From NCBI GenBank assembly GCA_036703275.1, contig DATNPK010000026.1, positions 1 through 64,000 of the forward strand: 64,000 nucleotides of DNA. Direction: 5' to 3'. This document shows positions 1 through 64,000 of the stretch, piece after piece. Positions within the stretch are counted from its first letter, which is position 1, and each line of letters begins with the position of its first letter. This stretch comes from Coleofasciculaceae cyanobacterium (GTDB taxonomy: Bacteria > Cyanobacteriota > Cyanobacteriia > Cyanobacteriales > Xenococcaceae). The notes under the pieces are model-generated. The model did not search any database. It was not told where the DNA came from and saw only the letters and a list, made by a program, of their open reading frames with translations. The position numbers and the translations under genes were made by a program.

Positions 1-135
1 CAGCAGTTGCCACCACTATATACACATGAGCCAGATTCGGAAAGAATCAATATATTCGGAAGCCGAGTGCGGGGAAACCAGCACGCTCGGATTTCACAGA
101 GAGGGGCGGAGCATGATAGCTCCCCTCGACTCTAC
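1..135 (+). mobile_element. Group II intron, 3' end (domains V and VI), cut by the window edge
   Basis: Bases 60-93 fold as a 34-nt group II intron domain V. The AGC triad is at 61-63, the lower stem pairs 60-67 with 86-93, a two-base CG bulge lies at 84-85, the upper stem pairs 68-73 with 78-83, and the GAAA tetraloop is at 74-77. Bases 101-127 form a domain VI-like stem (GAGGGG with CCCCTC), and A129 is a plausible branch-point adenosine 7 nt before a 3' end at about C135. Position 62 pairs G with A, where most introns have G-U, so the copy may be slightly degenerate. The reverse transcriptase, if there is one, lies outside the window. The exact 3' boundary is inferred. Confidence 0.78.
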
Positions 136-246
136 CCCGTCCCTGAATTGACCGAGGTTTTTAGATACTATGACCTCGCGAAGCAGGTCGTAGTACTTCA
201 TGCTTTATCTTTACTTATTATGCGCGAAAATTAATATAATCAAAGA

Positions 247-2861
247 CTATTGCCAGTTGCCAATCATGATATATGCTGACCAAAAAGCAGGAACTTTCCA
301 GTCTTTGCCTGTTGTTTGCCAAAGCTTTAGCTGTGCCTGCCGTAATGCCTCTGCTTTATTATTGTTATTGTCTAATTGTTGATAGAAGAGCTTCATCAAC
401 TCGGTAGTTGAATCATCATTAACCTGCCAAAGAGTAGCTAAGGTACTAACAGAGCCACTCCTGACGGCTACCCCCGCCAATCCTAAAGTAGCCCTGCGAT
501 CGCCAGTCGCCGTATCGCAAGCGCTAAGCACTAAGAGATTTATGGGATTAGTAACTGCTTTAATTCGGCTTTGCAATAAACTACTAAAGTCTTGAATAGT
601 TAATAGTTGTTGCCACATTAAGAGAAAAGTTTGTTCTGGGTTAGAGCGAAATTGGCCATGAGTTGCCAGGTGAATAATAGAAGCAGAGGGTGAGTTAAGT
701 TGTTCGAGCAAATTAGCTGGGGTAAATTGCTCATTTAACAATACCTGACTATCTAACCGAGCAAAAGTATTTAGCTCTTCAGGCACGTTGTCTAGTGCGG
801 AGAAGCTTTGGTTGTTTACCTGCAAAAATTTACTAACTCCTCCTGCTAGTAATGAAGCCGATGAAAAACCTGTCTGAGAGTTTAATAGCCGTAAACCAGG
901 AGTTAAAGCGATCGCCTATTTTTCAATCAGATATTGTTCGCCGTCGTATAGTACTGACATGGGAATAGTTTGAAGCAAACCATCAAGCACAAAAACCAGT
1001 GTTTTAGGCTGTTTGATTTTATAGATCGGCCATCAATGGTTTAATCAACCAAGTATAAATTTGAGCCGAAAGTTGCTGTACTTCTCTCATGCGATCTGGT
1101 TCGGTAATATATTGCCGTAGTTGCTCGATTGTGGTTTCTAGTTCTGCCTGTGTAACGACTTGAGATAATTTCTAAACGCTCTGGCAGAATAACGGTGTAG
1201 ATTATGGCTGCCTCTGAATCGAGCTTATCGATACCCTTTGCTTCAAAAGTAGTACAAGCATCTTGAAAATAATTATCTAGTTCGGCTACTTGAAGAGCTT
1301 CGATGACGTTAAGAGCCATCTCGATATCTGTATCAGAAGATGATGCTGTCGCCAATAATAAATCGGCAAGTTCTCGGTATACAGGCTCGATCTGTTCTTG
1401 AAAATCGAACTGAACTTCTCTTTCTAAAGCAACTAAATCCTACGTAAATCACTAAGATTAGCCAAAGCTGCTTGATAATTGGCGATCGCTTTGGTTCTTT
1501 GTCCCTGTTGACGATAAATTTTTCCTAACTGCCATTGCCAACGATAGGCAATCTCTGGTGCAGGAAGGGTTTGAGCCAACACCAGAGCCTGTTCGAGTAG
1601 CTGTTGTGAAGTAAGATTTAACTTAATATTTTGCTTAATATTTTTATTTTGGCACAGCGTACCTAGATAACCTAAAGCATAAGACTCAATGGCTCGATCG
1701 TTGGTCAATTGAGCCTGGGCGATCGCATCAAGATAAATATCTACGATATCTTGCCAGGAATACTTTAAAGAGACATTTTGTTGCTTAAGTAATTCTAGAC
1801 TATAAGCAAATTTAACCTCAGCATAAAGGTTGCGTTTAAAGTTGTGAGTTAAGCGAATCTTCGCGGCTAATGCCTTAGCTCGTGGCCATTTTTGAGTAAC
1901 AATTGCTAGAGATAACTGATTTAATTGCGCCGATAGTCGATCTGCATTAGTCATTGGCGTTGATGTCTGCGCCTCAAGCCTGCTGATAATATTGAATTGC
2001 TTTTTGGCTATGGGTAGTAAAGCTAGCTGAGTCTTGTCGCTCTTTTGAGCGTAGCGCGATCGCACTTATTGATATTGCCTAAGCTCAAGAGAATTTTGGC
2101 TTTAGTAGTCGGCGAGTCGCTAAGTAAGCTGGAGTTAATACTGTGACTGGCTTGAATAAATCTCTGGGCTAAAGAAAGTTTCCCCATTAATAAAAGACTA
2201 TTGCCAATGCTATTCAAACCGTTAACTTGCTAGGGTTGGGCTTCCATCGCTGCCTGTTGAATAACTGTGCTGATTTGGCTCTTAGTCAGCTCAGACAGCT
2301 ATAGTCGGGTTGCTCGAAGACGACAAAAATGCGCTCGCAAGCACGCCGATAAAAACCCATTTTTTCTAATGCCTGTGCCTGAGCGAGTAAAGTTCCCGAA
2401 ATTCCTGGGCGATCTTCGATCTGACGATATAACTGTTCTGCTTGCTGCCAATCTGCTAAAGCTTCGTTATATTGTCCTGTATCCAATAAATAATGTGCCT
2501 GGGTATTTCTGATTTGAGCTAATACTTGAGTTTTACTGCTGCTGGAGGGTATTGAACTAATTAAAGTTAAGCTATCGTCAATATTGGCACGAGCAAGTTG
2601 CCAATTGCCAAGCTGTTGTTGCGCCAAGGAAATCAAAGCTAATACCTGAGCCTGTTGTAAAGTTTGCTCTTGAGTTTGATAGATTTGTTCGGCTTGTTTT
2701 AATTGCGCGATCGCACCTACTGAATTTCCGCGTTGATATTGTTGCTGTGCTTGTTGTACTAGCTGCGATGGCGGTACTTGAGCAGTCAAATCGAGGTTGA
2801 ATCCTAAATTAAAACTCAAGCCCAGTAAAACAGTAATGAAAAATCGTCGCCAATTTTTCAT
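247..2861 (-). pseudogene. CHAT-domain TPR protein, broken by frameshifts and stops
   Basis: Read in pieces, this is one gene for a secreted or membrane-anchored TPR protein ending in a CHAT (caspase HetF associated with TPRs) protease domain. The N-terminal piece (2286-2861) has a hydrophobic leader and TPR-like helices. The middle pieces (2023-2285 and 1433-2065) continue the TPRs. 1041-1440 gives the linker before the CHAT fold, and 247-960 gives the CHAT core with catalytic-type His in HLATHGQF and Cys in LSACDTATG. Shifts in frame are visible near 2295, 2045, 1437, 1170 and 1030, with in-frame stops near 2230 and at 916-918. With this many lesions it cannot make one protein. The C-terminal piece keeps both catalytic residues. 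The group II intron end lies just past its 3' end. Confidence 0.87.
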
Positions 2862-2887
2862 CGTTCCCTAAAATAATTTTGAAACCT

Positions 2888-5326
2888 CTAACTGATATGG
2901 GTTACATTGGCTCTAGTCAAATTGGTATCAGTCAGATTGGTATTAGTTAGATCGGCACCGATTAGTTTGGCATTAGTTAAATTAGCGTGGGTTAGATTAG
3001 CGTTACTCAAATTTGCGGCAATTAACTTGGCGTTGGTAAGGTTTGTTCTCTCCAGGTTGGTGTAGCTTAGATCTGCTTCGATAAGATTGATATTAGTTAA
3101 ATTCATCCCAGATAAATCAGCATGGCGAAGATTGGCATAACGAAAGTTAGTTCTTCCCAGCGCATATTCTTGGATCAGACTGGCGCGATCGCTAATTCTG
3201 AGTTCTCTTTGAGGTAAGCTAGTCACGGTGAAAGTTATATTATTTTTACTAGCGATTAACCGAGATAATTCTTGATAGAGCGAGTAATCTGCGATACCGC
3301 TGATGTTTACCCAGGCTCTAGTCCGAGTCAGGGCAGTAAATAGCTGATGACGCAAATATAAGTTACTTTCATCTTGAGCAATTAGATCTAGGCCAATTAG
3401 ATAAACCAAATCGGCTTCTTGCCCTTTGGCACGATGGATTGTAGAAATAGTAATTGCTCCTGGATGCCAAAACTGATTAGGATGCCGTTGTTGAGCAGAA
3501 TCTACACAATTAAAGCTGCTTTGTGTGGGCAGATAAATATTAATTCCTCGATTAATTAAAAAAGTTGCGGTTTGTTTAACTAAAGACGCAGCAGCATAAG
3601 CTGAACCTAGAACGATAATTAACACTTCTCGATCTGGCTGAAAATTATCCTGAGTTATATTTTGTTCGATCTTATCTGCTAAGACGGTTAACTCCTGTTG
3701 GCGAGAAGCAAAGCGATCAAAGTTAATCATCTCTCCCTGCCATAGTTCACTAATAATATTGGGTGAATCATGGTTTCTAACCAGAGCAATCTGACTGCCT
3801 AATTGCCAATTGCCCGTTATTTTATAACCTAAAGCTTGCCATTCTTCGGGGTAAATTGAACCTGTTAAGATACCTTGTTTTCTCTGTAATCCTAAAGCGA
3901 TCGCATGGGCAACCATTATGACCTGATGCGGTGTACGATAACAGCGAGAGATAATTTCCGTCTTGTTAATCTGCTGATTATATTGTCCTGTCGCTAGATG
4001 TCCTAGTTCTTCGCCAAATAGTTCAACTGGTTCGGGTAGTTTTAAACTAGACAAACTTTGCAGTTCATCATAAGCCCAAATCAGCCGTCTTTGTTGAGGA
4101 GATATCGGATTAACTGGACGTAAAGCTTGATAGGCTAACCAATAAAACGGCTGTTTATTTTGATATATCCAGCTATCGGCAATTAAATCTTGCCCCTCAT
4201 CAATTAAAACAGCATCAAAAATCTGTGGAATAGTTCTAGTTTCTAGTAGCTGTACGCAGGCTTCTGCTAATGCTTCATTTGGCTTTTGGCTAATAGTAAA
4301 AGGAACAGATAAGGGAGTTGTTCCCGCTGCTTTGCAGATAGTGCCATAAAAACCAGGCTGTTGTTTACTTCCCCAGGCATGAAGAATTTTTAGATTAGAA
4401 TTTTTAGGACTATAGCCAATTTTGTCTTGAGTAAAGTGGCGTATCCACTTATCTACCTGGTGAGTAATTGAATCATATAAACTGCGAGAAAAAAAGACCA
4501 AGGCAATTTGCCATTCTGGATATTTAACGGACATCAAGGCTGCTTTTTGGCAGAGAATTACGGTTTTACCCGAACCAGCAATACCTCTAATTCTTTGCAT
4601 TCCTTCAGGAATTTGTTTAGCAATCTTTTCCTGCTGTAAGTCTAATTGATTTAAGCGCGATCGCACCTGTTGAATTACTTTACGCCGACTATGAGCAGAA
4701 CTAGGAAGGCTTTGCTCTGAAGTGGTATACAAAGATGTTCCACCTAAAACAGCTAATAATAATTCCCATTGAGTTGGAGTTAAGACTTCTCCTAAAACAA
4801 CGGGATATGTATTAGTAATTAATTTGATAATTAGGCTCGATGAACCAAGAGCCTCTTGAAACAAGATCGGCGGACAGTTTGGTAACTTGTCAAAACCTTT
4901 TTGTTGCCATTGAGCTTGAGTAATATAAGGTAGAGCAATAATTGCTTTGGCTGTAACTTTTTTGCTTAATAAAGGTTCGCGATCGCTATATTGAAGTAAC
5001 CCAAATAACTGTCTTTCTGCCTGTTGATAAGGATTACCAAATTCGGTATAAAAATTTTGATATTGCCAACGATGACCCTGAATACTAACTAACTGCTCGA
5101 TCGCGATCGCTTTTACTTCAATTACAATTAAACCTAAGTGATCATCAGCAATTAATATATCAGGTTCTTTTCTAAATTGCTGCTGAGCGAAAATAGGATA
5201 ACGCCAGTAAGCAATACATTTACGCTGCTCAAAAGCTCGCTTAACGCTATCCCAAACTAATTTTTCTCCCGCCTCACTCTTGTGACCTAATATTTCTGTG
5301 GCAATAAACTTATCTCGATGATCCAT
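2888..5326 (-). CDS. NERD-domain UvrD-type helicase with C-terminal pentapeptide repeats
   Basis: An 812-aa protein in three blocks. Residues 15-110 are a NERD nuclease-related domain with a PD-(D/E)xK-like set D56, E70 and K72. Residues 240-690 are a superfamily 1 helicase: Walker A GIAGSGKT near 248-255, motif II LIDEGQD near 375, motif V STIHRAKGQEAD near 628 and motif VI FTALTRTR near 663. From about residue 727 to the end there are roughly 16 pentapeptide repeats of the A(N/D)L type. The likely activity is ATP-driven nucleic acid unwinding with a possible endonuclease function; the substrate is unknown. NERD-helicase proteins are known; the role of the pentapeptide tail is inferred to be protein binding. 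It lies 26 bp upstream of the CHAT pseudogene on the same strand. Confidence 0.9.
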   Translation of the reverse strand: MDHRDKFIATEILGHKSEAGEKLVWDSVKRAFEQRKCIAYWRYPIFAQQQFRKEPDILIADDHLGLIVIEVKAIAIEQLVSIQGHRWQYQNFYTEFGNPYQQAERQLFGLLQYSDREPLLSKKVTAKAIIALPYITQAQWQQKGFDKLPNCPPILFQEALGSSSLIIKLITNTYPVVLGEVLTPTQWELLLAVLGGTSLYTTSEQSLPSSAHSRRKVIQQVRSRLNQLDLQQEKIAKQIPEGMQRIRGIAGSGKTVILCQKAALMSVKYPEWQIALVFFSRSLYDSITHQVDKWIRHFTQDKIGYSPKNSNLKILHAWGSKQQPGFYGTICKAAGTTPLSVPFTISQKPNEALAEACVQLLETRTIPQIFDAVLIDEGQDLIADSWIYQNKQPFYWLAYQALRPVNPISPQQRRLIWAYDELQSLSSLKLPEPVELFGEELGHLATGQYNQQINKTEIISRCYRTPHQVIMVAHAIALGLQRKQGILTGSIYPEEWQALGYKITGNWQLGSQIALVRNHDSPNIISELWQGEMINFDRFASRQQELTVLADKIEQNITQDNFQPDREVLIIVLGSAYAAASLVKQTATFLINRGINIYLPTQSSFNCVDSAQQRHPNQFWHPGAITISTIHRAKGQEADLVYLIGLDLIAQDESNLYLRHQLFTALTRTRAWVNISGIADYSLYQELSRLIASKNNITFTVTSLPQRELRISDRASLIQEYALGRTNFRYANLRHADLSGMNLTNINLIEADLSYTNLERTNLTNAKLIAANLSNANLTHANLTNAKLIGADLTNTNLTDTNLTRANVTHIS

Positions 5327-5388
5327 CTAACACGACAAACAAATCTTGTGATAGAAATTAGCGAATTTCAGTTAAGTAGAACTCATTA

Positions 5389-5512
5389 TTTGCGACGCGA
5401 AGGACGCGCCTCCAGGCGCTAATCATGCACGGGCTAGTGCTAAAGCATACCGCTTCGCATATCCTTTAGGGCGTAGCTTCTTGAAGCTTATTCCTTAGGA
5501 CTTATTACCCAA
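5389..5512. repeat. Interspersed palindromic repeat, copy R1
   Basis: A mosaic of short modules: GGACGCGCCTCCAGGCGCT, then GCTAAAGCATACCGCTT, then CGCATATCCTTTAGGGC. The same modules recur in both orientations near 6460, 22996, 34357, 40190, 60366 and inside a gene at 60859-60928. It lies between chlM and the helicase gene. Confidence 0.8.
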
Positions 5513-5544
5513 CCCCTCCTCCAAAACTGGATCTTTATTAACTG

Positions 5545-6252
5545 TTAACTGGATTTAACTGCTTCTAATATTCGAGAATAATAAAAGCTAATGCTAGTCA
5601 TTCCCGTGCGTTTAATCTCGAAACCATTGTCTTTTAAAATTGCGATAATTTTTGCTTCTTGGTGTTGATAAGCTCTAGTAGTTTTGGAAGGACCAGGAAA
5701 AAATTCGCCAATTTTTTTCAAGATAAATAATAAATAAGTTTTTGGAGCAAAACTAAGAATTAGACGAGATTCGGTCAAAGATGCTAAATGCGCGATCATT
5801 TTTGCTGCATCTTCTGTCGGGTAATGAATTAGAACATCTAAGCAAATTACCGTGTCATATATACCAGTTAAGGCTTCTAAATCTTTAACCATGAAATCGA
5901 GCTGGCTAGTATCACCTAGTGCTAATTCGGCTCTTTCCCGCGCTTCATTAACCATTTTGGCAGAGATATCACTCGCGCAAACTGTCGCTCCTGCCTGAGC
6001 TAAAGGAATACTCAAACTACCTACACCACACCCCGCATCACAAATTTTCAAATCTGCTAAGTTGCCATCATCTTTCAACCAGCCAACTACAGTATCAATA
6101 GTTTGTTGATGTCCCTGACGAATTTTCTTTTGGACTTTATTAACGTCTTCTGTTTCGCCGTAGATTCTGCGCCAGCGCTCAAACCCTTGTTGATTGAAAT
6201 AATCTTTAACGATTACTTTATCATTTTTTTTAGTTTTGTCAGTTGTTTTCAT
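5545..6252 (-). CDS. chlM: Magnesium protoporphyrin IX O-methyltransferase
   Basis: A 235-aa class I SAM methyltransferase that methylates Mg-protoporphyrin IX in chlorophyll synthesis, after the magnesium chelatase step. SAM-binding motif I is DAGCGVGSLSIPLA near residues 72-85. The N-terminal segment with YFNQQGFERWRRIYG and the C-terminal FPGPSKTTRAYQH region are typical of ChlM/BchM. The length matches the family. It has its own start with no tight upstream neighbour, so it is probably monocistronic. Confidence 0.94.
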   Translation of the reverse strand: MKTTDKTKKNDKVIVKDYFNQQGFERWRRIYGETEDVNKVQKKIRQGHQQTIDTVVGWLKDDGNLADLKICDAGCGVGSLSIPLAQAGATVCASDISAKMVNEARERAELALGDTSQLDFMVKDLEALTGIYDTVICLDVLIHYPTEDAAKMIAHLASLTESRLILSFAPKTYLLFILKKIGEFFPGPSKTTRAYQHQEAKIIAILKDNGFEIKRTGMTSISFYYSRILEAVKSS

Positions 6253-6733
6253 AAATTAATTTAAATATTAAATATTTGTCTCGATTCAGTATTGTATCTT
6301 GCTTACTCCCCTCAGGTTTATTGAATTTCTAACCTGCGATATACTAATCGTCGATCGCAAAAGCCCGGTTTGATTAAAAATAGTGAATCATACTAAATCC
6401 GATTGATAAAGTACTCTTGACTTAAAGTCGCTATGATGGTTCTAATGTTATCCCCATGTACTAAAAGACGACGCTCCGCGTCCTAAAGGATTAGCTAGCG
6501 CGTCACGCGCAGCTATATGCGAAGCGGTATTCTTTAGGAGTCCTTTAGGGCATATGGGACTTCTGACTTCGTTTAGTTGGGCTGCCAATACTTAGGGCTA
6601 AAACGCAAAATATTTATGCAGCAATATTTGTTTACAATTTTTTACATACTTGATTAAATATTCTTAGTTTAGTTGATAATTTTTTATCGAACTAGCATAT
6701 TACTTACTTACCTCACCACCAGGAGCTTGAGCT
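6253..6733. other. Intergenic region between chlM and the nblA-like gene
   Basis: No gene is seen in this 481-bp stretch. It holds repeat copy R2 at about 6460-6556 and an AT-rich stretch from 6600 to the nblA-like start. That AT-rich part probably carries the nblA promoter. I did not find a perfect GTA-N8-TAC NtcA site in it. Confidence 0.6.
6460..6556. repeat. Interspersed palindromic repeat, copy R2
   Basis: Contains GTCCTAAAGGATTAGC, ATATGCGAAGCGGTATTC and TCCTTTAGGGCATATG, the same modules as the other copies but in a different order and with an extra GCGCGTCACGCGC palindrome. Confidence 0.75.
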
Positions 6734-6931
6734 ATGAACTTCGAGTCAAACCGATTATCCTTAGAACAAGAATTCATCCACCAAGTATTTGCCACCAAAA
6801 TTAAAGATTTGTCTGAGGCAGAAACTAAAGATTTACTGATCAAATTTCATAAGCAAATGCTATTTAACGATAATTTATACCAAAAACTATCTAGCCAAAG
6901 AAAAAAATTTGCCAATAAACTACTAAATTAG
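6734..6931 (+). CDS. nblA: NblA-type phycobilisome degradation protein
   Basis: A 65-aa protein. NblA is a small adaptor that triggers phycobilisome breakdown during nitrogen or sulfur starvation by binding phycobiliproteins and the Clp chaperone. The helix beginning LSLEQEFIHQVFATKI, followed by an LSEAETKDLLIKFHKQML segment, matches the NblA pattern (LSLEQEF...FA..V...S...A...L..LY.QM). The C-terminus is basic. A good ribosome site, AGGAG, lies 9 nt before the ATG. Family assignment rests on this pattern. Some NblA paralogues are not starvation-induced. Confidence 0.85.
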   Translation: MNFESNRLSLEQEFIHQVFATKIKDLSEAETKDLLIKFHKQMLFNDNLYQKLSSQRKKFANKLLN

Positions 6932-7025
6932 ACATAGAGTATTTTGAGGATGATCAAGATTAACTAATTCTCTAAATTTAGACGGCTACAGCTGATAATT
7001 TACCTCTCCACCCTCTACTAGTAAC

Positions 7026-8153
7026 ATGAGCGATCGCCTTTCTTTTATCCGTTCTGAATTAGCCCAACTGGCTGTTTATACACCACATCCAGGAGGGGAA
7101 AGCGCAGCCATTGTCGATCGTCTAGATACTAATGAAAGCCCCTTAGACTTACCCGCAGAAATCAAATCTAAGCTGGCGTGGGCATATCAACAGGAGATAG
7201 AAGCCAACCGCTATCCCGATGGTAGCCAACAGGAGTTAAAAAGCGCGATCGCAGAATACGTCAATGAGTCAGCTGATTCCACCAAAAGTTTCTGTACCGC
7301 TAACATTTCAGTCGGCAATGGTTCAGATGAACTAATACGTTCATTGTTAATCGCTACTTGCTTAGGCGCAGAGGGTTCAATTTTAGTGGCAACTCCCACT
7401 TTTTCCATGTATGGCATCTTGGCTAAGACTTTAGGGATTCCTGTTGTCACCGTTTCCAGACAAAAAGATTTTGCCTTAAACTTAGATGCTGCCCAGCAAG
7501 CAATCGAGCAAACCAATAATCCTCCAGTGCGGGTAGTATTTGTAGTACATCCTAATTCACCGACGGGAAATGCTTTAAAAACTGAGGAATTAGACTGGCT
7601 TAAAACTTTACCAGAGAATATTTTAGTCGTAGTAGACGAAGCTTATTTTGAGTTTAGTCAAACCTCTGTCGTGAGCGAGTTAGCTCAGCGTAGCAACTGG
7701 ATCGTGTTGCGTACCTTCTCCAAAGCCTTCCGATTAGCAGCCCATCGTGTCGGATATGCGATCGCCAATCGCGATCTAGTTAGAGTGTTAGAGAAAGTTC
7801 GTCTACCTTATAACCTTCCGAGTTTTTCCCAGATAGCAGCGAGGGTAGCCTTACAGCAACGTCAGTTACTTTTACCATTAGTTACCCAAACCATAGAAGA
7901 AAGAGAGCGAATTTATCAAATTCTCCAGGCAAACGGCGCATTTAAAGTATGGCAAAGTCAGGCTAACTTTTTGTATCTTGGCTTAGCCGATCTCAGCAAT
8001 AAGCAGCATGAGCAAACTCTGGCAGACATTACTCAGAGTCTTAAAGCTAAAGGAACTCTCATTCGTCATACAGGAGGTGGTTTACGCATTACCATCGGTA
8101 CTCCTGAAGAAAATAACCGCACCATAGAAAAATTAGCTGCGGTGGGGAAGTAA
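7026..8153 (+). CDS. hisC: Histidinol-phosphate aminotransferase
   Basis: A 375-aa fold-type I PLP aminotransferase. HisC converts imidazole acetol phosphate and glutamate to histidinol phosphate in histidine synthesis. Visible landmarks are the N-terminal LDTNESP, HPNSPTG near 175-181, DEAYFEF near 204-210 and the PLP lysine K233 in [17 protein letters not shown]. The last motif with the downstream arginine is typical of HisC. The next gene, 94 bp on, is another aminotransferase on the same strand. Some HisC paralogues in cyanobacteria have other substrates. Confidence 0.9.
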
Positions 8154-8247
8154 GAAATTAGGCAGACAAAAACCCCGCAATTATTATTGACACAATTAGG
8201 GAACGAGATGAGAGAATAAGAAGCTACGTCAACCGTTAGCTGTAGAT

Positions 8248-9432
8248 ATGAGTTTAGATTGGATTAGTCGTGCCGAGCGTTTAGATGCCCTACCTCCTTA
8301 CGTATTTGCCCGCCTGGATGAATTAAAAGTCCGCGCCAGAGAACAAGGACTAGACTTAATTGATTTGGGAATGGGGAATCCTGATGGTGCTGCACCTCAA
8401 CCAGTGATTGATGCAGCGATCGCCGCCCTCCAAAATCCCGACAATCATGGCTATCCACCCTTTGAGGGAACAGCGAGTTTTCGGCAGGCAATTACGACCT
8501 GGTATAAAAGATGCTATGGAGTTGAATTAAGCCCTGATAGCGAAGCTTTACCCCTAATTGGCTCTAAAGAGGGTTTGGGTCATTTGGCTTTAGCCTATGT
8601 CAATCCAGGAGATATTATTTTAGTTCCCACTCCTTCTTATCCTGCCCATTTTCGGGGACCAATGATCGCAGGAGCGAAAATTCACCCGATACACCTGACG
8701 GCAGAACAAAACTGGTTAATTGACCTGAGTACTATTGCTGAAGATGTGGCGAGGCAAGCTAAGATACTTTATTTTAATTATCCAAATAATCCGACTACCG
8801 CTACTGCACCACGGGAGTTTTATGAGGAAATAGTTGAGTTTGCCCGTCACTATGAAATATTATTAGTCCACGATCTTTGCTATGCGGAATTAGCCTTTGA
8901 TGGTTATCAGCCAACATCTTTGTTAGAAATACCAGGGGCAAAAGAAATCGGCGTAGAATTTCATACCCTATCAAAAACTTATAATATGGCTGGTTGGCGT
9001 GTGGGTTTCGTGGTGGGTAACTCAGACGTAATTCAGGGATTGCGGACTCTTAAAACTAATTTGGACTATGGTATTTTCTCCGCGATCCAAAAAGCAGCCG
9101 AAACTGCTTTACAGTTACCAGATGAATATATCAAACAGGTGCAACACCGCTATAGTACTAGAAGAGATTTTTTGATCGAGGGTTTGGGAAAACTCGGCTG
9201 GAAGATTCCAGTTTCTAAGGCAACTATGTATCTGTGGATCGAAACTCCTATGGCACAAAGTTCGACGGAATTTGCTTTGGATGTCTTACAGCAAACTGGG
9301 GTAGTAATCACTCCTGGAAATGCTTTTGGTGAAGCGGGTGAGGGCTATGTCAGAATTAGTCTGATTGTCGATTGCGATCGCCTGGGAGAAGTGCTGAGGC
9401 GGTTTAAACAAGCGGGGATTTGTTATCGATAA
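8248..9432 (+). CDS. PLP-dependent aminotransferase (aspartate/alanine aminotransferase class)
   Basis: A 394-aa class I/II aminotransferase. The substrate pocket entry reads IDLGMGNPDGAAP, the cofactor-binding asparagine is in YPNNPTTA near 178-185, and the PLP lysine is K243 in HTLSKTYNMAGWRVGF. This resembles the AlaC/aspartate and LL-diaminopimelate aminotransferase branch that is universal in cyanobacteria. The exact substrate cannot be settled from sequence alone. It follows hisC by 94 bp and may share its transcript. Confidence 0.85.
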   Translation: MSLDWISRAERLDALPPYVFARLDELKVRAREQGLDLIDLGMGNPDGAAPQPVIDAAIAALQNPDNHGYPPFEGTASFRQAITTWYKRCYGVELSPDSEALPLIGSKEGLGHLALAYVNPGDIILVPTPSYPAHFRGPMIAGAKIHPIHLTAEQNWLIDLSTIAEDVARQAKILYFNYPNNPTTATAPREFYEEIVEFARHYEILLVHDLCYAELAFDGYQPTSLLEIPGAKEIGVEFHTLSKTYNMAGWRVGFVVGNSDVIQGLRTLKTNLDYGIFSAIQKAAETALQLPDEYIKQVQHRYSTRRDFLIEGLGKLGWKIPVSKATMYLWIETPMAQSSTEFALDVLQQTGVVITPGNAFGEAGEGYVRISLIVDCDRLGEVLRRFKQAGICYR

Positions 9433-9482
9433 AGTCCTTAGCTTTTTGCTTTTAGCCAAATGAATCTTTTATTATCGGTAAG

Positions 9483-9560
9483 TTGATTTACGCTAATCTA
9501 TTATTCATAATCTAGCTGATTATCGAGCGACTCTTATTTATCAGGTTTAGCGTAAATCAA
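9483..9560. repeat. 78-bp element with perfect 14-bp terminal inverted repeats
   Basis: TTGATTTACGCTAA at 9483-9496 is the exact reverse complement of 9547-9560, with about 50 bp between. It sits between the aminotransferase stop and trpC. It could be a small MITE or a long-loop hairpin in the 3' UTR. The right arm is not followed by a U-run that would make it an obvious terminator. Confidence 0.6.
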
Positions 9561-9654
9561 AAATTATTTTCAAGCCAATTGGCACTGCGAATCTAGTGGC
9601 TATAACCAATAAATTAAACCGAAGTTAGTCCACACCAAACACATTAATTTAATA

Positions 9655-10545
9655 ATGCAAATTAGACGTAGAAATCCTAATCCTAAAGTTAATTCGGCAG
9701 AAGTAGAATATCGCTCAAAAATTCCTAATTGTGAACCTAATCATATTTTAGAAGAGATTGTCTGGCACAAAGAGGTAGAAGTCGATCGCCTGCGCGATCG
9801 CTTGCCTTTAATGCAATTACGACAGCAGGTAGAGGATGTTGCACCTCCCCAAGACTTTTTGGCTGCATTACGTAACGGTAAAACTAATCCTGCTTTAATT
9901 GCCGAAGTTAAGAAAGCCTCGCCTTCTAAAGGAGTAATTAGAGCCGACTTTAATCCAGTAGCGATCGCTCTTGCTTATGAAAAGGGTAATGCAACCTGTC
10001 TATCTGTCTTAACTGATGAGAAGTTCTTCCAAGGAAGCTTTAATAATCTTAGTTTAATCAGACAAGCAGTAGATTTACCTTTGTTGTGCAAAGAGTTTAT
10101 TATCTATCCCTATCAAATTTATTTTGCCCGCGCTCAAGGTGCAGATGCGGTATTATTAATCGCTGCGATCTTAGAAGCCAAAGATCTCAACTATTTTATT
10201 AAAATTACCAAGGCTTTAGGTATGACTCCTTTAATTGAAGTACATACTCTCGAAGAATTAGACCGAGTGCTAAAAATAGACGGTGTTGAGCTAGTCGGTA
10301 TTAATAACCGTAATTTAGCAGATTTTTCAGTTAGCTTACAAACTACTTGTGATATCTTGGCTGCCAGACGAGAAGAGTTAAGCCAACGCAATATTTTGGT
10401 CGTCAGTGAATCTGGTTTACATACCCCAGAAGACTTAAACACCGTCAAAGAAGCAGGAGCAAAAGCAGTCTTAATTGGGGAATCATTGGTTAAACAAGAA
10501 GATATAACACAAGCAGCCTCTAATTTATTTAATTTTGGAAACTAG
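9655..10545 (+). CDS. trpC: Indole-3-glycerol phosphate synthase
   Basis: A 296-aa (beta/alpha)8 enzyme that closes the indole ring from CdRP in tryptophan synthesis. Catalytic-type lysines are in [10 protein letters not shown] (residues 84-93) and CKEF (145-148). Phosphate-binding segments are VGINNRNL near 214 and the late SESGL/IGES segments. It carries an N-terminal extension of about 30 residues, usual in cyanobacterial TrpC. It is not in a trp operon, as is common in cyanobacteria. Confidence 0.95.
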
Positions 10546-10572
10546 AAAAAGATTTGGCAATATACTTAGTTG

Positions 10573-10589
10573 GGTGGGCAATGCCCACC
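10573..10589. repeat. Palindrome GGTGGGCA-A-TGCCCACC between convergent genes
   Basis: An 8-bp perfect inverted repeat around a single A, between the trpC and ppk2 3' ends. It may act as a bidirectional stem. There is no strong U-run on either side, so the terminator role is only possible. A related arm pair occurs at 31729-31783. Confidence 0.55.
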
Positions 10590-10602
10590 TGCTTCATCTA
10601 AC

Positions 10603-11451
10603 CTAATATTCAGTCGGCACAAAATTTTGCATTTCCATTGGTGGGCGTTCATAATCGCTCGCTTCTTCTCTTGCAGGTAATTTGATTTCTTCGACTGGCA
10701 GATCTTCGTAGGGAATACTGTTTAACAGATGGCTAATACAGTTTAGTCGCGCTCGCTTCTTATTATCCGATTCTACTACATTCCAAGGAGATTCAGGAAC
10801 ATCTGTCGCTGCAAACATATCATCTTTAGCTTTGGAGTATTCTACCCATTTTTCTCTGGCTTTTAAGTCCATTGGGCTAATTTTCCAGCGTTTAATCGGA
10901 TCGTTGATTCGAGCTTGAAAACGTTTTTCTTGTTCGCCATCGCTGACTGAGAACCAATATTTAATTAAAATAATGCCCGCTCGCTGAATCATTACTTCAA
11001 ACTCAGGACAAGAACGCATGAATTCATTGTATTCCTCATAAGTACAAAAGTCCATCACTTTCTCTACCCCTGCACGATTGTACCAGCTGCGATCGAATAT
11101 CATTATTTCTCCTGCTGCGGGAAGATTAGCTACATATCTTTGAAAGTACCACTGGTTTTTTTCGCGATCGCTTGGTGTTCCTAAAGCTATAACTTTACAT
11201 ATACGGGAATTTAAACACCCACTAATACGCTTGATTGTTCCGCCTTTACCTGCTGCATCTCTACCTTCAAAAATAACCACCACTTTTAAACCTTTATGTT
11301 TTACCCAGCGTTGCAGCCTAACTAACTCTATCTGTAGCTTAGCTAGTTCTTTTTTGTACTTTTTTTTGCTGAGTTTTTTAGCTTTACCTTGGTCTTTTTT
11401 ACCGTTTGTTTCTAGCTCGGCAACTTGGCTATGATAATTTTGCTTACTCAT
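10603..11451 (-). CDS. ppk2: Polyphosphate kinase 2 family protein
   Basis: A 282-aa PPK2 enzyme, which transfers phosphate between polyphosphate and nucleoside mono- or diphosphates. Walker A is EGRDAAGKGGT at about 62-72 and the lid/Walker B region FDRSWYNRAGVE is at 119-130. Both are hallmarks of PPK2. The lysine-rich N-terminus (residues 18-37) is variable in the family. Single-domain size and motifs fit class I, which favours ADP/ATP or GDP/GTP interconversion; the direction of reaction is not readable here. Confidence 0.92.
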   Translation of the reverse strand: MSKQNYHSQVAELETNGKKDQGKAKKLSKKKYKKELAKLQIELVRLQRWVKHKGLKVVVIFEGRDAAGKGGTIKRISGCLNSRICKVIALGTPSDREKNQWYFQRYVANLPAAGEIMIFDRSWYNRAGVEKVMDFCTYEEYNEFMRSCPEFEVMIQRAGIILIKYWFSVSDGEQEKRFQARINDPIKRWKISPMDLKAREKWVEYSKAKDDMFAATDVPESPWNVVESDNKKRARLNCISHLLNSIPYEDLPVEEIKLPAREEASDYERPPMEMQNFVPTEY

Positions 11452-11684
11452 ATTTTCCTGCCTCTCTATTGATTATTCAAATAACTTACAGCAATTTTTT
11501 CATCAAGAATGTTAGGAGCGAACTTAACTTATGTCTTAATTTTAAGTTTAACTATCTATTCTCAAAAAATTTTATGTACCTTGTTTCTATACCTCGTAAT
11601 CTTAAGGAATAGCGAATTTATTTTCAATAGTTTTAACGATCGTTTTTAATTCAAAAAAGTGTAGTTTAAAAATAAAGCTTGAAA

Positions 11685-12011
11685 ATGAGAAAATTACATT
11701 TAGCAATTTCTACCAATGATATCGAAGCAACGGTGAAAGATTATAGTAAACGCCTAAACACCGAACCATGCTTAGTTATAGCTAAAGAATATGCTCTTTG
11801 GCGTACTAATACTCTTAATGTTTCTGCAAGACAAGACAACTCTTGTTCACCTGGAAGTTTACGGCATTTAGGCTGGGAAGATCCAGCTGCATTTATTATG
11901 TCTGCTGAAACTGATGTCAATGGGATCGTTTGGGAGAATTTTACAGCATCCCAGCAAGCAGAGGAAATTAAAGAAATATGGTCAGAGGTTAATTATCAAC
12001 CTGAACCTTAA
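11685..12011 (+). CDS. VOC/glyoxalase-like small protein
   Basis: A 108-aa protein from the ATG at 11685; a TTG six bases upstream is in frame but less likely. The start KLHLAISTNDIEATVKDYSK fits the first beta-alpha unit of the vicinal oxygen chelate fold, where a small molecule is bound by paired modules. The rest is only weakly similar (LRHLGWEDP), and metal ligands cannot be assigned with confidence, although HLAIS and RHLGWE offer His and Glu. Function unknown. It stands alone between ppk2 and surE. Confidence 0.6.
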   Translation: MRKLHLAISTNDIEATVKDYSKRLNTEPCLVIAKEYALWRTNTLNVSARQDNSCSPGSLRHLGWEDPAAFIMSAETDVNGIVWENFTASQQAEEIKEIWSEVNYQPEP

Positions 12012-12307
12012 AACTTTCGTTCTTTTTCTGGTTTAATTTTTGCTGTTTCTCAAGCAGGAATAATCAACTTCCAGGCTGGTTTCAAAATATCTAGCAGACG
12101 TGGGCGTAAATAAATTTACCATTAGTAAATCCTAGAAGCACCGCAATTAAATACTTCTGACTTCTGTACGGACGTTCCATCGAACGTCTCTACTTCTGAC
12201 TTTATGCGAAGCGATGCTAGCGAGTTGCTAGAGTTATAGGTCAAATTTGCGATCGCCCTCCAGAAATTTTATTTTCCCAACTCTGCCAAGTGCGATCAAA
12301 TTTGAAT
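12012..12307. other. Intergenic region with inverted-repeat debris
   Basis: A 296-bp stretch without a convincing gene. It contains a GGACGTTCCATCGAACGTC palindrome at about 12171-12189 and a partial copy (ATGCGAAGCGATGC, near 12204) of the interspersed repeat. Confidence 0.5.
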
Positions 12308-13105
12308 CTAGTTAAAAAAATCTTGTTGATAAAGATGTTTAACTATTGCTGCATCAGTAAGGTTGTATTGCAAAGGGGTAATAGTAATATAGCGATCGCG
12401 AATTGCTTGAACATCAGTCAAAATATGAGGCGGTAAATTAACATCTTCTGGCTGCTCAATATCTTCGACAATTTCTCCTTCTAACCAATAATAACTTTTG
12501 CCACGCGGGTCGAGTCTTTTGGCAAATTTTTCAATATAGCGCCGCAAACCCTGACGCGTCACCATCACCCCCGCTATTTGTGAAGCTTCTACAGGGGGAA
12601 TATTAACGCTAAGTAAAGGTGGTTTAGGATAATCCTCATCTGCCAATTGCTTGACCAGTTTAAGGGCAAAATCAGCAGCAGGTTGAAACTCAAAAGCCGA
12701 AAAGCTCGCCAAACTAAATGCTACACTGGGAATGCCTTCCAAAGCTCCTTCCATTGCAGCCGATACCGTTCCAGAATATAGAACATCAGTACCCAAATTT
12801 GGACCATGATTAATCCCCGAATAAACAAAATCGGGACGAATTTTTAAGACAGCGCTGAGGGCAAACTTAACACAGTCGGCGGGAGTGCCAGAACAAGACC
12901 ATGCAACTACATTGCGATCGAAGATAGAATCAACTTCTTTGGCTCTAATTGGCTGGTGAAGGGTTAAACCGTGTCCAGTAGCCGAACGTTCGCGATCTGG
13001 GCAAACCACCGTCACCTGATGACCAGCTTGAGCAAGAGTATCAGCTAAAGTCCGCACGCCTAAAGCAAAAATACCATCATCGTTGCTAATCAAAATATTG
13101 CTCAT
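12308..13105 (-). CDS. surE: 5'-nucleotidase SurE
   Basis: A 265-aa survival protein E, a metal-dependent phosphatase for nucleoside monophosphates and short polyphosphates. The metal-site aspartates D9 and D10 are in [10 protein letters not shown]. The conserved block [19 protein letters not shown] near 98-116 and DCVKFAL are also present. The length is normal. The ATG overlaps the stop of the kinase-like fragment upstream (TAATGA-type junction), so the two may be translationally coupled. Confidence 0.95.
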
Positions 13106-13344
13106 TAATCATCCGCTAGGTTGAAATTAATCATTGCTACAAACCATAGCAAAAAATAGCTTGAAGAAACGTTTAAGTCTATTATTTTCCAGTTACTCGG
13201 TTGCTGGAATAACAAAACTTTTACAGCCACGTAATTATTGCTTTTTAAATCTAAAGCTTTATGAGTTGTTCCTCCTAGTCCTTCTCCTAAAAAATCTATG
13301 ATACTGTATTGTTCTATTATTAATTCTCTCAAGCGATGTAGCAT
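13105..13344 (-). pseudogene. N-terminal fragment of a Ser/Thr protein kinase
   Basis: A 79-aa reading frame beginning with the first kinase subdomains: a glycine-rich loop FLGEGLGGTTHKA at about residues 18-30 and the ATP lysine in VAVKVL. The NWKIIDL that follows resembles cyanobacterial kinases (DWK.IEL.E.E...L). After about residue 58 it diverges to unrelated sequence and stops at surE, so the catalytic HRD and DFG segments are missing. It is most likely a deletion remnant fused to the surE junction. A short functional peptide is not excluded. Confidence 0.65.
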
Positions 13345-13533
13345 TTTTAAAACTTTGTTGAAGTCGCAAATATTGTATACCAGAATCGTGCCTTATAACG
13401 CGCAGCGTTTAGCGCATGAGTGTCAATAGTTAATTATCATTCGTAGTCTAGTTAAAATAAAAATAGCAGTATTGTTCGCTCAAACAAACCAGAAAGTAAC
13501 TACAAATATATTTAAGATTTGAAATTCAGGAAA

Positions 13534-14406
13534 ATGGCTACTTTACAGCAAAAAAGAACAGAAAACATTGAGGGTAATTTCTACGTTGACTCTAGCTGTA
13601 TCGACTGCGATACTTGCCGTTGGATTGCCCCTGAAGTATATAATCGTCAAACATCTCAATCAGCGGTATATCATCAACCATCCACAGATAAGGAAGAATT
13701 GCTGGCAATGCAGGCTCTTTTGGCTTGTCCTACCGCTTCTATTGGCACAGTAAATAAACCAACGGGAATTAAGCAAGCGCAACAGACTTTTCCGATCCCA
13801 ATCGAAAACAATGTTTATTACTGTGGCTATCATTCAGCGGCCTCTTATGGTGCAGCTAGCTATTTTATCCAACGACCAGAAGGCAATATTTTAATTGATT
13901 CACCTCGATTTGCTGCACCGCTAGTTAAGCAGATCGAAAAAATGGGTGGCATCAAATATATGTACCTTACCCATCAAGACGATGTTGCCGATCATCAAAA
14001 GTTTCAGCAGCATTTTAATTGCGAGCGTATTTTACATCAAGACGACATTCAGCCAGCTACCAAAGAAGTTGAAATTAAACTATCAGGATACGAACCTGTA
14101 GAATTAGCTCGAGATCTACAAATTATCCCTGTACCAGGACATAGCAAGGGTCATACAGTATTGCTTTATCAAAACAAGTTTCTCTTCACAGGAGATCATC
14201 TAGCTTGGTCGTCTTATCTTGAGCAGCTTTCTGCTTTTCCTCGTTTTTGCTGGTATTCCTGGACAGAACAAATAAAATCAATGGAAAAACTGGCTAACTA
14301 CACTTTTCAGTGGGTTTTGCCTGGTCATGGTCGTCGCTATCACGGTGATGTTGCTACTGTTAAACAGCAAATGCAGCTGTGTATTAGTTGGATGAAACAA
14401 CAATAA
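13534..14406 (+). CDS. Ferredoxin-like domain fused to MBL-fold hydrolase
   Basis: A 290-aa protein from the ATG at 13534; an in-frame TTG at 13519 would add five residues. Residues 18-70 have a single-cluster ferredoxin pattern, C22-x2-C25-x2-C28 ... C65-P. Residues 95-285 form a metallo-beta-lactamase fold with THQDDVADH, PVPGHSKGH, FTGDHLAW and VLPGHGRRYH as metal-site motifs. The first motif departs from the usual HxHxDH, so only some ligands are canonical. The arrangement suggests a redox-linked hydrolase. The substrate is unknown. Confidence 0.85.
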   Translation: MATLQQKRTENIEGNFYVDSSCIDCDTCRWIAPEVYNRQTSQSAVYHQPSTDKEELLAMQALLACPTASIGTVNKPTGIKQAQQTFPIPIENNVYYCGYHSAASYGAASYFIQRPEGNILIDSPRFAAPLVKQIEKMGGIKYMYLTHQDDVADHQKFQQHFNCERILHQDDIQPATKEVEIKLSGYEPVELARDLQIIPVPGHSKGHTVLLYQNKFLFTGDHLAWSSYLEQLSAFPRFCWYSWTEQIKSMEKLANYTFQWVLPGHGRRYHGDVATVKQQMQLCISWMKQQ

Positions 14407-14519
14407 AAATCAACTACCCACGCAAAAATTTTTACAATAAATTGTTGGTTTATAGTTTCTTAAATCTACTAGGGAATACTAGTTTTATAGACCAAATTTA
14501 AAGTTAGGAAGAAATTTTC

Positions 14520-15734
14520 ATGTTACCAGGATGGGTGGTTTCTCGAACTATTCCTGTTGAGACTCTTGTAGGTTTAATCACGGGTCAATACAAACTCTAT
14601 GGTGGAGTAATACGCCATGCAGCAGGTACACCATATGCGGGGCAAATAATTAGACATTTAATTCCTACTACACTAAGTCCACTTGGTGCTATTCCAGGAC
14701 TTAACTTTATTCCAGGTATTATTGCTTACTCTCAACTGAATCAAGTAAAGGAGATGAATAAGTTCACTACCCATCAGTTGATGCAGATGTCTGGGCAGAT
14801 TTCCTCGCTATCTCGAACTACCCAACAAGTTCTTCAAATTGCCACAGGGACAGCATACCTATCTGGTTTAGGTTTGACCATAAGTTGTATTGGCTTTGCT
14901 TTAATTAACAAAAAGCTTAACACTATTGACAGCAAGCTCAAAGATATTCAGAAAGATATTAAGGCGATCGAATATTTTCTTGAGAGTAGCGAGCGAGCTA
15001 AACTACGTGCTGCTTTGAATGCTTTATTAAAAATCGATGCAAAAACCGCAATAGAACATCGTCATACGATTCTACACAACTCTAGAAATGTTCTTGCCGA
15101 AATCAATATGCGCTATCGAGAACTTTTATCTGAAGCAGACAAGATTGAAACGGCAACGATCTACGAAGAATACTTTTCTCTAACTGCTTTATCTCAAATT
15201 CGATGTACCGCAGAGTTGGGAATGCTAGATATTGCTTGTAAAGAGATAGAAGAAATTAATTTGTTCTGGCAAACTCAAGCTCGTCGTATTGCTAAAGAAA
15301 TATTAGTAGGAATGTATCCAGAGAGATTTTTGGCAACTGATTTTGCAGATGATGTATCAATTACCGAATTGGTTGAGTGGTTAGATTTTACCTATCAGGA
15401 AAACAAGGGCTTGTGCTGGATCGATGAGTTGAGACTTGACATGAATGAGGTATGGTATTGCAGTTGGCTCAAAAATAATTATTCAGGACTAAATAAAAAT
15501 AAAGGAATTGGCATAGAAAGAGAAAAAAAGATTATTATCCCTAGTTTGAGAAAACTCATTGCCAGAAGTTCAATTTTTGAAAGTTATACTGCACAATATG
15601 AACTTTTAGAAGCTCAACAAATCAAGCCCTCAGATTTGGAACAGCAGGTTGCTAATTTACCAGAATCATCATTGGTTGAAGGTTATTTAATTTTAGAATC
15701 AACTCAAAAAGAAGTTGTAGAAGTAGCAGTATAA
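14520..15734 (+). CDS. Unknown 404-aa protein with hydrophobic N-terminal half
   Basis: I do not recognise a characterised family. The N-terminal 70 residues are rich in Gly, Pro and Ile with a repeated LI.G/IPG pattern. Residues around 110-130 form a probable membrane helix (TAYLSGLGLTISCIGFALI). This is followed by a heptad-like coiled coil (NTIDSKLKDIQKDIKAIEYFLES, positions about 133-155), then a long helical C-terminal domain ending in an acidic, valine-rich tail. No enzymatic motif is visible. Such a membrane helix plus coiled coil would fit a pore-forming or membrane-tethered effector, but that is only a guess. It has its own ribosome site (AGGAAG). Confidence 0.7.
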   Translation: MLPGWVVSRTIPVETLVGLITGQYKLYGGVIRHAAGTPYAGQIIRHLIPTTLSPLGAIPGLNFIPGIIAYSQLNQVKEMNKFTTHQLMQMSGQISSLSRTTQQVLQIATGTAYLSGLGLTISCIGFALINKKLNTIDSKLKDIQKDIKAIEYFLESSERAKLRAALNALLKIDAKTAIEHRHTILHNSRNVLAEINMRYRELLSEADKIETATIYEEYFSLTALSQIRCTAELGMLDIACKEIEEINLFWQTQARRIAKEILVGMYPERFLATDFADDVSITELVEWLDFTYQENKGLCWIDELRLDMNEVWYCSWLKNNYSGLNKNKGIGIEREKKIIIPSLRKLIARSSIFESYTAQYELLEAQQIKPSDLEQQVANLPESSLVEGYLILESTQKEVVEVAV

Positions 15735-15783
15735 AAAGTTTTTAAAATATAAATACCATAGCTTTCTACTCAATGCTACAAAA

Positions 15784-15838
15784 AAGGATAAGAAACCAAA
15801 GACGCTAATCTTACAATCTCTTATCCCGTCTATTTTTT
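15784..15838. terminator. Likely bidirectional terminator between the 404-aa gene and psbV
   Basis: GGATAAGA and TCTTATCC form an 8-bp stem around a 24-nt loop, with a T-rich run (CTATTTTTT) after it on the plus strand. It lies between convergent genes. The loop is long, so strength is uncertain. Confidence 0.5.
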
Positions 15839-15878
15839 AAAAATTTAGCTAAGAGCTAACAGCTAACAGCTTTAAATT

Positions 15879-16370
15879 CTAGTTGTAAACCTTACCGCCA
15901 CCCCAAAGGATGCCGCGGATTTCGGGTTGAATTAGAATATGTCCTGCAACAGCCTGTAGATCTTCATCAGTCAAATTACGCATAATTGGATAAAGATCCG
16001 AGCGGGTAGTATTGGGGTGAAATTCATAAATATCTTTCTCGCCATCATAGGTTGTAGGATGCTTAAGATAATCAACAATTCCCTCGATATTGTCTCTAGC
16101 AGGATATGCACCAGACAATGCAGTTAAACCCAAATTAACGTTAGGATTAGTTTTAGTCACGCCACCTTTATGACAGTAGGTACAGCTATTAACAAATACT
16201 TTTTGTCCTTGTTTAACTTCTTTTAGACTCAAAGTGATTGTGTCACCTTTGTCATTACGTGGAACAGTACGAATACTTTCGTCTAGTTCAACTGCATTAA
16301 CGCTACCAATATTAAATTGAATTGCCAAAAATAGAGCAGCTATAGCAGCCAATAAAAATCGCTTCAACAT
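15879..16370 (-). CDS. psbV: Cytochrome c550, extrinsic photosystem II subunit
   Basis: 163 aa from the ATG at 16370, which has GAGGAG 5 nt upstream; the longer frame begins with a TTG inside the ribosome site. A signal peptide ends at about SVNA, before VELDE, matching the mature PsbV N-terminus. The heme c attachment CTYCH lies near residue 63-67 and the C-terminus is GGGKVYN. PsbV sits on the lumen side of photosystem II and stabilises the oxygen-evolving cluster. Confidence 0.96.
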   Translation of the reverse strand: MLKRFLLAAIAALFLAIQFNIGSVNAVELDESIRTVPRNDKGDTITLSLKEVKQGQKVFVNSCTYCHKGGVTKTNPNVNLGLTALSGAYPARDNIEGIVDYLKHPTTYDGEKDIYEFHPNTTRSDLYPIMRNLTDEDLQAVAGHILIQPEIRGILWGGGKVYN

Positions 16371-16538
16371 TGTTCTCCTCAAAGTTTTAATTTGATCGAG
16401 GTGCTATTTGTGATGCACCAGTATACATAATCTTCAGTTACTTATCTTGACAGAGTACTGATATGGTTCATAAAAACGGTAACCAATCTTATCGCCGTGA
16501 ACAGATATAGAAACTATGGTCACTAAAATAAATTGCTT

Positions 16539-16727
16539 TTACTTAGCTTCTGAATTGGTCTTAGTGGCCAAAATTTCCATGATTATTGTTTTGGCATCTT
16601 CTAATGCTAAACAGGTGCGTTCATTTTTATAGTTGATTTTAAAGCGATCGCAAAGCTCAAATACGGCTTGTTCTTCAAGCTTATATTCTGCTGCAATATC
16701 AGCAATTGACAGTTCTGCAAAACCCAT
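16539..16727 (-). CDS. Small conserved protein, helix-turn-helix-like
   Basis: A 62-aa protein. The first half, LSIADIAAEYKLEEQAVFELCDRFKINY, looks like the short helical domain found at the N-terminus of bacterial IF-2, or a winged-helix DNA-reading unit. The second half is LALEDAKTIIMEIL. Short proteins of this kind occur widely in cyanobacteria, often near photosynthesis genes. It lies 157 bp upstream of psbV on the same strand. Function unknown. Confidence 0.7.
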   Translation of the reverse strand: MGFAELSIADIAAEYKLEEQAVFELCDRFKINYKNERTCLALEDAKTIIMEILATKTNSEAK

Positions 16728-16973
16728 AAGTACGGTCTATCTAAATCTTTTTAATGAAGACTAAATGATTAATAAATGGTCAGAATTCAGTAATTATGTA
16801 TTATACTAGGATTTCGTTTAAGTCGAGACAAGCAATAATACTCAGCACAACTGTTTGCTCCCAAATATTATTAGCTATCATCTCATTTAATAGAACTTAT
16901 TGCTGCACAAATTTGACTGATTTCATTAGAAATGTCGCTTCAGGTAAAGAAAACGATCTTGTTAGGTTAGCTA

Positions 16974-17750
16974 TCAGCTGTTAGCTTTGGCGGTCGTATG
17001 AGGGAACAACAAAGAGCGCAAATCCACTACTTGACCAATTACCGCGATCGCTGGTGCTTGAAATTGTGTAGCTGCAACTTGTTCGACGATGGTGACTAAA
17101 GTTCCAATTAGTTGAGTCTGGTCTGGTCTGGTTCCCCAACGAATCAAAGCAATGGGGGTTTGGGGAGTCATACCTCCTGCTAATAACAGAGGAATAATCC
17201 GCGGCAAATTGTGTACTCCCATATAGATGACAATCGTTTCCGAACCTTGAGCGATCGCCTGCCAGTTCACTTCTGGGCGATATTTTTCGGTGGCTTCGTG
17301 TCCAGTCACAAAAGTAACCGATGAATTATAGTGACGATGGGTAACGGGAATGCCTGCATAGGCTGGAGCAGCAATTCCTGAAGTGATTCCTGGGACGACC
17401 TCTACCTCTACCCCTGCTTTGACCAAATCGGCCATTTCTTCCCCGCCTCTACCAAAAACAAAGGGATCGCCCCCTTTGAGACGCACTACAATGGGGTTAG
17501 TTTCAGCTTTTAGTCGCAATAAATCTGTTGTCTGAGCTTGAGGCAAAGAATGACGATCCTTGCGCTTGCCTGCGTTAATTTTTTCGGCTTGAGGGTCGAT
17601 CATGGCTAGTATTTCAGCGCTAACCAAGGCATCATAAATAACTACATCAGCGTGTTCTAAGAGAGTTTTTCCTTTGATCGTCAGTAATCCAGGATCTCCT
17701 GGACCTGCTCCCACCAAATAAACCTTACCTATATATTTTCGTTGATTCAT
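16974..17750 (-). CDS. cobA: Uroporphyrinogen-III C-methyltransferase
   Basis: A 258-aa SUMT, which methylates uroporphyrinogen III at C2 and C7 to precorrin-2, the branch to siroheme and cobalamin. The family signatures VYLVGAGPGDPGLLTIKG near the start and LKGGDPFVFGRGGEE near 89-103 are present. It is a single-domain enzyme without CysG-type dehydrogenase/chelatase. It follows sirB by 3 bp, so the two are certainly co-transcribed and supply siroheme for nitrite and sulfite reductases. Confidence 0.95.
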   Translation of the reverse strand: MNQRKYIGKVYLVGAGPGDPGLLTIKGKTLLEHADVVIYDALVSAEILAMIDPQAEKINAGKRKDRHSLPQAQTTDLLRLKAETNPIVVRLKGGDPFVFGRGGEEMADLVKAGVEVEVVPGITSGIAAPAYAGIPVTHRHYNSSVTFVTGHEATEKYRPEVNWQAIAQGSETIVIYMGVHNLPRIIPLLLAGGMTPQTPIALIRWGTRPDQTQLIGTLVTIVEQVAATQFQAPAIAVIGQVVDLRSLLFPHTTAKANS

Positions 17751-17753
17751 AGT

Positions 17754-18554
17754 TTAAGCTTCCTGGGCAATCAATTCCGCTAAAACTTCGGTTGCTCCTA
17801 ATGGCTGACCCAAAACTAATTCCACCTGAGTATGCTTTTGTTGGAGGAGGGCAATTTCTTGAGTGATCGCCTCAGTAATTTTCCCAGGAAACAAAAAATA
17901 GGGCACAATTGCCATCTTTTTAGTGCCAGATGCTATTTGTAATTCAATATGTTGAGCAAATTTAGGTGCAACAGACCAATAGGCGATCGTCGCGTTCAAC
18001 TGGCTAGCCAAGTTTTGGTAGTAATTATTTACTCCCGATAACCGACTTCCGTGAGCAATTAAAATACGCGTTTGAGCCGATAGTTCGGCAAATTTACGTG
18101 ATAGCAGTGGAACTATTCCCGAATATTTACCTAAATACGGAGATAATTCAATAGTAACTTGATTATTAATTTGTTTTATGGCTAAAGCAATTTCAGCGGG
18201 AATATCTTGCTGAACATGAACTCCAGGCGCTAAAAATAACGGTATAACCTTAATCTGCTCGAGTCCTTGCTGTTTTGCTTTTTGAGCAAAGTTCACTAAG
18301 GTTTCGTTTAAAGATGTGGGAGCTAACTCCAAAGCAGCTACGTCTATCAAAGGCTCTTTTGACAACAAATCTGAGGTGATGAGCGTTTTCAGCTCATAAT
18401 TGGGCAACCTTGTCTTATAGCAATTTAGCTGAGCTAATATGTTTTTAGATTTATACTTGGTTACCAATAATTGTCTTAGGTCAGAAGCCGCAGCTTGAGT
18501 TCGACAGTCCCTACTACCGTGAAAAACCAATAAATAAGCGTAAGATAAAATCAA
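17754..18554 (-). CDS. sirB: Sirohydrochlorin chelatase (CbiX/SirB type)
   Basis: A 266-aa two-lobed chelatase that inserts Fe(II) or Co(II) into sirohydrochlorin. The active-site histidine lies in VFHGSRDCRTQ near the N-terminus and the second lobe repeats the pattern as LIAHGSRLSGV. The long, duplicated CbiX form fits the length. Gene order sirB then cobA, 3 bp apart, supports the siroheme role; cobalt insertion for B12 is also possible. Confidence 0.9.
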   Translation of the reverse strand: MILSYAYLLVFHGSRDCRTQAAASDLRQLLVTKYKSKNILAQLNCYKTRLPNYELKTLITSDLLSKEPLIDVAALELAPTSLNETLVNFAQKAKQQGLEQIKVIPLFLAPGVHVQQDIPAEIALAIKQINNQVTIELSPYLGKYSGIVPLLSRKFAELSAQTRILIAHGSRLSGVNNYYQNLASQLNATIAYWSVAPKFAQHIELQIASGTKKMAIVPYFLFPGKITEAITQEIALLQQKHTQVELVLGQPLGATEVLAELIAQEA

Positions 18555-18755
18555 ATAAATTACCCAGAGCGTAAATGAATTAGCTAGAGAAACTTAAACA
18601 GTTAATCTCTAAAATTATAACGATTAGAACAGTTTATTCTGTAGTAAATGATATATCTTAAATGTAAGTATTAGTATTTATACTAATATAGCTGTCAAAA
18701 TAAATTAAAAATCTAATCTATCACCGTAAAAATTAAAACTTTCTAGACTTATAAT

Positions 18756-21023
18756 ATGTTGAGTAATAACTCTAATGTTCAAAATGCAAGCAGCTCTGCT
18801 TCGAGAGACTCTTTAGATGTCAATTTAAGTGAATACTTCGTCAAGATCAAAAGACGCTGGAAACCCGCCTTAGCAATATTTCTTTTGACTTTAGGAGTCA
18901 CTGGAGCTTTGAGTTTATTACAGCAAAAAACATATCAAGCAGAAGGAAAACTGTTATTTAAGCAAAGAAGTGCAGGAGCGATCGGAGATATTGGCGAACA
19001 GGCAGGTACTCTGGAGACAATTTTAACCGACCAAACTCCTCTTAGTACCCAAATCGAAGTCTTAGAATCTGAGCCAGTTATCCAACAGGTAATTGATCGC
19101 CAAAGACTAACCGATCAAGAAGGCGAGCCTTTAACGCCTGAAGACTTTAGAAAAAAACTGACTACAGGAGTTGTAGGTGGAACAGACGTAGTCGAAATTA
19201 GCTATAAGCATCCTAATCCCAAGACGGCTTCGGAGATAGTTAATAGTTTAATGGATGTATATATCCAGACGCAGATTAAAGGCAATCAGTCTGAACCTGC
19301 CGCTGCCAGAGCATTCCTCGACAAGGAGATGCCTACCGTCGAGGCGAAAGTTAAGAATGCAGAGTCAGAAATTTCAGCTTTTAGAACTGAAAACAGCATT
19401 GTCGATCTTGCCGAAGAAAAAAAAGGTTTAGTTAGTAATTTAGGAGCATTGAATCAGCAGATTTCAACTACAGGCTCTGAGCTACAAGGAATGCAGGCTC
19501 AATCTGCTGCTTTACAGAGTCAATTAGGATTGAGCTTAAACCAGGCAGTAGCAGCAAATCAACTTGGTTCTTATCCTGAAGTTCAAAGTATTTTAGAACA
19601 GCTTGCTCAGACTGAATCTGACTTATCGAAAGAGCGACAAAGGTTTAATGAACAACATCCTGCTGTGATTAGCCTGAATGAAAAGAAAACCGCTTTAACC
19701 CAACAGCTAAGAGGTTTGATTGCTGCCAATGTAGGCGAAGGTGTTAACGTATCTCAAGGCTTGCTGCAAAATAATAATGGCACTAAAGAAAATCAGCTAG
19801 AAAAATTTATTAGTTTAAAAATTGAAGAGCTTAGTCTTCAAAGGCAGGTAAGCTCTTTATATCAATCTCAGCAAGAATATTTAAAACGAGCCAAAGACTT
19901 ACCCAGACTAGAAAAGCAAGAGCGGGAACTAGTCCGCACTGCCGAATCGGCCGGGAAAACCTATGAAACGCTACTAAACAATTTGCAGGAAGCGCAAATA
20001 GCTGAGAACAATGAGAGTGGTAATGCCGATGTGGTTGAATATGCCGCCATACCTGAAAAAGGCAACTCGGGCAAAGCACCATTACTCGGCATGGGTATTG
20101 TATTAGGAGCATTACTGGCAAATTTGTCAATTATTCTCTTGGAAATGCAGGATCGCTCTATACAGTCTTTGGCGGAAATCAAAAAGAAATTTCCCTATAA
20201 AACTGTTGGCATAACTCCGCTTGAGCCACCAAGCTATCAAGACAGAATAGTAACTAGGGATGAACCAGATTCTTTTTCTAGTGAAGTCTATCGAATGATT
20301 CAGGCTAACCTAAAGTTTTTAACCAGCGACAAGCCTCCTAGAGTTATTTTGGTAACTAGTTCTGTTCCCGAAGAAGGAAAATCTACGGTTGTAGCTAACC
20401 TAGCTGCTGCGATCGCTCAACTGGGTCGTAATGTTTTATTGGTGGACGGGGATTTACGCCGTTCTTGTCAACACACTCTCTGGGGAGTTGATAATACTCA
20501 CGGGTTAAAAGATATTGTCACTAATAATCAAAGTCCGATAGCTGTTATTAAGCGGCCAATGCCTAAATTAAGCGTGTTGACCAGCGGCAGGGTTGAGTCT
20601 AATCCCTTGGCTCTTCTGGACTCTCCCGAACTAAGCGATTTTATTGGTCGCTCGCGCCGAGAATATGACCTCATATTGATTGATGCGCCACCTTTGCCTG
20701 TCACCGCAGATGTACTGACTTTAAGTAAGTTAGTTGATGGTATTTTGTTTGTCGCTAGACCTGGCGTAGTAGAACAAGAAAGTGCCGATCTAGCTCAGGA
20801 AGCTTTGGCAACCACGGGACAAAAAGTTTTAGGAATGGTGGTTAATGGAGTTAAGCCTAATGATTTTGACCGCTATTCTTATCATGGTCGCTACGGTAAA
20901 AAATATTTTAGCCAAGGCAGTATTCAACACCAAGGCACAAACAATCTTCAGAATAATCAAAACTTATCCAACGTTCCAGAAGGCAATAACTCTAAAGGTA
21001 ACGTCAGCAGAGCCAAGCTATAG
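18756..21023 (+). CDS. Polysaccharide co-polymerase / BY-type tyrosine kinase
   Basis: A 755-aa Wzc-like protein. A Wzz chain-length domain with the first membrane helix is near residue 38-55. A long periplasmic coiled-coil stretch spans about 190-410, and the second membrane helix is near 440-460. A C-terminal bacterial tyrosine kinase follows, with Walker A SSVPEEGKST near 535, Walker A' VLLVDGDLRRS near 560 and Walker B LILIDAPPLP near 640. A short tyrosine cluster YSYHGRYGKKYF lies near 705-716. It likely controls chain length and export of exopolysaccharide. No other polysaccharide genes are adjacent. Confidence 0.92.
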   Translation: MLSNNSNVQNASSSASRDSLDVNLSEYFVKIKRRWKPALAIFLLTLGVTGALSLLQQKTYQAEGKLLFKQRSAGAIGDIGEQAGTLETILTDQTPLSTQIEVLESEPVIQQVIDRQRLTDQEGEPLTPEDFRKKLTTGVVGGTDVVEISYKHPNPKTASEIVNSLMDVYIQTQIKGNQSEPAAARAFLDKEMPTVEAKVKNAESEISAFRTENSIVDLAEEKKGLVSNLGALNQQISTTGSELQGMQAQSAALQSQLGLSLNQAVAANQLGSYPEVQSILEQLAQTESDLSKERQRFNEQHPAVISLNEKKTALTQQLRGLIAANVGEGVNVSQGLLQNNNGTKENQLEKFISLKIEELSLQRQVSSLYQSQQEYLKRAKDLPRLEKQERELVRTAESAGKTYETLLNNLQEAQIAENNESGNADVVEYAAIPEKGNSGKAPLLGMGIVLGALLANLSIILLEMQDRSIQSLAEIKKKFPYKTVGITPLEPPSYQDRIVTRDEPDSFSSEVYRMIQANLKFLTSDKPPRVILVTSSVPEEGKSTVVANLAAAIAQLGRNVLLVDGDLRRSCQHTLWGVDNTHGLKDIVTNNQSPIAVIKRPMPKLSVLTSGRVESNPLALLDSPELSDFIGRSRREYDLILIDAPPLPVTADVLTLSKLVDGILFVARPGVVEQESADLAQEALATTGQKVLGMVVNGVKPNDFDRYSYHGRYGKKYFSQGSIQHQGTNNLQNNQNLSNVPEGNNSKGNVSRAKL

Positions 21024-21362
21024 TTGCCGAGATGTCGCTCAGATTTTGCTCATTGGTAGAAAATCTGGGAAAAGTCAGGTTAAGTGGCTATGCTAAGCGC
21101 GATCTGGCTTAGTGATTAGCTTTTATTTAAATTAGAGTCTTGGTCAACGTTGATTAATTTGATTAATTTTTTAGCTCGCTTCAGGTAGGTAACGGCGATC
21201 GTGTAAGATTAACCAACGGTCAGAGAATGGGACACTTGAATTTGATTCACAAAAAGCCGATCGGCTTGTACAATTCATCTAATAGGTTCTGTCGTAGAAC
21301 AGCGGAACAGTCTCTTCCCTGTGATCTATACCAATTCTTTTCGGTACAGTTATCTGGCAAAT
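21024..21362. other. Intergenic region upstream of upp
   Basis: A 339-bp stretch without a convincing gene. It probably holds the 3' UTR of the kinase gene and the upp promoter. Short frames here are in untranslated sequence. Confidence 0.5.
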
Positions 21363-22013
21363 ATGACTCTACAACTGCGCGTTTATGTTCCAGAACATCC
21401 TCTGATTAAACATTGGCTGTCGGTTGCTCGTGACGTTAATACTCCATCGGTACTATTTAAAAGTGCTATGACTGAATTAGGGCGATGGTTGGCTTATGAA
21501 GCGACGAGAAATTGGCTACCCACGGTAGATACAATGATACAAACTCCTTTGACTCAATGTCCTGGAACTTTTGTCAATCCCGAAATGCCAATCGGCATAG
21601 TGCCGATTCTGCGCGCTGGTTTGGTTCTTTTGGAGGAAGTACAGAAAGTTTTGCCGATCGCAGCAGTTTACCATATAGGTTTGGCTCGTGACGAGTCATC
21701 TCGTGAACCTAGCTGTTATTTAAACAAGCTACCCCAAAGTTTTGCTCCTCAAACTAGGATTATGATTTTAGAACCTATGTTGGCAACAGGAGGATCGATT
21801 ATGATGGCAATGAAGGAAATTACCAGTCGAGGCGTTAAGCCAGATTTAATTCGTATTGTCTCTGTTGTTGCTGCGCCTCCTGCTTTAAGGCAGCTAAGCG
21901 AAAATTATCCTGGATTAGAGATTTACACCGCTATTATTGATGAAGGACTCAACAGCAAAGGATATATCGTCCCAGGTTTGGGAGATGCAGGCGATCGCGC
22001 TTTTGGTACTTAA
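21363..22013 (+). CDS. upp: Uracil phosphoribosyltransferase
   Basis: 216 aa from the ATG at 21363, where homologues start (MTLQLRVYVPEHPLI); 42 bp of open frame lies upstream. UPRT makes UMP from uracil and PRPP. The pattern VPILRAGLVLLE and the PRPP loop MILEPMLATGGSIMMA are typical, as is the C-terminal uracil-binding IIDEGLNSKGYIVPGLGDAGDRAFGT region. Cytosolic pyrimidine salvage. Confidence 0.93.
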   Translation: MTLQLRVYVPEHPLIKHWLSVARDVNTPSVLFKSAMTELGRWLAYEATRNWLPTVDTMIQTPLTQCPGTFVNPEMPIGIVPILRAGLVLLEEVQKVLPIAAVYHIGLARDESSREPSCYLNKLPQSFAPQTRIMILEPMLATGGSIMMAMKEITSRGVKPDLIRIVSVVAAPPALRQLSENYPGLEIYTAIIDEGLNSKGYIVPGLGDAGDRAFGT

Positions 22014-22069
22014 ACAATTAGCTAATCTTAAAGTAAGCATTCATTTGATAATTTAATCACTTAATCACT

Positions 22070-22357
22070 ATGAGTCAACAAAATAATTTTGGTAGTGGAT
22101 TTGTTTTAGGTTCGGTAATTGGTGGGGTGGTAGGCGGCTTGATTGGCACAGTACTTGCTACCCGGAATGAGCGGCAAATTACCAACCAGGAAAATTCTCG
22201 CCTAGAAAATGGCAGCGAAATTTCGTTTGGCAGTGAAGAAAGTATTGAACTAGCTCGTCATGGCTTAGAAGACAAAATTGCCCAGTTAAACCTGGCGATT
22301 GATGATGTAAGACAGCAGTTAGGGACAGTCAAAGCGAATTCTTTAGAGCAAGAGTAA
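22070..22357 (+). CDS. Small membrane-anchored protein (YtxH-like)
   Basis: A 95-aa protein with one glycine-zipper membrane segment, VLGSVIGGVVGGLIGTVLATR at about residues 12-32, followed by a hydrophilic helix (LEDKIAQLNLAIDDVRQQL). It resembles YtxH/gas-vesicle-like small cyanobacterial proteins. It lies 56 bp after upp and 60 bp before the DUF937 gene on the same strand. Confidence 0.72.
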   Translation: MSQQNNFGSGFVLGSVIGGVVGGLIGTVLATRNERQITNQENSRLENGSEISFGSEESIELARHGLEDKIAQLNLAIDDVRQQLGTVKANSLEQE

Positions 22358-22417
22358 TTCTACTTTTCTCAAGCAGTTATGGTTTTGAACCAAAGAAACA
22401 CTAAGTTGACGACAAAT

Positions 22418-22939
22418 ATGAGTATTTTTCAGCAAATTTTAAGTGCGATCGACAACCCCGAACAAGAAGCCAACACTAATCAACTAAGTTCAATCTTCGA
22501 TACGGTACAGCAGTTAAGCGGAAATTATCAGGCGAATCCTAGCGCGGTACAGTCAGCAATGTCCATCGTGGGCAACTATACCAAATCGGCATTACAACAA
22601 CAGCGTCGTCAAGGTGGTACGGCTCAGGTAAATCAGCTGATCGAACGGTTTGGTGGTACTCAGGCTAGCCCTCAAGTTTTATCTACTTTGTTTGGTAGTT
22701 CTCAGCTACAGGAGATGATTCTGCAAATTAGCCGTCGCACTGGTTTAAATTCTCAGACAATTCAGGCAATGCTGCCCATTTTAGTTCCTTTGGTCTTAAA
22801 TTTCCTAAGAACAGGTAACAACAAAAGAAATGTACAGGGGAGTAATCCTGTTTTAAATAGCTTTTTGGATTCTGACGGTGATGGTGATGTCGATTTAAAC
22901 GACATGATGAACATGGCATCCCGCCATCTTGGTCGTTAG
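22418..22939 (+). CDS. DUF937-family protein with C-terminal EF-hand
   Basis: 173 aa from the ATG at 22418; an in-frame ATG at 22379 adds 13 residues. The body has the DUF937 feel: IFQQILSAIDNPEQ, a Gln-rich helical array (QQRRQGGTAQVNQL) and MLPILVPLVLNFLR near 130-143. The tail is a calcium-binding-type loop, DSDGDGDVDLNDMM, near 155-168. Function unknown. The calcium loop is the only functional hint. Confidence 0.78.
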   Translation: MSIFQQILSAIDNPEQEANTNQLSSIFDTVQQLSGNYQANPSAVQSAMSIVGNYTKSALQQQRRQGGTAQVNQLIERFGGTQASPQVLSTLFGSSQLQEMILQISRRTGLNSQTIQAMLPILVPLVLNFLRTGNNKRNVQGSNPVLNSFLDSDGDGDVDLNDMMNMASRHLGR

Positions 22940-23372
22940 AATTAATAATTGCTTTGCTACGACGAGATAAGAAGGCTTATCCTCTGATTCATTCTGTATA
23001 AAAGTCCCCTAAAGGATATGCCCGTGCATGATATGCCCTAAAGGACTAGCTGAGTCTTCGACTTGCTACGCAATCGCGTCGCGAAGCGGTATGCTTTAGC
23101 ATTTGCGTAGCTTATCATGCACGGGCAAACGCGTCCTAAAGGATACCGCTTCGCATATCGCACAGATGTAGCCGTCAGGCTTCTCGAAGAGTACGCAGAT
23201 GAACGCAGATGAAAACAGATGGTTGATTTACTTGCCAACCAGGTTTTAGTTTTTGGTCAGTTAGCTGATTTTCCAGCTAATGCGCGAGAACTGGTTTTAA
23301 TTGCTTTAATTACCAAACCCTTGGGGCTGAAGTAATAAGTAATTAGGAAAGAAACTCGCTACTTGCTACTGG
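22940..23372. other. Intergenic region dominated by repeats
   Basis: 433 bp without a convincing gene. Repeat copy R3 fills about 22996-23168. A degenerate 7-bp motif (CTACTCG/TACTTGC type) occurs at 23356-23384 and similar runs appear at 37463-37493. Confidence 0.55.
22996..23168. repeat. Interspersed palindromic repeat, copy R3
   Basis: The longest copy. It has CCCTAAAGGATATGCCC, CGTGCATGATATGCCCTAAAGG, GCGAAGCGGTATGCTTTAGC, and then TAGCTTATCATGCACGGGC, which pairs with the earlier CGTGCATGATATGCCC to give a long stem. Only translation of the repeat gives open frames here. Confidence 0.8.
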
Positions 23373-24218
23373 CTACTCGCTACTCGTGAATTTCCGTTCG
23401 GTCACTAAAGTACAGCTAACCCAGTTACCTTTTTCGTTATAGCTGCGGATAATTCTCTGCCTGAGGTTAGGTTGAAGCAGCCAGCCCATTTCTAAAACAA
23501 AATTGTGACCTAGCTTAACCTCCAGAGGGCAGTTGCAGGATGCACCGTCAGGAAGCAACATAATTTGAGTTGGTAAATCACTGTTGTCAAACAATAATTT
23601 GCTGCCGTCTATTCTGGCACTAGAGCTGATAGTTTGATTGCCAAAGGATAAGCTTTGCTTAATATAGTTACTATTTTTTTGTTCAATCTGTAGATGGCTA
23701 GTAAACCTGCTTGGCTCTCTAAGATCTGCATATAAAGTAATCGCATCTCCCTGCCATGTTCCTAATAGGCTATCTAAGGTTAAGGTTGGTCTTTCTGGCA
23801 CTTTACTATCAGGTAATTTTTCTCTGATTAGCACTACCCTTTCTAGTTGAGAAGAAGTGTTATAAAGTTCCACCATCCTTAGTCTACGAGAACCATCGCC
23901 AACCTGATTATCAATTAAGCCAAATTCAGCACCAAAGGTACTATAAGGGCCCCACTGCATACTTCCTTGAGAAAAAGCACCGTTCTCAAAAAATAAGATG
24001 CTGCGGTTAAGCGAATCATAGTCCACCACTACATCGCGAGTAGGCTCATCTGGTGGTAGATAACGAACTACCTGATGAACGTTTTGATTGTGGTTAAGTC
24101 CTTCAAGAGTTACTAAGGTAGGAGTATCGACTGTTTCTTCTCCTTGAGGCGAGAAACGAGTAAATGAGCCATGCCATTGACCTAAATTTTTGAGAAAGCA
24201 ATCCCATTGTGCCAGCAT
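23373..24218 (-). CDS. DUF3598-type protein
   Basis: 281 aa from the ATG at 24218, where the conserved block MLAQWDCFLKNLGQWHGSF begins; the frame opens 30 bp earlier. The beta-rich sequence with repeated GxW segments (LGTWQGDAITLYADLREPS near 150) fits the cyanobacterial DUF3598 lipocalin-like fold. Function is not established; the fold is related to CpcS/T-type bilin-protein factors. It is probably cytoplasmic, with no signal peptide. Confidence 0.8.
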   Translation of the reverse strand: MLAQWDCFLKNLGQWHGSFTRFSPQGEETVDTPTLVTLEGLNHNQNVHQVVRYLPPDEPTRDVVVDYDSLNRSILFFENGAFSQGSMQWGPYSTFGAEFGLIDNQVGDGSRRLRMVELYNTSSQLERVVLIREKLPDSKVPERPTLTLDSLLGTWQGDAITLYADLREPSRFTSHLQIEQKNSNYIKQSLSFGNQTISSSARIDGSKLLFDNSDLPTQIMLLPDGASCNCPLEVKLGHNFVLEMGWLLQPNLRQRIIRSYNEKGNWVSCTLVTERKFTSSE

Positions 24219-24386
24219 ATATTTCCGCGATCGAGGTAAAGTAGGCAATAAGGCTTACCAGTTTTTGATTGAGTTAAAACCAAGCTTTGCCTAGCTGATT
24301 GAGTACTAGTTAATAATTTTACTTTAATAGCAGTAACTCAAAATTTATTATGATATGAGGTACGAATTAATCAAACTAGCAGACAC

Positions 24387-26342
24387 GTGATTCCCAGACT
24401 GCATCCAGACACCATTGAAGAGGTACAGCAGCGAGTTGATATTGTTGATGTCATCTCAGAGCATATTGTCTTACGCAAACGAGGCAAAGATTTTTTGGGC
24501 TTATGCCCCTTTCACAACGAAAAGACACCAAGCTTTAGCGTCAGCCAAGATAAGCAGCTATATTATTGTTTTGGCTGTAGCGTAGGAGGAAATGCCTATA
24601 AGTTTTTGATGGAGATTGGGAAACAGTCTTTTGCCGAAGTAGTACTCGATCTAGCTCGTCGCTACCAGGTTGAAATAAAAACAGTTGAACCAGAACAAAG
24701 ACAAGAAATTCAGCGTCAGCTAACTTTAAAGGAACAGCTATACGAAATTATAGCGATCGCCTCCAGCTTTTTTCAACACGCTTTGCAGGCCTCTCAGGGA
24801 GAAACTGCTCTAACTTATCTTCGTCAGCAAAGAAAGATTGAAGATACAACTATTAGTAACTTCGGGCTTGGTTATGCTCCTGCGGGGTGGGAAACACTTT
24901 ATCGGTATTTAGTCGAGCAAAAACGTTATCCTGTAAATCTGGTAGAAGAAGCAGGATTAATTAAACCGAGAAAAACAGGCAGTGGATACTATGATGTCTT
25001 TCGCGATCGCCTAATTATCCCAATTGCCGATCTCCAGGGCAGAATTATTGGCTTTGGTAGTCGTAGTCTCAACGAGGAAGACCAACCTAAATATCTTAAC
25101 TCCCCTGAAACTCCTTTATTTGATAAAAGCAAGACTCTATTTGCTTTAGATAAAGCTCGAAGTAACATCACCCAAGCAGACTGTGCAGTAGTGGTAGAAG
25201 GCTATTTTGATGCGATCGCTCTTCATGAGGCGGGAATTGAAAATGCAGTGGCATCTTTGGGTACAGCTTTCACTCAAGAGCAACTTAAGCAGTTGCTTCG
25301 CTTTACTCCTTCTAAGCAGGTAATTCTCAATTTTGATGCCGATAACGCAGGAAACAAAGCCACCGAGAGAGCGATCGGGGAATTGGAAGATCTAGTTTAT
25401 GGTGGAGTGGTACAGCTACGGATTCTTAATCTGCCCGATGGTAAGGATGCTGACGAATTTATCAAAGGCAGAGAGGATGGGGTAGTAATCTATTTTCAGG
25501 CTCTAGAAAATGCTCCACTATGGTTAGATTGGTTAATTAATCGTTTGTTAGCCGCTAAGAACCTGAAAGCTGCGGACGAGTTTCAGCAGGTAGCAGCAGG
25601 AATGATCAAGCTGCTCAATAAGCTACAGGATGCTAACCAGCGCAACCATTACCTTACCCATTGTGCCGAATTGCTAAGTCTGGGAGATGCCAGATTAGTT
25701 TTACAAAATTTGGCTAGCCTCAAATCGCAAATCAAGACGGCTCGTCCTAGATATCAAGATAAGCATACTTATCGTAAACAGAGCAACTCCGTCTTTAAAC
25801 CAGCTTTGGCGATCGCTACTAATCCTGAAAGCGAACTATTAGAACAAGCCGAGGCTCTGTTGTTGCGGATTTATATTCACTATCCGCGCTATCGAGACAA
25901 AATTATCGAGGAGTTAGAAGCTAAAGATTTGTTGTTTAATCTCGCCGCTCATCGGTTTTTGTGGCAACAAATTATTGCCGTCGAAGCGGAAATACCCCTC
26001 TCATCAATGAGCAATCTTAATCCTTTACTCAGTGAATTACATAATCGTAGTCCAGATTTTCCCCCAACCATGATGGCTGTGACTAAACTATTTCATTTAG
26101 ATGAAAAAACTCAAGAAGATGTTTTTCGTGCCGAAGTTCGAGTCGAGGGCGCGATCGCTTCTTTGGAACAGGTAAACTATCAACAACGTCAGATCTACTG
26201 TTCTCAGCAGCTACAAAATCTTAACCTATCCACAGATTTAAAGCTGATGGAATATTATTATCAAGAAATCCAAATCGCCGTCGAAAAAATTAGGCAGCTA
26301 GAACAAATACGTTTAAATTACGCTCAAGACCCTGTTTTATAG
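24387..26342 (+). CDS. dnaG: DNA primase DnaG
   Basis: 651 aa with a GTG start. DnaG makes RNA primers for lagging-strand synthesis. The zinc ligands C40, H43, C61 and C64 are in CPFHNEKTPSF and YYCFGCSVGGN. The Toprim domain has the conserved VVVEGYFDAIALHEAG near 268 and DADNAG near 316. The C-terminal helicase-binding part follows from about residue 430. A standard full-length primase. Confidence 0.97.
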   Translation: MIPRLHPDTIEEVQQRVDIVDVISEHIVLRKRGKDFLGLCPFHNEKTPSFSVSQDKQLYYCFGCSVGGNAYKFLMEIGKQSFAEVVLDLARRYQVEIKTVEPEQRQEIQRQLTLKEQLYEIIAIASSFFQHALQASQGETALTYLRQQRKIEDTTISNFGLGYAPAGWETLYRYLVEQKRYPVNLVEEAGLIKPRKTGSGYYDVFRDRLIIPIADLQGRIIGFGSRSLNEEDQPKYLNSPETPLFDKSKTLFALDKARSNITQADCAVVVEGYFDAIALHEAGIENAVASLGTAFTQEQLKQLLRFTPSKQVILNFDADNAGNKATERAIGELEDLVYGGVVQLRILNLPDGKDADEFIKGREDGVVIYFQALENAPLWLDWLINRLLAAKNLKAADEFQQVAAGMIKLLNKLQDANQRNHYLTHCAELLSLGDARLVLQNLASLKSQIKTARPRYQDKHTYRKQSNSVFKPALAIATNPESELLEQAEALLLRIYIHYPRYRDKIIEELEAKDLLFNLAAHRFLWQQIIAVEAEIPLSSMSNLNPLLSELHNRSPDFPPTMMAVTKLFHLDEKTQEDVFRAEVRVEGAIASLEQVNYQQRQIYCSQQLQNLNLSTDLKLMEYYYQEIQIAVEKIRQLEQIRLNYAQDPVL

Positions 26343-26382
26343 ATAAAAAGACGGGGCGTACAAGCCCTGACGGACGGCTGAA

Positions 26383-26405
26383 ATATTCGAGGCAACCTCG
26401 AATAT
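26383..26405. repeat. Hairpin after dnaG
   Basis: ATATTCGAGG / CCTCGAATAT form a perfect 10-bp stem with a CAA loop. It sits in a G/C-rich stretch (26351-26450) that also has GGGC and GCCC arms. It may help terminate dnaG, though no U-run directly follows. Confidence 0.55.
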
Positions 26406-26527
26406 CGCGTCCTCCCCTTCGAGGGCAGGGTCAGCCCCTCACCAATAACTGATTACTGCTTTACTGTTTTTCAATCATGTAGTTGGTAATATTCTTACAG
26501 TAGAAAGTAAGAGGAATTGCGATCGCC

Positions 26528-28009
26528 ATGTCATCAGTCAACGGTGTAATCATGCAGTACTTCCATTGGTATCTCAACCCTGATGGAACATTATGGCAAC
26601 AAGTGGCGAATCGAGCCAAAGATTTAGCAGCAGCAGGAATTACTGCGCTTTGGCTTCCCCCAGCCTATAAAGGTAGTGCGGGAGGCTATGACGTTGGTTA
26701 CGGTGTTTATGATATGTACGATCTGGGAGAATTTGAGCAAAAAGGATCGACTCGGACGAAATACGGTACAAAGCAAGAGTACTTAGCCGCAATCAAGGCT
26801 GCACAGCAGACGGGATTAAAAGTATATGCCGACGTGGTATTGAATCATCGCGATGGCGGAGATGAGACGGAAAAAGTTCAGGCTGTCCCTGTAGCTTGGG
26901 ACAATCGCAATTATGCGGTAGGAGATTCCCGCGAAATAGAAATATATACTAAATTTAATTTTGCTGGGCGGGGAAACAAATACTCTGATTTTAAATGGAG
27001 TGCCGCGCATTTTGATGCCGTTAATCATAATGCCTATAATTGGAACGACCATCAGGTTTATCAACTTACAGATAAAAAGTTTGAGACTGATGTTGACCCC
27101 AGAAACGGCAATTACGATTTCTTAATGGCTTGCGATTTAGATATGAGTAGTGAAGCTGTACGTAACGAATTAGCAGCTTGGGGTAAATGGTATTTGGAAA
27201 CTACAGGAATAGACGGTATTCGTATTGATGCTGTTAAACATATTAGCTATCTATTTTTTAATAGCTGGCTGGACTTTCTCAGAAATCTGCCCCATGCCGA
27301 GCGAGATCTGTTTGCGGTAGGCGAATATTGGTCAGATGATATTGGTTCACTACACAGCTACATCACTAACACCAAAGGTAAAATGTCTTTGTTTGATGTA
27401 CCCCTGCACTATAATTTTCATCGAGCCAGTAAAAGTGGTCAAAACTATGACCTACGCCAAATCTTTGACAATACTTTGATTCAAGGTCAACCTAGTCTGG
27501 CGGTAACTTTTGTCGAAAATCATGATTCTCAACCTCTACAGGCTTTGGAGTCTCCTGTAGAGCCTTGGTTTAAGCCTTTAGCCTATAGTCTTATTTTGCT
27601 CAGAAGAGAAGGCTACCCCTGCATCTTTTATGGCGACTACTATGGCGCACACTATAAAGACAAAGGTAGAGACGGCAATGAACACGAAGTTTGGCTTGAC
27701 GATCATCATTGGATCATTGATAAATTACTTTATGTCCGTCAGCATTTTGCCTACGGTGAGCAGTATAGTTACTTTGATAATGCCAATCTCGTCGGATGGA
27801 CAAGACTAGGAGACTTAGAACATCCACAGGCGATCGCCGTAATTCTGAGTAATGGCTGGGGTGGCAAAAAATGGATGGAAGTAGGCAAACCTCATACTAC
27901 TTTTTATGACATCACCGAACATATTTCTGATACAGTAACCACTAACGAACATGGTTGGGGTGAATTTAGCTGCAAAGGCGGTTCGGTATCGGTTTGGATT
28001 TCTCATTGA
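26528..28009 (+). CDS. Alpha-amylase, GH13 (cytoplasmic type)
   Basis: A 493-aa GH13 (subfamily 5-like) amylase that hydrolyses alpha-1,4-glucan, probably glycogen, in the cytosol; no signal peptide. The catalytic triad is visible as nucleophile Asp in GIRIDAVKHI near residue 232, acid/base Glu in FAVGEYWSDD near 264, and third Asp in TFVENHDSQP near 331. Region I is YADVVLNH and the GYDVGYGVYDMYDLGEF entry motif precedes it. It likely takes part in glycogen turnover. Confidence 0.95.
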   Translation: MSSVNGVIMQYFHWYLNPDGTLWQQVANRAKDLAAAGITALWLPPAYKGSAGGYDVGYGVYDMYDLGEFEQKGSTRTKYGTKQEYLAAIKAAQQTGLKVYADVVLNHRDGGDETEKVQAVPVAWDNRNYAVGDSREIEIYTKFNFAGRGNKYSDFKWSAAHFDAVNHNAYNWNDHQVYQLTDKKFETDVDPRNGNYDFLMACDLDMSSEAVRNELAAWGKWYLETTGIDGIRIDAVKHISYLFFNSWLDFLRNLPHAERDLFAVGEYWSDDIGSLHSYITNTKGKMSLFDVPLHYNFHRASKSGQNYDLRQIFDNTLIQGQPSLAVTFVENHDSQPLQALESPVEPWFKPLAYSLILLRREGYPCIFYGDYYGAHYKDKGRDGNEHEVWLDDHHWIIDKLLYVRQHFAYGEQYSYFDNANLVGWTRLGDLEHPQAIAVILSNGWGGKKWMEVGKPHTTFYDITEHISDTVTTNEHGWGEFSCKGGSVSVWISH

Positions 28010-28111
28010 ACCTAAGAGCGATCGCTATTTTTGCTTAATATATTGCTTCAGAAACGAGATATACAGTCAAACGAAGAATTAAACAAGACAAAATAGAAAA
28101 TAGCCAAAATA

Positions 28112-28149
28112 AATAGAGCTTCATGAATTTTTTTACCTGAAGCTCTATT
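28112..28149. terminator. Bidirectional terminator
   Basis: AATAGAGCTTCA at 28112-28123 and TGAAGCTCTATT at 28138-28149 form a 12-bp perfect stem with a 14-nt loop containing a T-run. It lies between the convergent amylase and 28204 genes. Confidence 0.7.
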
Positions 28150-28203
28150 CTTTATTAAATGACTATCGAAAGTAAACTTCGATTCGGCAGAGATAATATC
28201 TAG

Positions 28204-28425
28204 TTACATTGTGCCGTTTTGCATTACTTGCATTAAATGCTCTTTAATCTTCTGCACGTGTTCTGAGTCGGATTGCTTGAGATTTTCAAACAATTCAATA
28301 CAAGGTTGAGAATCTGCTGTTTTGGCATCTTCAATGTATTTATCATATGCTGCAATAGCTTTACCTTTTTCATGGAGTATAGTTACCCAGTCATATTCTA
28401 AATTGCTAAGGTTTTGGACAGACAT
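28204..28425 (-). CDS. Small helical protein of unknown function
   Basis: A 73-aa protein, highly helical and charged (LHEKGKAIAAYDKYIEDAK), with an EHVQKIKEHL segment. The helix pattern recalls ferritin-like bundles but there is no clear metal site. A ribosome site (AGGAG on the coding strand, about 8 nt before the ATG) supports real expression. Confidence 0.7.
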   Translation of the reverse strand: MSVQNLSNLEYDWVTILHEKGKAIAAYDKYIEDAKTADSQPCIELFENLKQSDSEHVQKIKEHLMQVMQNGTM

Positions 28426-28838
28426 AATTTTTGCTCCTGTTAAATTTAAGTGTCTAATTTAATATGAGCGAATTTCTCAAGAATAAACATCTATCAATAT
28501 TCTGAGACTAAAAATTATTTGGGGATGTCGCTACTTTCGCGATTTACCAGCGGCGACATACTGTTAAAATTACAATAAACCTCCAGGCTACTAGCGCGTC
28601 CAGATTAATTTGTTGGGTATTGAAATTTATTTTCAGCCCCCTACCCTTTAAGCTTGGTAGGGGAAACAGCCCAGTACTTTATCCTAGACGTGGTACTACA
28701 TTTAGCTCGAAAGTGATTTATTTTCGGCAACTATCTTGACTGAGATTTAAAAATTATGGTGCATTGTATAGCTTCACAAAGCCAAAAAATTCTGCTTCAG
28801 AATCAATAATAACAAGCATATAATCAACAAAAATATTT
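28426..28838. other. Intergenic region carrying a MITE-like element
   Basis: 413 bp without a gene. It includes MITE copy A (about 28589-28698). Downstream is AT-rich sequence, probably the promoter for the DUF2301 gene. Confidence 0.55.
28589..28698 (+). mobile_element. MITE-like element, copy A (~110 bp)
   Basis: The element is the reverse complement, with some mismatches, of 62234-62342. It shares GATTAATTTGTTGGGTATTG and AGCCCAG/TTTAG...CTAGACG. Its ends are imperfect inverted repeats (ACTAGCGCGTCCAG and CTAGACGTGGTACT). Too short for a transposase, so it would need one from elsewhere. Confidence 0.7.
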
Positions 28839-29501
28839 ATGAGCGCTCTTTTAGATCGAGAACCACAAACCTATCAAGGACAATTCGGCGAATATAAGAT
28901 TACTAAGCGCGATCGCCTGGAAGTAATTATTTATCGTGCGGGGTTGGTAGTTGCTGCTGCCAGCTTTGCGATCGCCAGTTATCTCTTTTTTGCTCAGGGA
29001 AAAACTGCTTTGCCAACTCTTACTCCTTTATTTATGATTTTTTCTGTTGGTTTAGGGGTAAGTCTATTTTACATTCATATTTATATGAAGGCATTACATC
29101 GAGTATTGCAGGGCTTTTGGTTAATTGGTACAGTTGCCACAGTGGCGATCGCCATTTCTAGTCATGAACCTTTGGCACTATATATTTATAATCATCCCTT
29201 GACTTTGTTTGGCACAGGATTTACTTTTGCAGCCTTGACAGGAATCTTTTTTAAAGAGGCTTTTTGTTTTAATCGCTTAGAAACCAAAATTCTGACTCCT
29301 GTTGTACCTTTACTGCTATTAGGACACATAACTGGAATACTTACTGTTGAAATACAACAAGCGTTGCTGGGAATTTGGACAATTGGCTTTAGCGTCTTCG
29401 CAATCAGAAAAATGACTCAGGAAATCGATCCTGATATCGGTGATAAATCAGTATTCGCCTATTTAAAACAGCAAGAAAAGCCAGTAGAGAAAGCTCTATA
29501 G
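28839..29501 (+). CDS. DUF2301 integral membrane protein
   Basis: A 220-aa protein with a hydrophilic N-terminus (QGQFGEYKITKRDRLEVIIYR) and about five to six membrane helices (around residues 30-50, 58-78, 88-104, 115-135, 145-185). The pattern matches the cyanobacterial/plastid DUF2301 family. No catalytic motif is visible. Function unknown, probably a membrane protein of the thylakoid or plasma membrane. Confidence 0.85.
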   Translation: MSALLDREPQTYQGQFGEYKITKRDRLEVIIYRAGLVVAAASFAIASYLFFAQGKTALPTLTPLFMIFSVGLGVSLFYIHIYMKALHRVLQGFWLIGTVATVAIAISSHEPLALYIYNHPLTLFGTGFTFAALTGIFFKEAFCFNRLETKILTPVVPLLLLGHITGILTVEIQQALLGIWTIGFSVFAIRKMTQEIDPDIGDKSVFAYLKQQEKPVEKAL

Positions 29502-29648
29502 AATATAAACAATAAGCATATAGGTAATAGATGATTGTTTTAAAGCAGTTTAATCATCTAAATATTGCTTTGGCGACTAAAAACTAACAGCTAAAAGCTA
29601 ACAGCTAACAGCTATAAAGTAACAAATTAGCAATGCTAAAATTCAACT

Positions 29649-30578
29649 ATGACTAATACAGCTAATCTAAGAATTGTTTCTCTGCTGCCTAGTGCTACAG
29701 AGATTATTGACTGTTTGGGTTTGACTGACTCTTTAGTTGGACGTTCGCATGAATGTAATTATCCTCTTTCAATCAAAGATTTACCCGTATGTACAGAAGC
29801 CAGACTAAATAGTGATAAAAAGAGTGGCGAAATAGATGCAGATGTGCAAACTCTGATGCAAAAAGCCCTCAGTATCTACAAAATTAAAACAGAAGTCTTA
29901 GAACAGCTACAGCCGACTCATATTCTGACTCAGGATCAATGTGATGTATGTGCGGTTAATTTACCAGATGTAGAACGTGCGATCGCGCAACTAACCAATT
30001 CTAACCCCCAAATTATTTCACTCCAGCCAGATTTATTAAAAGAAGTCTGGGACGATATTGAACGAGTGGCAAAAACTTTCGCAGTTGAAGCCAAACCTAT
30101 TTTAGGCAAATTACAACGTCGAATTGATGGCATTTCTAATCGGGTTCAAGTTTTGATAACTGAAAAACCTACTGTCGTTGCTTTAGAGTGGACAGAACCC
30201 TTGATGGTAGGTGCAAATTGGATTCCCGAACTAATTGAAATTGCTGGAGGTGAACCACTTTTGAGCGTCAAGGGAGAGCATTCTCCATATTTGTTTTGGG
30301 AAAGCTTAATTGATGTCGATCCAGAGATCATTGTGATTATGCCCTGTGGATTTAACTTAGAACGTACCGCACAAGAATCTAAAATTCTCACCAAACATCC
30401 AGCCTGGAAAACTTTAACCGCAGTCAAAAACGGTAAAGTTTTTATTACCGATGGTAATGCCTATTTCAATCGTCCTGGACCTCGGTTAGTTGATTCAGCC
30501 GAGATTTTGGCAGAGATATTTCATCCCGAATTATTTAATTTTGGTTATAAAGGAAAAAGCTGGAAGCCATTTTCATAA
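29649..30578 (+). CDS. Cobalamin-binding periplasmic-type protein (BtuF-like)
   Basis: A 309-aa substrate-binding fold: RIVSLLPSATEIIDCLGLTDSLVGRSHECNYP at the N-terminus is the classic BtuF/iron-siderophore opening, with QDQCDVCAVN near 97-106, and GANWIPELIEIAGGEPLLS near 183-201. There is no signal peptide, as in other cyanobacterial homologues of this subgroup, so a cytoplasmic role is possible. No ABC permease or ATPase is adjacent. It has a C-terminal PGPRLVDSAEILAEI motif usual for the family. Confidence 0.85.
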   Translation: MTNTANLRIVSLLPSATEIIDCLGLTDSLVGRSHECNYPLSIKDLPVCTEARLNSDKKSGEIDADVQTLMQKALSIYKIKTEVLEQLQPTHILTQDQCDVCAVNLPDVERAIAQLTNSNPQIISLQPDLLKEVWDDIERVAKTFAVEAKPILGKLQRRIDGISNRVQVLITEKPTVVALEWTEPLMVGANWIPELIEIAGGEPLLSVKGEHSPYLFWESLIDVDPEIIVIMPCGFNLERTAQESKILTKHPAWKTLTAVKNGKVFITDGNAYFNRPGPRLVDSAEILAEIFHPELFNFGYKGKSWKPFS

Positions 30579-30667
30579 CCCAAGTTTAGTTTAGTACTAA
30601 AGAAAGATACTTAAGCCTGGCAGCAATTGATAGTTTAAAAGACACAAACGTACAGCACAGGCAAAAT

Positions 30668-31583
30668 ATGACATTATCAGTTGCAGTATTAAGTCCAAAT
30701 ACCGAGCTAGGACGAGAAACGATCGCGCAGTTAGTCTCAAAGAAATATTAAATTACAGGGATTAGTAAGAATGCCGATGCTACGGCTTTGCGAGAAGATG
30801 GTGCTGCTTTTGTTCAAGCTGACTTAACTAAAGCTGCCGAACTAACTAAAGCAATAGAGGCTGCACAGCCTGATCTTGTCTTAAACCTGGCTCCTCAAAT
30901 TGCCAATACCCTACTTGATGATGGACACAACTGGAAAGGGTACGATCGAACTTTACCCGCAACCACCACGGAAGTAAAATTGCTAGTTCATGCCAGCTAT
31001 GCGTTTCTCTATGGCAATGCTTAGGATGCAACTGAAAATACAGCTTTAAATCCACCTGATAACGATCCTTTTCAATCGGCAATTGAGGCAGAAGAACAAA
31101 TTAAGAGCAGCGATATTGCCCATTGTATATTGTGCCTGGGCTTTTTGTATGGTCCCCAATCAAAAGATTTAAAGAAATTTGAAACCTCTTTTAAGCTGCA
31201 CCGACCCTACTATGCAGGCTCAGAAAATAATTTAGCCAATTTTCTGCATAAAGCTTTAGTCTTGGTAGTCGAACAGCAGCCTGTAGGAGAAATATTCAAT
31301 ATAGTCGATGGTACACCTACATCCTTTGCTGACTTTATTGATAACTACGCCATGAAGCTAGGATTTAGCAAGCCAGGACATATTGCCCTTATTTACTGCC
31401 CTCGTAGCCAAAATAATTATCAAGAAGCCGCAGAGGGAAATACTCGATCGCTTTACTACGGTCAAAAGCGATCGCATTACTCAACAGCTTAACTGGACTC
31501 CTAGCTATAGCAATTACCGAGAAGGCTTAGACCAAACCATTTCAGTATGCCAACAAGAAGTAATAAGTAGGAATGAGGAATGA
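30668..31583 (+). pseudogene. NAD(P)-dependent epimerase/dehydratase-like gene, decayed
   Basis: The frame starting at the ATG 30668 reads as an SDR-like protein (MTLSVAVLSPNTELGRETIAQL) but is stopped by TAA at 30749 and by TAG at 31022. The downstream open part continues the same family (HCILCLGFLYGPQSKD, GEIFNIVDGTPTSF). A shift near 31440 then moves the reading to another frame that ends at 31583 (QQLNWTPSYSNYREGLDQTI). Three lesions make a functional protein unlikely. Confidence 0.85.
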
Positions 31584-31728
31584 GTAACAACTAACAATCC
31601 ATAAACGATAAATTATCTGTTCTTGATGCAGTCCTTTAGGGGACAAAAAAGCAAAAATAGGGAATAGGAAAAGGGGGATTAAATTACAATTAGAAGTAGT
31701 TTATACAAGAAGCTAAAAATTCTAGAGG

Positions 31729-31783
31729 GTGGGCAAAATATGCAAATTGTTCCAGCTTTTGTAACCAAATGATATTTGCCCAC
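31729..31783. repeat. Inverted repeat GTGGGCAAAATAT / ATATTTGCCCAC
   Basis: A 12-bp stem with one bulge and a 30-nt loop, lying just 3' of the 31792 gene's stop. It belongs to the same GTGGGCA class as the palindrome at 10573-10589. Confidence 0.55.
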
Positions 31784-31791
31784 GATTTCAA

Positions 31792-32430
31792 CTAGGCTTT
31801 GTTACGATACAGGATTTTGACAATAAATTTAGCAATTACTTGGAAAAAGCTAGGTTTTTCTTTAGTTGAGGTCGAAGATTTGGATTCTGCTGTCTTCTTG
31901 GCTGGCGTTGGCGTTGACTCTTCAGTATTTTCATTTAAAGTTAACTCTAAGGCGGCTAAATCTTGGCTTTCATCGATTGCTGGCTGAGAAGATTGAATTG
32001 GGGATGCTAACATATCGCTAGCTGATTCTTTATTCTCCTTTAAACTTGACTCTGCTACTGCTAAGTCTTTGCTTTCTTCAGTCTTTTCAGAAGGCTGGTC
32101 AACTGGAATTGGCTCTTGTGTGGGAGTTGTTGCTTGTTGATTCTCAATTGAAGCCGATTCGGTTACAGCAGCAGGAACAGTTTGTGGCAACGTTAAAGAA
32201 TGACACTTATTTAAAAACTCTTCAAGTTTTTGGCGATCGCTTAAGTCAGTTTGACGAGCATTGACAGCGCATTCAGCAAGGTCATAACTACCAATATAGG
32301 CAAGCCATTTTTCTAAATCTTGTCTAACTAAATAATCAGTGCCTGCATCAGGATATTGCTGACATAATTTTAATAAGTCATTGGCATCGTGGGCTAATCG
32401 ACCGTCGGGGAAGTGAAAAGGCTGAGTCAT
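31792..32430 (-). CDS. Unknown protein with low-complexity Ser/Glu/Thr linker
   Basis: 212 aa from the ATG at 32430; the open frame begins 21 bp earlier with TTG. The N-terminal ~75 residues (FHFPDGRLAHDANDLLKLCQQ) look like a compact helical domain common in cyanobacteria. Then follows a linker rich in S, T, E, P and Q (repeated SxxxLAxxExxLxENxE-type units near 120-180). The C-terminus is basic and hydrophobic (FFQVIAKFIVKILYR), maybe membrane-binding. Function unknown. Confidence 0.75.
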   Translation of the reverse strand: MTQPFHFPDGRLAHDANDLLKLCQQYPDAGTDYLVRQDLEKWLAYIGSYDLAECAVNARQTDLSDRQKLEEFLNKCHSLTLPQTVPAAVTESASIENQQATTPTQEPIPVDQPSEKTEESKDLAVAESSLKENKESASDMLASPIQSSQPAIDESQDLAALELTLNENTEESTPTPAKKTAESKSSTSTKEKPSFFQVIAKFIVKILYRNKA

Positions 32431-32605
32431 AATCGTAATCTGATGGTTCAATCAAGAAAAGTTCAATTTTATCTTGCCACAGGTAGATCGATATAAACCG
32501 TTGCAAAATCGCTGAATATTAATCTACAAACTAACTCAGGTGCTATACACTATCAATTTATTAGGCAACAAAAACTCAATAAGCTTCTATTTAATTAAAT
32601 TATAG

Positions 32606-33214
32606 TTAGTTCGGAATATTCATACCTCTATCTACGGCTGGACGTTGTTGAATAGTTTCATACCAGCGTTTGAGGTCGGAATGTTCTTCTAGACTCAATT
32701 CCATAAATGGATAAGCAGCTATCCAAGGATAAATCGCTATATCGGCAATAGAATAATCATCACCGCTAATATATTCTGTTTTGCTCAACTGAGTGTTCAA
32801 GACATCGTATAGTCTGAGGGTTTCCTTTTTGTATCTGGCGATCGCATAAGGAATTTTCTCAGCGGCAAACTTATTAAAATGGTTATACTGTCCAAACATT
32901 GGCCCGACACTACCCATCTGAAACATCAACCACTCAATAGTCCGAAAACGCTGTTTTGTTTCGCTTGACAGCAGTTTTCCTGTCTTCTGAGCCAGATAAA
33001 TTAAGATTGCTCCCGATTCAAACACGGTAAGATCGACCTCGCGATCGACAATGGCGGGAATTTTGCTGTTGGGATTTATGGCGACAAACTCAGGAGTGAA
33101 CTGTTCATTCTTGGTAATATCTATGCTGTGGACTGTATAGTCTAACTCCACCTCTTCCAACATAATTGAGGCTTTGCGACCATTGGGAGTTGTAAAAGTA
33201 TATAAATCGATCAT
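32606..33214 (-). CDS. Glutathione S-transferase family protein
   Basis: A 202-aa GST with N-terminal thioredoxin-like domain (YTFTTPNGRKASIMLEEV near 5-22, NPNSKIPAIVD near 47-57, ESGAILIYLA near 66-75) and helical C-terminal domain (ISGDDYSIADIAIYPW near 149-164). The pattern TTPNG and the NPNSKIPAI block resemble the Nu class/YfcG and Ure2-like subgroup, which favours disulfide-bond reductase activity. Substrate unknown. Confidence 0.9.
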   Translation of the reverse strand: MIDLYTFTTPNGRKASIMLEEVELDYTVHSIDITKNEQFTPEFVAINPNSKIPAIVDREVDLTVFESGAILIYLAQKTGKLLSSETKQRFRTIEWLMFQMGSVGPMFGQYNHFNKFAAEKIPYAIARYKKETLRLYDVLNTQLSKTEYISGDDYSIADIAIYPWIAAYPFMELSLEEHSDLKRWYETIQQRPAVDRGMNIPN

Positions 33215-33355
33215 GGTAATTATTAATCACTAATTACTAATTACTTTGCCATCGATCGCTAATTTTCTCAAATAAGATGCACTCAAAGATCGCCCTCATC
33301 TCGGTACACTAATAACTGAGTTAATAAATGCGATTTTAAAAGTTCTTAGGTGGAT

Positions 33356-34225
33356 ATGAGCAATACAGTTTGGGAATTAGATTTTTATTCACGTCCAGTT
33401 TTAGATGAAGATGGTAAAAAACTTTGGGAAGTTTTAATTTGCCAGAGTCCTGATAGCCTAGAACGATCGCCTGATAGTTTATTTAAATATGCTCAATATT
33501 GCTCGAGTAAAACCGTAAACTCCTTGTGGTTAAAAGAAGCAATTGAAAAGGCGATCGCCGAAGCGAAAACAGCACCGAAGAAAATTCGCTTTTTTCGCCG
33601 TCAGATGAATAACATGATCGTTAAAGCTTGTGAAGATGCAGGTGTTACTCCCCTTCCCAGCCGTCGCACCTATGCTCTCAATCAATGGCTCGAAGAGCGA
33701 ATCGCTAATTTTTACCCCCAAGAAGAGGGGTTCGATCTTAAAACTGCTAACATCGCCTCTGTACAGTATCCGCCTTTAAATGCAATTGCGCTACCCGATG
33801 CCGTAAAAGGCGATCGAGGGGATAAATGGGTTTTTGTTAGTCTGTCTGCTGCTGACTTTGATGAGATGAAGGAGTGGGATATTGCTTTTAAAGAATCCTT
33901 TCCCCTTTCCTTACTAGATATCAAGCCAGAGACAATTATTCCTGGCTTAATTATTTATTCTCCACGCGCTACCCCTTTATCAGCTTGGATGTCTGGACTG
34001 GAAATGGGTTATCTACAGCTAGAAGCAAATATACGCCCACAGTTGCGTTTAGAAACAGGACTTAGCGATAGTTGGATATTGCTTAACTTGACTAACAAAA
34101 ATACTGTCAAGCAAGCCGAGGATTTTGAAACAGCCAAGCAAAAAGCAAACGGCGTTCATTTTCTGGCAGTTCAATCATCTCCAGATTCTGAAGCTTTCGC
34201 TGGATTTTGGTTGCTAAAAGAATAA
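33356..34225 (+). CDS. Tab2/Atab2-family RNA-binding protein
   Basis: 289 aa from the ATG at 33356, with AGG spaced 5 nt upstream; an in-frame GTG opens 6 bp earlier. It starts VWELDFYSRPVLDEDGKK, the family's first signature. Basic RFFRRQMNNMIVKAC follows, and a central FWLL/GLEMGYLQLEANIRPQLRLETG near 220-245 matches Tab2. In plants and algae Tab2 is needed for translation of photosystem I psaB. The cyanobacterial role is probably similar RNA binding but is inferred. Confidence 0.88.
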   Translation: MSNTVWELDFYSRPVLDEDGKKLWEVLICQSPDSLERSPDSLFKYAQYCSSKTVNSLWLKEAIEKAIAEAKTAPKKIRFFRRQMNNMIVKACEDAGVTPLPSRRTYALNQWLEERIANFYPQEEGFDLKTANIASVQYPPLNAIALPDAVKGDRGDKWVFVSLSAADFDEMKEWDIAFKESFPLSLLDIKPETIIPGLIIYSPRATPLSAWMSGLEMGYLQLEANIRPQLRLETGLSDSWILLNLTNKNTVKQAEDFETAKQKANGVHFLAVQSSPDSEAFAGFWLLKE

Positions 34226-34692
34226 CTATCTTAATGTATCAATCCAAATATAACTGCGATCGCTCAGGCATCAACAACAGCTAGAGAGATAAAGCTCAAA
34301 AGAGCGCGACAATTAGTTGGTAAGCAAACCAATCATCTGCATACTCTGCCAAAAGCCGCTTCGCGTCTACATCTGCCTTCATCTGTGCTACGCGGAGGAC
34401 GGACGCGAAGCTTATACTAAAGCCCTAAAGGATTCCCTTCGGTCACACTCGCTTCGCATCGTCCGAAGGTTTCCTAAAGGATACCGCTACGCATATACCC
34501 TTTAGGGAATCCTTTAGGGCTAGTACTTTAGTGAATCGTGCAAGGGCATATTCTTTAGGGGACTTTTTTCCAGCCAGATCTTCAACGTAACAGCACTATT
34601 AAATCTCTCATTACTTTTGCGCAATAATATTACCTAGAAATTTAGGCGAAAGACTAATTGATTCCTTAGTGCGATCGCCGACTTCTCTTTTA
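34226..34692. other. Intergenic region with repeat copy R4
   Basis: 467 bp with no convincing gene. Repeat copy R4 occupies about 34357-34570. Open frames across it are translated repeat. The remaining part is AT-rich and leads into the Pmp3 gene's 3' end. Confidence 0.55.
34357..34570. repeat. Interspersed palindromic repeat, copy R4
   Basis: Contains several CCTAAAGGATTCCC/TCCTTTAGGG modules, CTTCGCATCGTCCG, ATACCGCTACGCATATACCC, and flanking CCGCTTCGCGTC. This is the most rearranged copy, with at least four CCTAAAGGA/TCCTTTAGG units facing each other. Confidence 0.75.
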
Positions 34693-34851
34693 TTACTTTT
34701 TAGCAATAATATAGATAGCATGAATCAACCCTGGAAAATAGCCCAGCAAAGTTAATACAACATTAATCCAAAAGTCTGTACCTAAGCCTACTTGAAGAAA
34801 GACTCCTAATGGTGGTATCAAAACAGAAAAGAGAATGCGAATTATATCCAT
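34693..34851 (-). CDS. Pmp3/YqaE-family small membrane protein
   Basis: 52 aa on the minus strand. Two membrane helices: IIRILFSVLIPPLGVFLQVG near 3-22 and FWINVVLTLLGYFPGLIHAIYII near 27-49, joined by LGTD. The PPLGV and FPGxIHAxY signatures are the Pmp3/YqaE hallmark. These proteolipids are linked to membrane potential and salt or cold stress in other organisms. Its short length makes it easy to miss. Confidence 0.9.
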   Translation of the reverse strand: MDIIRILFSVLIPPLGVFLQVGLGTDFWINVVLTLLGYFPGLIHAIYIIAKK

Positions 34852-35002
34852 AGAATGTTTTTACCTTAAGGATACTTCTATCCTAATATTTTTAGTTTAA
34901 ACAATAGCAATAATACATCAAAAGATATATTAATTGCTGTACTTTTGCTGTTTTTTTGCCTGTTTAATACTTAAACAACTTTTCTGTAATACGATATCAA
35001 CT

Positions 35003-35539
35003 CTATTTAGATTTAGAGGAAACTAAGCGTTTTTCTAAAGACTTGACGCGCAAATTAGCAGTCTTGTTTTCAGGATCGTATTTCAAAGCTTCTGTGTAAG
35101 TTTCTACGGCTTTAACAATCATCTGCTTTTTCTCATAGACATTGCCCAAATTATTAAGAGCAATTACATACTCAGGATAGAACTTGAGTGCTTCCTTGTA
35201 TTGTCTAATAGCGATGTCGTATTGTTCTTGAGCAAAGTAAGCATAACCCACTGCATTGTGAATTAAAGCCTGATTTTCTGACGGTAATTTCTTATCTACT
35301 TTCAAAGCTTTTTCTAATATCGAAATGGACTGGACAAACAATTTTTTATCCAAATACAGGCTACCCAGTTCATAATATTCTTCGGCAGTGCCTTTTTCTT
35401 TTTTTAACTTGCTTTGCAAACGAGAAAAAGTACTTTCTTGCTTTCGGGTTTTAATAACTTCTCGCAGAATATAGATAGCAGCAAAAACTAGGATGGCTAA
35501 CAAAGCAGAGATATATGCTACTGGTAGATTATCATTCAT
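35003..35539 (-). CDS. ycf37: Ycf37-like TPR protein
   Basis: A 178-aa protein with one N-terminal membrane helix (residues 6-24) and about three TPRs in the rest (e.g. AEEYYELGSLYLDKK near 52-66, VIALNNLGNVYEKKQ near 129-143, AVETYTEALKYDPEN near 147-161). The RKQESTFSRLQSKLKKEKGT linker is typical of cyanobacterial Ycf37, which helps photosystem I assembly or stability. Assignment is by domain arrangement and this linker. Confidence 0.85.
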   Translation of the reverse strand: MNDNLPVAYISALLAILVFAAIYILREVIKTRKQESTFSRLQSKLKKEKGTAEEYYELGSLYLDKKLFVQSISILEKALKVDKKLPSENQALIHNAVGYAYFAQEQYDIAIRQYKEALKFYPEYVIALNNLGNVYEKKQMIVKAVETYTEALKYDPENKTANLRVKSLEKRLVSSKSK

Positions 35540-35722
35540 GGGCGATCGCAGTTTTACTCTAGATTTTTAAATTAAGTTTCATCATTACTTTTAATCTTCA
35601 CACATCTACTAGGCTGAAATCCTGAATAGTTAACAAAATGTTGAAGCTTGAGAAGCGATTCACGCCACAACCCCACCCTTATAGTAAGTCCATAACAAAA
35701 ATTAACAGATTGAATCTAGAGC

Positions 35723-36211
35723 CTATAACCATTTCCAGTCGCCGAAAGTTGCTGCCTGTCCGCATTTTTGACCTAATTCGTCGGTTAGATTCCAAATTAT
35801 CGCTTCAATTAAAAATCTTTTTCCCGTACTAGAAATTCTAATTCCCTGATAATTACTGATATAACCTTGTTTTGCGGCTTGTTCTAGCATTGTCGCTCTA
35901 GTCTCTCTGTTTACAGGCTCTGCTGTCAATCGCGAGGGAGTTTTAATTAATTCCTTCCAACTCATCGACCATAATTGCAACGCCGTTTTATTACCATAAT
36001 TGAGAATCGGATCTGTTTGAATTCCATGAGAAACTATCACAAAAGAGGCATGAAATAAATTCTCGGCTAATTGTTCTGGCGTGTTCAGCGAATCAACTAA
36101 TTCTTTGCCCAGAAGCTGCTGATAGCTATCGGCCAAAATTTGACTCCAGCGAATAATTTTAGGCTGTTGCCAGATTGGGGATGAAATTGAAGTTAGGTTG
36201 TCATTTGTCAT
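35723..36211 (-). CDS. MEKHLA-domain protein
   Basis: A 162-aa PAS-like MEKHLA domain protein. The first part, WSQILADSYQQLLGKELV, and the central VVSHGIQTDPILNYGNKTALQLWSMSW match the family pattern, and the final IIWNLTDELGQKCGQAATF also fits. Small molecule or redox sensing is suspected for this fold. No partner domain. Stand-alone gene. Confidence 0.85.
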   Translation of the reverse strand: MTNDNLTSISSPIWQQPKIIRWSQILADSYQQLLGKELVDSLNTPEQLAENLFHASFVIVSHGIQTDPILNYGNKTALQLWSMSWKELIKTPSRLTAEPVNRETRATMLEQAAKQGYISNYQGIRISSTGKRFLIEAIIWNLTDELGQKCGQAATFGDWKWL

Positions 36212-36272
36212 TTGATATTAGTTATTTCCTTTGCCCCTGATGCTCCCTCGAAAAGGGGTAGTCTTAAACTAA

Positions 36273-37373
36273 TTATTTATTCACAAAATTAGCGTAGCTC
36301 AATTCATTGATTTTATTCCACTCAGAAATTGTGGTACGAAATTGATTCCACTGATCATAGACTTTTTTGAAGGCAGGACTTTTGCTTGATTCTGCGGTAT
36401 AGTATTCCACTGCTGTCGTTTGAGCTGCTTGAAGAATTTCTGGAGAATAAGCCATTAGCTTTGTTCCGCCATCAACTATAGTTTTTAGAGCTTCTCGATT
36501 CAAAGCGTCATACTTAGAAAGCATATTGAGGTTAGCTGCCATCGCTGCGCTTTTAAATATTTCTTGATATTCTACGGGTAGCTTGGACCATTGAGATTTA
36601 TTTACCTGTACCTCTAAAGTTGGACCTGCTTCCCACCAGCCAGGATAATAGTAATAGGGTGCAGCCTTGTTTAAACCCAATTTGAGATCGTCATAAGGAC
36701 CAACCCATTCTGCAGCGTCGATCGCACCTCTTTCTAAAGCTAAATATATTTCGCCTCCTGGTAATACCTGTACGTTAACGCCTAAGCTGGACATGACTTT
36801 TCCGCCCAAGCCAGGAATTCTCATTTTTAAGCCGTTTAAATTTTGCAGTGAACTGATTTCTTTTTTAAACCAACCACCCATCTGCGCCCCAGTATTACCC
36901 GCAGGGAAGTTAATGATATTAAAATCGCTATATAGTTCGTGCATCGCCTCTAAGCCACCACCATGATAGTACCAAGCGTTCTGCTGTTGACCAGTTAAAC
37001 CAAAAGGTACACAGGTTCCAAAAGCGAGGGCGGGATTTTTGCCGACATAATAATAGCTAGCAGTGTGTCCGCATTCTACCGTGCCATTTTGCACCGCATC
37101 TAAAACTTCCAAAGCAGGAACAATTTCTCCTGCTGCATAGGGTTCAATCGTAAAACGTCCGCCAGTCATTGCTGCTACGCGATCGCATATCGTTTGCGCC
37201 CCACCATAAATCGTATCGAGAGACTTGGGCCAACTGGTCACCATACGCCATCTTACATTAGGCAGAGCGTTTGCCTGAACATTAGGACTATTATTGGTTT
37301 GATCGCAGGCCACTAGAATGGTGCTGGTGGTAGCAGCGATCGCTAAACGGTCGAGCAGTTGTCTCCGTTTCAT
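36273..37373 (-). CDS. TRAP-type transporter substrate-binding protein
   Basis: A 366-aa DctP-family binding protein with an N-terminal [21 protein letters not shown] leader, a Tat-like RR plus a lipobox, so it is probably a lipoprotein. The signature [20 protein letters not shown] near 41-60 is of the alpha-keto-acid/TakP-like type, as is [19 protein letters not shown] near 202-220. It resembles Synechocystis GtrC. The DctQ and DctM permease genes are not next to it, so it may pair with permeases elsewhere. Confidence 0.88.
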
Positions 37374-37495
37374 AATTATTGTCTTTACTCAGTCTAATTT
37401 TTTTCTCTTAAGCAACCGAATATCATATCAGAGGCGATGCAAAAAAGGGATGAAGAATTAAGTAGTGAGTAGCGAGTAGCGAGTAGCGAGTCTTG

Positions 37496-38533
37496 TTAAC
37501 TGTTAACGGTTGCCTGAATTGCGATCGCTTGGTCTAATATTTCGCATCCTTGCTCTAGGCTTTGGATTTGAGATACGCGATCGCGTAATTCGGCTGCGCC
37601 AGGAAATCCTTGGCAATACCAAGCTAAATGTTTACGGGATTGATAGATGCCACGTTGTCCTTTGTATTCCCACAAACCTAATAAATGTTCTTTGGCGCAC
37701 TGTAGTCTAATTACGCTCGAAGGAGGAGGTAATCTTTCTCCTGTTTTTAAAAAGCGATCGATTTCTCCCACTAAAAAAGGATAGCCTAACGAACCCCGCG
37801 AACACATCACCCCATCTGCTTGAGTTATTGTTAAACAGTTAATTGCCGCTTCCACAGAGAAGATATCTCCATTAGCAATCACGGGAATTGTTAGAGCTTG
37901 TTTAACCCGAGCAATCCATTCCCATCTGGCAGTGCCGTTATATCCTTGGGCGCGGGTACGGGCATGGAGAGTTAGCATTTTCGCTCCTTGGGCTTCCATT
38001 CTGCGAGCAAAATCAATAATATTTATTTCGTCGTCATCCCAACCGATGCGAGTTTTAACAGTTACTGGAACGTCTACCGCATTGACAACGGTTTTAACTA
38101 TTGCTTCGGCAACTTCTGGTTGACGCAATAAAGAAGAACCACCGCCCTTTTTGGTAATTTTATTGACGGGACAACCCATATTGATATCAATGGTATTTGC
38201 CCCTTCTGCGACTGCTTTTTGAGCAGCTTCTGCCATAAAGTCTGGGCGACAGTCAAATAGTTGGATACTAATGGGATCTTCGTCCCGAGCGATCGCCATT
38301 ATCGTCGGCAATTCGCTTAGGTGACAAATCTCCCTAGCGTTCACCATTTCGGTATAGATCATTGATTCTGGGGCATATCGTCTAACCAACCGCCGAAAGA
38401 CTAAATCAGTCACCCCAGAGAGAGGAGACTGTAAAACACGGCTGTTAACCACGACTGAGCCAATGTTAAGCGGTGTAGCTAATCTAATTTTTAATTCACT
38501 GGATAAACTTGTCAGCGAAATTGCAGAAACCAT
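37496..38533 (-). CDS. dus: tRNA-dihydrouridine synthase
   Basis: A 345-aa FMN-dependent Dus enzyme, DusB-like, that reduces specific uridines in the D-loop of tRNAs. The catalytic Cys is C121 in NMGCPVNKITKKGGGSSLL. The N-terminal SPLSGVTDLVFRRLVRR and the GDIFSVEAA segment near 219 fit the FMN TIM barrel. Standard length; probably monocistronic, downstream of lexA on the same strand. Confidence 0.92.
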   Translation of the reverse strand: MVSAISLTSLSSELKIRLATPLNIGSVVVNSRVLQSPLSGVTDLVFRRLVRRYAPESMIYTEMVNAREICHLSELPTIMAIARDEDPISIQLFDCRPDFMAEAAQKAVAEGANTIDINMGCPVNKITKKGGGSSLLRQPEVAEAIVKTVVNAVDVPVTVKTRIGWDDDEINIIDFARRMEAQGAKMLTLHARTRAQGYNGTARWEWIARVKQALTIPVIANGDIFSVEAAINCLTITQADGVMCSRGSLGYPFLVGEIDRFLKTGERLPPPSSVIRLQCAKEHLLGLWEYKGQRGIYQSRKHLAWYCQGFPGAAELRDRVSQIQSLEQGCEILDQAIAIQATVNS

Positions 38534-38630
38534 AAACTTAGTAGCGGGCGATAAATTCCTGTTAGTTATTAATTATCTCTTACCCGACAGTAAGTTGGAC
38601 TTAGAGCTTAAAGTTTAAAGCTTACGGCTA

Positions 38631-39239
38631 TTAATTGCTAATTGAACGCCACACACCCACTAAAATACCTTGAATTTCGACATTATTAGCTTCGGCTTTA
38701 ATTGGTTCGTATTTTTGATTTGCTGGTTTGAGAATGACTTTTTCCTGTTCTTGATAAAAGCGTTTGAGAGTTGTGCCATATCCCGATACTCTGGCAGCGA
38801 CAATATCGCCATTCTTAACTTCGGAAGTTGAGTCAAGCGATCGCATGATGGCATAGTCGCCTTCATTAATTAAATCCTCAATCATGCTATCTCCTACCAC
38901 TCGTAAGACATAACAGTCTGATTGAGCAAATAAATCGGATAAATCTAGTCTAGTTCTTTCCTCAGCAAAAGGTTCAACTAAACCTCCCGCAGCAATTTCG
39001 CCTTCAATTGAGAGTCCTTTTTCTGGTTGATGTAATATTCTAATAGTGCGAGCTTTACCATCGATCCAGTCGATGTAGCCTTTGTTACGTAGTCTTTCTA
39101 GGCGACTTTGAACGGGGGCAGGCGAGCGCAGATTCATTGCCTTCATCATCTGTCTAATTGATGGTGCGTGCTGGGTAGATTTTATGTATTCGATTAGCCA
39201 ATCGTAAAGTTCTTTTTGGGCGGGAGTTAGACTTTCCAT
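38631..39239 (-). CDS. lexA: LexA repressor, with intact self-cleavage residues
   Basis: A 202-aa LexA with an N-terminal winged helix-turn-helix (TPAQKELYDWLIEYI; PSIRQMMKAMNL) and a C-terminal S24 peptidase domain. The cleavage site Ala84-Gly85 is in EIAAGGLVEP. The catalytic Ser118 is in VVGDSMIED and Lys159 in TTLKRFYQ. Several cyanobacteria (e.g. Synechocystis) lack a complete set and have LexA that is not a classic SOS switch. Here all three are present. A LexA box lies 79 bp upstream of the start. Confidence 0.95.
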   Translation of the reverse strand: MESLTPAQKELYDWLIEYIKSTQHAPSIRQMMKAMNLRSPAPVQSRLERLRNKGYIDWIDGKARTIRILHQPEKGLSIEGEIAAGGLVEPFAEERTRLDLSDLFAQSDCYVLRVVGDSMIEDLINEGDYAIMRSLDSTSEVKNGDIVAARVSGYGTTLKRFYQEQEKVILKPANQKYEPIKAEANNVEIQGILVGVWRSISN

Positions 39240-39317
39240 AGCTTTTCTGTAGGGTATGTTTTTAAGGACAAGCTTTTAGCTTCGCTTCCGCACAGCTAAA
39301 GCTTGATATGTCCATTG

Positions 39318-39331
39318 AGAACATAGGTACT
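39318..39331 (-). promoter_or_regulatory. LexA box upstream of lexA
   Basis: On the minus strand the sequence reads AGTACCTATGTTCT, which fully matches the cyanobacterial LexA consensus RGTACNNNDGTWCB. It is 79 bp upstream of the lexA ATG, suited to negative autoregulation. Known boxes in Anabaena have the same AGTAC...GTTCT form. Confidence 0.85.
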
Positions 39332-39404
39332 AAACATTAGAAGACATTAACCCCCAGTAAGTCAAGTATCGCTTTGCTCTAATAGCAAGTAGATCTTCAA
39401 TAAT

Positions 39405-40154
39405 TTAGACTGCTAAGAATTGTTGGATCACTTCTTGAGTTAATTCTTCGGTACTACCAGATGCTACGATACCACCTTTTTGCATCGCGTAATAGCGATC
39501 GGCCTGACGGACAAAATGTAGATGTTGTTCTACTAGTAATACAGAAATACCCGTTTGGGCGATAATCTGTTTAACTGCTGCTTCAATCTCCAAAATAATT
39601 GAGGGTTGAATCCCTTCGGTTGGTTCATCTAAAACGAGTAAGCGTGGTTTGCCCATCAAAGCACGGGCGATCGCTAATTGCTGCTGTTGTCCCCCGCTCA
39701 AGTCTCCTCCCATACGAGACAGCATGGTTTTAAGTACGGGAAATAGCTCAAATATTTCTTCAGGGATAGATTCTTGGCTTTTTCTGCCTTGGGGACGAGC
39801 TTCTAAACCTAATAAAAGATTATCTTTGACTGAAACACGAGGGATAATTTCTCTTCCCTGGGGGACATAACCAATACCTAATTTTGCCCGACGATCTGGC
39901 GTTAATTTGGTAATAAAGCGATCGCTAAAAAATATATCTCCTGTACGGGGTGATAATAACCCCATAATTGTTTTTAGCAGAGTTGTCTTGCCGACTCCGT
40001 TGCGCCCAATCAAACAAACCATCTGTCCCGCCGGAATACTCAGATCGACATTTCTTAAGATATGACTTTCGCCATAGTAAACATTAAGATTTGATACCTG
40101 CAACATCAAATCTGTTGACTGTCGATCGCTAATTATTGATTCTGTAATAACCAT
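39405..40154 (-). CDS. urtE: Urea ABC transporter ATP-binding protein UrtE
   Basis: A 249-aa LivF-type ATPase. Walker A is GRNGVGKTTLLK near 48-59, signature SGGQQQQLAIARAL near 156, Walker B LLVLDEPTEGIQPS near 174-187. UrtE with UrtD energises high-affinity urea uptake. It is last in the urt operon; the repeat R5 lies between it and urtD, which separates the two by 157 bp. Confidence 0.94.
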   Translation of the reverse strand: MVITESIISDRQSTDLMLQVSNLNVYYGESHILRNVDLSIPAGQMVCLIGRNGVGKTTLLKTIMGLLSPRTGDIFFSDRFITKLTPDRRAKLGIGYVPQGREIIPRVSVKDNLLLGLEARPQGRKSQESIPEEIFELFPVLKTMLSRMGGDLSGGQQQQLAIARALMGKPRLLVLDEPTEGIQPSIILEIEAAVKQIIAQTGISVLLVEQHLHFVRQADRYYAMQKGGIVASGSTEELTQEVIQQFLAV

Positions 40155-40189
40155 TTACTTACTACTTACTACTTGTGAGACAGTTGCGT

Positions 40190-40311
40190 TGCCCTAAAGG
40201 ACTAGCTTCGCGTCGCGGAGGTTCCCTCCGTTGAGAAGGGCGCGTCGCCTGTGGTTTCCCAGGCGTTTATGCCGCCCGTCAAACTGTCGAACCCGAAGGG
40301 CTACTTGCTAC
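40190..40311. repeat. Interspersed palindromic repeat, copy R5, within the urt operon
   Basis: It has GCCCTAAAGGACTAGC, then CTTCGCGTCGCGGAGGTTCC and a GTTTCCCAGGCG module. It fills the urtD-urtE gap. The long inverted arms could form a stem that affects transcription into urtE. Confidence 0.7.
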
Positions 40312-41058
40312 TTATTCTGGTGTTTCTCCCAAATACACCTCAATTACTCGAGGGTCATTTTGTACCTGTTCCATTTTGCCTTCACAAAGTAATGTTCCCT
40401 GATGCAATACGGTTACTTTATCATTGGCAATTTGGCGGACAAACTCCATGTCATGTTCGATCGCCACAATAGAATGGCTTTGGGCAAGAGAAAGTAATAA
40501 TGCCCCCACGTTTTCGGTTTCTTCATCGGTTAATCCTGCTGCGGGTTCATCTACTAATAATAAGTCGGGAGATTGCGCTACCAACATACCAATTTCTAGG
40601 CGTTGCTTTTCTCCATGAGATAGCAAATTTGCCAACAGGTTAGCTTTAGTATCTAAACCGATTGTTTCTAATAAGCCCCCAACAGTTCTTTTTTCACTAC
40701 CATTAGCACGACCAAATAAAGTAGGAAAAACATTTTTATTGCGGTTACAAACTAAATCTAAATTTTCTCTAACGGTTAGATTTAGATATACTCTAGGAGT
40801 TTGAAATTTGCGCCCAATGCCCATCCGAGCTATTTTATATTCGGGGATTTTTTGGAGATTTTTACCTTTAAATAATACTCTACCTTTTGTCGGTTGAACT
40901 TTCCCGGTAATCACATCTAAAAAAGTAGTTTTACCTGCACCGTTTGGTCCGATAATTACCCGTAGTTCTCCCGCATCCAAACTAAAATTTAAATTATTAA
41001 GAGCCTTAAAACCATCAAAGCTTACCGTTAAATCCTCAATTTCTAAGATTTTACTCAT
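40312..41058 (-). CDS. urtD: Urea ABC transporter ATP-binding protein UrtD
   Basis: A 248-aa LivG-type ATPase. Walker A is GPNGAGKTTFLD near 37-48, signature LSHGEKQRLEIGMLVA near 146-161, Walker B DLLLVDEPAAGLTD near 165-178. Partner of UrtE on the cytoplasmic face of the transporter. The gap to the urtC stop is only 2 bp, showing close translational coupling with urtC. Confidence 0.94.
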   Translation of the reverse strand: MSKILEIEDLTVSFDGFKALNNLNFSLDAGELRVIIGPNGAGKTTFLDVITGKVQPTKGRVLFKGKNLQKIPEYKIARMGIGRKFQTPRVYLNLTVRENLDLVCNRNKNVFPTLFGRANGSEKRTVGGLLETIGLDTKANLLANLLSHGEKQRLEIGMLVAQSPDLLLVDEPAAGLTDEETENVGALLLSLAQSHSIVAIEHDMEFVRQIANDKVTVLHQGTLLCEGKMEQVQNDPRVIEVYLGETPE

Positions 41059-41060
41059 GA

Positions 41061-42224
41061 TTATTTTTTCGCTATTGTTTCTCTTTCCTGCTGAAGTTCA
41101 GGATCTTCGACTAAACTAGGATAGGTAGCTAATTTAGGCTGAAGTCCCAAAAGCGATCGCAATCGAATCCAGCCATGATTTATCCACCAGCCGACAATGC
41201 CATCAGGTAATACCGTCACCACAATCAGGAATAGCGCACCCTGGAAAAATAGCCAAATTTCGGGAAAACTTTCACTTAAAAAGGTTTGAGCCAGCCTCAC
41301 TAACAACGTACCGATAATCGCGCCAATTAGCGTCCCCCTGCCTCCTACTGCCACCCAAATTACCATCTCAATCGAGAAAGCAACCTGCATAATGCTGGGG
41401 GTAATAATCCCTGTTTGAACTGTGTACAATGCCCCAGCGATACCGGCGATCGCGCCAGAGATGGCAAAGACTAAAACTTTATATCCCGTAGGATCGTAAC
41501 CCGAAAATCTTACCCTAGTCTCATCATCGCGAATGGCTTTGAGTAGCCTACCAAAACGCCCGCTAGTCAACCATCGACACAGCAGATAAATTAACAATAA
41601 AGAGATGACGGTCAGAATATAAAAAGTACGTTGAACTCCAGGAGAACTAACTAGAAAACCAAAGATTTTTTCGGTATCAGTTTTTAAGCCATTGGTACCG
41701 TTGATTATTTCTTGTTGACCATTGAAAAAATTAAAGAAAACTAGCAAAGCTGCTTGAGTCAAAATTGAGAAATAAACTCCTTTAATTCGATTACGAAATA
41801 CCAAATAGCCAATCAAAGCTGCAACTATTCCAGGAATAATAATTAAAGCTAAGATAGTAAACGGAAACGAATAAAAAGGTTGCCAAACCCACGGTAGTTC
41901 ATTGACTCCATAAAGCGTAAAAAACTCTGGTAACTGCCCTTCAGGTATTTGCAAATTGAGGTGCATCGTCAGGGCATAACCACCTAGGGCAAAGAAAATA
42001 CCATGACCCAGACTCAGTAAGCCAGTATAGCCCCAAATTAGATCGATACCTAAAGCGACAATTGCCAAAGAGAGAAAACGACCAACTAAGCGCAGTCTAA
42101 AAGCAGGTATAACAATCGGCAAAATGACCGCAAAAACAACAATTAAAGCGATAATTATCCCCGTTTCACTTAGTTTGTTTCTGCGTTGCCTCTGCTTAAT
42201 TTCAAGACCAGTTTCATTACTCAT
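41061..42224 (-). CDS. urtC: Urea ABC transporter permease UrtC
   Basis: A 387-aa LivM-type permease with about ten membrane helices. The DLIWGYTGLLSLGHGIFFALGGYALTM motif (near 60-86) and GAIAGIAGALYTVQTGIITPSI near 260-281 are typical. It has an N-terminal basic tail and a cytoplasmic C-terminus. It pairs with UrtB to form the channel for urea. It precedes urtD by 2 bp. Confidence 0.94.
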   Translation of the reverse strand: MSNETGLEIKQRQRRNKLSETGIIIALIVVFAVILPIVIPAFRLRLVGRFLSLAIVALGIDLIWGYTGLLSLGHGIFFALGGYALTMHLNLQIPEGQLPEFFTLYGVNELPWVWQPFYSFPFTILALIIIPGIVAALIGYLVFRNRIKGVYFSILTQAALLVFFNFFNGQQEIINGTNGLKTDTEKIFGFLVSSPGVQRTFYILTVISLLLIYLLCRWLTSGRFGRLLKAIRDDETRVRFSGYDPTGYKVLVFAISGAIAGIAGALYTVQTGIITPSIMQVAFSIEMVIWVAVGGRGTLIGAIIGTLLVRLAQTFLSESFPEIWLFFQGALFLIVVTVLPDGIVGWWINHGWIRLRSLLGLQPKLATYPSLVEDPELQQERETIAKK

Positions 42225-42255
42225 AACTAATTACTCGTTACTTGTGCTTGATTAA

Positions 42256-43416
42256 TTACAGTTCTGCTGTTCTACCTTTTTGAGGGAATAGCCCCGCAGG
42301 TTTGATTTGGAGGAAAATAATAATTAAGGCAAACACCATCACCTTTGCCATGCTGCTGGTGGCAAAGAACAAAAAGAAATCTACCAGGGGTTGCGGCGCG
42401 CTGATTGTAGTCAAGAACAAAGCTAAAGATCCCGAACCAATAAGATAATTAAAAATTCCAATGCCCAATGCTGCTATAACAGCACCGAGAAGGTTACCAA
42501 CACCGCCTACTACCACCACCATAAAAGTATCAATAATATAGTTTTGTCCTGTATTTGGTCCTACCGAACCGAGCAAACTAACGGCGCAGCCAGCAATTCC
42601 TGCTAGTCCCGAACCTAAAGCGAAGGTTAGAGCATCAACTTTCGCTGTGGGAATACCCAAACAAGAACTCATGGTGCGATTTTGAGTAACGGAGCGAATT
42701 CTTAAGCCCCAGGAAGAACGCTGCAAAAACCAATACACAGCAATCAGACAAAGGATAGTTAAAGCGATGATAAACAGACGCACATAAGGCATCTGAAAGC
42801 CAAATACTTCTACTCCTCCCCGTAACCAAGCAGGGGCAGTAACATCGACGTTTCTGGCACTAAACCAGGCATTAGTCAAAGCTGAATTTTGGCTGAATAA
42901 AAAGTACAAGGCGATCGCCACTGCTCCACTCAGAGGTAATAACAAACCGACAGTCTTTGTCCTCATTGTTTCCCAATCAGCACGACGTTTGATTAACTGC
43001 ATTCCGCCAAAAAACAACAGACAGAAAATGAAAATTGAGATGATTAAAAGCCAGTTAACACTGCGGACAAACTGCTGTAAAATTAAGCTAACGCCCCAGG
43101 TAGCCAGTAGAGTTTCTAAGGGTCTGCCGTAGAGAAAGCGAATTGCCCCTCGTTCCAAAATTAAGCCGACGATCGCAGAAACAATAAAGGCGATCGGAAT
43201 CGCCACAATAATATAAAAACTGAACCAAGGTTCGCCCAGCGGTTTAAAAACATTTTGAACCACAAAAGTGGCATAAGCCCCCAGCATCATCAATTCGCCA
43301 TGAGCCAGGTTAATCACTCCCATGAGTCCAAAGACAATTGCCAGACCTAACGCTGCAATCAATAAGACCGAACCAATACTGATTCCGTTAAATAAACCTT
43401 CAATTAATGTAGACAC
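42256..43416 (-). CDS. urtB: Urea ABC transporter permease UrtB
   Basis: A 386-aa LivH-type permease with a GTG start and about nine to ten helices. The opening LFNGISIGSVLLIAALGLAIVFGLMGVINLAHGELMMLGAY and the LGSGLAGIAGCAVSLLGSVGP near 280-300 are characteristic. Second gene of the operon, 31 bp before urtC and 75 bp after urtA. Confidence 0.94.
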   Translation of the reverse strand: MSTLIEGLFNGISIGSVLLIAALGLAIVFGLMGVINLAHGELMMLGAYATFVVQNVFKPLGEPWFSFYIIVAIPIAFIVSAIVGLILERGAIRFLYGRPLETLLATWGVSLILQQFVRSVNWLLIISIFIFCLLFFGGMQLIKRRADWETMRTKTVGLLLPLSGAVAIALYFLFSQNSALTNAWFSARNVDVTAPAWLRGGVEVFGFQMPYVRLFIIALTILCLIAVYWFLQRSSWGLRIRSVTQNRTMSSCLGIPTAKVDALTFALGSGLAGIAGCAVSLLGSVGPNTGQNYIIDTFMVVVVGGVGNLLGAVIAALGIGIFNYLIGSGSLALFLTTISAPQPLVDFFLFFATSSMAKVMVFALIIIFLQIKPAGLFPQKGRTAEL

Positions 43417-43491
43417 ATTCTTTAATTGCTAGTTGTTGCCTTTTGGTAGCTAGCGACTGACAACCAGCTACTTGCTTTAATCAATTAAGCC

Positions 43492-44811
43492 CTATGCTTC
43501 TTTATACTTTCCACCCTTGTTAGGATCGGTCCAGTCACAGGCAAAACCTTTAGTTTCTTTGACATACTGGTTCCAGGGGATCGGCTCTAAAGGTCCTTCG
43601 GTAGACCAAACAATGTCAAATAGCCCGTCTTCTCTGACTTCTCCAATACGCACTGTTTTGGAAATATGATGATTGGGCTGCATTGTCACCTGACCTTCTG
43701 GCGCAGCAAACTTTTGACCTACTGCTGCTGCTCTAACTGGCTCTAAATCGATAGTACCAGCCTTTTCCACCGCTTGCTTCCAAAGGTAAACCATAATGTA
43801 GGCAGCTTCCATAGGGTCGTTAGTTACCCTATCTTCACCATATTTTTGCTTAAACGCTGTAACAAACTGATCGTTTTGCGGATTTTCTACGGTTTGGAAA
43901 TAATTCCATGACGCATAATGCCCCTGGAGGTATTCTGGACCAATTTGCTTAACTTCTTCTTCGGCAACACTAACGGACATTACTGGATATTTATCAGGAG
44001 TCAATCCTGCACCCTGCATTTGTTTGAAGAAGGCGACGTTAGTATCTCCATTAAGGCTGTTAAAGATCACACCACCGTCAGGCAATGCAACTTTAATTTT
44101 AGTGATAATGGAAGTTACTTCAGTATCTCCTAAAGGTAAATAATCTTCTCCTGCAACAGTACCGCCTTTAGCTGCTAATTGTTCTTTAATAATTGTATTA
44201 GCAGTGCGAGGGAAGACATAATCAGACCCAACTAGGAAAAATTCCTTGCCTTTATTTTTTAGCAGCCAATCTACGGCTGGCTCAATTTGCTGGTTTGGTG
44301 CTGCACCTGTATAAAATACGTTTTTTGAACATTCCTGTCCTTCATATTGAACGGGATACCACAACATATGCTTTTTCGTTTCAAATACTGGCAACACCGC
44401 TTTGCGACTAGCGGATGTCCAGCAGCCAAAAACCGTAGCCACTTTATCTTGATCGATCAACTTAGCTGCTTTTTCGGCAAAGGTAGGCCAATCTGATGCC
44501 CCATCTTCTTTGATCGCGATAATCTGTTTTCCTAAAAGTCCACCAGCAGCATTAATTTCGTCAATAGCCATCATTTCTGCATCGACTACAGTAGTTTCGC
44601 TGATTGCCATCGTGCCGCTCAAAGAGTGGAGAATGCCGACTTTGATTCCGTCTGCTGCTGCTTCAGTATTAGCAGCTTCAGTAGTATTGGCAGCTTGAGT
44701 ATTGGCAGCCGTATCACCACCTCCAGCATCAGCACAACCCTTCAACAAGAGACTAGCCAAGACTCCTGTTGAGCTATAAAGTAAAAATTTACGTCTTCCT
44801 AATTGTGACAT
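43492..44811 (-). CDS. urtA: Urea ABC transporter substrate-binding lipoprotein UrtA
   Basis: A 439-aa type I binding protein for urea. The leader has a twin-arginine RRKFLLYSS and a lipobox LLKGC, so it is a Tat-exported lipoprotein. The mature part starts after a low-complexity ([11 protein letters not shown]) spacer. The Leu/Ile/Val-binding-type core has [14 protein letters not shown] near 57-70. It is the first gene of the urt operon, preceded by an NtcA box. Confidence 0.95.
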
Positions 44812-44928
44812 TATCTTAATATTTTGAATGTATCTAAGCTTCTTTTGTTATCTGCTTTGCGCTTTGATAAGAAAAGACTAGTTGGACTTTAAAGTGAGTA
44901 ATACGAATATTTTCCGTTGGGGAAAATT

Positions 44929-44942
44929 GTACTCTGTAATAC
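44929..44942 (-). promoter_or_regulatory. NtcA-type binding site upstream of urtA
   Basis: GTA-N8-TAC is exact here: on the minus strand GTATTACAGAGTAC. It is 118 bp upstream of the urtA ATG, with a weak -10-like TATTAC about 25 bp downstream, the spacing expected of an NtcA-activated promoter. Urea uptake is a well-known NtcA-controlled function in cyanobacteria. Confidence 0.8.
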
Positions 44943-45143
44943 CAAAAAAAAAGCAGCATGAGATACAAAAAAAATATCCGATTTATACTCTATGCCTAAT
45001 GTGAATTAGCTTAGTCGATCAAAATCAAGAAAAAGCACAAAATCACAATTACCTAACCACGTACTGTTGTAATTGTTCGCTAAAATAATCATTTTTAACT
45101 TGCAGAAAAAATTGAGCAAGTTATTGTTGAGCTGAATAAGAAT

Positions 45144-45198
45144 AATATTTGTAGATAGATTAATTTTTGCTTCAGATCATAAATATTTGTAGATAGAT
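45144..45198. promoter_or_regulatory. 17-bp direct repeat AATATTTGTAGATAGAT upstream of the sugar-binding lipoprotein gene
   Basis: Two perfect copies 38 bp apart (start to start) about 100-154 bp before the GTG start. The spacing of 38 bp, close to 3.6 helical turns, could suit a pair of repressor sites. No known regulator motif is recognised, so a binding role is inferred. Confidence 0.45.
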
Positions 45199-45297
45199 AA
45201 ATAGAATCGCAGCTTTATTTGTATTATAAAGCCTGATTTACGCTTAAACTGAAAGCGATCGCAACTGTAGCTTTCGGCCAAATTTAGATTTGTTCAT

Positions 45298-46623
45298 GTG
45301 TTTAATTGTAAATTATTGAAAAGTTATTATCAGAACAACTATCAAAGTTTAATCAAAAATTTTCTGGCGCTCGGACTAGTGTGTTTGATGCTAGTTGGTG
45401 GCTGTAGCAATATTAACAAAAATAAAATAGACGAATCAAAAATTACGACAATAACTTTCTGGCATGGTATTAATCCGCCAGAAAATCGAGAGATTTTTGA
45501 CAAATTAGTCAATGAATTTAATCAAAATAATCGAGATCTTCAAGTAGAGGCATTATATATTGGTCAACCCGATGCCCAACTACCGAAAATATTAGCTGCT
45601 ACAGTTAGCGATAGCCCTCCTGATATTCTTTGGTTTGTAGCGCAAATTGCGGGAAAATTAAATCAACTAGGTGCATTATTACCCTTAGAAGATTGGTTAA
45701 ACAATTCAGCGGTCAAAACAGAAATAGACCCAGCTATGTTTGACTCTATGAAGTTAGACGGACATATTTTATCTGTTCCCTTTGCCACTAACAATGGGGC
45801 AGTATTTTATCGCCCTAGTTTATTTGAGCAAGCAGGAATCAAAGATGTTCCGCAAACATGGTCACAGTTACAGCAAACGGCAGAAAAACTAACTCAGGAC
45901 ACGAATAATGATAGTCGCCCGGATCGATACGGTATTTACTTATCCTTGGGTAAAGAGGAATGGACGGTGTTTACCTGGCTACCATTTATTTATAGTGCGG
46001 GAGGAGATTTGTTAGCGGCAGGTCAACCCAATTTAGTTAACGATGGCGCGATCGCAGCACTACAGTTCGGTGCTGATTTAGTTCAAAATAAGGTAGCTGT
46101 CTTGTCTCCACCCGAAAGAGGCTATGAAATTGATGACTTTATTGAAGGTAAAGTTGCAATGCAGATTACAGGGCCTTGGACGCTGGCTCAGTTAAAATTA
46201 GCAGATATAGACTATGGTGTCTTTCCTATCCCTGTGGCCAACCAACCCGCTGCGGTAATTGGTGGCGAAAATCTGTTTGTCTTTAAAACCACCCCAGAAA
46301 GAGAACAAGCTAGTTTACGATTTTTAGAATATATCCTCAGTGAGAAATTTCAGACAACTTGGGCATTAGAGACAGGCTATTTACCCGTAAATACTAAATC
46401 TCAACAGAGTGAAGCCTATCAAAACTTTATCAGAGAAAACCCCGTAGTGAAAGTATTCTTAGAGCAAATGCAGTGGGCAAAATCTCGTCCGATCATTCCC
46501 CAATATAATCGGCTTTCTGAAAACTTGGGTCGAGCAATTGAAGCCAGTCTTTTAGGTAAACAAACTCCCGCAGAGGCGTTAAAGCGATCGCAACAGCGTT
46601 TAGAATTAATCTTTGGGAATTAA
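45298..46623 (+). CDS. Sugar ABC transporter substrate-binding lipoprotein
   Basis: A 441-aa family 1 solute-binding protein with a GTG start. The signal peptide ends in a lipobox VGGC near residue 36. ITFWHGINPPENREIFDKLV near 50-69 and GIYLSLGKEEW near 219 fit the carbohydrate-binding family. The C-terminal half ends with AEALKRSQQRLELIF. No permease or ATPase is adjacent, so it may work with components encoded elsewhere. It is 16 bp before pyrF. Confidence 0.87.
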   Translation: MFNCKLLKSYYQNNYQSLIKNFLALGLVCLMLVGGCSNINKNKIDESKITTITFWHGINPPENREIFDKLVNEFNQNNRDLQVEALYIGQPDAQLPKILAATVSDSPPDILWFVAQIAGKLNQLGALLPLEDWLNNSAVKTEIDPAMFDSMKLDGHILSVPFATNNGAVFYRPSLFEQAGIKDVPQTWSQLQQTAEKLTQDTNNDSRPDRYGIYLSLGKEEWTVFTWLPFIYSAGGDLLAAGQPNLVNDGAIAALQFGADLVQNKVAVLSPPERGYEIDDFIEGKVAMQITGPWTLAQLKLADIDYGVFPIPVANQPAAVIGGENLFVFKTTPEREQASLRFLEYILSEKFQTTWALETGYLPVNTKSQQSEAYQNFIRENPVVKVFLEQMQWAKSRPIIPQYNRLSENLGRAIEASLLGKQTPAEALKRSQQRLELIFGN

Positions 46624-46639
46624 CTAAAAAAAAGCAACT

Positions 46640-47548
46640 ATGGCGCACCTGTTTATCGATCGCCTGATCGAACAAATCCAAGCCAAAAATACTCCTTGCA
46701 TAGTCGGGTTAGATCCCGCTTTGTCGAGAATACCCGATGGCTGGTTACAAAAACACGGACTCGATCGACAAAGCAGTATAGCCGATTGCGCCGAAGCGAT
46801 ATATCAATATAACCTGATGGTGTTAGATGCGATCGCCGATTTAGTTCCCGCAGTTAAGCCTCAGAGTGCCTATTATGAGTTATATGGTTCAGCTGGGATT
46901 ATGGCATTAGAAAAAACAATTATGGCTGCACGCGATCGCGGTTTGTTAGTAGTCTTAGACGTAAAACGCGGAGATATCGCCTCTACTGCCACAGCCTACG
47001 CCCAAAGCTATTTATCTCGTGAACCTATCCGTCCTTTAGAAGCCGATGCCATTACGATTGTTCCCTATTTAGGTAAAGACTGCCTCGATCCTTTTTTCGA
47101 GTCAGCAACTCAATGGGGAAAAGGGGTTTTTGTCTGTGTTAAAACCTCCAACCCCGGGGCATCCATAGTTCAAGAACAACAAATAGGCGATCGCTATCTA
47201 TACGAAATTATTGCCGATTTAATTAAACCCGCTTCAGATAAAAGTATTGGCGAATCTGGCTATAGCGGTATTGGTGCAGTAGTCGGCGCAACCTATCCCG
47301 AAGCAGCCATACGTTTACGTAAACAGTTACCTAATAGTCTATTTCTCGTTCCAGGTGTAGGCGCACAGGGAGGCGGTAACGAAGGGATCAAAGCCTGTTT
47401 CAATCCCGACGGTTTAGGTGCAGTAGTCAGTAGTTCCAGAGCAATTATGTATCCTCATCTTTACGGTAGTGTAGATTCAAATCAGGAGACAATTAGACAA
47501 GCTGCTAAAGAATTAATTGCTCAGGTCAAGAAAATATTAAAGAATTAA
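46640..47548 (+). CDS. pyrF: Orotidine 5'-phosphate decarboxylase (type 2)
   Basis: A 302-aa OMP decarboxylase that makes UMP in the last step of pyrimidine synthesis. The catalytic Lys/Asp set is in LDVKRGDIASTATAY near 102-116; IVGLDPALSRIP is near 21-32 and the closing SSSRAIMYP near 266-274 is the phosphate end. The length is typical of the type 2 (longer) enzymes. It starts 16 bp after the sugar-binding gene, so may be co-transcribed. Confidence 0.93.
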   Translation: MAHLFIDRLIEQIQAKNTPCIVGLDPALSRIPDGWLQKHGLDRQSSIADCAEAIYQYNLMVLDAIADLVPAVKPQSAYYELYGSAGIMALEKTIMAARDRGLLVVLDVKRGDIASTATAYAQSYLSREPIRPLEADAITIVPYLGKDCLDPFFESATQWGKGVFVCVKTSNPGASIVQEQQIGDRYLYEIIADLIKPASDKSIGESGYSGIGAVVGATYPEAAIRLRKQLPNSLFLVPGVGAQGGGNEGIKACFNPDGLGAVVSSSRAIMYPHLYGSVDSNQETIRQAAKELIAQVKKILKN

Positions 47549-47684
47549 TAGTTAATTATCAGAACTTGATTAGCCAGGAGTAGATTAAAGGCGATCGCTT
47601 TAAATAATAGACAAACCCAAGTTAAATTTTGCTGAATTAGATACCCTAATCAATAACGGTATATTGCAATTATTTAACTAATCC

Positions 47685-50273
47685 ATGTCTCATTTTTATC
47701 TCGATGCCGAGGAAAGCGATCGCAAGTCTTTTGAACTTCCAGGGGCAAAACCACACTACAACCCAGACCGTCCTGGACAAGTAGAGCATATTTTTCTCAA
47801 TTTAATTTTAGATATCCCTAATCAAAGCTTTAAGGGAACTTGTACTACTACGATCGCTCCCGTACGCCCTGGTATCGAGCAATTAACCATGGATGCGGTA
47901 GATTTGACTATTGAATCCGTGTTAGTTGATGGTGTAAGTCAACAATTTGACTATGATGGGGAACAAATTGAAATTCATCTACAGCAGCCAAGCTCTACAG
48001 AAGCGATTAAAGTGGAGATTGCCTATTCGGTAGACCATCCCCAACGAGGACTCTATTTTATCCAGCCGACGGCAGACTATCCTGATAAACCGACACAGGT
48101 TTGGACACAGGGCGAAGATGAAGATTCCCGCTTTTGGTTTCCCTGCTTTGATTATCCTGGTCAATTGGCTACTTCTCAAATACGAGTACAAGTACCAGCA
48201 GGATTTAAGGCAATTTCCAACGGGGAGTTGATTAATACTGAAACAGTAAATAATGGCGTTGTCTATCATTGGTCGCAACAGCAGGTACATCCTACTTACC
48301 TAATGACTTTGGCAGTGGGGGACTTTGCGGAAATTGCGGATCGGTGGCAGGGTAAACCAATTACTTACTACGTCGAGAAAGGACGAGAAGCAGATGCGAA
48401 GCGCAGTATGGGTAAGACTCCCCGCATGGTAGAATTTTTATCCACTAAATACGGCTATGACTATCCTTATCCTAAATATGCGCAGGTATGTGTGGATGAT
48501 TTTATCTTCGGCGGAATGGAAAATACTTCTACTACCCTGCTAACCGATCGCTGTTTGTTGGATGAACGAGCCGCAGTTGATAATATGCGTACTGAAAGTT
48601 TAGTGCTGCACGAATTAGCTCATCAGTGGTTTGGCGATTTGGTAGTAATCAAACACTGGTCACACGCCTGGATCAAAGAGGGGATGGCTTCCTATGCTGA
48701 AGTTTTCTGGACAGAGGAGGAGTATGGCAAGGACGATGCAGCCTATTACTTATTAAATGAAGCCCGTACCTATATTACCGAAGATAGTTCGCGTTATCGT
48801 CGTCCGATAGTTACCAATATCTATCGTGAAGCGATCGAACTTTACGATCGCCATCTTTATGAAAAGGGTGCTTGTGTCTATCACATGATTCGAGCCATTT
48901 TAGGGAATGAATTGTTTGACAAGGCAATTCAGACTTTTGTGCAGGATAATGCTCACAATACCGTAGAAACGGTCGATCTATTGCGGGCGATCGATAAAGC
49001 AACTGGTTATAACCTAATGTTTTTGTTCGATCAGTATGTCTTTCGTGGTGGTCATCCCGATTACAAGGTGGCGTATTCTTGGGAGGTTGACAGCAAGCTA
49101 GCTAAATTAAGCGTTACCCAGAAACAGGCGAAAGATAGCGATAGCAAGGAGTTATTCGATCTCAAAATTCCTGTGGCTTTTGGCTATATCTCTGAAGAAT
49201 CGGACGATCTGAGCTGGAAAACTTTTACTCTACGCATTCATCAGCCAGAACAAAGCTTTTATTTTCCTCTAGAGAAAAAAGCTGACTTTATTAGCTTTGA
49301 CGTGGATAACAATTTCCTCAAAACTGTCACTCTGCAATATCCTGTTGCCGAACTAAAAAAACAGTTAAAATATGACCCCGATCCGATCTCGCGAATTTAT
49401 GCTGCGGGGGCATTAGCCAAAAAAGGTGGCTTAGAAGTAATCACAGCCTTGGGTAAATCTTTAGCTGACGATCCTTTCTGGGGAGTAAGGGTCGAAGTAG
49501 CTAAAAAACTTGGCAATATTAAATTAAATCAAGCAATGGAAGCTTTAAAAGCTGGGTTAAAAGACGAAGATGCAAGGGTGCGTCGGGCAGTTATCGATGC
49601 GTTGAGTAACTTTAAAATTGCCGCTAGCTATGACACGATCGCGCTTTGCCTGCAACAGGGAGATCTTAGCTATTATACCGAAGCTGCTGCTGCTCGTAGT
49701 TTGGGTGGCATGGTATCGGGTAATCTTAAGGAGAAACAACCCGAGGCGATCGCCTTACTGAAAACTATCTTAGAACAACGGGCTGGTTGGAATGAAGTTG
49801 TTCGCGGTGGTGCGATCGCTGGATTGAGTAAAATGAAAACTTCTCCTGATGCGGTGGATATTATTCTGGCATACACTAAGCCAGGCGTGCCTCAAGCTTT
49901 AAGACTGACGTCAATCCGCTGTTTGGGTACAATATCTACTGGTCAAACGCCTGAGAAATTAGGTGAAATTTTAGAACAGTTAGAAGCGATCGCACTAGAA
50001 TCTTTTTTCTTAACTCAGGTGGCGGTTGTCGGTGCTTTAGAACAGATGCAGACTAGCCAGGCAATTAATATTCTAGATGAACTTGCCGCGCAGACTCCTG
50101 ACGGTAGGGTACGTCGTCGTGCCGAAGAAGCCGTAACTAAGGTGCAGAAAAATCTGGGCGCCGACAAAGCTGTTCAAGAATTGCGTCAGGAAATCGATCG
50201 GCTTAAACAGACTAATCAGGATCTTACTAGTCGTCTAGCTAAGTTGGAAGCACAAGCTGATAGTCAATCTTAA
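47685..50273 (+). CDS. M1-family aminopeptidase with C-terminal HEAT repeats
   Basis: An 862-aa zinc aminopeptidase. The substrate-recognition GGMENTST is near residue 275-282 and the zinc site HELAHQWFGDLV with the downstream Glu (KEGMASYAEVFW) near 309-340. After about residue 560 the C-terminal region has HEAT-like repeats (AAGALAKKGGLEVITALGKSL, VRRAVIDALSNF) and ends with a coiled coil. M1 enzymes with HEAT-type tails are common in cyanobacteria. Removes N-terminal residues from peptides. Confidence 0.93.
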   Translation: MSHFYLDAEESDRKSFELPGAKPHYNPDRPGQVEHIFLNLILDIPNQSFKGTCTTTIAPVRPGIEQLTMDAVDLTIESVLVDGVSQQFDYDGEQIEIHLQQPSSTEAIKVEIAYSVDHPQRGLYFIQPTADYPDKPTQVWTQGEDEDSRFWFPCFDYPGQLATSQIRVQVPAGFKAISNGELINTETVNNGVVYHWSQQQVHPTYLMTLAVGDFAEIADRWQGKPITYYVEKGREADAKRSMGKTPRMVEFLSTKYGYDYPYPKYAQVCVDDFIFGGMENTSTTLLTDRCLLDERAAVDNMRTESLVLHELAHQWFGDLVVIKHWSHAWIKEGMASYAEVFWTEEEYGKDDAAYYLLNEARTYITEDSSRYRRPIVTNIYREAIELYDRHLYEKGACVYHMIRAILGNELFDKAIQTFVQDNAHNTVETVDLLRAIDKATGYNLMFLFDQYVFRGGHPDYKVAYSWEVDSKLAKLSVTQKQAKDSDSKELFDLKIPVAFGYISEESDDLSWKTFTLRIHQPEQSFYFPLEKKADFISFDVDNNFLKTVTLQYPVAELKKQLKYDPDPISRIYAAGALAKKGGLEVITALGKSLADDPFWGVRVEVAKKLGNIKLNQAMEALKAGLKDEDARVRRAVIDALSNFKIAASYDTIALCLQQGDLSYYTEAAAARSLGGMVSGNLKEKQPEAIALLKTILEQRAGWNEVVRGGAIAGLSKMKTSPDAVDIILAYTKPGVPQALRLTSIRCLGTISTGQTPEKLGEILEQLEAIALESFFLTQVAVVGALEQMQTSQAINILDELAAQTPDGRVRRRAEEAVTKVQKNLGADKAVQELRQEIDRLKQTNQDLTSRLAKLEAQADSQS

Positions 50274-50292
50274 ATCAACAGCTAGATTAAGC

Positions 50293-50326
50293 AGCGATCG
50301 CACAATTAGTCAAGCGATCGCTTTTT
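50293..50326. terminator. Terminator made of HIP1-like arms
   Basis: AGCGATCGC (50293-50301) and GCGATCGCT (50314-50322) are the two arms, 9 bp each with a 12-nt loop, followed by TTTTT. It lies between convergent genes. Confidence 0.65.
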
Positions 50327-50363
50327 AGTTACGGTAATGCTACAAAAATTAATGGCAATGACG

Positions 50364-51032
50364 CTAATTTTCAGTCTTGATGATTTGACAAGCAGCTTCT
50401 AATAGGTTTTCGACGATAATTTGTGGCTGAGGATACACTTCTAAATAATCTTTCTCTAACTGCCTGACAAAAGCAGTTTTCATACCAATACTTTTAGCTC
50501 CAGCAATATCCCAAGCGTGAGCAGCAACCAGCCAAACCTCGGCTAAATTATCCGTTTTAATCATCTTGTAAACATTTGGGTGGGGTTTGGTAACGGCGAT
50601 TGCATCACACGAATAAACTTCAGTAAAATACTTTTGTACTCCCGCACGTTCTAATAATTTGTGGGTAGAGTCTTGACTCCCGTTAGTCAGAGCAACTATT
50701 GTCCAGCCCGCTTCTGTTAAAGTTTGAAATGCTTTTTTTGCTCCGTGATGCAACTCTAACTCGCTAAAAGTCGCCATAATTTGTTCCAACTGGATCGAAC
50801 TTGGGTCAATATCCAACAGTTGCAAAGTTCGTGGCAATTGTGCTTGTAAAACTTCTTTGAGAGGTCGATATTTACCTGCATGAGAAAACCCAAAGGCATC
50901 TCTTAATGCTTGAGCAAACCAAAGTTCTAAAGCGTAAGCAGGTAAACCTATTGCGAGTAATTGCTGTCGAGGTTTCTCTAAAGAAAAACAAGTGCCGATT
51001 ATATCAAAAGCAACAATTTTTTGGTTCGACAT
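50364..51032 (-). CDS. HAD-family haloacid dehalogenase-like hydrolase (type II)
   Basis: A 222-aa haloacid dehalogenase-like protein. The nucleophile is D10 in VAFDIIGTCF; motif II is LTNGSQDS near 115-122; the Lys-containing motif III is TKPHPNVYKMI near 148-158. It has the helical cap of type II dehalogenases/phosphatases. The real substrate is unclear; such proteins are often phosphatases. The start is just 12 bp inside the frame of the divergently read amidase ORF. Confidence 0.85.
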   Translation of the reverse strand: MSNQKIVAFDIIGTCFSLEKPRQQLLAIGLPAYALELWFAQALRDAFGFSHAGKYRPLKEVLQAQLPRTLQLLDIDPSSIQLEQIMATFSELELHHGAKKAFQTLTEAGWTIVALTNGSQDSTHKLLERAGVQKYFTEVYSCDAIAVTKPHPNVYKMIKTDNLAEVWLVAAHAWDIAGAKSIGMKTAFVRQLEKDYLEVYPQPQIIVENLLEAACQIIKTEN

Positions 51033-51086
51033 TTCTTCTTTTTAGGTGTATTAGCAATAATTATACTATTGCTAATTATTAAAGCT

Positions 51087-51980
51087 ATGTCGATCATTTC
51101 TCGTTACAGTAAACTTCTTATTATTCTGGTTACAGCGATCGCCTGTATTATCGTTGGTTTTAATTATAGAAATAACGCTCCAACTCCGCCAATAGCTCAA
51201 CCAAATTTACCAATCGAGCAAAAAGCAACAGAGCAAAAAGCAACAGAGCAAAAAGCAACAGAACAACAAGCAACAGAACAACAAGCAACAGAACAAGTTG
51301 AGTTGCCTCCAATATCAAAAACCAAGGCAAATTCAGTAGATTCAGCTACATATAAGACCACGCTTGCTTTTGAACAATATAAACCCAGATATACAAGCAC
51401 GGATATTCATCCTAGTAACTACGGAGAACGCTATAGTATTGACGTTGATGGTAACCCTTTAGACAATCCACCGATTGTCGTGTTACATGAAACCGTCAAC
51501 TCTGCTAGAAGTGCGATTAATACTTTTAAAACACCTCATGACAATGACAACAATCAAGTTAGTTATCATGCTTTAATTTCCCTGGATGGAACAATTATTT
51601 ATCTTCTTCCAGCAGATAAACGGGCTTTTGGTGCAGGTAATTCAGTATTTGAAAGTACTAGCGGTATTGAAACCGTCCAGACTAATCCTAATTTACCGCC
51701 ATCGGTCAATAACTTTGCTTACCATATATCTTTAGAGACACCACCAGACGGCCGTGGAAGTAATAACCAGGAATACCATAGCGGTTATACAGAAAGTCAA
51801 TACAAGTCTTTGGCTTGGTTGTTAGCTTTAAGCAACATACCAGATGACCGCATTACTACTCATAAAAATGTAGACCGTTCTGCTCAAAAAATTGACCCGA
51901 GAAGTTTCGATTTCGACAAATTTTTGACAATTTTACATACCTATCGCCAGCCTAATGTAGACAAAATATCTGCTCAATAA
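51087..51980 (+). CDS. N-acetylmuramoyl-L-alanine amidase (family 2)
   Basis: 297 aa from ATG 51087. An N-terminal membrane anchor (LLIILVTAIACIIVGF near 10-25) is followed by a linker with five EQKAT/EQQAT units, then an Ami_2 domain. The zinc histidine of VVLHETVNS near 136-144, HALISLDGTIIYL near 164-176, and HKNVDRSAQKIDP near 263-275 fit the peptidoglycan amidase fold. It cleaves the link between muramic acid and the stem peptide. A periplasmic location is likely. Confidence 0.88.
   Translation: MSIISRYSKLLIILVTAIACIIVGFNYRNNAPTPPIAQPNLPIEQKATEQKATEQKATEQQATEQQATEQVELPPISKTKANSVDSATYKTTLAFEQYKPRYTSTDIHPSNYGERYSIDVDGNPLDNPPIVVLHETVNSARSAINTFKTPHDNDNNQVSYHALISLDGTIIYLLPADKRAFGAGNSVFESTSGIETVQTNPNLPPSVNNFAYHISLETPPDGRGSNNQEYHSGYTESQYKSLAWLLALSNIPDDRITTHKNVDRSAQKIDPRSFDFDKFLTILHTYRQPNVDKISAQ
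51216..51290 (+). repeat. Five tandem 15-bp repeats in the amidase linker
   Basis: GAGCAAAAAGCAACA x3 (the last with GAACAACAAGCAACA variants x2), encoding EQKAT and EQQAT. Tandem 15-mers are prone to slippage in whole codons, so linker length may vary between strains without breaking the frame. Confidence 0.85.
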
Positions 51981-52027
51981 GTTATTTCAACTAATTCTGG
52001 CGATCGCTTTTTCCTTTAGTTGTGATA

Positions 52028-52228
52028 TTATTCTGGAACAACGCAGACAGAATGAACAGAAGTTTTGGAACAACTTTGATAATTCTGCTGAAAAAATAGC
52101 GACATACTGGCTTCAATCAGCAATTTTCTGTCCCATTGAGGATTAGAACTGAGAAAATCTTGTATACAGTTATAAATATTTTCGTTGATTTCTATATACA
52201 GCTCTACCGTTGTTTTTTGAGAATTCAT
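52028..52228 (-). CDS. DUF2811-like small protein
   Basis: A 66-aa protein. VELYIEINENIYNCIQDFLSSNPQWDRKLLIEASMSLFFQQN fits DUF2811, a small helix-turn-like cyanobacterial family. It ends with a Cys-rich tail (CSKTSVHSVC). Function unknown. Confidence 0.72.
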   Translation of the reverse strand: MNSQKTTVELYIEINENIYNCIQDFLSSNPQWDRKLLIEASMSLFFQQNYQSCSKTSVHSVCVVPE

Positions 52229-52699
52229 TTTTATATTTGTAATAAGTATTAAATAGATTAATTAACTCTATCAGGATTATTTCTCATCAAAGTTTTAAAA
52301 TTTATATCTATCTCTGACTGTGGATATTCACGGCAAAATAGTTGATTTGAACCTAGTCATTTTACTGAGTAACCACGATTTTTTAAGCCAAAAGTACGAG
52401 TAAATAATTAGCTTCTGTGGAAAACTGGCGATTATCTGGGGAAAATCTTGTGGATATTGAACTTACAAAATCTTAGAAAGATATATAAGTAAATTATATA
52501 ATGTGTTTAAAACTACAAAATTAGTTTCGTTAAAAGTTTAAATTGTCTAAAAAAAAGGGCTATTGTAGCTATTTAAAATTTACAATTTCAAATTGTTAGA
52601 AAATCAATTTGTATTTAAAATTATTTTTCCCTAGCTTTACTCAATTGCTAATTTATATAGAGAATTCGGCGATCGAGTTTGTCAATATTCAAAACAGTT
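52229..52699. other. Intergenic AT-rich region
   Basis: 471 bp with no convincing gene or repeat. Confidence 0.5.
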
Positions 52700-52933
52700 C
52701 TACTTATCTAAATCGGCGATCGCGCTGCCACCAGGAATATGAGCGATAATGTTCTGTTTATGGGCAAGTTTATGGGCAAGTTTATGGGCTGCCTCTTCTT
52801 GCTCGTAGTTTAACTCTCGTTCCGATTGCGTTGGTTCTGCTTGACTTGATTTGTCTGCTTCTCGTTCGATAAAACTAGAAAGTTTCTTGGCTTCAGAAAA
52901 GTTGATAAATTGTTGGGATTGTTGGTCTGTCAT
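52700..52933 (-). CDS. Small hypothetical protein with LAHK repeats
   Basis: A 77-aa polar protein with a SFIEREADK helix, then tandem LAHK units (HKLAHKLAHKQ), coded by 12-bp units at 52756-52789, and ends AIADLDK. A ribosome-site-like AAAAAGATATGACAG sequence and isolated position make it a likely but unproven gene. Confidence 0.5.
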   Translation of the reverse strand: MTDQQSQQFINFSEAKKLSSFIEREADKSSQAEPTQSERELNYEQEEAAHKLAHKLAHKQNIIAHIPGGSAIADLDK

Positions 52934-53259
52934 ATCTTTTTTTTTAAGTTAACGTTCTACCTTACATTCCTAAAAAGCTTTAATGACAATAATCCTTCCA
53001 AGGAGAGAAAAAAGTCTCAACTAAATAAATATGCGAATAGAGCCTTAATTCTCGAAAGCACATATTTTGCTTGTTGACATTTCAATCAGTATTTTTGATT
53101 GGTGCAAAAGATATTATTAATTACTCTTCAAGATTAACCATATTAATACTTGACTAATTGTTTTAGTCTGTAGATTTTAGCTAATTGATAATTGCCGTCA
53201 TTTTTTGGTCACACTTATTTTGAACACTATAAACAGCAAAGTTTTAAGAAAATGTAATC
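52934..53259. other. Intergenic region upstream of the 59-aa gene
   Basis: 326 bp, AT-rich, with no gene seen. It probably holds the promoter for the 53260-54773 pair. Confidence 0.5.
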
Positions 53260-53439
53260 ATGAAACTGCAATTGTTGGTTGCTTTGACTGCCTTAGCAGC
53301 AGGAGCGACATTAATAATTCCCGATTTAGCAAAAGCGCAGACTTCAATTGAAGAGCTACAGCAACGCTCAGAAGGCACGAGCATCTTGGGAGAAATTATC
53401 AGCATCGTTGGTAATGATATTGAGCCTGAGCCAAAGTGA
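53260..53439 (+). CDS. Short secreted peptide, overlapping the permease start
   Basis: A 59-aa protein. The N-terminal signal peptide (KLQLLVALTALAAGATLIIP) ends at about AKAQ, leaving a short mature part SIEELQQRSEGTSILGEI. The stop TGA overlaps the GTG start of the next gene (GTGA, 4-bp overlap), a classic coupling arrangement. Too short to be seen by most ORF finders. Function unknown. Confidence 0.72.
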   Translation: MKLQLLVALTALAAGATLIIPDLAKAQTSIEELQQRSEGTSILGEIISIVGNDIEPEPK

Positions 53440-54773
53440 AATCTAATCTAGTTAACTCAACTTCTGTACCTATCAAACCAAAACCGACACTAACTTTCAT
53501 TGATGCTGTAGCTCTAATTATTGGAGCGGTCATTGGTGCGGGGATTTTTGAAACACCAGCCTTTATAGCTGCTAATGCTGGCAATGAAACAGTAGTGCTG
53601 CTCGTCTGGTTGTTGGGGGGTGGAATGTCTTTGGTCGGTGCTTTGTGCTATGCGGAGCTAGCAACAGCTTATCCTCATGCAGGAGGCAATTACTACTATC
53701 TTCAGCGCGCTTTCGGTCAACAGATTGCTTTTTTGTTTGCTTGGGCGCGCATGACCGTGATTCAAACTGGATCGATCGCCCTTTTAGCCTTCGTGTTTGG
53801 GGATTATGCTTCCCAAATATTAGATTTAGGTGACTATTCGGCTGCGATCTATGCTGCTCTGGCAATTGGAATTTTAACCATTTTCAATCTTATTGGTATT
53901 CGCCAAGGAAAGTGGACGCAAAATTGGTTGAGCGCAGCAAAAGTCCTCGGCTTGTTGTTAGTTGTCATTGTTGGTTTGGTGGTTGCTGACCCTCCTGCTT
54001 CTGTAGAGCCGATTGAACCCGCTTCGGGAAATATAGGCATGGGAATGATTTTTGTGCTTTTATCCTATGGTGGCTGGAATGAAGCTGTATATATCTCAGC
54101 TGAATTACGCAACCTCAGACGTAATATGGTGCGATCGCTACTTTGGAGCATCGGCATTATTACAGCGATTTACTTGGCAATTAATCTGGCATACCTTCAA
54201 GGGTTAGGCTTAGAAACAATGGCAACCTCAGAAGCAGTAGCCGCAGAACTAATGCGCCGTGCGCTCGGAACACCTGGAGCCTGGTTTATCAGTTTACTGA
54301 TTGCTGTGGCTACTTTAGGTGCAATCAATGCCACGATTTTTACTGGTGCTAGAACTAACTATGCCCTAGGGAAAGATTTTTCTCTATTTAGTTGGCTGGG
54401 AAACTGGCATCGACGTACCCAAACACCGACTTCTGCTTTGTTAGTCCAGGCAGCGATCGCCCTGTTTCTAGTTTTGCTGGGAACGCTGACCCGAAGAGGT
54501 TTTGAAACAATGGTAGACTACACTGCCCCTGCATTTTGGTTCTTTTTTCTCCTAACGAGTTTGTCTTTATTTGTGTTGCGATTCAAAGAGCCAGAAGTTC
54601 CCAGACCCTTTAAAGTCCCTTTTTACCCTCTAACACCGATTGTCTTTTGCTTAATTTGCGTTTACTTACTGTATTCGAGCCTTGTCTATACCGGCGTTGG
54701 CGCACTTGTCGGCGTAGCTATATTAATCGCTGGCGTACCACTGTTGTTATGGTCGCGTCAGGCAAAAGCTTGA
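53436..54773 (+). CDS. APC-superfamily amino-acid permease
   Basis: A 445-aa, 12-helix transporter with a GTG start. The opening VALIIGAVIGAGIFETPAFIA near 25-45 is the APC signature, followed by ATAYPHAGGNYYYLQRAFG near 73-91. The last helices end at VAILIAGVPLLLWSR. It likely exchanges or imports amino acids. The start overlaps the stop of the 59-aa secreted peptide gene. Confidence 0.9.
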   Translation: MKSNLVNSTSVPIKPKPTLTFIDAVALIIGAVIGAGIFETPAFIAANAGNETVVLLVWLLGGGMSLVGALCYAELATAYPHAGGNYYYLQRAFGQQIAFLFAWARMTVIQTGSIALLAFVFGDYASQILDLGDYSAAIYAALAIGILTIFNLIGIRQGKWTQNWLSAAKVLGLLLVVIVGLVVADPPASVEPIEPASGNIGMGMIFVLLSYGGWNEAVYISAELRNLRRNMVRSLLWSIGIITAIYLAINLAYLQGLGLETMATSEAVAAELMRRALGTPGAWFISLLIAVATLGAINATIFTGARTNYALGKDFSLFSWLGNWHRRTQTPTSALLVQAAIALFLVLLGTLTRRGFETMVDYTAPAFWFFFLLTSLSLFVLRFKEPEVPRPFKVPFYPLTPIVFCLICVYLLYSSLVYTGVGALVGVAILIAGVPLLLWSRQAKA

Positions 54774-54827
54774 ACTCATTTGAACTCAAACGTCAAAAAA
54801 AAATTATCTATCTCAACCAGAAATATC

Positions 54828-55466
54828 ATGAAATTACCCAAAAAAGCCAAATTTTGGCTCACCAGTTTAAGTCTTAGTAGTTTGGTAATAGTTGGATGTG
54901 CTACTCAAGAACGAAACTTTAGCGAAATTCCTACTGAACCAGCAACTCCAGTCCAAACCCAACCTGCAACTGAAGCACCTAGTGTACCTTATGTACCTAC
55001 ACCTCAAAATGTCGTGAATCAAATGCTTGAATTAGCAAATGTATCGGGCGACGATATTCTTTACGATCTAGGTAGTGGAGATGGTCGAATTCCCATTACC
55101 GCAGCCGAGAAATATGGCGCTCGTGGCACTGGTGTCGAACTCAATCCAGAGCTAATAGAGCAAAGTCGAGCTAACGCTGAATCAGCAAATGTTGCCGATC
55201 GCGTAGAATTTTTGCAGCAAGACCTTTTTCAGACCGATCTAAGCGAGGCAACTGTAGTCACGCTTTATTTACTACCAGATGTTAACCTCGAACTTCGTTC
55301 TAAACTACTGCAAGAACTCGAACCAGGGACGCGAATTGTTTCCCATGACTTTAATATGGGAGAGTGGCAACCAGAGCAAGTTGTTCAAGTGCAAAGTGGA
55401 ACTCGGCAACATACTCTTTATTACTGGGTTGTTCCTGAAGAAATTCCCGAAAGTATCAGTAGTTAG
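54828..55466 (+). CDS. Lipoprotein with SAM-methyltransferase domain
   Basis: 212 aa from ATG 54828; the frame opens 48 bp earlier. The leader KFWLTSLSLSSLVIVGC has a lipobox, so the protein should be exported. After a Pro/Thr linker comes a class I methyltransferase: DILYDLGSGDGRIPITAAEKYG near 75-96 and ARGTGVELNPELIEQS near 97-112, as in SAM binding. A methyltransferase outside the cytoplasm is unusual as SAM is not expected there. It could bind another ligand or be retained inside. Confidence 0.8.
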   Translation: MKLPKKAKFWLTSLSLSSLVIVGCATQERNFSEIPTEPATPVQTQPATEAPSVPYVPTPQNVVNQMLELANVSGDDILYDLGSGDGRIPITAAEKYGARGTGVELNPELIEQSRANAESANVADRVEFLQQDLFQTDLSEATVVTLYLLPDVNLELRSKLLQELEPGTRIVSHDFNMGEWQPEQVVQVQSGTRQHTLYYWVVPEEIPESISS

Positions 55467-55655
55467 AAGCAAACTAGGCTATCTAAGATGCGATCGCTTT
55501 CAAACGGTGAGAATATTGTCATTTTTGCGTCACATTTCTCCTTTATTTTAAGTTAACTGGTCTTTTAGTAAGACATTTAGACTTGTTGGAGATTTCCCAG
55601 GTAAAAAACCGTGACTAGATCTGTTGTTCGAGAAAGAAAGTGAGACAGTATCAGT

Positions 55656-57233
55656 ATGAGTAAGATATCGAACAAGATCGGTTTGTATTTGAAAGCTACA
55701 CATTCTCAATGGTTTAACTACATTACGGCAGCTTTGTCTGTTGGCTTGGCACTACTGCTTACTCAATGGCTTAGAACTTTAATTGCACCAACTATCTCGC
55801 CATTATTTTTTGCAGCAGTTATGTTCAGTGCCTGGTATGGCGGGCTTGGTTCGGGACTATTTGCTACCTTGCTATCCGTTTTAGCCAGCGACTTTTTTTT
55901 AATCCCGCCTTTATACGCTTTGGGACAAGCTAATGGTGCCGATCTTCTCCAACTGTTTGTTTTTAGTTTAGTTGCACTCTTGATTAGTTCTTTAAATGCC
56001 TCTTTAAGAGCTGCCAAGAAGCGAGCTGAGATTAGTTTAGCTAAATTACAGGCAAGTGAAGAACAGTACCGTCGTTTGATAGATACGGCTAATGAGGGTA
56101 TCTGGTTGCTCGACGCTCAAATCCGAACCGAGTATGTGAACGAGCAATTGGCTAAAATGTTGGGCTATAGCGTTGGGGAAATGCTAGATCGATCTCTGTT
56201 TTATTTTGTAGATCGAGAATTTCGTGTGGAAGCAGAACAGTCCATCGAGCGACGCAAGCAGGGCATAATAGAGCAATTTGATTTTTGTTATCGCCGTAAA
56301 GATGGTTCTCAACTATGGGCAATTGTCTCTACACAACCCAGGTTTAATCGACAGGGTAAATTCGTCGGCATATTAGCCATGCTTACAGACATTACCGATC
56401 GCAAGCAAATCGAACACGAGCGCGAACAGTTACTCGAACGAGAGCAGTCAGCCCGACAGTTAGCCGAAGCTGCTAATAGCATAAAAGATGATTTTTTAGC
56501 CGTTGTCTCTCATGACTTGAGATCGCCTCTTAACGCCATCATTGGCTGGTCAAAGCTGCTGCGTGATGGTCGTCTCGATGCCGAAAAAACGGAAAAAGCA
56601 TTGGAAATCATCGAACGTAATGCTCGGGAACAAGAGCGTCTTATTGAAGACTTGTTAGATATCTCGCGAATTGTCCGAGGTCAAATTCGTCTCGATCTAA
56701 AGGCTCTTAATCTAATACCAGTTATTGAGGCAGCTATCGATACAGTTCTTCCTACAGCTAACGCCAAACAAATTCAGCTAGAATCTAAACTTGCTTCCAA
56801 TATCGGTTTAATTAAAGGCGATCGCGATCGCTTGCGACAAGTACTTTGGAACTTACTTACTAATGCAGTCAAGTTTACTCCAGCAAAAGGAAAAGTCACT
56901 GTAACTTTAGATGCGATCGCCACTCAGGCTAAAATTCAAGTTAGCGATACTGGCATTGGTATCTGTCCAAATTTTCTGCCCTACGTCTTTGAACGCTATC
57001 GTCAACAGAACGATAAAACGTTTAAAGTTCGTGGTGGACTCGGACTCGGATTGGCAATTACTCACAATTTAGTAGAACTACACGGCGGTAAAATTTTTGT
57101 AGATAGCCTTGGTGAAGGAAAAGGTGCTACGTTTACGATTCTGCTACCCATTGTCTGTTCTAAGTCAGAAATTATCAACTCGCAAACTAACCAACTGACA
57201 ATCGAGCATCGGTGTTTTTTATCCCGCTTCTAA
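55656..57233 (+). CDS. Membrane sensor histidine kinase (DUF4118-PAS-HisKA)
   Basis: A 525-aa kinase. Three to four N-terminal helices form a DUF4118/KdpD-like region (near 20-115) with a YGGLGSGLFATLLSVLASDFF motif. A PAS domain is at about 133-250. The phosphoacceptor His is in AVVSHDLRSPLNAIIGW near 285. The ATPase has N box NLLTNAVKFTP near 400, G1 DTGIGI near 432 and G2 GGLGLGLAI near 459. It may sense a soluble small molecule. No response regulator is adjacent. Confidence 0.93.
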   Translation: MSKISNKIGLYLKATHSQWFNYITAALSVGLALLLTQWLRTLIAPTISPLFFAAVMFSAWYGGLGSGLFATLLSVLASDFFLIPPLYALGQANGADLLQLFVFSLVALLISSLNASLRAAKKRAEISLAKLQASEEQYRRLIDTANEGIWLLDAQIRTEYVNEQLAKMLGYSVGEMLDRSLFYFVDREFRVEAEQSIERRKQGIIEQFDFCYRRKDGSQLWAIVSTQPRFNRQGKFVGILAMLTDITDRKQIEHEREQLLEREQSARQLAEAANSIKDDFLAVVSHDLRSPLNAIIGWSKLLRDGRLDAEKTEKALEIIERNAREQERLIEDLLDISRIVRGQIRLDLKALNLIPVIEAAIDTVLPTANAKQIQLESKLASNIGLIKGDRDRLRQVLWNLLTNAVKFTPAKGKVTVTLDAIATQAKIQVSDTGIGICPNFLPYVFERYRQQNDKTFKVRGGLGLGLAITHNLVELHGGKIFVDSLGEGKGATFTILLPIVCSKSEIINSQTNQLTIEHRCFLSRF

Positions 57234-57332
57234 AAAAATCTCATAGTTGCGTTGTATTCATCACTTTCTGGTCATATTTGTAGCTAATACTAGAAAAACT
57301 AATCTCGTCCGAACATAGCAAAGAGGTTTAAG

Positions 57333-58670
57333 ATGAAACGAATTTTGATGACCAGTCCAGTAGCAGTAGCAGCTTTCTGGATTGGTGTTTATCTTTTAAT
57401 TACTTTGTTACCGCTGCTGGTACTCTTGTTTTATGCTCCTCCAGAAGGCAGAGGATTTTGGACGGAGTTTTCGGTAGCTCTCGGTTTTATCGGATTAGCG
57501 ATGATGGCTCTTCAGTTTGCCTTAACGGCTAGGATTAATCATGTTGAAGCTTCTTATGGGGTAGACATTATCCTTCAGTTTCATCGCTATACATCTATAG
57601 TTGCGTTTTGTTTAATTCTGATTCATCCTCTGATTTTATTTGTCACCGAACCAGAAACTTTGCAACTATTAAATATACTCCAAGCTCCCTGGCGGGCGAG
57701 ATTTGCTGTGGCATCAACTACGGCATTAATTCTCTTGGTGGTTACTTCGATCTGGCGCCAGCCTTTGAAAATCCCCTATGAACCTTGGCGAATTCTGCAC
57801 GGGATTTTAGCGGTGGCAATTGTTGCTTTAGGACTAGCTCACGCTTTAGGAGTAAGTTACTATCTAAGTTTGTTTTGGAAAAGCGTTCTCTGGAGTGCGA
57901 TCGCTCTGTTTGCTCTGTGGCTGTTGATTTATGTCCGCCTGATCAAACCTTGGTTTATGACCAAGAAGCCCTATTTAGTGGAAGAAGTCATTCCCCAACG
58001 GGGTAATGTCTGGACATTGGCATTGCGATCGCGAGGACATGAAGGAATGCACTTCCAACCTGGTCAATTTGCCTGGATTACTTTAGATATCTCCCCTTTT
58101 CGGATGCGGGAACATCCTTTTTCGATGTCTTCTAGCGCAGTTAATTTCGACCGTTTGGAGTTTAGTATCAAAGCTTTAGGCGACTTCACCAACGAGATCA
58201 AAGACGTTAAGCCAGGGACAAAAGCTTATCTCGACGGCCCTTATGGCGTATTTACCAGCGATCGCTATGGGGACTCGGCGGGATTTGTTTTAATTGCTGG
58301 CGGGATTGGCGTTACGCCGATAATGAGTATCCTGGTTACTGCTGCCGAACGTCAAGATGATCGACCTTTTTTATTAATTTATGCCAGCAAAACTTGGTCA
58401 GATGTAACTTTTCGCGAAGAACTAGAAGAACTTAGAACCCAGCTAGACTTAACTATTGTTCACGTTATCAAAGAACCACCCGAAGACTGGCAGGGAGAAA
58501 CAGGCTATGTCGATCGCGAACTGTTAGCCAAATATATACCCCGACATCGAGGCAGTCGTCATTATTTTATCTGTGCTGCTCCTGTCATGATGGATGCAGT
58601 AGAAGCTGCTTTACATGACTTAGAAGTCCCCGTTACTAACGTTCACATGGAACACTATAATCTCGTTTAA
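57333..58670 (+). CDS. Ferric reductase-like transmembrane flavoprotein
   Basis: A 445-aa protein with a six-helix N-terminal heme domain (His-bearing FHRYTSIVAFCLILIHPLI near 86-104, GILAVAIVALGLAHAL near 156-171) and a C-terminal FNR-like domain. The flavin-binding MREHPFSMSSS near 251-261 and nucleotide-binding GGIGVTPIMSIL near 327-338 are clear. It likely moves electrons from NAD(P)H across the membrane to an acceptor. Next to a small membrane protein. Confidence 0.9.
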   Translation: MKRILMTSPVAVAAFWIGVYLLITLLPLLVLLFYAPPEGRGFWTEFSVALGFIGLAMMALQFALTARINHVEASYGVDIILQFHRYTSIVAFCLILIHPLILFVTEPETLQLLNILQAPWRARFAVASTTALILLVVTSIWRQPLKIPYEPWRILHGILAVAIVALGLAHALGVSYYLSLFWKSVLWSAIALFALWLLIYVRLIKPWFMTKKPYLVEEVIPQRGNVWTLALRSRGHEGMHFQPGQFAWITLDISPFRMREHPFSMSSSAVNFDRLEFSIKALGDFTNEIKDVKPGTKAYLDGPYGVFTSDRYGDSAGFVLIAGGIGVTPIMSILVTAAERQDDRPFLLIYASKTWSDVTFREELEELRTQLDLTIVHVIKEPPEDWQGETGYVDRELLAKYIPRHRGSRHYFICAAPVMMDAVEAALHDLEVPVTNVHMEHYNLV

Positions 58671-58679
58671 CTAAAAAAT

Positions 58680-58838
58680 ATGCGCTATAGCATCATGCTT
58701 CAAGTAGTAGGAATTATTACTTTGATTCTCGTCGGTACGGCTGCTTTGTTTGCCTGGCTGCAAAACCGCGAAATTCCCTCTACAGAAATAGAAAGCAAAG
58801 TATCAAATAACTTTTACCAAGCCCGAAGTAATGAGTAA
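58680..58838 (+). CDS. Small single-pass membrane protein
   Basis: 52 aa, 9 bp after the ferric reductase gene. One membrane helix (VVGIITLILVGTAALFAWL near 9-27) and a polar tail. The close spacing suggests co-translation and possibly a subunit role with the reductase. Too short for most ORF lists. Confidence 0.65.
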   Translation: MRYSIMLQVVGIITLILVGTAALFAWLQNREIPSTEIESKVSNNFYQARSNE

Positions 58839-58872
58839 TGAGTAATGGTTCAATCAGGGTTAGAGAAAAATT

Positions 58873-60267
58873 ATGCTAGTTAAACACGATTCAGTTAATC
58901 ATTTATTTGACAACGATCTATTTGCCGAAGCTTGGCAACAGCTTAAAAATTCAATTGTCTATTACCAAGGTCGTCCGATTGGTACGGTAGCTGCTCAAGA
59001 TTCATCAATGGAAGCAGTTAACTACGACCAGTGTTTTGTCCGTGATTTTGTGCCTTCAGCATTGGCGTTTTTGATGGCAGGAGAAACAGAGATCGTCCGC
59101 AACTTTTTGACCGAAACATTAGCTCTCCAGAGTCACGAACCCCAGATGGACTCCTTTAAGCCTGGTCCTGGATTGATGCCAGCGAGTTTTAAAGTCGAAT
59201 TACAAGACGGCAAAGAATATTTAACTGCCGATTTTGGCGAAAGTGCGATCGCCAGAGTGCCTCCTGTAGATTCTTGTCTGTGGTGGATCTTGCTGCTGCG
59301 AACCTATGTTAGAACCACTGGAGATTTGGCTTTGGCTCGTCAACCTAAATTTCAGGAGGGAATTAAATTAATCTTAGATATGTGTTTGGTGCATCGCTTT
59401 GCCATGTATCCGACTATGTTAGTTCCTGACGGGGCATTCATGATTGACCGACGGATGGGAGTTTACGAACATCCACTAGAAATTCAGGTGTTGTTTTACG
59501 CTGCTTTACGAGCTGCCAAGGAACTGTTATTGCCCGATGAGTGCAATCAAATTTGCTTGAATAACGTCAATCGTCGTCTAAAAATTCTTACTTACCACGT
59601 GCGGGAATATTACTGGCTCGATCTTCAACGTTTAAATGAAATTTATCGCTTCCAAGAAGATGAGTTTGGCAAAGAAGTAGCCAATCGGTTCAATATTTAT
59701 TCTGGTTCGATTCCGAAATGGTTAACTGAATGGCTACCAGACACAGGAGGTTATCTTGCAGGCAATCTCGGACCAGGACGCATGGATTTTCGATTTTTCG
59801 TCTTGGGTAATTTGCTAGCAATTATCACTTCTTTAGCTAGTGAAGCTGAATCCCAAAGCATTATGAACTTAATCGAGCAACGCTGGCAAGATTTAGTTGG
59901 TAATATGCCCATGAAAATCTGTTTTCCTGCGGTAGAAGGGGAAGAATGGCGAGTGGTTACGGGTGCAGATCCCAAGAATATTCCCTGGTCTTATCATAAT
60001 GGCGGTAATTGGCCGATGTTGCTCTGGTTGTTGGTCGCAGCAGCACAAAAAACAGGACGGATCGAACTGGCTTACTCTGCCATTGAAATAGCCCAAGCTC
60101 GTTTAGTTAAAGATGAATGGCCAGAATACTATGACGGTAAATGTGGTCGCTTGATTGGTAAAGAAGCAAGAAAATATCAAACCTGGACGTTGGCGGGTTT
60201 GCTGGTATCGAGGCAGTTAATTGCCAATCCTACTTATTTGAGTCTTATTGGTTTTGAGCAGAATTAA
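58873..60267 (+). CDS. Alkaline/neutral invertase (GH100)
   Basis: A 464-aa GH100 enzyme that cuts sucrose to glucose and fructose in the cytosol. Typical blocks: [21 protein letters not shown] near 47-67, [23 protein letters not shown] near 119-141, [38 protein letters not shown] near 279-316, and [21 protein letters not shown] near 419-439. The length fits cyanobacterial InvA. Start supported by a purine-rich site. Confidence 0.94.
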
Positions 60268-60365
60268 GCAAATTATTGCCAGCAGATCATCAGCTCTAGA
60301 TTAAACACAAATTAAATTACCCTCAGCAAAAATGGGGTTGTTTTTGACCGAGAGGGATGCCCTAA

Positions 60366-60423
60366 AGGATATGCGAAGCGGTATGCTTTAGCATTTGCGA
60401 AGCTTATCCTTTAGGACTCGCTC
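60366..60423. repeat. Interspersed palindromic repeat, copy R6
   Basis: CCCTAAAGGATATGCGAAG, GCGGTATGCTTTAGCATT and GCGAAGCTTATCCTTTAGG, with the outer arms (CCTAAAGGATA/TATCCTTTAGG) inverted to one another. The 35-bp core from 60358 to 60392 reappears inverted in copy R7 (60893-60927) with one mismatch. Confidence 0.8.
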
Positions 60424-60513
60424 GGCATCGCGCGGGTTCCCAGCGCATATCCACCCTCGACAGTTGCTTCTCGACGTAAACCGCCAAGATCGCACTGTCT
60501 CGCAATCGAGATG

Positions 60514-60571
60514 TTGACATCTAATCATCATTTTTTTGACATCTAATTGTCATTTTTAATTGTCAAAATGA
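60514..60571 (+). promoter_or_regulatory. Tandem direct repeat with TGACA-N6-TGTCA dyad
   Basis: Two 22-bp units (60514-60535 and 60536-60557) differ at only two bases. The second has the inverted pair TGACA...TGTCA, and a further AATTGTCAAAATG follows. Each unit begins TTGACA, also a possible -35. This looks like an operator array for the 60679 gene, regulator unknown. Confidence 0.5.
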
Positions 60572-60678
60572 ATATATAAAACAAACACACAAGAAATTAA
60601 GTCGATCTAGAGAATATTTACTGAAGATCGAGGCAATATTTAGATTTGTTTCCGCAGTAATCTTTAACTTTTCAAACT

Positions 60679-61266
60679 ATGCAAAAATTTATTTCTTTTC
60701 CCGCTTTTTTAACCGCTGTTATTGCTACGGGGTTAATGGCTATACCAACCAAAGCTGTTCCGAGCCAGCGAGAAAAAGTATCTGTAATTGACACAGCAGA
60801 AACTTATAATCTTGACGAGCAGACAACAAATTTGGCTGCAAGCTTTGATTTGGGCGATTGGGCGCAGCCCACGGACGCGCCTCCAGGCGCTAATGCTAAA
60901 GCATACCGCTCCGCATATCCTTTAGGGCTTGGCGATCGCACCTGGTTAAATACTGCTCGTGATAGCCCAACTGATGACCTTAATCGAATTATTGGTCTTA
61001 CTGGCTTAGGTGTTGGTACGGGATTTATTGCTTATCGTTTATATCGTGCTTATCAACCTGCTTCAACTAATTTGCCTTACGGCAATACTAATACTTTATT
61101 ACTCGATCGCCTTAGTCCAAAACTACGTAAAACATTATTGCAATTGGTACACAATCGCGAAACTGCAAACCGATTATTAACTGGAACGATGTTAAGTCAC
61201 GCCGATCGTTCTCCTAACTGGTTAGCAGAGAAAGTTATCTACGATTTAAAACGCGATCACCGATGA
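60679..61266 (+). CDS. Secreted protein with in-frame insertion of an interspersed repeat
   Basis: 195 aa. A signal peptide (SFPAFLTAVIATGLMAIPTKA near 6-26) is followed by a spacer, then residues 58-86, which are encoded partly by a copy (R7) of the interspersed repeat, then a C-terminal domain (LNRIIGLTGLGVGTGFIAYRLYRAYQP; LLDRLSPKLRKTLLQLV). Function unknown. The codons for LGD occur at 58-60 and again at 84-86, flanking the insert of 26 codons. The repeat adds PPGANAKAYRSAYPLG and similar residues without shifting the frame. Confidence 0.85.
   Translation: MQKFISFPAFLTAVIATGLMAIPTKAVPSQREKVSVIDTAETYNLDEQTTNLAASFDLGDWAQPTDAPPGANAKAYRSAYPLGLGDRTWLNTARDSPTDDLNRIIGLTGLGVGTGFIAYRLYRAYQPASTNLPYGNTNTLLLDRLSPKLRKTLLQLVHNRETANRLLTGTMLSHADRSPNWLAEKVIYDLKRDHR
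60859..60928 (+). repeat. Interspersed palindromic repeat, copy R7, inside a coding gene
   Basis: GACGCGCCTCCAGGCGCT, TAATGCTAAAGCATACCGC and TCCGCATATCCTTTAGGGC are the modules of copy R1 and the inverse of R6. It is the only intragenic copy in the window. Confidence 0.85.
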
Positions 61267-61472
61267 ATTTGGTAGTACCGTTTTTGATTGGCTAGACTAC
61301 ATTGATTTGTCTAAGTAATAAGTTCTACTCAACTTTTTTCTCAAACTCGTCTGGTAAATTTGAGAGCAAATTTAATCCCGTTGATGCTTCAATGTCATTT
61401 TGCTAGATTTATTAAGTAAATAGTATTTTTATACTGAATAAGATTCCTGCCCTTATTTACTTTTTATCAGCT

Positions 61473-62120
61473 ATGTGTGGACGATTTACTTTAGATACAA
61501 CAGCCAATGAGATTGCCCGACAGTTTGAAGTAGAGATTAATGAATCTATTTCTTCTCAATATAATATTGCTCCATCACAATCAATATTAGCAATTAAAAA
61601 AGATGAGGCAAGCAAACGCTCTCTCGAAAAGATGAAATGGGGTTTAGTTCCAAGCTGGGTGAAAAGCTTGGACAGTTGGAAAAGCAATTTAATTAATGCT
61701 CGTGTCGAGACAGTTGCAGAAAAGCCGAGCTTTAGAAGCGCATTCAAGCATCGTCCTTGTTTGATTCCCATATCGGGATTTTATGAGTGGTCTAAAGATA
61801 AACAACCTTATTATTTCCAGCAGAAAGACGGTCAATTATTTGCCCTAGCTGGACTCTGGGAATCTTGGCGTAGCGATCGCGATGAGCTTGTTACTTGTAC
61901 GATTATCACGACTAAAGCAAATACTGAAGCAGCTAAAATTCATCATCGAATGCCAGTCATCATTCAGCCCAAAGATTATGATTCATGGTTGGGTGAATTA
62001 GATGAGAGAAAACAATTGCTTGATACTTTACCTGAAGTAGATTTGGAACTGTATCCAGTTAGCAAGAAGGTTAACAGTCCTAAAAATAACACTCCTGAAT
62101 GTATCAAGCCAATTTCGTAA
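61473..62120 (+). CDS. SOS response-associated peptidase, YedK/HMCES type
   Basis: A 215-aa SRAP protein. The catalytic Cys2 begins MCGRFTLDT. Further family motifs are NARVETVAEKPSFR near 76-89, PISGFYEWSK near 100-109 and HHRMPVI near 158-164. YedK/HMCES covalently traps abasic sites in single-stranded DNA. The N-terminal Met must be removed to expose Cys2. No LexA box was seen directly upstream. Confidence 0.93.
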   Translation: MCGRFTLDTTANEIARQFEVEINESISSQYNIAPSQSILAIKKDEASKRSLEKMKWGLVPSWVKSLDSWKSNLINARVETVAEKPSFRSAFKHRPCLIPISGFYEWSKDKQPYYFQQKDGQLFALAGLWESWRSDRDELVTCTIITTKANTEAAKIHHRMPVIIQPKDYDSWLGELDERKQLLDTLPEVDLELYPVSKKVNSPKNNTPECIKPIS

Positions 62121-62191
62121 AATAAAATGTCTAAAATTCTCGACTGCGATCGCGCGGCGCGACGCGATCGCCAACTGGCGTTTGAGGCACG

Positions 62192-62225
62192 AAACCCAAC
62201 GATTAAAAGATTTTGTTGGGTTTTA
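62192..62225 (+). terminator. Terminator after the YedK-type gene
   Basis: AAACCCAAC (62192-62200) and GTTGGGTTT (62215-62223) make a 9-bp stem with a 14-nt loop, and T-rich sequence follows. Confidence 0.65.
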
Positions 62226-62233
62226 CTATCGTT

Positions 62234-62342
62234 CTACTAGCGCGTCTAGGCTAAAATGCTGGGCTAATTCCCCCAACCTTAAGGATTAGGGGGCTCAAAC
62301 TAATTTTCAATACCCAACAAATTAATCTAGACGTTCTACTAC
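62234..62342 (-). mobile_element. MITE-like element, copy B (~109 bp)
   Basis: Reverse complement of the 28589-28698 copy with mismatches. Its imperfect terminal inverted repeats are TACTAGCGCGTCTAG and CTAGACGTTCTACTA. The opposite orientation of two similar copies in one window supports mobility. Confidence 0.7.
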
Positions 62343-62372
62343 CAAGTTTGTGATTACTTTTGAGAAATGGTA

Positions 62373-62714
62373 TTAGTAGCCGTGAGGAAGGTATTGATTT
62401 ACATCAACTTGGTCTTGAACATTAGTTTGATTCGCATCTTGAACGATTGCGTTACCAGTACCAATAGCAGCAGCTTCGTTAGCGTTTAATTGGACTGAAG
62501 TTTGAGCATCGGGAGTGGTATAACCGTAGCCACCTAAGTCTAATTGGTTTTGGTAACTACTTTGGTCGGTGTTCTGGTGGATGAGGTTACTAGTACCGAC
62601 AGCAGCAGCCGAATTAGCGTTGTTTTGAATGCTAGTCTGAGCGTCTTGAGCGAAAGCAGTTAGAGGAGCGAAAGCGATAACAGCAGTAAGAATGGATAAT
62701 GTAGTTTTTTTCAT
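62373..62714 (-). CDS. Secreted protein made of two Q/N-rich repeats
   Basis: A 113-aa protein. After a signal peptide (TTLSILTAVIAFAPLTAFA) there are two repeats of about 42 residues: DAQTSIQNNANSAAAVGTSN... and DAQTSVQLNANEAAAIGTGN..., each with a glutamine/asparagine-rich stretch, and a C-terminal NQYLPHGY. The repeats recall curli-like amyloid units (Q and N spaced around a Gly) but no homologue is asserted. A cell-surface or biofilm role is a guess. A good ribosome site precedes the start. Confidence 0.75.
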   Translation of the reverse strand: MKKTTLSILTAVIAFAPLTAFAQDAQTSIQNNANSAAAVGTSNLIHQNTDQSSYQNQLDLGGYGYTTPDAQTSVQLNANEAAAIGTGNAIVQDANQTNVQDQVDVNQYLPHGY

Positions 62715-62824
62715 TTTAGACCTCGTAAAAGTAAGATTTAGTGTGTGTGTTTTGCTTACATTTACTAGTTACGACTGGTCTATTTTTTTATGCAGTTGAG
62801 GATTGGGTTTGTGATGAAAAAAAT

Positions 62825-62886
62825 GGCGTTGGTGAATCGGGATATGATTTTTAATCTTGTCATATCTTAATCCAATCACCAACGCC
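62825..62886. repeat. Long inverted repeat GGCGTTGGTGA...TCACCAACGCC
   Basis: Arms of 11 bp (GGCGTTGGTGA/TCACCAACGCC) and 7 bp (GATATGA/TCATATC) separated by an asymmetric internal loop. It sits directly beside the perfect hairpin at 62892-62932. Confidence 0.7.
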
Positions 62887-62891
62887 CTGAA

Positions 62892-62932
62892 GTGAACGTT
62901 ACTCTGCCTTGAAAAGGCAGAGTAACGTTCAC
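62892..62932. repeat. Perfect 19-bp hairpin
   Basis: GTGAACGTTACTCTGCCTT pairs exactly with its reverse complement across a GAA loop. 41 nt in all. There is no U-run after it, so it is not a plain terminator. It may be a transposon end, a regulatory RNA stem or a protein site. Confidence 0.85.
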
Positions 62933-63015
62933 CGCCTTCCGCGGTCAAAAAGCATGAATGAACTTCTTCAAGGCAACTGTCTCACTACTACCCACTAGCG
63001 ATCGCGAAATCGAAA

Positions 63016-63165
63016 TCAAGAATATTTATTAGGATCGTCACATGGATCGCCCTTGTAAGGCTGAACTCCAGTTTTGGGATAATCATCATCAGTAGGTTTG
63101 AAAAGTCTTGAGACTCCGTTCCAAAGATATTGAACTGTATCTTGTATCCATGTAGAAACTTTCAT
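63016..63165 (-). CDS. Small protein, DDDYP-TGVQPY type
   Basis: A 49-aa protein with a good ribosome site (AGAGGT) before the ATG. It reads KVSTWIQDTVQYLWNGVSRLF, then KPTDDDYPKTGVQPYKGDP. The amphipathic N-terminal helix and the acidic DDDYP...GVQPY block suggest a conserved small cyanobacterial family. Function unknown. It lies 20 bp after the GerMN gene on the same strand. Confidence 0.72.
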   Translation of the reverse strand: MKVSTWIQDTVQYLWNGVSRLFKPTDDDYPKTGVQPYKGDPCDDPNKYS

Positions 63166-63185
63166 ATTTTTTACCTCTTAAATTA

Positions 63186-63782
63186 TTATTGCCAAAGGAA
63201 ATCTTGGTTAAATTGTTGTCTTGTCAGAGGATATTCGAGAAGTAATCCTTCGCCTCCGAGAGGATAATCTTCGTTTAGAGGTCTTCCTTCAATAGACAAG
63301 AACATTGGTGCTTGCTCATCGATGCTCGTTGCGGTATAAAGAACTTGAGCTACGCGATAAATCATTGAACTACTACCACCGCCTTGAGTAAACTCTTGAG
63401 ATAAATCCACATATACACCGTTTTTGCTGGTTCGCAAATTAAGTAAACGAGTTCCCCGAGGAATTGTAGTCGTTGGATCGAAAGCTAGAGATGGAGTAAG
63501 TAACTCGTCTAAAGCGTGTTCTAATGCCATTTGAGTTGAAGTAGCAGCGGTGTCGATGGTTTTTGGGATCAACCGAATACGACTATCAACTATTTCCAAC
63601 TGATACAGCTGAGGACTAAACTTGGCTGGCTGTACTTCTACCACAGAAGATGATTCTGTAACAATTGGCAGGATTGCTTTGGTCAATGCCCAAAGAGCGG
63701 TCATTTCGCCTATTCCAATCAATAACAACGAAAAACCAACTATTATTGGTGTTGAGTTAGGTGATTTATTGCGTACATCCAT
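63186..63782 (-). CDS. GerMN-domain membrane protein
   Basis: 198 aa from the ATG at 63782; the frame opens 15 bp earlier with TTG. One N-terminal membrane helix (IIVGFSLLLIGIGEMTALWAL near 13-33), then a GerMN domain of about 110 residues (ALEHALDELLTPSLAF, TRLLNLRTSKNGVYVDLSQEF, YRVAQVLYTAT). GerMN domains occur in spore-germination and envelope proteins. The role here is unknown, presumably at the cell envelope. Confidence 0.85.
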   Translation of the reverse strand: MDVRNKSPNSTPIIVGFSLLLIGIGEMTALWALTKAILPIVTESSSVVEVQPAKFSPQLYQLEIVDSRIRLIPKTIDTAATSTQMALEHALDELLTPSLAFDPTTTIPRGTRLLNLRTSKNGVYVDLSQEFTQGGGSSSMIYRVAQVLYTATSIDEQAPMFLSIEGRPLNEDYPLGGEGLLLEYPLTRQQFNQDFLWQ

Positions 63783-63838
63783 GCTTCTTTCTCTCAAATT
63801 TAGAGCTAAAACTCTGCCGTTATTGATTAGCTCAATTG

Positions 63839-64000
63839 TTAGAGATTCAGCTTAGTTGCTACATTAATTTTGGGCATAATTACAGTTAACACTCCATCAA
63901 TGAGTTCGGCTTCAATATGATTCACTTGAATTTCTACTGGCAGGGAAACATTACAGTTAAGCTGTCCATAGTGAAGCTGAGAAGGAATTAGTTCTGTTTC
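63839..64000 (-). CDS. Hsp20/alpha-crystallin family protein, C-terminal part, cut by the window edge
   Basis: The last 53 codons of a small heat-shock protein. LPVEIQVNHIEAELIDGV and LTVIMPKI match the end of the alpha-crystallin domain. A small heat-shock chaperone that holds unfolded proteins. The rest lies beyond the window. Confidence 0.85.
   Translation of the reverse strand, partial: ETELIPSQLHYGQLNCNVSLPVEIQVNHIEAELIDGVLTVIMPKINVATKLNL

Follow-up and report, generated by a model that had tools for sequence, protein, structure and literature searches.

The 78-bp segment that interrupts a protein gene of the window, by which is meant the whole 64,000-nucleotide stretch of Coleofasciculaceae cyanobacterium DNA that was analysed (contig DATNPK010000026.1), is very probably a nested mini-element targeted to the cyanobacterial octamer HIP1, and it is probably translated with its host gene; this confidence covers what the segment is and where it went in, not the enzyme responsible. 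A first-pass annotation of the same DNA had described the segment as a mobile palindromic element inserted in frame, similar to the Rickettsia palindromic elements (RPEs). The observation is confirmed and the interpretation as an insertion is well supported, with HIP1 as the target, and the support comes chiefly from other copies and less from the window gene. The finding joins two kinds of repeat that are already known, the one inserted in HIP1 and the palindromic repeats located within genes. Within the reach of these searches, three things are new: HIP1 alleles that occur both filled and empty in genes, growth by nesting, and in-frame copies spread over enzymes of cyanobacteria. None of the literature titles surveyed concerned HIP1 inserts or in-frame palindromic repeats in cyanobacterial proteins, although the original SDR5 paper lay outside this survey, which is no proof of novelty.

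The insert and its host gene

The host is an open reading frame (ORF) of 195 residues at 60679–61266 (+), which matches no family in a Pfam scan and whose N terminus resembles a signal peptide by eye; its predicted product includes the peptides GDWAQPTDAPPGANAK and SAYPLGLGDR. The insert is in frame and is bounded on the left by the half-site GCGAT (60854–60858, +) and on the right by the HIP1 octamer, GCGATCGC (60932–60939, +), and within the whole filled site (60854–60939, +) the two GCGAT copies stand 78 bp apart. The left half-site is followed by the hairpin TGGGC-GCA-GCCCA and then CG (60859–60873, +), which form the first part of a 24-nt unit, and by a 54-nt nested insert placed at CG|C of that unit (60874–60927, +). 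The unit's end before HIP1 is C-TTG (60928–60931, +), part of a second small hairpin, CGC-TTG-GCG. The nested insert is itself a 30-nt module split by an inner 24-nt module, GCTAAAGCATACCGCTCCGCATAT (60895–60918, +), which is missing from a 54-nt copy at C21. Taking the two nested pieces of 30 and 24 nt out of the window copy leaves exactly the 24-nt unit GCGAT|TGGGC-nnn-GCCCA-CGC-nnn|GCGATCGC.

The basic form of the element is a unit of 24 nt, composed of a 5-bp hairpin with a 3-nt loop followed by CGC-nnn-GCG. Its entry into HIP1 would double GCGAT (or, read symmetrically, the central AT) and leave a full HIP1 at the right end. Growth would take place by insertions within the element, and the most plausible order in the window unit is the 30-nt module followed by the 24-nt module, giving 78 nt.

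Two LGD tripeptides had drawn attention to the segment, at codons 58–60 (TTGGGCGAT, 60850–60858) and 84–86 (CTTGGCGAT, 60928–60936). Both do read LGD, and their offset of 78 bp corresponds to the 26 added codons that had been proposed, with no stop in between. The accompanying idea of a target duplication does not hold for 9 bp: the two LGD blocks agree in seven of nine letters, the exact repeat at the two ends of the insert is GGCGAT, and HIP1 accounts better for this repeat. Modules of the insert do occur elsewhere in the window, as had been claimed. An intergenic copy of the inner module (the R6 of the annotation) lies at 60359–60399 (−), with two mismatches over 41 bp (95% identity), and a gapped match at 5402–5472 (+) (its R1) contains the 30-nt and inner modules, also between genes, in another arrangement. 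A repeat search confined to window positions 60600–61200 found none.

The description of the insert as palindromic stands in part. It is a chain of small hairpins, and two 24-nt units that were folded did better than shuffled DNA (z −2.73 and −2.18), whereas the whole 86-nt insert folded no better than shuffled DNA on either strand (z −1.28 and −1.13). The folded unit with the stem TGGCC/GGCCA gave a three-way structure, its HIP1 halves paired with each other and enclosing two hairpins; a different fold was favoured by the unit with TGGGC.

The window protein has a match in 26 of the 60 genomes searched, its own included. The 26 residues are absent from all 23 other homologues aligned (two of them identical, and L037 lacking the region), and the linker region is variable in every homologue of the alignment. 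Orthologues free of the insert therefore exist, but the exact 26-codon gap that had been predicted is not cleanly seen. The nearest relative, G002, lacks about 41 codons and has CGATCGC at the site. In G011 a single indel joins the flanks, but only in an alignment made by eye, MAFFT having split the region into several gaps, and nothing resembling HIP1 is present at the site. Since the window gene by itself does not fix the exact size of the insert, other copies were examined.

As a separate observation, the window also encodes at 62373–62714 (−) a secreted-looking protein of 113 residues with repeated QTSxQxNANxAAAxGTxN motifs, which appears curlin-like by eye.

A family of 24-nt units in filled and empty HIP1 sites

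HIP1 occurs 546 times in 453,910 bases of the window's own genome, compared with 2.5 occurrences expected from base composition, and the next commonest palindromic octamer occurs 78 times; only half of the GCGAT sites in this sample are HIP1. In the same genome, GCGATTGGGCNNNNCCCACGGACGCG was found at nine places, all free of mismatches even though up to three were allowed, and the reversed control gave none. Seven of these nine copies end at HIP1 (six at 78 bp and one at 54 bp), and eight of the nine are intergenic. The first-pass annotation had expected the modules to be shared across the genome, and this was borne out by 43 matches at E ≤ 0.001, query included, two of the others among them being 98% identical over 86 bp. 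Inner-module matches are present in 11 of 30 genomes, of which 10 belong to the genus (13 genomes, own included). The modules occur in many arrangements, and many copies of the inner module that lie in genes are not bounded by HIP1.

A looser pattern of the 24-nt unit was matched 106 times, in 9 of the genus's 13 genomes, against two for the reversed control. From part of these matches, 85 distinct places were read individually. The inserts range from 24 to 93 nt, with 34 places at 24 nt, 2 at 25 nt, 7 at 27 nt, 4 at 51 nt, 4 at 54 nt, 8 at 78 nt and 7 at other lengths; at the remaining 19 of the 85 places GATCGC is absent within 100 nt. One of the seven, L323 (G004:C334), a thiolase by eye, fits the pattern by chance and was dropped. 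Among the 65 bounded inserts that result, 60 have a length divisible by three and 60 terminate precisely in HIP1. Removal of the nested part by a script returned the 24-nt unit in all nine rows of the 85 that fitted its pattern, the window included.

Conservation of the stem is visible as well. Among the 97 distinct sequences in the matches listed for an order-wide sample, the two mismatches both fall in the stem in 38, and in 34 of these the changes are compensatory, with eight stem types, when about 3.7% would be expected; owing to the kinship between copies, the p-value should not be taken literally. It is by such compensatory changes that the stem is kept. In the order-wide sample the unit was found at two mismatches or fewer in 32 of 291 genomes, the reversed control being zero in every row, and its spread is patchy, with no match in 14 genomes from other genera of the window's family. 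A plain 24-nt spacing peak was also sought in the 454-kb sample and is not visible (four GCGAT-to-HIP1 distances at d = 24, mean 2.27); when the stem condition is added, three of those four pairs stand out.

Several minor observations concern the copies themselves. Their number differs strongly between species (0 to 24 matches in the order-wide sample), and in one distant genus, g45, TGGCC/GGCCA is the predominant stem, as though a separate stem had been amplified in each lineage. At L359 and L362 in G011, units follow one another at a spacing of 51 bp inside ORFs, which suggests tandem multiplication too. At L117 (G000:C7), two copies share their left flank and differ in the version of the element that they hold, which looks like an exchange of modules.

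Comparison of orthologous genes reveals the same sites filled and empty. In a UvrD/PcrA-like helicase gene, HIP1 is intact in all nine unfilled relatives examined and 24 nt are added in three others, G006, G003 and G009 (L386, L389 and L390), each with a different hairpin sequence, which hints that a single HIP1 site was hit more than once. A lipoprotein gene has at one place a bare HIP1 in G002, the 24-nt unit in G006 and a 54-nt unit in G003. Further examples are an AAA ATPase (27 nt more in G011 than in G005, which has HIP1), a Prok-JAB gene (exactly 84 bp more in G006 than in G002, where the site reads GCGATCGC), a laccase-like gene (54 nt more in G003 than in G002, again with the octamer) and glucosamine-6-phosphate deaminase (75 nt more in G002, with HIP1 exactly there in six of eight orthologues). 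In a polyketide synthase (PKS) gene of the window's own genome, about 29–32 codons are missing from four orthologues at 81–85% identity.

Altogether, 19 of the 33 unfilled orthologues compared have an exact HIP1 at the empty site, and the rest have a near-HIP1 sequence or none. The proportion varies by gene. It is 0/3 in acetate kinase, where two of five orthologues (L407 and L408) stayed unaligned as their anchors were not found, 1/4 in the laccase-like gene, 1/3 in Prok-JAB and 0/2 for L179, whose empty site reads GCGATRATCGC. L278, an orthologue of L222, is outside the 33, the L222 copy not being bounded by HIP1. The glucosamine-6-phosphate deaminase gene of G006 (L266, G006:C113:45300–45910) has a GTAGTAG-type repeat of about 130 bp just after the HIP1 site; this gene contains stops and looks broken.

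Copies inside protein genes

Further in-frame copies, which the first-pass annotation had anticipated, are found for the module and the short unit alike. The inner module lies in frame within credible genes at 17 of 124 loci (30 + 34 + 60, a few of them overlapping). The hosts are the window gene, three PKS, a hydantoinase B, two nonribosomal peptide synthetases (NRPS), a Rieske-type oxygenase, a TonB receptor, a lipoprotein, a Prok-JAB protein, the end of a methyltransferase, glucosamine-6-phosphate deaminase, a transposase, a laccase-like protein, and two unknowns, with names beyond the Pfam-scanned ones assigned by eye. Loci L076, L078, L089, L106 and L111 were left out of the 17, the module being at the ORF edge, upstream of the likely start or in a doubtful ORF. 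Of 10 module hosts scanned with Pfam, seven gave strong matches and Prok-JAB one at the cut-off, while the window protein and the lipoprotein gave none; a family was assigned to 9 of 10 scanned hosts of 24/27-nt copies.

According to the printed Pfam ranges, the insert falls inside a domain in acetate kinase, the UvrD-like helicase, a TonB receptor and the condensation domain of an NRPS; in the other scanned 24/27-nt hosts it lies outside the domain or at its edge. In comparison with solved structures, the match of hydantoinase B covers both flanks of the insert and breaks there, the NRPS condensation domain has a gap at the insert, and in acetate kinase (L318) and the helicase (L329), whose inserts are of 8 residues, the gap takes in the insert. 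For glucosamine-6-phosphate deaminase the structural matches start after the insert and are uninformative on it.

Using ORFs of at least 130 residues, 25 of 41 copies of 24/27 nt are located in ORFs, and 7 of 22 longer copies (Fisher p 0.036). The latter seven include L337, which is the place of L106, retained in the ORF counts of bounded inserts and probably upstream of the true start, as well as L310 and L364, whose lengths are not multiples of three. For reference, 359 of 481 HIP1 sites (those of the 546 with flank enough for the count) and 811 of 1140 random positions lie in such ORFs. Insertion would be nearly neutral and yet is not fully so, since the share of 24/27-nt copies located in ORFs is smaller than that of HIP1 sites in general.

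All six reading frames are used by the in-gene copies. The 24-nt copies leave four to six of the six frames open, whereas 10 of 13 copies of 54, 78 or 84 nt are open in only two, which may explain why most of these longer copies stay intergenic. A design that keeps all six frames open was considered and rejected: 19 of 34 copies show it compared with 43% in shuffled DNA, only slightly above. As almost every bounded size is divisible by three and stops are scarce in the short forms, copies landing in genes would be read through as extra residues, and they would persist where the protein tolerates an added loop or linker.

Known repeats and routes of movement

The nearest named relative of the unit is the cyanobacterial SDR5. 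Elhai et al. reportedly described it in 2008 as 21–27 nt in size, with a secondary structure backed by compensatory changes, a range that includes the sizes found here (24 nt at 34, 25 nt at 2 and 27 nt at 7 of the 85 places, with nine longer forms that contain the unit). In Elhai 2015 (PMC4390886), SDR5 is a small dispersed repeat that is present in Nostoc and its relatives and sits inside HIP1, between the octamer's nucleotides 3 and 4. The unit is likewise a short repeat within HIP1, and its register, GCG|AT..GCG|ATCGC, fits that of SDR5, other registers being equivalent since GCGAT is repeated. Different from SDR5 as described there are the Xenococcaceae/Pleurocapsa-type genomes, the filled and empty alleles, the nested forms that reach 54, 78 and 84 nt, and the in-frame copies in conserved proteins.

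The likeness to RPEs that had been suggested holds for the occurrence of palindromic copies both in frame in conserved protein genes and between genes, and not for the closest kinship. RPEs are 105–146 bp long with terminal inverted repeats and are tied to no target octamer in the available part of PMC2229807. The unit here is 24 nt (range 24–93 nt) inside HIP1, and by eye it has no terminal inverted repeats except the HIP1 halves. The same observation bears on a comparison with MITEs, which share terminal inverted repeats with an autonomous transposon; the candidate partners sought were Y1 genes. A third group, the REPs tagged with GTAG or CGTC, includes some that lie in frame in repair and other genes, among them the UvrD/REP helicase, and cyanobacterial GTAG families exist (PMC3733652). 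Both are short tagged hairpins of which some are in genes, UvrD-type genes included, but the tag here is GCGAT, half of HIP1, and the repeat-flanked Y1 gene that is a RAYT trait was not found, as 0 of the 30 Y1 loci read carry a bounded element. The main text of PMC3733652 mentions neither HIP1 nor GCGATCGC, and its available part names no cyanobacterial protein with a REP.

The explanations that compete with a HIP1-targeted mini-element concern partly its name, partly its movement and partly its existence. Whether the 24-nt unit is SDR5 itself, already reported inside HIP1, is about evenly balanced; it would leave only the nested growth and the in-frame copies as additions and is compatible with the preferred reading. 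The matching register and the agreement in size favour this identity, and compensatory stem changes, reportedly a trait of SDR5 as well, are seen in the unit; the patchy spread with no match in the family's other genera weighs against it. That the 26 residues are an ordinary linker native to the protein family and lost elsewhere is extremely improbable. The linker does vary in all homologues and G002 lacks more than 26 codons, but the DNA is 98% identical over 86 bp to intergenic copies, other genes have exact empty sites, the residues are absent from the 23 other homologues aligned, and the 60 genomes searched hold no distant homologue with these residues and no DNA similarity; the native linker was rejected.

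For the movement of the HIP1-targeted element, the best guess, which is tentative and rather doubtful, would be a single-strand transfer of the IS200/IS605 or RAYT type, in which GCGAT serves as tag and target and a hairpin-tagged segment of 24 nt ending in GCGAT is moved in trans to a position 3′ of GCGAT by a Y1/HUH-type enzyme. The terminal inverted repeats limited to the HIP1 halves, the hairpin directly after a 5-nt tag, a layout that IS200/IS605 sites resemble, the identical 5 nt at both ends and the use of both orientations are consistent with this route, and Y1_Tnp matches were found in four of four genomes searched, at 38 places. The idea that a Y1 transposon carries the element next to its own gene was, however, rejected: in the 30 loci read of those 38 places no bounded element adjoins, three contain short pieces of the inner module and one, L292, a GCGAT hairpin lacking the right half, so the preference for a single-strand mechanism is weak. 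In addition, seven of the nine copies in the window's own genome end in a full HIP1 when only half of GCGAT sites are HIP1, which argues that more than GCGAT is recognised. Alternatives would be a staggered 2-nt cut at the HIP1 centre, an RNA intermediate, or recombination between HIP1 sites. The last, an exchange of copies flanked by GCGAT and HIP1 through short homology or gene conversion with no dedicated enzyme, is unlikely. It draws on a link of HIP1 to site-specific and illegitimate recombination (PMC4390886), on the many module arrangements and on the two differing copies at one duplicated C7 site; the three different hairpins at one UvrD HIP1 in three relatives speak against it, and the 24-nt length with compensatory stems suggests a defined element.

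HIP1 by itself is a frequent octamer whose role is debated (PMC4390886); here it is an occupied docking site, the place of insertion. A broader view, on balance improbable, is that HIP1 octamers genome-wide could be docking sites for frame-keeping, translated mini-elements that rebuild HIP1 each time, the two sustaining each other, so that segments of 8 codons and more would be added to cyanobacterial enzymes and some sites, such as the UvrD-like one, would be hit repeatedly. The open question of the role of this over-represented octamer becomes partly testable by comparing filled with empty alleles. Protein-coding palindromic repeats are extended from Rickettsia and REP-rich bacteria to free-living cyanobacteria, and in the cyanobacterial case the target site is defined and stages of growth can be seen (empty, 24, 54 and 78 nt).

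At L020 (1501–1540), L074 and L071, with their flanks, the inner module appears by eye to be enclosed by another palindrome of greater length, approximately GGGGCGxTTCGC ... GCGAAxxGCCCCTAC, one end of which resembles GTAG. This palindrome is perhaps a cyanobacterial GTAG REP that had in its turn entered a gene.
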